DNA of 10,768 nt. Origin: Bacillota bacterium. Lineage in GTDB: Bacteria; Bacillota; Clostridia; Saccharofermentanales; UBA5734. The notes under the pieces were generated by a model. It was not told the DNA's origin. It ran no database searches and was given only the letters and a program-made list of their open reading frames with translations. The stretch covers positions 1-10,768 of the forward strand of contig JAEXPB010000174.1 in NCBI GenBank assembly GCA_023438965.1, in the 5' to 3' direction. The stretch's first letter is position 1; every line of letters starts with the position of its first letter. The position numbers and the translations under genes were made by a program. This document shows positions 1 through 10,768 of this stretch, piece after piece.

Positions 1-1
1 G

Positions 2-709
2 ATCAACGGCCTTTCGCAAAAGCAAATATCCGACCGTTACTTGACCCTGATAACGCCCAGCCCATCCACCTTCAGCATCTGGAGCGTCATATACGCGCTC
101 CTGATCGCGTCGATGATCGTCATGCTCCTCAAGCATGAAACGCCCTACTACCAGCAGGCGATCGACTCGATCTCCAGCCTGTTCCTGGTCTCATGCCTGT
201 TGAATATCGCCTGGATTGTCGCGTTCTCCTTCGTCTTGATTGAATTGTCCGTGCTTTTCATCCTCGCCTTTGCCATAACGCTGGCCTTGATCAGCCGGAA
301 GCTGAAAAGCGTTCAACCAGGCCGTCGCTGGCTGCTGCCGGCCGCTTTTGGCCTTTATGGCGGCTGGCTGGTCATCGCCACTGTCGTCAATGTCGCGGCG
401 GCGCTGGTCAAGCTGCAGTGGAACGGTTTCGGCCTCGCGGCGGATGTCTGGGCGGACATCATCCTGATCGTCGCCGTCATCCTCGTTGGGGTGATCCTCC
501 TCGGGACACGCAATGCGGTTTACCCCTTGCCGGTGGCCTGGGCTTATTGGGGAATCAACCGCTTCCTGCTGGCGCCGGAAGGATTCAAGGGCGCGTATCC
601 GGTACTGCAAATTGTGTCACTCGCGGGCCTGGCGGCCTTGGTTATCCTGGCGGCGTATCAATTTTATCGCAATCATTATGCCTTGCTCCCGGCGTCGGCT
701 GAAAACTGA
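2..709 (+). CDS. TspO/MBR-like (tryptophan-rich sensory) membrane protein, 5' partial
   Basis: Integral membrane protein of the TspO/MBR-like family. The reading frame is open to the left edge, and the residues before the TTG at 41 (INGLSQKQISDRY) continue the family pattern, so the real start lies outside the window and 41 is not the start. Visible family signatures are TPSPSTFSIWSVIYALL (the usual form is TPAGYTFSIWGLIY), then SCLLNIAWI, a GGWLVIATVVN segment, a WNGFGL motif and a final INRFLLAPEGFKGAYPVLQ segment. Five or so hydrophobic stretches fit membrane helices. TspO proteins bind porphyrins and other hydrophobic ligands, but this longer branch is poorly characterised, so no ligand is assigned. 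It ends 110 nt before the MATE gene on the same strand. The family call is firm; the function is not. Confidence 0.85.
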   Translation: MNGLSQKQISDRYLTLITPSPSTFSIWSVIYALLIASMIVMLLKHETPYYQQAIDSISSLFLVSCLLNIAWIVAFSFVLIELSVLFILAFAITLALISRKLKSVQPGRRWLLPAAFGLYGGWLVIATVVNVAAALVKLQWNGFGLAADVWADIILIVAVILVGVILLGTRNAVYPLPVAWAYWGINRFLLAPEGFKGAYPVLQIVSLAGLAALVILAAYQFYRNHYALLPASAEN

Positions 710-745
710 CCGTCCAAATATTGGTGCCGACATATCGGATTCGGG

Positions 746-774
746 TGGAAAAGCAACGACATTTATGTTATAAA
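746..774 (+). promoter_or_regulatory. Possible promoter for the MATE gene
   Basis: In the 122-nt gap between the TspO-like and MATE genes, TGGAAA (746-751) and TATAAA (769-774) are separated by 17 nt. Each box deviates from the sigma-A consensus, so this is only a plausible promoter. A second candidate -10, GATAAT (785-790), lies just downstream. No hairpin plus T-run terminator is evident after the TspO stop, so read-through from upstream is also possible. Confidence 0.3.
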
Positions 775-831
775 TCCTGTTATGGATAATTTGCTGGCTT
801 CCCATACGCTATTTCCCCGTTGCGACCGTCA

Positions 832-2229
832 ATGCTCCTGACTCGTCAACAAGACTCGGACATGTGCAGCGGCCCGCTGTTTGGCAAGATCCTGGTTTTT
901 GCCTTGCCAATCATGGCCATGAACATCCTGCAGCTGCTCTTCAATGCCGTCGACATGGTCGTCGTCGGCCGGTATTCCGGTAGTGAGGCCCTGGCCGCCG
1001 TCGGAGCGACCGGCTCGCTGATCAACCTGATCGTCAATTTTTTCATGGGCTTGTCGGTCGGCACCAGCGTCGTCGTGGCGCAGGACTACGGAGCCGACCG
1101 CTTGGACGCGGTCAGCCGCACGGTCCACACCTCAGTAGTGATCAGCGTCATCGGCGGCCTGATCGTCATGGTGACCGGCCTGGCCCTCTGTCGGCCTCTG
1201 CTGGTGCTGATGGGCACGCCGGCGGACATCATCGGATTGTCGACTCTTTATATGAAAATCTACTTTCTCGGGATACCAGCCAGCATGGTCTATAATTTTT
1301 GCGCCGCAATCCTGCGTGCGGTTGGCGACAGCCGCCGCCCGATGTACTACCTGATCGTAACCGGCGTGCTGCATGTGTTCCTGAATCTGTTTTTTGTCAT
1401 TGTGCTGCATATGAGTGTGGACGGCGTGGCCTGGGCGACGACCATCTCCCAATACCTGGCGATGGCGCTGATCCTGACCTGCCTGTTCCGGAGCGAAGGC
1501 GCCATCCGCCTGATCCCCCGGCAGCTGCGTATCGATCGCCAGAAGCTGCTGCAGATCGTGCGGATCGGCCTGCCGGCTGGCGCCCAAAACCTGCTTTTCT
1601 CGATTTCCAACGTCCTGATCCAGTCGGCGATCAATTCGTTCGGCTCCACCATGGTGGCGGCCAGTTCTGCGGCGGCCAACATCGAGGGCTTCGTCGGCAC
1701 GACCATGAACGCTTACTACAACGCCGCCGTCACCTTCACCGGCCAGAATTGCGGTGCCCGGAAATACGAGCGGATCAGCAGCATTGCCAGGGTCTGCATT
1801 GTGCTGATCCTGGTCACCTGGATCAGCATGGGCGGAATGGTCCTGCTGTTCAGCCGCCAGCTGCTGGCGATCTACACCACCGATCCGGCAGTCATCGAAC
1901 TGGGGATGCTGCGCATGAAGGTGATGATGGTGGCTTACTTTTCGGCTGGCGTGATGAATGTTTTCCCGGGCTTGAGCCGCGGCATGGGCAGTTCCGTGCT
2001 GCCGATGCTCAGCACGCTGGTCGGTGCCTGCCTGATGCGGATCGTCTGGCTGGTGACCTTCTTCGCCTGGTACCCGACAGTCATCATGCTTTTTGCCTGT
2101 TATCCGATTACCTGGACGCTGGCCGGCATTGGCCAGGTTGCGAGTTTTTTCTATGCCCGGCGCCAGCTCCATCGGCGGGAACTGCTGGAAACGAAACCGG
2201 TGCCCGAATATTGCCAGCATTGCCAGTGA
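832..2229 (+). CDS. MATE family multidrug/toxin efflux transporter
   Basis: Cation-coupled efflux antiporter of the MATE family, in the cytoplasmic membrane, exporting drugs or metabolites in exchange for Na+ or H+. The N-terminal signature FALPIMAMNILQLLFNAVDMVVVGRYSGSEALAAVGATGS is typical of the MatE domain. The second half repeats the fold, starting near GLPAGAQNLLFSISNVLIQSAINSFGS. The length of about 465 aa and about twelve hydrophobic segments match the family. The start is uncertain: ATG 832 is used here, but TTG 820 and ATG 862 are in frame, and none has a clear Shine-Dalgarno sequence. The C-terminus ends in a His/Cys-containing tail (YCQHCQ) whose role is unknown. It converges on the AraC regulator with a 33-nt gap. 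The substrate cannot be read from the sequence. Confidence 0.93.
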   Translation: MLLTRQQDSDMCSGPLFGKILVFALPIMAMNILQLLFNAVDMVVVGRYSGSEALAAVGATGSLINLIVNFFMGLSVGTSVVVAQDYGADRLDAVSRTVHTSVVISVIGGLIVMVTGLALCRPLLVLMGTPADIIGLSTLYMKIYFLGIPASMVYNFCAAILRAVGDSRRPMYYLIVTGVLHVFLNLFFVIVLHMSVDGVAWATTISQYLAMALILTCLFRSEGAIRLIPRQLRIDRQKLLQIVRIGLPAGAQNLLFSISNVLIQSAINSFGSTMVAASSAAANIEGFVGTTMNAYYNAAVTFTGQNCGARKYERISSIARVCIVLILVTWISMGGMVLLFSRQLLAIYTTDPAVIELGMLRMKVMMVAYFSAGVMNVFPGLSRGMGSSVLPMLSTLVGACLMRIVWLVTFFAWYPTVIMLFACYPITWTLAGIGQVASFFYARRQLHRRELLETKPVPEYCQHCQ

Positions 2230-2262
2230 CCTGATGGCTGGCGTCAATCGACGGCGAGGCGT

Positions 2263-3186
2263 TCACTTGCGCAGCATCCCGGGCGTGAAACCCGTGTATT
2301 TCTTGAACGTATTGTAAAAATGCATCCGGCTGCTGTAACCGACAGCCAGGCAGATATCCTCGATCGACCGGTCGGTCTGGGTGACCAGCCTAACAGCCTG
2401 ATCGATGCGCAGCCGCTGGACATATTCTGTAAAAGTCATGCCCAGTGTGACACGGAACAAGCGACTCAAGTAGCCGGTGCTGAAAGATGCGACAGCCGCG
2501 AGTTCATTCAGGGATACCGTTGCCAGATGATCCGACAAATAATCAAGAATGGGCGCCATGATCTGGTGATACTGGTTCTGGACCTGGTCCATCTGCTGAA
2601 AGCGATACAGGCAGATCAGGAGCCGGTTGACTGTGCTTAGCAGGCTGTCGGCATAATAGAGTGGCTTTTCGTTAAACTCGCGCAGCAGGGCTGTATAAAG
2701 TTTTTCCGCTTCCAGCAGGGCATCCCCATGCAGCCGGATGAACCGGGTGAGCCGCAGCTGCCCGTCCTCGCCGATTACACTTGGAAAAACACCGCTGCCC
2801 TTCTGCAGCAGGCTGGCGGCGATCAGGCAATTGAACACGGTGATATCCGGCTGCGGATAATTCGAATGGTTATCCCCCGGCTGCAGGCAAATAATGTCGC
2901 CCTTTTGGATCATACGCTTGTTCCCGTTCACAAAGGCCACGCCGCGGCCGGCATGCACATAGCAAATCTCGGCGAAATCGCTGTGCAGGTGTATTTGTTT
3001 CAGGTCAAAGGTCTTTTGCCCGGCGCCGTCCGCGGAACCGGACGACTTATTCGGCACCGGCCGGATGGCGGGCTCGGGACTGCCGTTTACCGGCGATACG
3101 ACGCACTGGTTCAAATCAAACATGTGGTGCGAAGTGGCGGCTAAAAGGTCCTGGCCCGCCCACTGGGACATCTGGCTCGTTTTCAT
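2263..3186 (-). CDS. AraC family transcriptional regulator with cupin sensor domain
   Basis: DNA-binding regulator of 307 aa, probably responding to a sugar or related small molecule. Residues about 64-115 form an AraC-type cupin sensor (HLHSDFAEICYVHAGRG, then KGDIICLQPGDNHSN). The C-terminal 100 residues hold the two helix-turn-helix units of the AraC/XylS family: LNELAAVASFSTGYLSRLF (about 227-245) and SIEDICLAVGYSSRMHFYNTFKKYTGFTP (about 274-302). The frame extends 23 codons further upstream, but ATG 3186 is chosen because TTAGGAG sits 7 nt before it and a TATAAT box lies 37 nt upstream, inside the longer version. It is divergent from the GH127 gene across a 164-nt spacer, the usual arrangement for an AraC activator of sugar-use genes. 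That it controls the glycosidase operon is inference. Confidence 0.93.
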   Translation of the reverse strand: MKTSQMSQWAGQDLLAATSHHMFDLNQCVVSPVNGSPEPAIRPVPNKSSGSADGAGQKTFDLKQIHLHSDFAEICYVHAGRGVAFVNGNKRMIQKGDIICLQPGDNHSNYPQPDITVFNCLIAASLLQKGSGVFPSVIGEDGQLRLTRFIRLHGDALLEAEKLYTALLREFNEKPLYYADSLLSTVNRLLICLYRFQQMDQVQNQYHQIMAPILDYLSDHLATVSLNELAAVASFSTGYLSRLFRVTLGMTFTEYVQRLRIDQAVRLVTQTDRSIEDICLAVGYSSRMHFYNTFKKYTGFTPGMLRK

Positions 3187-3193
3187 GCGCTTG

Positions 3194-3200
3194 CTCCTAA
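3194..3200 (-). promoter_or_regulatory. Ribosome binding site fixing the AraC start
   Basis: Read on the minus strand this is TTAGGAG, 7 nt upstream of ATG 3186. It supports that start over the in-frame upstream codon at 3255. Confidence 0.75.
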
Positions 3201-3222
3201 CCAAATTGCTGTCTGTTAAATC

Positions 3223-3228
3223 ATTATA
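3223..3228 (-). promoter_or_regulatory. -10 box of the AraC regulator promoter
   Basis: Perfect TATAAT on the minus strand, preceded by CTG, 37 nt upstream of the AraC start codon. No good -35 box is found at 16-18 nt, which would fit a promoter needing an activator or autoregulation. Confidence 0.5.
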
Positions 3229-3254
3229 CAGTACAAAATGGTTACCAGACCGCA

Positions 3255-3282
3255 TTGCCTGGCCGTTTCAGCCCCATATACT
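3255..3282 (+). promoter_or_regulatory. Probable promoter of the GH127-methyltransferase operon
   Basis: TTGCCT (3255-3260) and TATACT (3277-3282) with a 16-nt spacer, 68 nt before the GH127 start codon. The -35 box matches consensus at four of six positions and the -10 at five of six. It lies in the spacer shared with the divergent AraC gene, where the regulator's operator would be expected. No clear operator repeat could be picked out by eye. Confidence 0.45.
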
Positions 3283-3350
3283 GGAATTGTTCTCCACGGT
3301 GGATATCATGAAACGGCATTACAAACCAGAGGCAATGAAGGAGATCGATC

Positions 3351-5132
3351 ATGGAACAGTATGTGGACTATAATGACAGACTAGCCGTGCCGGATAAGCT
3401 CTTTACACCCCTGCACGGCGTTGAGCTGACGGGCGGATTATTCCGGCAGGTCTTTGCGAACAACATTGAATTCACCCTGAAGTGCCTGAACATGGACCGG
3501 ATGCGCTACTGGTTCGATGTCAAGCAAGGGAACGAGCCGAAAGCCAAACGGTATTCCGGTCATTTCGAGGACAACCTGAAAGGGCAGACCGCGTCCCAGT
3601 TCCTGATGTCCGCCGGCAACACCCTGCGCTGGGTTGAGCATGCGGAATTACGCGCGGGTATGAACCAAGTGCTGGATTTTATCGAGGCGGCAGCCGAAAA
3701 GGACGGTTTCCTGATGCCGATCGATCAAACGCAGTTCGCTTTCCGGGAGTATCCCCATTATGTCCGGATCTGGCTGAACTATGGTTTGATCGCAGCCGGC
3801 CTGGGCGGTTCGGACCGGGCTTTGCCGCTGCTCCGCCGCTGGCAGGACTGGTTCAACCGGTGCCCGGATCTGCCGGTGATTAAATACCTGGAGCTTGCGT
3901 TTCAGGGTGTTGTCGCTTCCACCAGCGTCTATTTCACGCCAGTCGGCCAGCCCGAAGACATGGCCGTCAACCGCCAGTATTATGAAGAAACCTGGCGGCT
4001 GGCGCAGTTTATCGGCCATGAGCGGGACGCGGTGCACATCCGCAGGCAGCACGGCGCCGAACCGCATGCCCATGGCAGCGAGCTGGAAGGCTTCGAAGGA
4101 TATCTGGACATGTACCGTTTCTTTGGCGCACCCTATCTGCTGAATGCCGTCAAGGGCTGCTGGGACTTGTATGTTCAGGATTGGCAGCATGTCGGCGGCG
4201 GCATCGTCATGTGCGAAATGTCACCCCATGCCCAGCCGGGCTGCCGGTATTTCTACACCACCAATATTTACAATGAACTCTGCACATCGGCTTTCTGGCT
4301 GCAGTTGAACCAACGTCTGCACCGGCTTTTCCCGGACGAGGAACGCTATGTGTTCGAAATGGAGCAGTCGATTTACAATATAGCCATCGCCAACCAGCGG
4401 GATACGACCGATATCCGCAGCTATGCCTGGATCGATCTGATGAAGAAGCGGCCGATTCGCCCCAATCATTGCTGCTCCGGCGTCGGCACCCGGATATTTG
4501 CTTCCCTGCCGGAATATCTCTTCACCATGAACCGGGACACCCTGAGCTGCGACCTGTTCGCGGCCTGCCGGCTACACTGGCAAACGGCCGGTCAGATAAT
4601 TGATGTTGAAGAAGAAACGTTATTTCCTTATGACGGGCAGGTTGATTATCGTTTCAACATGGCCAAACCACAGTATTTTACGCTGCGGGTCCGGGTTCCC
4701 CGCTATGCCGGCCAGACGGATATTTTCCTCAACGGCGGGCGGATTGCCGTTGGCAAACCGGGCACCTATGCGGTTATCCAGCGCGAATGGCAGAATGGCG
4801 ACCATCTGTCGTTCACCTTGGCGATGACCTTTGAAGCTCATCTCTATGATGGCGTTGATCAGGTCAAGGGATTCACCCGCTATGCATTGACCTATGGCCC
4901 GCTGCTGATGGCGCTTGTCGGCGACCGCAACCACACCTACGGCACCATTCTGGAAAACTGCCAGGGGCCGGAATTCATCCGCCGCCTGGAACCGACCGCA
5001 ACCCCGCTGCATTTCCGCTATCGCGGCACCGCCGATTATGATGTGGTTCCTTACTTCGAAATCTGCGACGAATACTTTACTTGCTACCCCATGTTCAGAG
5101 ATAATGAGCTATTAGGATATACACCGGGCTGA
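3351..5132 (+). CDS. Glycoside hydrolase family 127-type protein (DUF1680, beta-L-arabinofuranosidase-like)
   Basis: Predicted cytoplasmic glycosidase of 593 aa with no signal peptide, so it would act on imported oligosaccharides. In characterised GH127 enzymes a zinc-bound cysteine is the nucleophile, held by a Glu-x-Cys pair and a Cys-Cys pair. Both are present: E309-L-C311 (YNELCTSAFWLQLNQRL) and C374-C375 (NHCCSGVGTRIFASLPEYLF). The (alpha/alpha)6 barrel would cover roughly residues 25-390 and beta-sandwich domains the rest (for example VRVPRYAGQTDIFLNG at 448-462). The usual CCPPN after the cysteine pair is CCSGV here, so this is a divergent subfamily and the substrate may not be beta-L-arabinofuranose. 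ATG 3351 has AAGGAGA 7-8 nt upstream. It is the first gene of an operon with the methyltransferase 27 nt downstream. Confidence 0.88.
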   Translation: MEQYVDYNDRLAVPDKLFTPLHGVELTGGLFRQVFANNIEFTLKCLNMDRMRYWFDVKQGNEPKAKRYSGHFEDNLKGQTASQFLMSAGNTLRWVEHAELRAGMNQVLDFIEAAAEKDGFLMPIDQTQFAFREYPHYVRIWLNYGLIAAGLGGSDRALPLLRRWQDWFNRCPDLPVIKYLELAFQGVVASTSVYFTPVGQPEDMAVNRQYYEETWRLAQFIGHERDAVHIRRQHGAEPHAHGSELEGFEGYLDMYRFFGAPYLLNAVKGCWDLYVQDWQHVGGGIVMCEMSPHAQPGCRYFYTTNIYNELCTSAFWLQLNQRLHRLFPDEERYVFEMEQSIYNIAIANQRDTTDIRSYAWIDLMKKRPIRPNHCCSGVGTRIFASLPEYLFTMNRDTLSCDLFAACRLHWQTAGQIIDVEEETLFPYDGQVDYRFNMAKPQYFTLRVRVPRYAGQTDIFLNGGRIAVGKPGTYAVIQREWQNGDHLSFTLAMTFEAHLYDGVDQVKGFTRYALTYGPLLMALVGDRNHTYGTILENCQGPEFIRRLEPTATPLHFRYRGTADYDVVPYFEICDEYFTCYPMFRDNELLGYTPG

Positions 5133-5159
5133 AACCGGCATCAATCCAGGGAGGACAGT

Positions 5160-6107
5160 ATGACCGACACCAGCAGCAATCAGATTTGGCAAGCCTGGCA
5201 GAATTATCGGGACTTCGAATTGCGGGCCCATCGCTTCCGTCCGGAAATGCTGCCGCTCTTTTATCAATACCTGGGCATCCGGCCGGACTCCAACGTCCTC
5301 GATGGCGGCTGCGGCACCGGCGTGTTCACCCGTTTTCTAGCCCAGGGGCTGACTGACGGCCGGATCACCGGCTTTGACATCAATCCCGGCTTTATCGCCT
5401 ACGGCTGCGCCAGAAACAAGGAGATGGCGCTCGAAAACCGGGTTACTCTCGAGCTGGCCGACGGTTTTCAGCTGCCTTATCCAGATCATACTTTTGATGC
5501 AGTGACGAATTATACCTACCTTGGCGTGCTTTCCGATCCGCCGGCAGGTTTACGCGAATTGATCCGGGTCGGCAAGCCTGGGGCTGTCATTTCCTGTGTT
5601 GTGGCAACCAACCAGGTTCAAGCGGTCCATTGGCTGGGTGATTATCCCTTTGCTGGTGCCGATGAGCTGCAGCGATTATTGGCGCAGGAGGGCAAAATTT
5701 TTACCCAATTCGCGCATGCCGGCGCCGACTTGCGGCAAAGTAATGAATGGCATGCTTTCCGCTATCCGAAGCTGTTCGATCAATGCGGTCTGCAGGATAT
5801 CAATCTTTATCCTTTTGCACATGCGATCTGCTATTCCGATAGTCGGTTTCCAGCTGATTACCGCCGGGAATTGGCTATTGCGGAAACCCGGTCAGACAGC
5901 GAATGGATCCGTTCGCGCTATCAGGCGAAAAGGGATATCTACAATCAGCATCAATTTAGCGACCAGGACTGCGATCGCTTGATCGAGCTGTTGGATAGGA
6001 AAGCCATGTATTTGGCGGAGCATTTCGATCAAGACCGCAGTTATGAATGGCATGGCGCATTCAATTTCATTGTGAGCGGCGTCAAACGAGCATCATATCA
6101 GGTATAA
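5160..6107 (+). CDS. Class I SAM-dependent methyltransferase
   Basis: Soluble 315-aa methyltransferase that uses S-adenosylmethionine. Motif I is VLDGGCGTG (46-54), followed by the ribose-binding acidic residue in GFDINPGF (D73), then ADGFQLPYPDHTFDAVTNYTYLGVL (100-124), the methyltransferase type 11 pattern. About 170 residues follow the Rossmann core without a recognisable domain and may bind the acceptor, which cannot be named. A good ribosome binding site (GGGAGG) precedes ATG 5160. The gene is 27 nt after GH127 and probably cotranscribed with it, so it may act on a related sugar or glycoside; that is inference only. Its last codons contain the promoter of the downstream RNA element. Confidence 0.9.
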   Translation: MTDTSSNQIWQAWQNYRDFELRAHRFRPEMLPLFYQYLGIRPDSNVLDGGCGTGVFTRFLAQGLTDGRITGFDINPGFIAYGCARNKEMALENRVTLELADGFQLPYPDHTFDAVTNYTYLGVLSDPPAGLRELIRVGKPGAVISCVVATNQVQAVHWLGDYPFAGADELQRLLAQEGKIFTQFAHAGADLRQSNEWHAFRYPKLFDQCGLQDINLYPFAHAICYSDSRFPADYRRELAIAETRSDSEWIRSRYQAKRDIYNQHQFSDQDCDRLIELLDRKAMYLAEHFDQDRSYEWHGAFNFIVSGVKRASYQV

Positions 6108-6108
6108 T
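6079..6108 (+). promoter_or_regulatory. Promoter of the retron-like ncRNA, overlapping the methyltransferase stop codon
   Basis: A perfect TATAAT (6103-6108) overlaps the methyltransferase TAA stop. The inverted repeat of the RNA element starts at 6116, where a transcript from this box would be expected to begin. The -35 region is weak (GCGTCA at 6079-6084, spacer 18). Confidence 0.5.
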
Positions 6109-6115
6109 AATCATG

Positions 6116-6131
6116 CTGCCGCGGGAGAAGA
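6116..6131 (+). repeat. Left arm of perfect 16-bp inverted repeat (a1-like)
   Basis: CTGCCGCGGGAGAAGA pairs base for base with 6251-6266. The pairing stops cleanly at both ends: 6115 G faces 6267 A, and 6132 G faces 6250 G. Confidence 0.9.
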
Positions 6132-6250
6132 GCCGCCTTCGGGCGGGCCTCCGGAGAAGTCAGCGACGCCAGGACGGCATGAGGCCGGCTAGTGGAGGCG
6201 CGCGGCGTCGTACCCTTCAGTATGGCTAAAAAAAGCCATTGCAAGCTTGG

Positions 6251-6266
6251 TCTTCTCCCGCGGCAG
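6251..6266 (+). repeat. Right arm of perfect 16-bp inverted repeat (a2-like)
   Basis: TCTTCTCCCGCGGCAG is the exact reverse complement of 6116-6131. It is followed by ATTTGTTTTTA (6267-6277), a T-rich tract that could weakly terminate or pause transcription between the ncRNA and the RT gene. Confidence 0.9.
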
Positions 6267-6345
6267 ATTTGTTTTTATTGCCTATTGACGGTCGAAGCAG
6301 TCGGACGATTGGATGATGGAGCCACCGGAGAGATGATAGCACAGG

Positions 6346-7671
6346 ATGATAAACGACAAACCGAATCAGGAAGAATCTTGTCTGGCACCGCTGGCTGATC
6401 CGGCGGTTTGGACCGGTTTTGTCGACCTATTTGCGGACAAAAACCGGCACCGGCAGCGGAAGACCCAGGCGTTCCGGGATTTGCTGCCCCAGTCGGCCGA
6501 GTTGGCCGAAGCGGTGCTGACCGCCAGCTACCAGCCGGAACTGCCGCGCCGTCTGGCGGTCAGCAAGATGGACAGCCGGCGGAAACGTCTGGTTTATGTC
6601 TATCCGCCCGCGGACGAACTGGTTTTCAAGCTCTGCGGCCGGCTTCTGGGCGCGCACGACCATCTGCTGCCGGCAGCATGCCATGCATTCCGGCCGCGGC
6701 ACGGCGCCCGGCAGGCTTTCCAGTCCCTGCTGCGCCAGCCTGACCTGGACCGGCTGGCCGTGATTCGGGTGGATATCGCCGACTACTTCAACAGCATCCC
6801 GCCGGAAGGCGCGCTGGCCGCTTTACCGGTAGCGATCCGGGCTGATGTGCCGCTGATGAACGTCCTGCGGCAGGTTGTCCTGGCCGGCGGATATTGTGCA
6901 GGCGGCCAAATCGTATCGGCTGCACCGGCGGGCATCAAACCCGGCACGCCCCTGGCGCCGATCCTGGCCAATTATTACCTCGCCGGCCTCGACCGGCATT
7001 TCCTCGACCAGGGGATCCTTTATGCCCGCTATTCGGACGACATCATCCTGTTTGTGCCGCCGGAAAGACAAACGACGGTCTTTGCGGAATTGTGCAAATG
7101 CCTGGAGGAACTTGGCCTGGCGTTGAATGAAGCCAAGACCTGCCTGCGCGCCCCGGGTGAACGCTGGGAATATCTGGGCTTTGCCTATGAACGGGGCCGG
7201 ATCGACCTGTCGGGCGCCGCCCTGCATAAGATCAAAGCCCGCGTCCGGCGGCTGGCGCGGCGTCTGAACCGCTATCGCTGCCGGAAAAATGTGCCGCCGG
7301 ACAAGATTCTCCATTTCTTCTTCCGCCGGCTGAACGGGCGCTTGTATGGTTATGACGGACAGCCGACCCGCTTCTGCTGGACCCGCTGGTATCTGCCGGT
7401 GATCAACACCGCCGGCTCCCTGGGCGAACTGGACCGCTACTGCCAGGAGGCCGCCCGTTACGCCTGCACGGGTCATTATCGCCGTGTCAACTACCGCCTG
7501 TTTACGCGAACACAGCTGACCCAGGCCGGCTGCCGGCCGCTGGTGCCTTTTTACTTTGCCCGTGGCTGGCGGAAACTTGCCGTTGCCGGGAAACCAGACC
7601 ACCCGGACAGGAATACGGGCAGGATCAATTCTATTGGAGCAGTTCCCGCAGAACCTGCGGATAATTGTTGA
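6346..7671 (+). CDS. Reverse transcriptase (retron-like / group II-like RT) with C-terminal extension
   Basis: RNA-directed DNA polymerase of 441 aa. Fingers-palm motifs appear in order: FRPRHGARQAF (about 115-125), motif A VIRVDIADYFNSI (D143), motif B GIKPGTPLAPILANYYL (197-212), catalytic motif C YSDD (229-232), motif D LEELGLALNEAKT and motif E WEYLGF (274-279). A basic thumb-like stretch follows (KIKARVRRLARRLNRYRCRK), then about 95 further residues of unknown role (TRWYLPVINTAGSLGELDRY onward). All three catalytic aspartates are present, so it should be active. The retron signatures NAxxH and VTG are not visible and motifs B and E read more like group II-intron RTs, but no maturase endonuclease (HNH) domain or intron was seen. 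The start has only a weak ribosome site (AGG abutting ATG). The structured RNA upstream is the likely template/primer. Confidence 0.9.
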   Translation: MINDKPNQEESCLAPLADPAVWTGFVDLFADKNRHRQRKTQAFRDLLPQSAELAEAVLTASYQPELPRRLAVSKMDSRRKRLVYVYPPADELVFKLCGRLLGAHDHLLPAACHAFRPRHGARQAFQSLLRQPDLDRLAVIRVDIADYFNSIPPEGALAALPVAIRADVPLMNVLRQVVLAGGYCAGGQIVSAAPAGIKPGTPLAPILANYYLAGLDRHFLDQGILYARYSDDIILFVPPERQTTVFAELCKCLEELGLALNEAKTCLRAPGERWEYLGFAYERGRIDLSGAALHKIKARVRRLARRLNRYRCRKNVPPDKILHFFFRRLNGRLYGYDGQPTRFCWTRWYLPVINTAGSLGELDRYCQEAARYACTGHYRRVNYRLFTRTQLTQAGCRPLVPFYFARGWRKLAVAGKPDHPDRNTGRINSIGAVPAEPADNC

Positions 7672-8380
7672 TGAACAAGTGCGTAAATCGATAGGCTGCC
7701 GTCTCTTCATAAGTTGATCGCTGCAAACCATCGGCTCCGATTTGATAGATCGTTGCCTGGGGATAGGACAGGATAACCGGCGAGAGGGTGGCAATGATGA
7801 ATTGCGAACCATCCCGGACCAGATCATGCAAGCGGGCCAGAAATGCCAGCTGCCTTTCCGCTGAAAGCGCGGCTTCCGGTTCATCCAGGATATACAGGCC
7901 GTTACCGCCGAACCGGTTCAGGAAGAGCGATAAAAAGGATTCGCCATGCGATTGCTCGTGCAGGGACTTGCCGCCGTAGGAGGCGATAATCGGACGGGAG
8001 ACGGCGGGCAGACTGTCCATTGATTCAATGTTGGTGGCAACGTTATAGAAGCTTTCGGCGCGGAGGAAGAAACCATCCCGCGGATGGCGGGCAGCTTTGC
8101 GCAGCCGCAGGTGGCGATATAAATCCGAAGACGATTGCCGGGTGGCGAACGAAAAGTTGACTGACCCGCCTTCGGCGTTGAACCCATAAGCGATGGCAAT
8201 GGCCTCGATCAAAGTGGACTTCCCGGACCCGTTTTCTCCGGTGATAAAAGTCACCTGCGGATCGAGCGGCAGTGCCGATAATCCCTGCAAAGCCGGCAGA
8301 TTATAAGGATAACGCTGCTGGTCATCCGGCAGGTTGAACAGAACATCGGTGACGAATCCCATTTGAGCTGGATTTTTCAT
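7631..8380 (-). CDS. AAA/ABC-type ATPase (COG3910-like predicted ATPase)
   Basis: Soluble ATPase of 249 aa with a Walker A motif GENGSGKST (48-56), a signature-like SHGES (144-148) and Walker B YILDEPEAAL (163-172). It resembles the small stand-alone predicted ATPases of the COG3910 type, whose biological role is unknown. The family normally has IATHSP at the H-loop; here it is IATLSP (L199, codon CTC at 7784-7786), a single-base change from histidine that could weaken hydrolysis. ATG 8380 is chosen over GTG 8392 because GGAGG lies 5 nt upstream. It converges on the RT gene, and the two coding ends overlap by 41 bp. Whether it works with the RT is unknown; it cannot be cotranscribed with it. 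Confidence 0.88.
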   Translation of the reverse strand: MKNPAQMGFVTDVLFNLPDDQQRYPYNLPALQGLSALPLDPQVTFITGENGSGKSTLIEAIAIAYGFNAEGGSVNFSFATRQSSSDLYRHLRLRKAARHPRDGFFLRAESFYNVATNIESMDSLPAVSRPIIASYGGKSLHEQSHGESFLSLFLNRFGGNGLYILDEPEAALSAERQLAFLARLHDLVRDGSQFIIATLSPVILSYPQATIYQIGADGLQRSTYEETAAYRFTHLFINNYPQVLRELLQ

Positions 8381-8385
8381 TATAT

Positions 8386-8390
8386 CCTCC
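8386..8390 (-). promoter_or_regulatory. Ribosome binding site fixing the ATPase start
   Basis: GGAGG on the minus strand with a 5-nt spacer to ATG 8380. The upstream GTG at 8392 overlaps this site and is unlikely to be the start. Confidence 0.7.
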
Positions 8391-8414
8391 ACAATTTGAG
8401 GCGTGCTGACAATT

Positions 8415-8441
8415 ATTATACAGCCAAACTACTGTTATAAT
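8415..8441. promoter_or_regulatory. Overlapping divergent promoters for the ATPase and the QueG-like operon
   Basis: Two perfect TATAAT boxes face away from each other: 8415-8420 on the minus strand (35 nt before ATPase ATG 8380) and 8436-8441 on the plus strand (81 nt before ATG 8522). They are 15 nt apart, so each -35 region overlaps the other's -10. No good -35 match is seen for either. The flanks form an imperfect dyad (TATACAG ... CTGTTATA) that might be an operator. Confidence 0.5.
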
Positions 8442-8521
8442 ATATGGGGAGGCCAGCAGCCGGGAATGTTATGTCATCCCGCCATGGCCAAACCGACGCT
8501 CATCCGGTGGAGGACAGAAGA

Positions 8522-9214
8522 ATGGAAACCAAAATCAAGCAGATTTTCCTGGACCTGGGCGCCGACCTGTGCGGCATCGCCCATATCGACCGCTTTACCG
8601 AGGCGCCGGTGGGTTTCCGCCCGACGGAAATTTATCCGGACTGCCGTTCGGTCATCGTTTTTGCCAGGCAATTGCCGCACGGCTTGACACAGGTCAATCC
8701 CCGCATCATCTACAATCATATCGGGGATATCGTCAAAGGGGAATTGGACCAGATCAGCTATCGCGGCAGTCTGGCGATCGAGCAGCTCGGCGGCGTTGCG
8801 GTCCCCCTGCCTTGCGATTCACCCTATGAATTCTGGGACAGCGAAAAGCTGGAAGGCCGCGGATTGATCTCCATGCGGCACGCCGCCCGGCTGGCCGGCC
8901 TGGGCAGCCTCGGCAAGAACACCCTGCTGATCACCCGCGAATTCGGCAACATGGTGATGATCGGCGCTGTGCTGACGAACCTGGACCTGCAGTCGGACCC
9001 GCTGACCGAGGAATATTGCATCAGCAGCTGCCGGATTTGCCTGGACAAGTGTCCGACCGGCGCCTTGAATGGTTTGTCGGCCAATCAATCGCTTTGCCGG
9101 CCGTACACCTACGGCAGCACCAAACGGGGCTTTGGCGTCTGCAACTGCAACCGCTGCCGCGTGCGTTGCCCGCGGGCGCTGGGGGTCAAACCGCCGGCGT
9201 GTGAAAAGGCTTGA
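8522..9214 (+). CDS. Epoxyqueuosine reductase-like 2x[4Fe-4S] protein, short form
   Basis: A 230-aa iron-sulfur protein related to QueG, the enzyme that makes queuosine from epoxyqueuosine in tRNA. Shared motifs are RHAARLAGLGSLGKNTLLI (119-137) and a first cluster site C166-x3-C170-x2-C173-x3-C177-P (CISSCRICLDKCPTGAL). A second site follows: C207-x-C209-x2-C212-x3-C216-P. QueG is much longer with a C-terminal HEAT-like domain and has a VDTGP motif carrying the catalytic Asp. Here the aligned stretch reads EGRGL with no Asp, so true epoxyqueuosine reduction is doubtful and a generic ferredoxin-like reductase is more likely. ATG 8522 has GGAGG about 8 nt upstream, which favours it over the in-frame ATG at 8444. 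It is the first gene of a + operon with the GNAT gene 19 nt downstream. Confidence 0.85.
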   Translation: METKIKQIFLDLGADLCGIAHIDRFTEAPVGFRPTEIYPDCRSVIVFARQLPHGLTQVNPRIIYNHIGDIVKGELDQISYRGSLAIEQLGGVAVPLPCDSPYEFWDSEKLEGRGLISMRHAARLAGLGSLGKNTLLITREFGNMVMIGAVLTNLDLQSDPLTEEYCISSCRICLDKCPTGALNGLSANQSLCRPYTYGSTKRGFGVCNCNRCRVRCPRALGVKPPACEKA

Positions 9215-9233
9215 TGGTGCGCGGGGGAAGAAC

Positions 9234-9665
9234 GTGAAGATCCGCCTGATGACCATCGATGATTATGCGCCGGTTCGCCTGCTCTGGGGTGAAACCGCCG
9301 GCATGGGCCTGCGTTCCCTGGATGATTCGGAAGCCGGCATCCACCGCTTCCTGGAACGGAACCCGCATACTTGTTTTGTCGCGGTCGAATCCGGACAGGT
9401 AAATGGTGTGATCCTGAGCGGGCACGACGGCCGGCGGGGGTACATTTATCATACTGCGGTCCGCAGCACCTGCCGTAAGCAGGGAATTGGCCGGGCTCTG
9501 GTCAACGCCGTCATAGAGGCGATGCAGAGGGAAGAGATCCACAAGATTGCCCTGGTCGCTTTCCAAAGCAACTTAACCGGCAATCAATTCTGGGAGTCGA
9601 TGGGCTTTGCCGCCCGGACCGACCTGGTCTATCGCGACCGCAGCCTCTGCCGGGAGAACCTGTAG
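9234..9665 (+). CDS. GNAT family N-acetyltransferase
   Basis: Small (143 aa) acetyl-CoA-dependent acetyltransferase, cytoplasmic, acceptor unknown. It begins KIRLMTIDDYAPVRLLWGETAGMGLRSLDDS and carries GHDGRRGYIYHTAVRSTCRKQGIGRALV, in which RKQGIG (81-86) is the acetyl-CoA pyrophosphate loop (R/Q-x-x-G-x-G/A). The closing NQFWESMGF is the usual C-terminal GNAT motif. The start is taken as GTG 9234, preceded by GGGGGAAG. The frame is open further upstream, but that part overlaps the preceding Fe-S gene in another frame and has no family similarity. It is 19 nt after the QueG-like gene and 26 nt before the HEAT-like gene, so the three are probably one transcript. Confidence 0.9.
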   Translation: MKIRLMTIDDYAPVRLLWGETAGMGLRSLDDSEAGIHRFLERNPHTCFVAVESGQVNGVILSGHDGRRGYIYHTAVRSTCRKQGIGRALVNAVIEAMQREEIHKIALVAFQSNLTGNQFWESMGFAARTDLVYRDRSLCRENL

Positions 9666-9691
9666 CATCCGGCCGGAAATGGGGTGCGACC

Positions 9692-10342
9692 ATGACAAGC
9701 GAGGAATTGAAGCAAAGACTGAAGACCAAGCCGGATCCGGCCGCGCTGGCTGCCGGCGCCATTGCCGATCCAGCCATGTTTAGGACGCTGCTGGAAATCG
9801 CCGTGACCGATCGGGGCAGCATCAAGTACGCCTGCACCAAGATCGTCCGCCTGGCCAGCGAACAGGAACCGGCTGCCGTTTATCCGTTTTTCGATACGAT
9901 CGCCGGTTTGATCCGCCACCCGAACAGCTTTGTCCAATGGGACGGCATCACGATCATGGCCAACCTCCTGGCGGTCGACGTGGCTGACCGGTTTGCCGGC
10001 ATCCGCCAGGAGTACCTGGACCTTGTGCATCATCCGCAGATGATCACCGCCGCCACTGTCGTCGGCAATGCCTGGAAAATCGTGCAAGCCAAGCCGGCGC
10101 TCGAACCGGAGGTTACCCGGCGCATCCTCGCTATTCCGCAGGTGGTTTATCTTTACAAAGGCGAGCCTTCCCCGGAATGCAACCGCGTGCTCTGCGGCCA
10201 TGCCCTGGCTTGCCTGGACCGCTATTATGACCAATCAGGCAGCCAGGCTGCCATTTTGGACTTCGCGCGCAGCCAGCTGGCCAGCGAACGGCCGGCAGTG
10301 GCCAGGAAGGCGGCTCAGTTTTTGAAGCAGCATGTGAGCTGA
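9692..10342 (+). CDS. Small HEAT-repeat-like protein
   Basis: Soluble alpha-helical protein of 216 aa with no enzyme motif. Amphipathic helix pairs recur, for example GSIKYACTKIVRLASEQEPAAVYPFFDTIAGLIRHPNSFVQWDGITIMANLLAVD, and SERPAVARKAAQFLKQHV at the end. This is the pattern of HEAT/armadillo-type repeats, which usually make protein-protein contacts. ATG 9692 has GGGGTG about 5 nt upstream. It is the third gene of the Fe-S/GNAT operon. QueG proteins carry a HEAT-like C-terminal domain that the short Fe-S protein upstream lacks, so a partner role is conceivable but unproven. Confidence 0.75.
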   Translation: MTSEELKQRLKTKPDPAALAAGAIADPAMFRTLLEIAVTDRGSIKYACTKIVRLASEQEPAAVYPFFDTIAGLIRHPNSFVQWDGITIMANLLAVDVADRFAGIRQEYLDLVHHPQMITAATVVGNAWKIVQAKPALEPEVTRRILAIPQVVYLYKGEPSPECNRVLCGHALACLDRYYDQSGSQAAILDFARSQLASERPAVARKAAQFLKQHVS

Positions 10343-10347
10343 TCCCA

Positions 10348-10376
10348 TTTTCAATATTTTACAAACGGTGTATGAT
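10348..10376 (+). promoter_or_regulatory. Probable promoter for the S8 protease gene
   Basis: TTTTCA (10348-10353) and TATGAT (10371-10376) with a 17-nt spacer, immediately after the HEAT-like gene. This would give a leader of about 110 nt. An alternative pair, TTGACT (10419-10424) and TTGAAT (10443-10448) with an 18-nt spacer, lies closer to the gene. Confidence 0.4.
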
Positions 10377-10493
10377 TAGGCTGTCTAGTACGATCATCTT
10401 GTTCAATTGGCATTTCTGTTGACTCCAGGTGTATCTTCGGCATTGAATAACAACCTTCCGTCGGATCTATTGCACAATCGCGAGGTGTTTTCC

Positions 10494-10768
10494 ATGAGAA
10501 GAAGAAATAAATCCCTGGCTTTTTTCCTGACCCTTTTGGTCTTGATTTTCGGTTTGCTGGCAGCGCCGGTCAGCGCGGCTGCCGAAGCGGCGGCCAATAA
10601 AACCAAGGTGATTGTCATCTTCAACCGGCAGCCAGGCGCCGCTGAGCAAAACCTGATCCGGTCCCTGGGCGGTGCGGTCGGGCATACCTTCCATATTGTC
10701 CGGGCCATTGCCGCCACGATTCCCCAGGCGGCGATCAACGCCCTGCAGCACAATCCCAATATCGTTGC
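10494..10768 (+). CDS. Secreted subtilisin-like (S8) serine protease, N-terminal part only
   Basis: Only the first 91 codons are in the window; the gene runs off the right edge. ATG 10494 is preceded by AGGTG 9 nt upstream. The product starts MRRRNKSLAFFLTLLVLIFGLLAAPVSA, a clear Sec signal peptide (basic N-terminus, hydrophobic core, cleavage near PVSA-AAEA). Next comes KVIVIFNRQPGAAEQNLIRSLGGAVGHTFHIVRAIAATIPQAAINALQHNPNIV, the inhibitor I9 propeptide of subtilases, which chaperones and blocks the protease before autocleavage. The catalytic Asp/His/Ser domain lies beyond the window, so the protease call rests on the propeptide. Confidence 0.75.
   Translation, partial: MRRRNKSLAFFLTLLVLIFGLLAAPVSAAAEAAANKTKVIVIFNRQPGAAEQNLIRSLGGAVGHTFHIVRAIAATIPQAAINALQHNPNIV

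Follow-up and report, generated by a model that had tools for sequence, protein, structure and literature searches.

UG26 reverse transcriptases and a conserved folded RNA related to Rfam RT-5: a probable two-part system with a candidate template loop

The class 2 DRT reverse transcriptases (RTs) investigated to date make repeat DNA by copying a short stretch of a partner RNA (PMC13174585), and their templates are described as sitting just 3′ of a stem-loop (PMC12632851, PMC13174585). The DRT10 template lies right after its stem-loop and follows an A-B-A′ pattern (PMC12632851), and the ACACAC loop of DRT3a is likewise placed (PMC13174585). UG26 RTs are filed under DRT by PADLOC, the protein model of which carries no information on an RNA, and in the literature searched one paper mentions UG26 together with reverse transcriptase, in passing. 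Retrons are a further group of systems in which inverted repeats surround an RNA ahead of the RT gene; their RTs contain NAxxH and VTG motifs, and a conserved unpaired branching G stands just after the a1 arm. Another RNA that is relevant here, Rfam RT-5 (RF03026), is said to have its source in Weinberg et al. 2017. The literature searched, which did not extend to Weinberg 2017 or Mestre 2022, yielded no function for RT-5 and no link between RT-5 and UG26.

The original prediction for the 10,768-nt stretch of DNA analysed here (the window) was of an RNA with a retron-like layout followed by an RT gene (Table 1). Its central element, a perfect 16-bp inverted repeat that spans 151 nt overall (left arm CTGCCGCGGGAGAAGA, right arm its reverse complement), is real. 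Within positions 6108–6345, allowing loops of 60–200 nt, the longest perfect inverted repeat is 16 bp, compared with a mean of 6.8 bp and a maximum of 13 bp in 1,000 dinucleotide shuffles, and no second perfect inverted repeat of at least 12 bp with a loop of 30–300 nt occurs anywhere in the window. The start codon of the RT gene, expected about 80 nt downstream, is 79 nt past the right arm. The TATAAT box that had been assigned to the RNA is present, 7 nt ahead of the left arm, but a sigma-70 scan returned 0 sites and recognized no −35 partner for it; a promoter and terminator scan of positions 5900–6500 also returned nothing.

Table 1. Features of the UG26 locus, in window coordinates
Feature	Position	Strand	Basis
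TATAAT, candidate −10 box for the RNA	6103–6108	+	Sequence
UG26-associated ncRNA, divergent relative of Rfam RT-5	6116–6266	+	R1 model match 6119–6262
P1 terminal stem, 5′ arm	6116–6131	+	Inverted repeat; covariation in the window's lineage
P1 terminal stem, 3′ arm	6251–6266	+	Inverted repeat; covariation in the window's lineage
P2 hairpin, UUCG loop	6133–6146	+	Alignment and lineage covariation
P3 pseudoknot, 5′ strand GCCTCC	6147–6152	+	Both alignments
P3 pseudoknot, 3′ strand GGAGGC	6194–6199	+	Both alignments
P4, 5′ strand	6162–6170	+	Lineage covariation
P4, 3′ strand	6204–6211	+	Lineage covariation
P5 hairpin, 5′ of the putative template loop, with its GGCT/AGCC core at 6224–6237	6222–6239	+	6 bp in the window
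J5/1 loop ATTGCAAGCTTGG, proposed as template, with candidate repeat TTG-CAAGC-TTG; first bases may pair in P5	6238–6250	+	Inferred role
UG26 reverse transcriptase, 441 aa	6346–7671	+	Profile and tree
YSDD catalytic motif of the RT	7030–7041	+	Sequence

On sequence criteria, the RT of the window is a member of the UG26 group. It matches the PADLOC model RT_UG26 (PDLC03764) with 319.6 bits (E = 6e-96, residues 12–405), compared with 103.6 bits for the next model, and all 12 of the 12 members of its close clade match the UG26 profile. Phylogenetic placement, a check that the original prediction had suggested, puts the RT inside the UG26 clade: the 26 UG26 rows, including that of the window, form one clade with 100/100 support, away from the outgroups, which were five UG17 RTs, three group II RTs and one retron RT and included no DGR RT. 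Across 120 listed proteins, that of the window among them, the catalytic motif is YSDD in 116 and YADD in 4. NAxxH occurs in 1 and VTG in 5 of the 120, and the RT of the window has neither, as had been noted. At position 388, 110 of these proteins have Tyr and that of the window has Arg; at position 403, 80 have Tyr, 34 Phe and 6 Trp; and no invariant C-terminal Tyr or Ser primer was seen among them.

These results bear on one of the two readings first put forward, namely that the locus is a divergent retron, in which the RT would prime from a branching G and msDNA would be made from the segment between the arms. The order of the elements (inverted repeats, RNA, then RT) agrees with this reading. 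However, the RT is UG26 by profile and tree, its NCBIfam retron St85 score of 32.4 bits is far under the cut-off of 235, and its clade, its motifs and the sequence after the arm differ from those of retrons. The A-G-C reported directly after the left arm turned out to overlap it, because AGC (6131–6133) shares the final base of the arm. Among 45 aligned RNAs, the columns after the left arm are A in 43 and G in 2; then T in 28, C in 16 and A in 1; then G in 35 and A in 10. The third of these columns pairs in hairpin P2, and no unpaired AGC or unpaired conserved G follows the arm across the family. The tree places the RT with UG26 and apart from the one retron RT included. We rejected the retron reading and consider it very improbable.

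That the locus is a domesticated group II intron or a relative of DGRs seems extremely improbable to us. The nearest RT to that of the window by fold is a group II intron RT; the maturase profile gives 92.4 bits against a cut-off of 300, no Rfam match is found in the window and the tree separates UG26 from the three group II RTs with 100/100 support. The direct repeats listed for the 10.8-kb window (20 of at least 60 families, ungapped only) are no longer than 38 nt at 74% and contain no template/variable repeat pair of the kind that a DGR would have.

The RNA is, as judged from compensatory sequence change, a conserved folded molecule with a terminal stem and an internal pseudoknot. The loci compared were the best 80 of 507 UG26 relatives found by a scan (RT identity 28–39%), a set that is without the DNA of the 11 closest RT relatives (P0002–P0012, the 48–62% clade). 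A terminal inverted repeat, the sequence of which varies, is at the same place in most of the 80 loci. Alignment A3, which was not fitted to the structure of the model, holds 45 of the 80 loci, selected by visual inspection because their terminal stem was clear, the others being left out; 23 of its 24 predicted pairs show compensatory change, and with a 39-pair structure 81.2% of cells are paired, compared with 65.2% when shuffled, and covariation is 0.606 compared with 0.286. Alignment A6 represents the lineage of the window (the window, seven loci and the genome L123) and was fitted to the structure of the model, towards which it therefore leans; 85.5% of its cells are paired, compared with 67.7% in shuffles. 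The original prediction had proposed a search for covarying arms upstream of RT homologues, and the terminal-stem pairs do change on both sides, in 8 of 8 modelled P1 pairs in A3 and in 7 of 8 in A6. The P3 pseudoknot is 98.9% paired in A3, where 4 of its 6 pairs show change on both sides, and 100% paired in A6, where 2 of the 6 show such change and 4 are invariant. P2 and P4 are also supported in A6: 97.2% of cells are paired in P2 and 95.2% in P4, and change on both sides is seen in 3 of 4 and 7 of 7 pairs, respectively. The apical region of P4 varies in length and sequence. The register of P5 used for the covariation counts is a poor fit (34.1% paired in A3 and 32.6% in A6); checked sequence by sequence, P5 has at least 4 uninterrupted base pairs in 76 of 77 relatives.

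From the 45 RNAs of A3, with the window excluded, we built a covariance model (R1), the E-values of which are rough. R1 has a single match in the window (E = 4.8e-7). The possibility that RT homologues consistently lack such an RNA is not borne out: R1 matches the RNA at 77 of the 80 UG26 loci and, among loci outside model building, at 32 of 35, some of which are near copies of model members. The three misses are L003, for which just 120 nt of upstream sequence is available, L039 and L067.

The Rfam RT-5 model matches the core of the RNA at 8 of the 12 UG26 loci tested. It has no match in the window, either at the gathering threshold or at an E-value of 10, and misses every tested member of the deep lineage to which the window belongs (the window, L006, L007 and L044). 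The window RNA is thus a divergent relative of the annotated RNA; R1, built from RNAs several of which match RT-5, links the two. The pairs of P4a, P4, P4b and P5 in the RT-5 structure line are common to the UG26 RNA, whereas the terminal stem P1 and hairpin P2 of the UG26 RNA are absent from that line. Models of the RT-5 type cannot hold pseudoknots, so the absence of P3 there is uninformative.

The RT and the RNA are almost certainly partners. In a survey of 391 Clostridia genomes (UG26 RT at E ≤ 1e-40; RNA at E ≤ 1e-3 with strict filters), the RNA was found in 15 of the 16 genomes with a UG26 RT and in 0 of the 375 without one; in this one genome sample, it occurs solely with UG26 RTs. The RT-positive genome with no RNA match is G243. 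One of the 15 RNA-positive genomes (G005) is the genome of locus L009, which is outside the R1 model, and the contigs of the other 14 all differ in length from those of L001–L080. Together with the covariation, this co-occurrence gives good support to the second reading offered at the outset, that of a separate RT–ncRNA system with a retron-like layout.

The RNA is directly upstream of the RT in most loci, as would be expected of a leader acting in cis to control the RT gene, without any part in the chemistry of the enzyme. Against such a role, the RNA is about 5 kb (L037) and about 3 kb (L063) upstream of the RT in two loci, with other genes in between, and the RNA-to-RT gap is 1.2 kb in G208 and 7.3 kb in G093. 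As the RNA lies kilobases from the RT in some loci, it is able to work as an RNA in its own right and is not necessarily the leader of the RT message. Signals around the RNA also argue against a leader. TATAAT-like boxes with at least 5 of 6 matches occur within 16 nt upstream of 25 of 78 RNAs, and the mean TATAAT-like score before the 78 RNAs is 3.96, compared with 3.39 when shuffled, which is somewhat enriched; a run of at least four T is present at the 3′ end of 47 of the 78, a count taken without a control. We judge that there is very little chance that the RNA is a leader alone.

A conserved ncRNA is encoded with the RT in class 2 DRT systems, and this is also so in UG26; the UG groups represented in our tree are UG17 and UG26. 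For comparison, three UG17 loci (L125, L126 and L127), in which the RNA lies upstream of a SLATT gene, have a terminal stem, inner hairpins and a loop before the 3′ arm, and their RNA is similar in length and plan to the UG26 RNA. The J5/1 loop of UG26 occupies the same position as the loops of these loci and as class 2 templates. Differences from DRT10 (UG17 RT, ncRNA and SLATT) are that the RTs are in separate clades, that the DRT10 loop is about 20 nt compared with 10–13 nt in UG26, and that DRT10 has a SLATT partner whereas none is found in the window (Pfam, E = 0.001, 10 window proteins including the neighbours of the RT). The loops of L125–L127 contain a 4-nt A-B-A′ repeat with a unit of 10 (P = 0.18, 0.48 and 0.13, none of them significant singly). 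Two other UG17 loci, L121 and L128, have no clean terminal-stem layout in the stretches examined, and R1 has no match in L121, the one UG17 locus searched. UG17 RTs were found in 0 of the 391 Clostridia genomes at E = 1e-60, in a search without a positive-control genome, and in 1 of 295 Bacteroidia at E = 1e-50.

By analogy with these systems, we consider it quite likely that the RNA serves as a template, and the loop between P5 and the right arm is the candidate. J5/1 is 10–13 nt long, a length taken from the model alignment and partly set by it, and the sequence TT(C/T)AAA is mostly conserved in it, with the loop of the window departing from this. Of 78 UG26 RNAs (77 loci plus the window, added by hand; a chance match, L077:6779, E = 0.31, was dropped), 50 have an A-B-A′ repeat in which A and A′ are 3 nt or longer, compared with 31.5 expected from letter shuffles, of which 0 of 2,000 reached the observed count. 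When tails are swapped among family members, 50.0 are expected (P = 0.58; P = 0.17 for mean length); the swapped tails give an equal count, so this comparison does not show A and A′ to covary, and the A-B-A′ pattern is a family feature for which there may be a different cause. For many of the UG26 RNAs, part of A′ falls within the P1 stem. The repeat of the window, TTG-CAAGC-TTG, has a shuffle P of 0.119 when considered alone. The first T of the TTG repeat may pair within P5.

The equality between observed and swapped-tail counts leaves room for another account, in which the RNA is an essential partner of the RT and the template is elsewhere, for example in the P4 apical loop or in a longer segment that would be copied, as in DRT2, by rolling circle. 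The variable length and sequence of the P4 apical region are compatible with this, as are the reports that the RNA copied in part by DRT2 is pseudoknotted (PMC12039810) and that the copying is by rolling circle (PMC12632851). Against it are the 10–13 nt of J5/1 as aligned, its mostly conserved TT(C/T)AAA and its location, which is that of other class 2 templates. We think a template elsewhere rather unlikely and work with J5/1 as the candidate template.

A mechanism for the J5/1 template can be proposed along the following lines. The RNA probably has its own promoter, immediately upstream of it, and the RT would bind its folded core. The enzyme would then copy the loop between P5 and the right arm, with P5 halting synthesis at the 5′ end of the template, after which the new DNA could slip back onto the short repeat A′ and be extended anew. 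The product would be a short-repeat cDNA, as in DRT10 and telomerase, and for the window is predicted to be (GCTTGCAA)n. We give tandem-repeat synthesis of this kind about an even chance. A tandem of the window repeat is self-complementary, a property found in 1 of the 49 other loci that have a repeat of 3 nt or longer and in about 1.5% of random 8-mers; with such a product, the DNA made by one enzyme would anneal to itself as a duplex.

Beside the RT and the RNA, 45 of the 80 UG26 loci have a small accessory gene with a conserved C-terminal domain, which lies on the same strand as the RNA and upstream of it. Its product has no Pfam match above the cut-off in 8 proteins examined, weak similarity to the PADLOC RT-associated COG2852 in 4 of 5 proteins (E = 6e-6 to 2e-3) and weak Foldseek matches, the best to TnsA (E = 0.014), and is weakly nuclease-like by fold. 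Neither the window nor any of the seven loci fetched from its deep branch has the gene, and the window therefore seems to be a two-part version of the system. Comparison of ORF sets gave no sign of a defence island, the other genes of the window not recurring beside other RTs; an AraC-type regulator, with weak matches, is the exception. Protein scans of viral contigs revealed no relative, and tblastn with the window RT against plasmids (825 records) and phages (11 records) gave no match of at least 60% identity. Among the 20 plasmid matches listed, most are annotated as group II introns or are unannotated.

We think it fairly probable that the locus encodes a two-part ribonucleoprotein, a UG26 RT with its own RNA, in which the loop templates a short-repeat cDNA, likely in phage defence. 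Several observations weigh against it: the swapped-tail count, the P values of the single loops, the departure of the window loop from TT(C/T)AAA, the overlap of A′ with P1, the lack of an R1 match in L121, the absence of an invariant Tyr or Ser primer, the fold nearest to a group II intron RT and the absence of any sign of a defence island. The defence role, taken by analogy from class 2 DRT systems investigated to date, is in itself reasonably probable. A more specific picture is tentative and, in our estimate, unlikely: that UG26 is telomerase-like, that the RT-5 core with its added terminal stem templates short repeats, and that the lineage of the window manages with the RT and RNA alone, without a SLATT or nuclease-like gene, with (GCTTGCAA)n as a product that would pair with itself.

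The comparison ties the Rfam RT-5 RNA to one RT group, UG26, expands the RT-5 fold by a terminal stem and a pseudoknot, and extends the pairing of RT-5 and UG26 to a deep lineage, the tested members of which the Rfam model missed. Should the loop be the template, UG26 would count, along with DRT3a, DRT9 and DRT10, among the RNA-templated makers of repeats, and the family would bear on the origin of telomerase-like synthesis.

At 45 of the 80 fetched loci that encode relatives of the UG26 reverse transcriptase (RT; L001–L080), a small gene with a conserved C-terminal domain occurs on the RT strand, mostly around 500–1000 bases upstream of the RT frame. Its product bears a weak likeness to COG2852 and a weak likeness to nucleases, and the cassette at loci with this accessory gene is ordered gene–RNA–RT. 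An additional copy lies downstream at one locus (L057). For the AAA ATPase gene beside the window RT, no counterpart was found at E 1e-3 among the neighbouring open reading frames of the other 80 RTs.

At L037, L049 and L063 and in two genomes of the Clostridia sample (G093 and G208), a distance of roughly 1.2 to 7 kb separates the RNA from the RT. At L037, the stop codon of an upstream protein, HD-domain-like by eye, immediately precedes the RT start. Matches to the RNA were absent from the searched genome for one UG26 RT (G243:C95:8243-9319) and from the searched stretches for two others (L039 and L067).

Features and their coordinates
Feature	Positions	Strand	Remarks
AAA ATPase gene	window 7631-8392	−	convergent with RT gene; final 41 RT bases shared
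UG17 locus L125, stretch with 4-nt A-B-A′, unit 10	1759-1778		loop 5′ of terminal stem's 3′ arm
UG17 locus L126, stretch with 4-nt A-B-A′, unit 10	1819-1838		loop 5′ of terminal stem's 3′ arm
UG17 locus L127, stretch with 4-nt A-B-A′, unit 10	1854-1873		loop 5′ of terminal stem's 3′ arm

No SLATT gene is annotated next to the UG17 RT of L128 (1900-2513). The terminal stem is present in all three tabulated UG17 loci. In the window, at 6239-6249, the tandem formed by the proposed repeat unit, TTGCAAGC, is self-complementary, a property shared by the tandem at 1 of the 49 other loci with an A/A′ repeat of at least 3 nt and by approximately 1.5% of random 8-mers.
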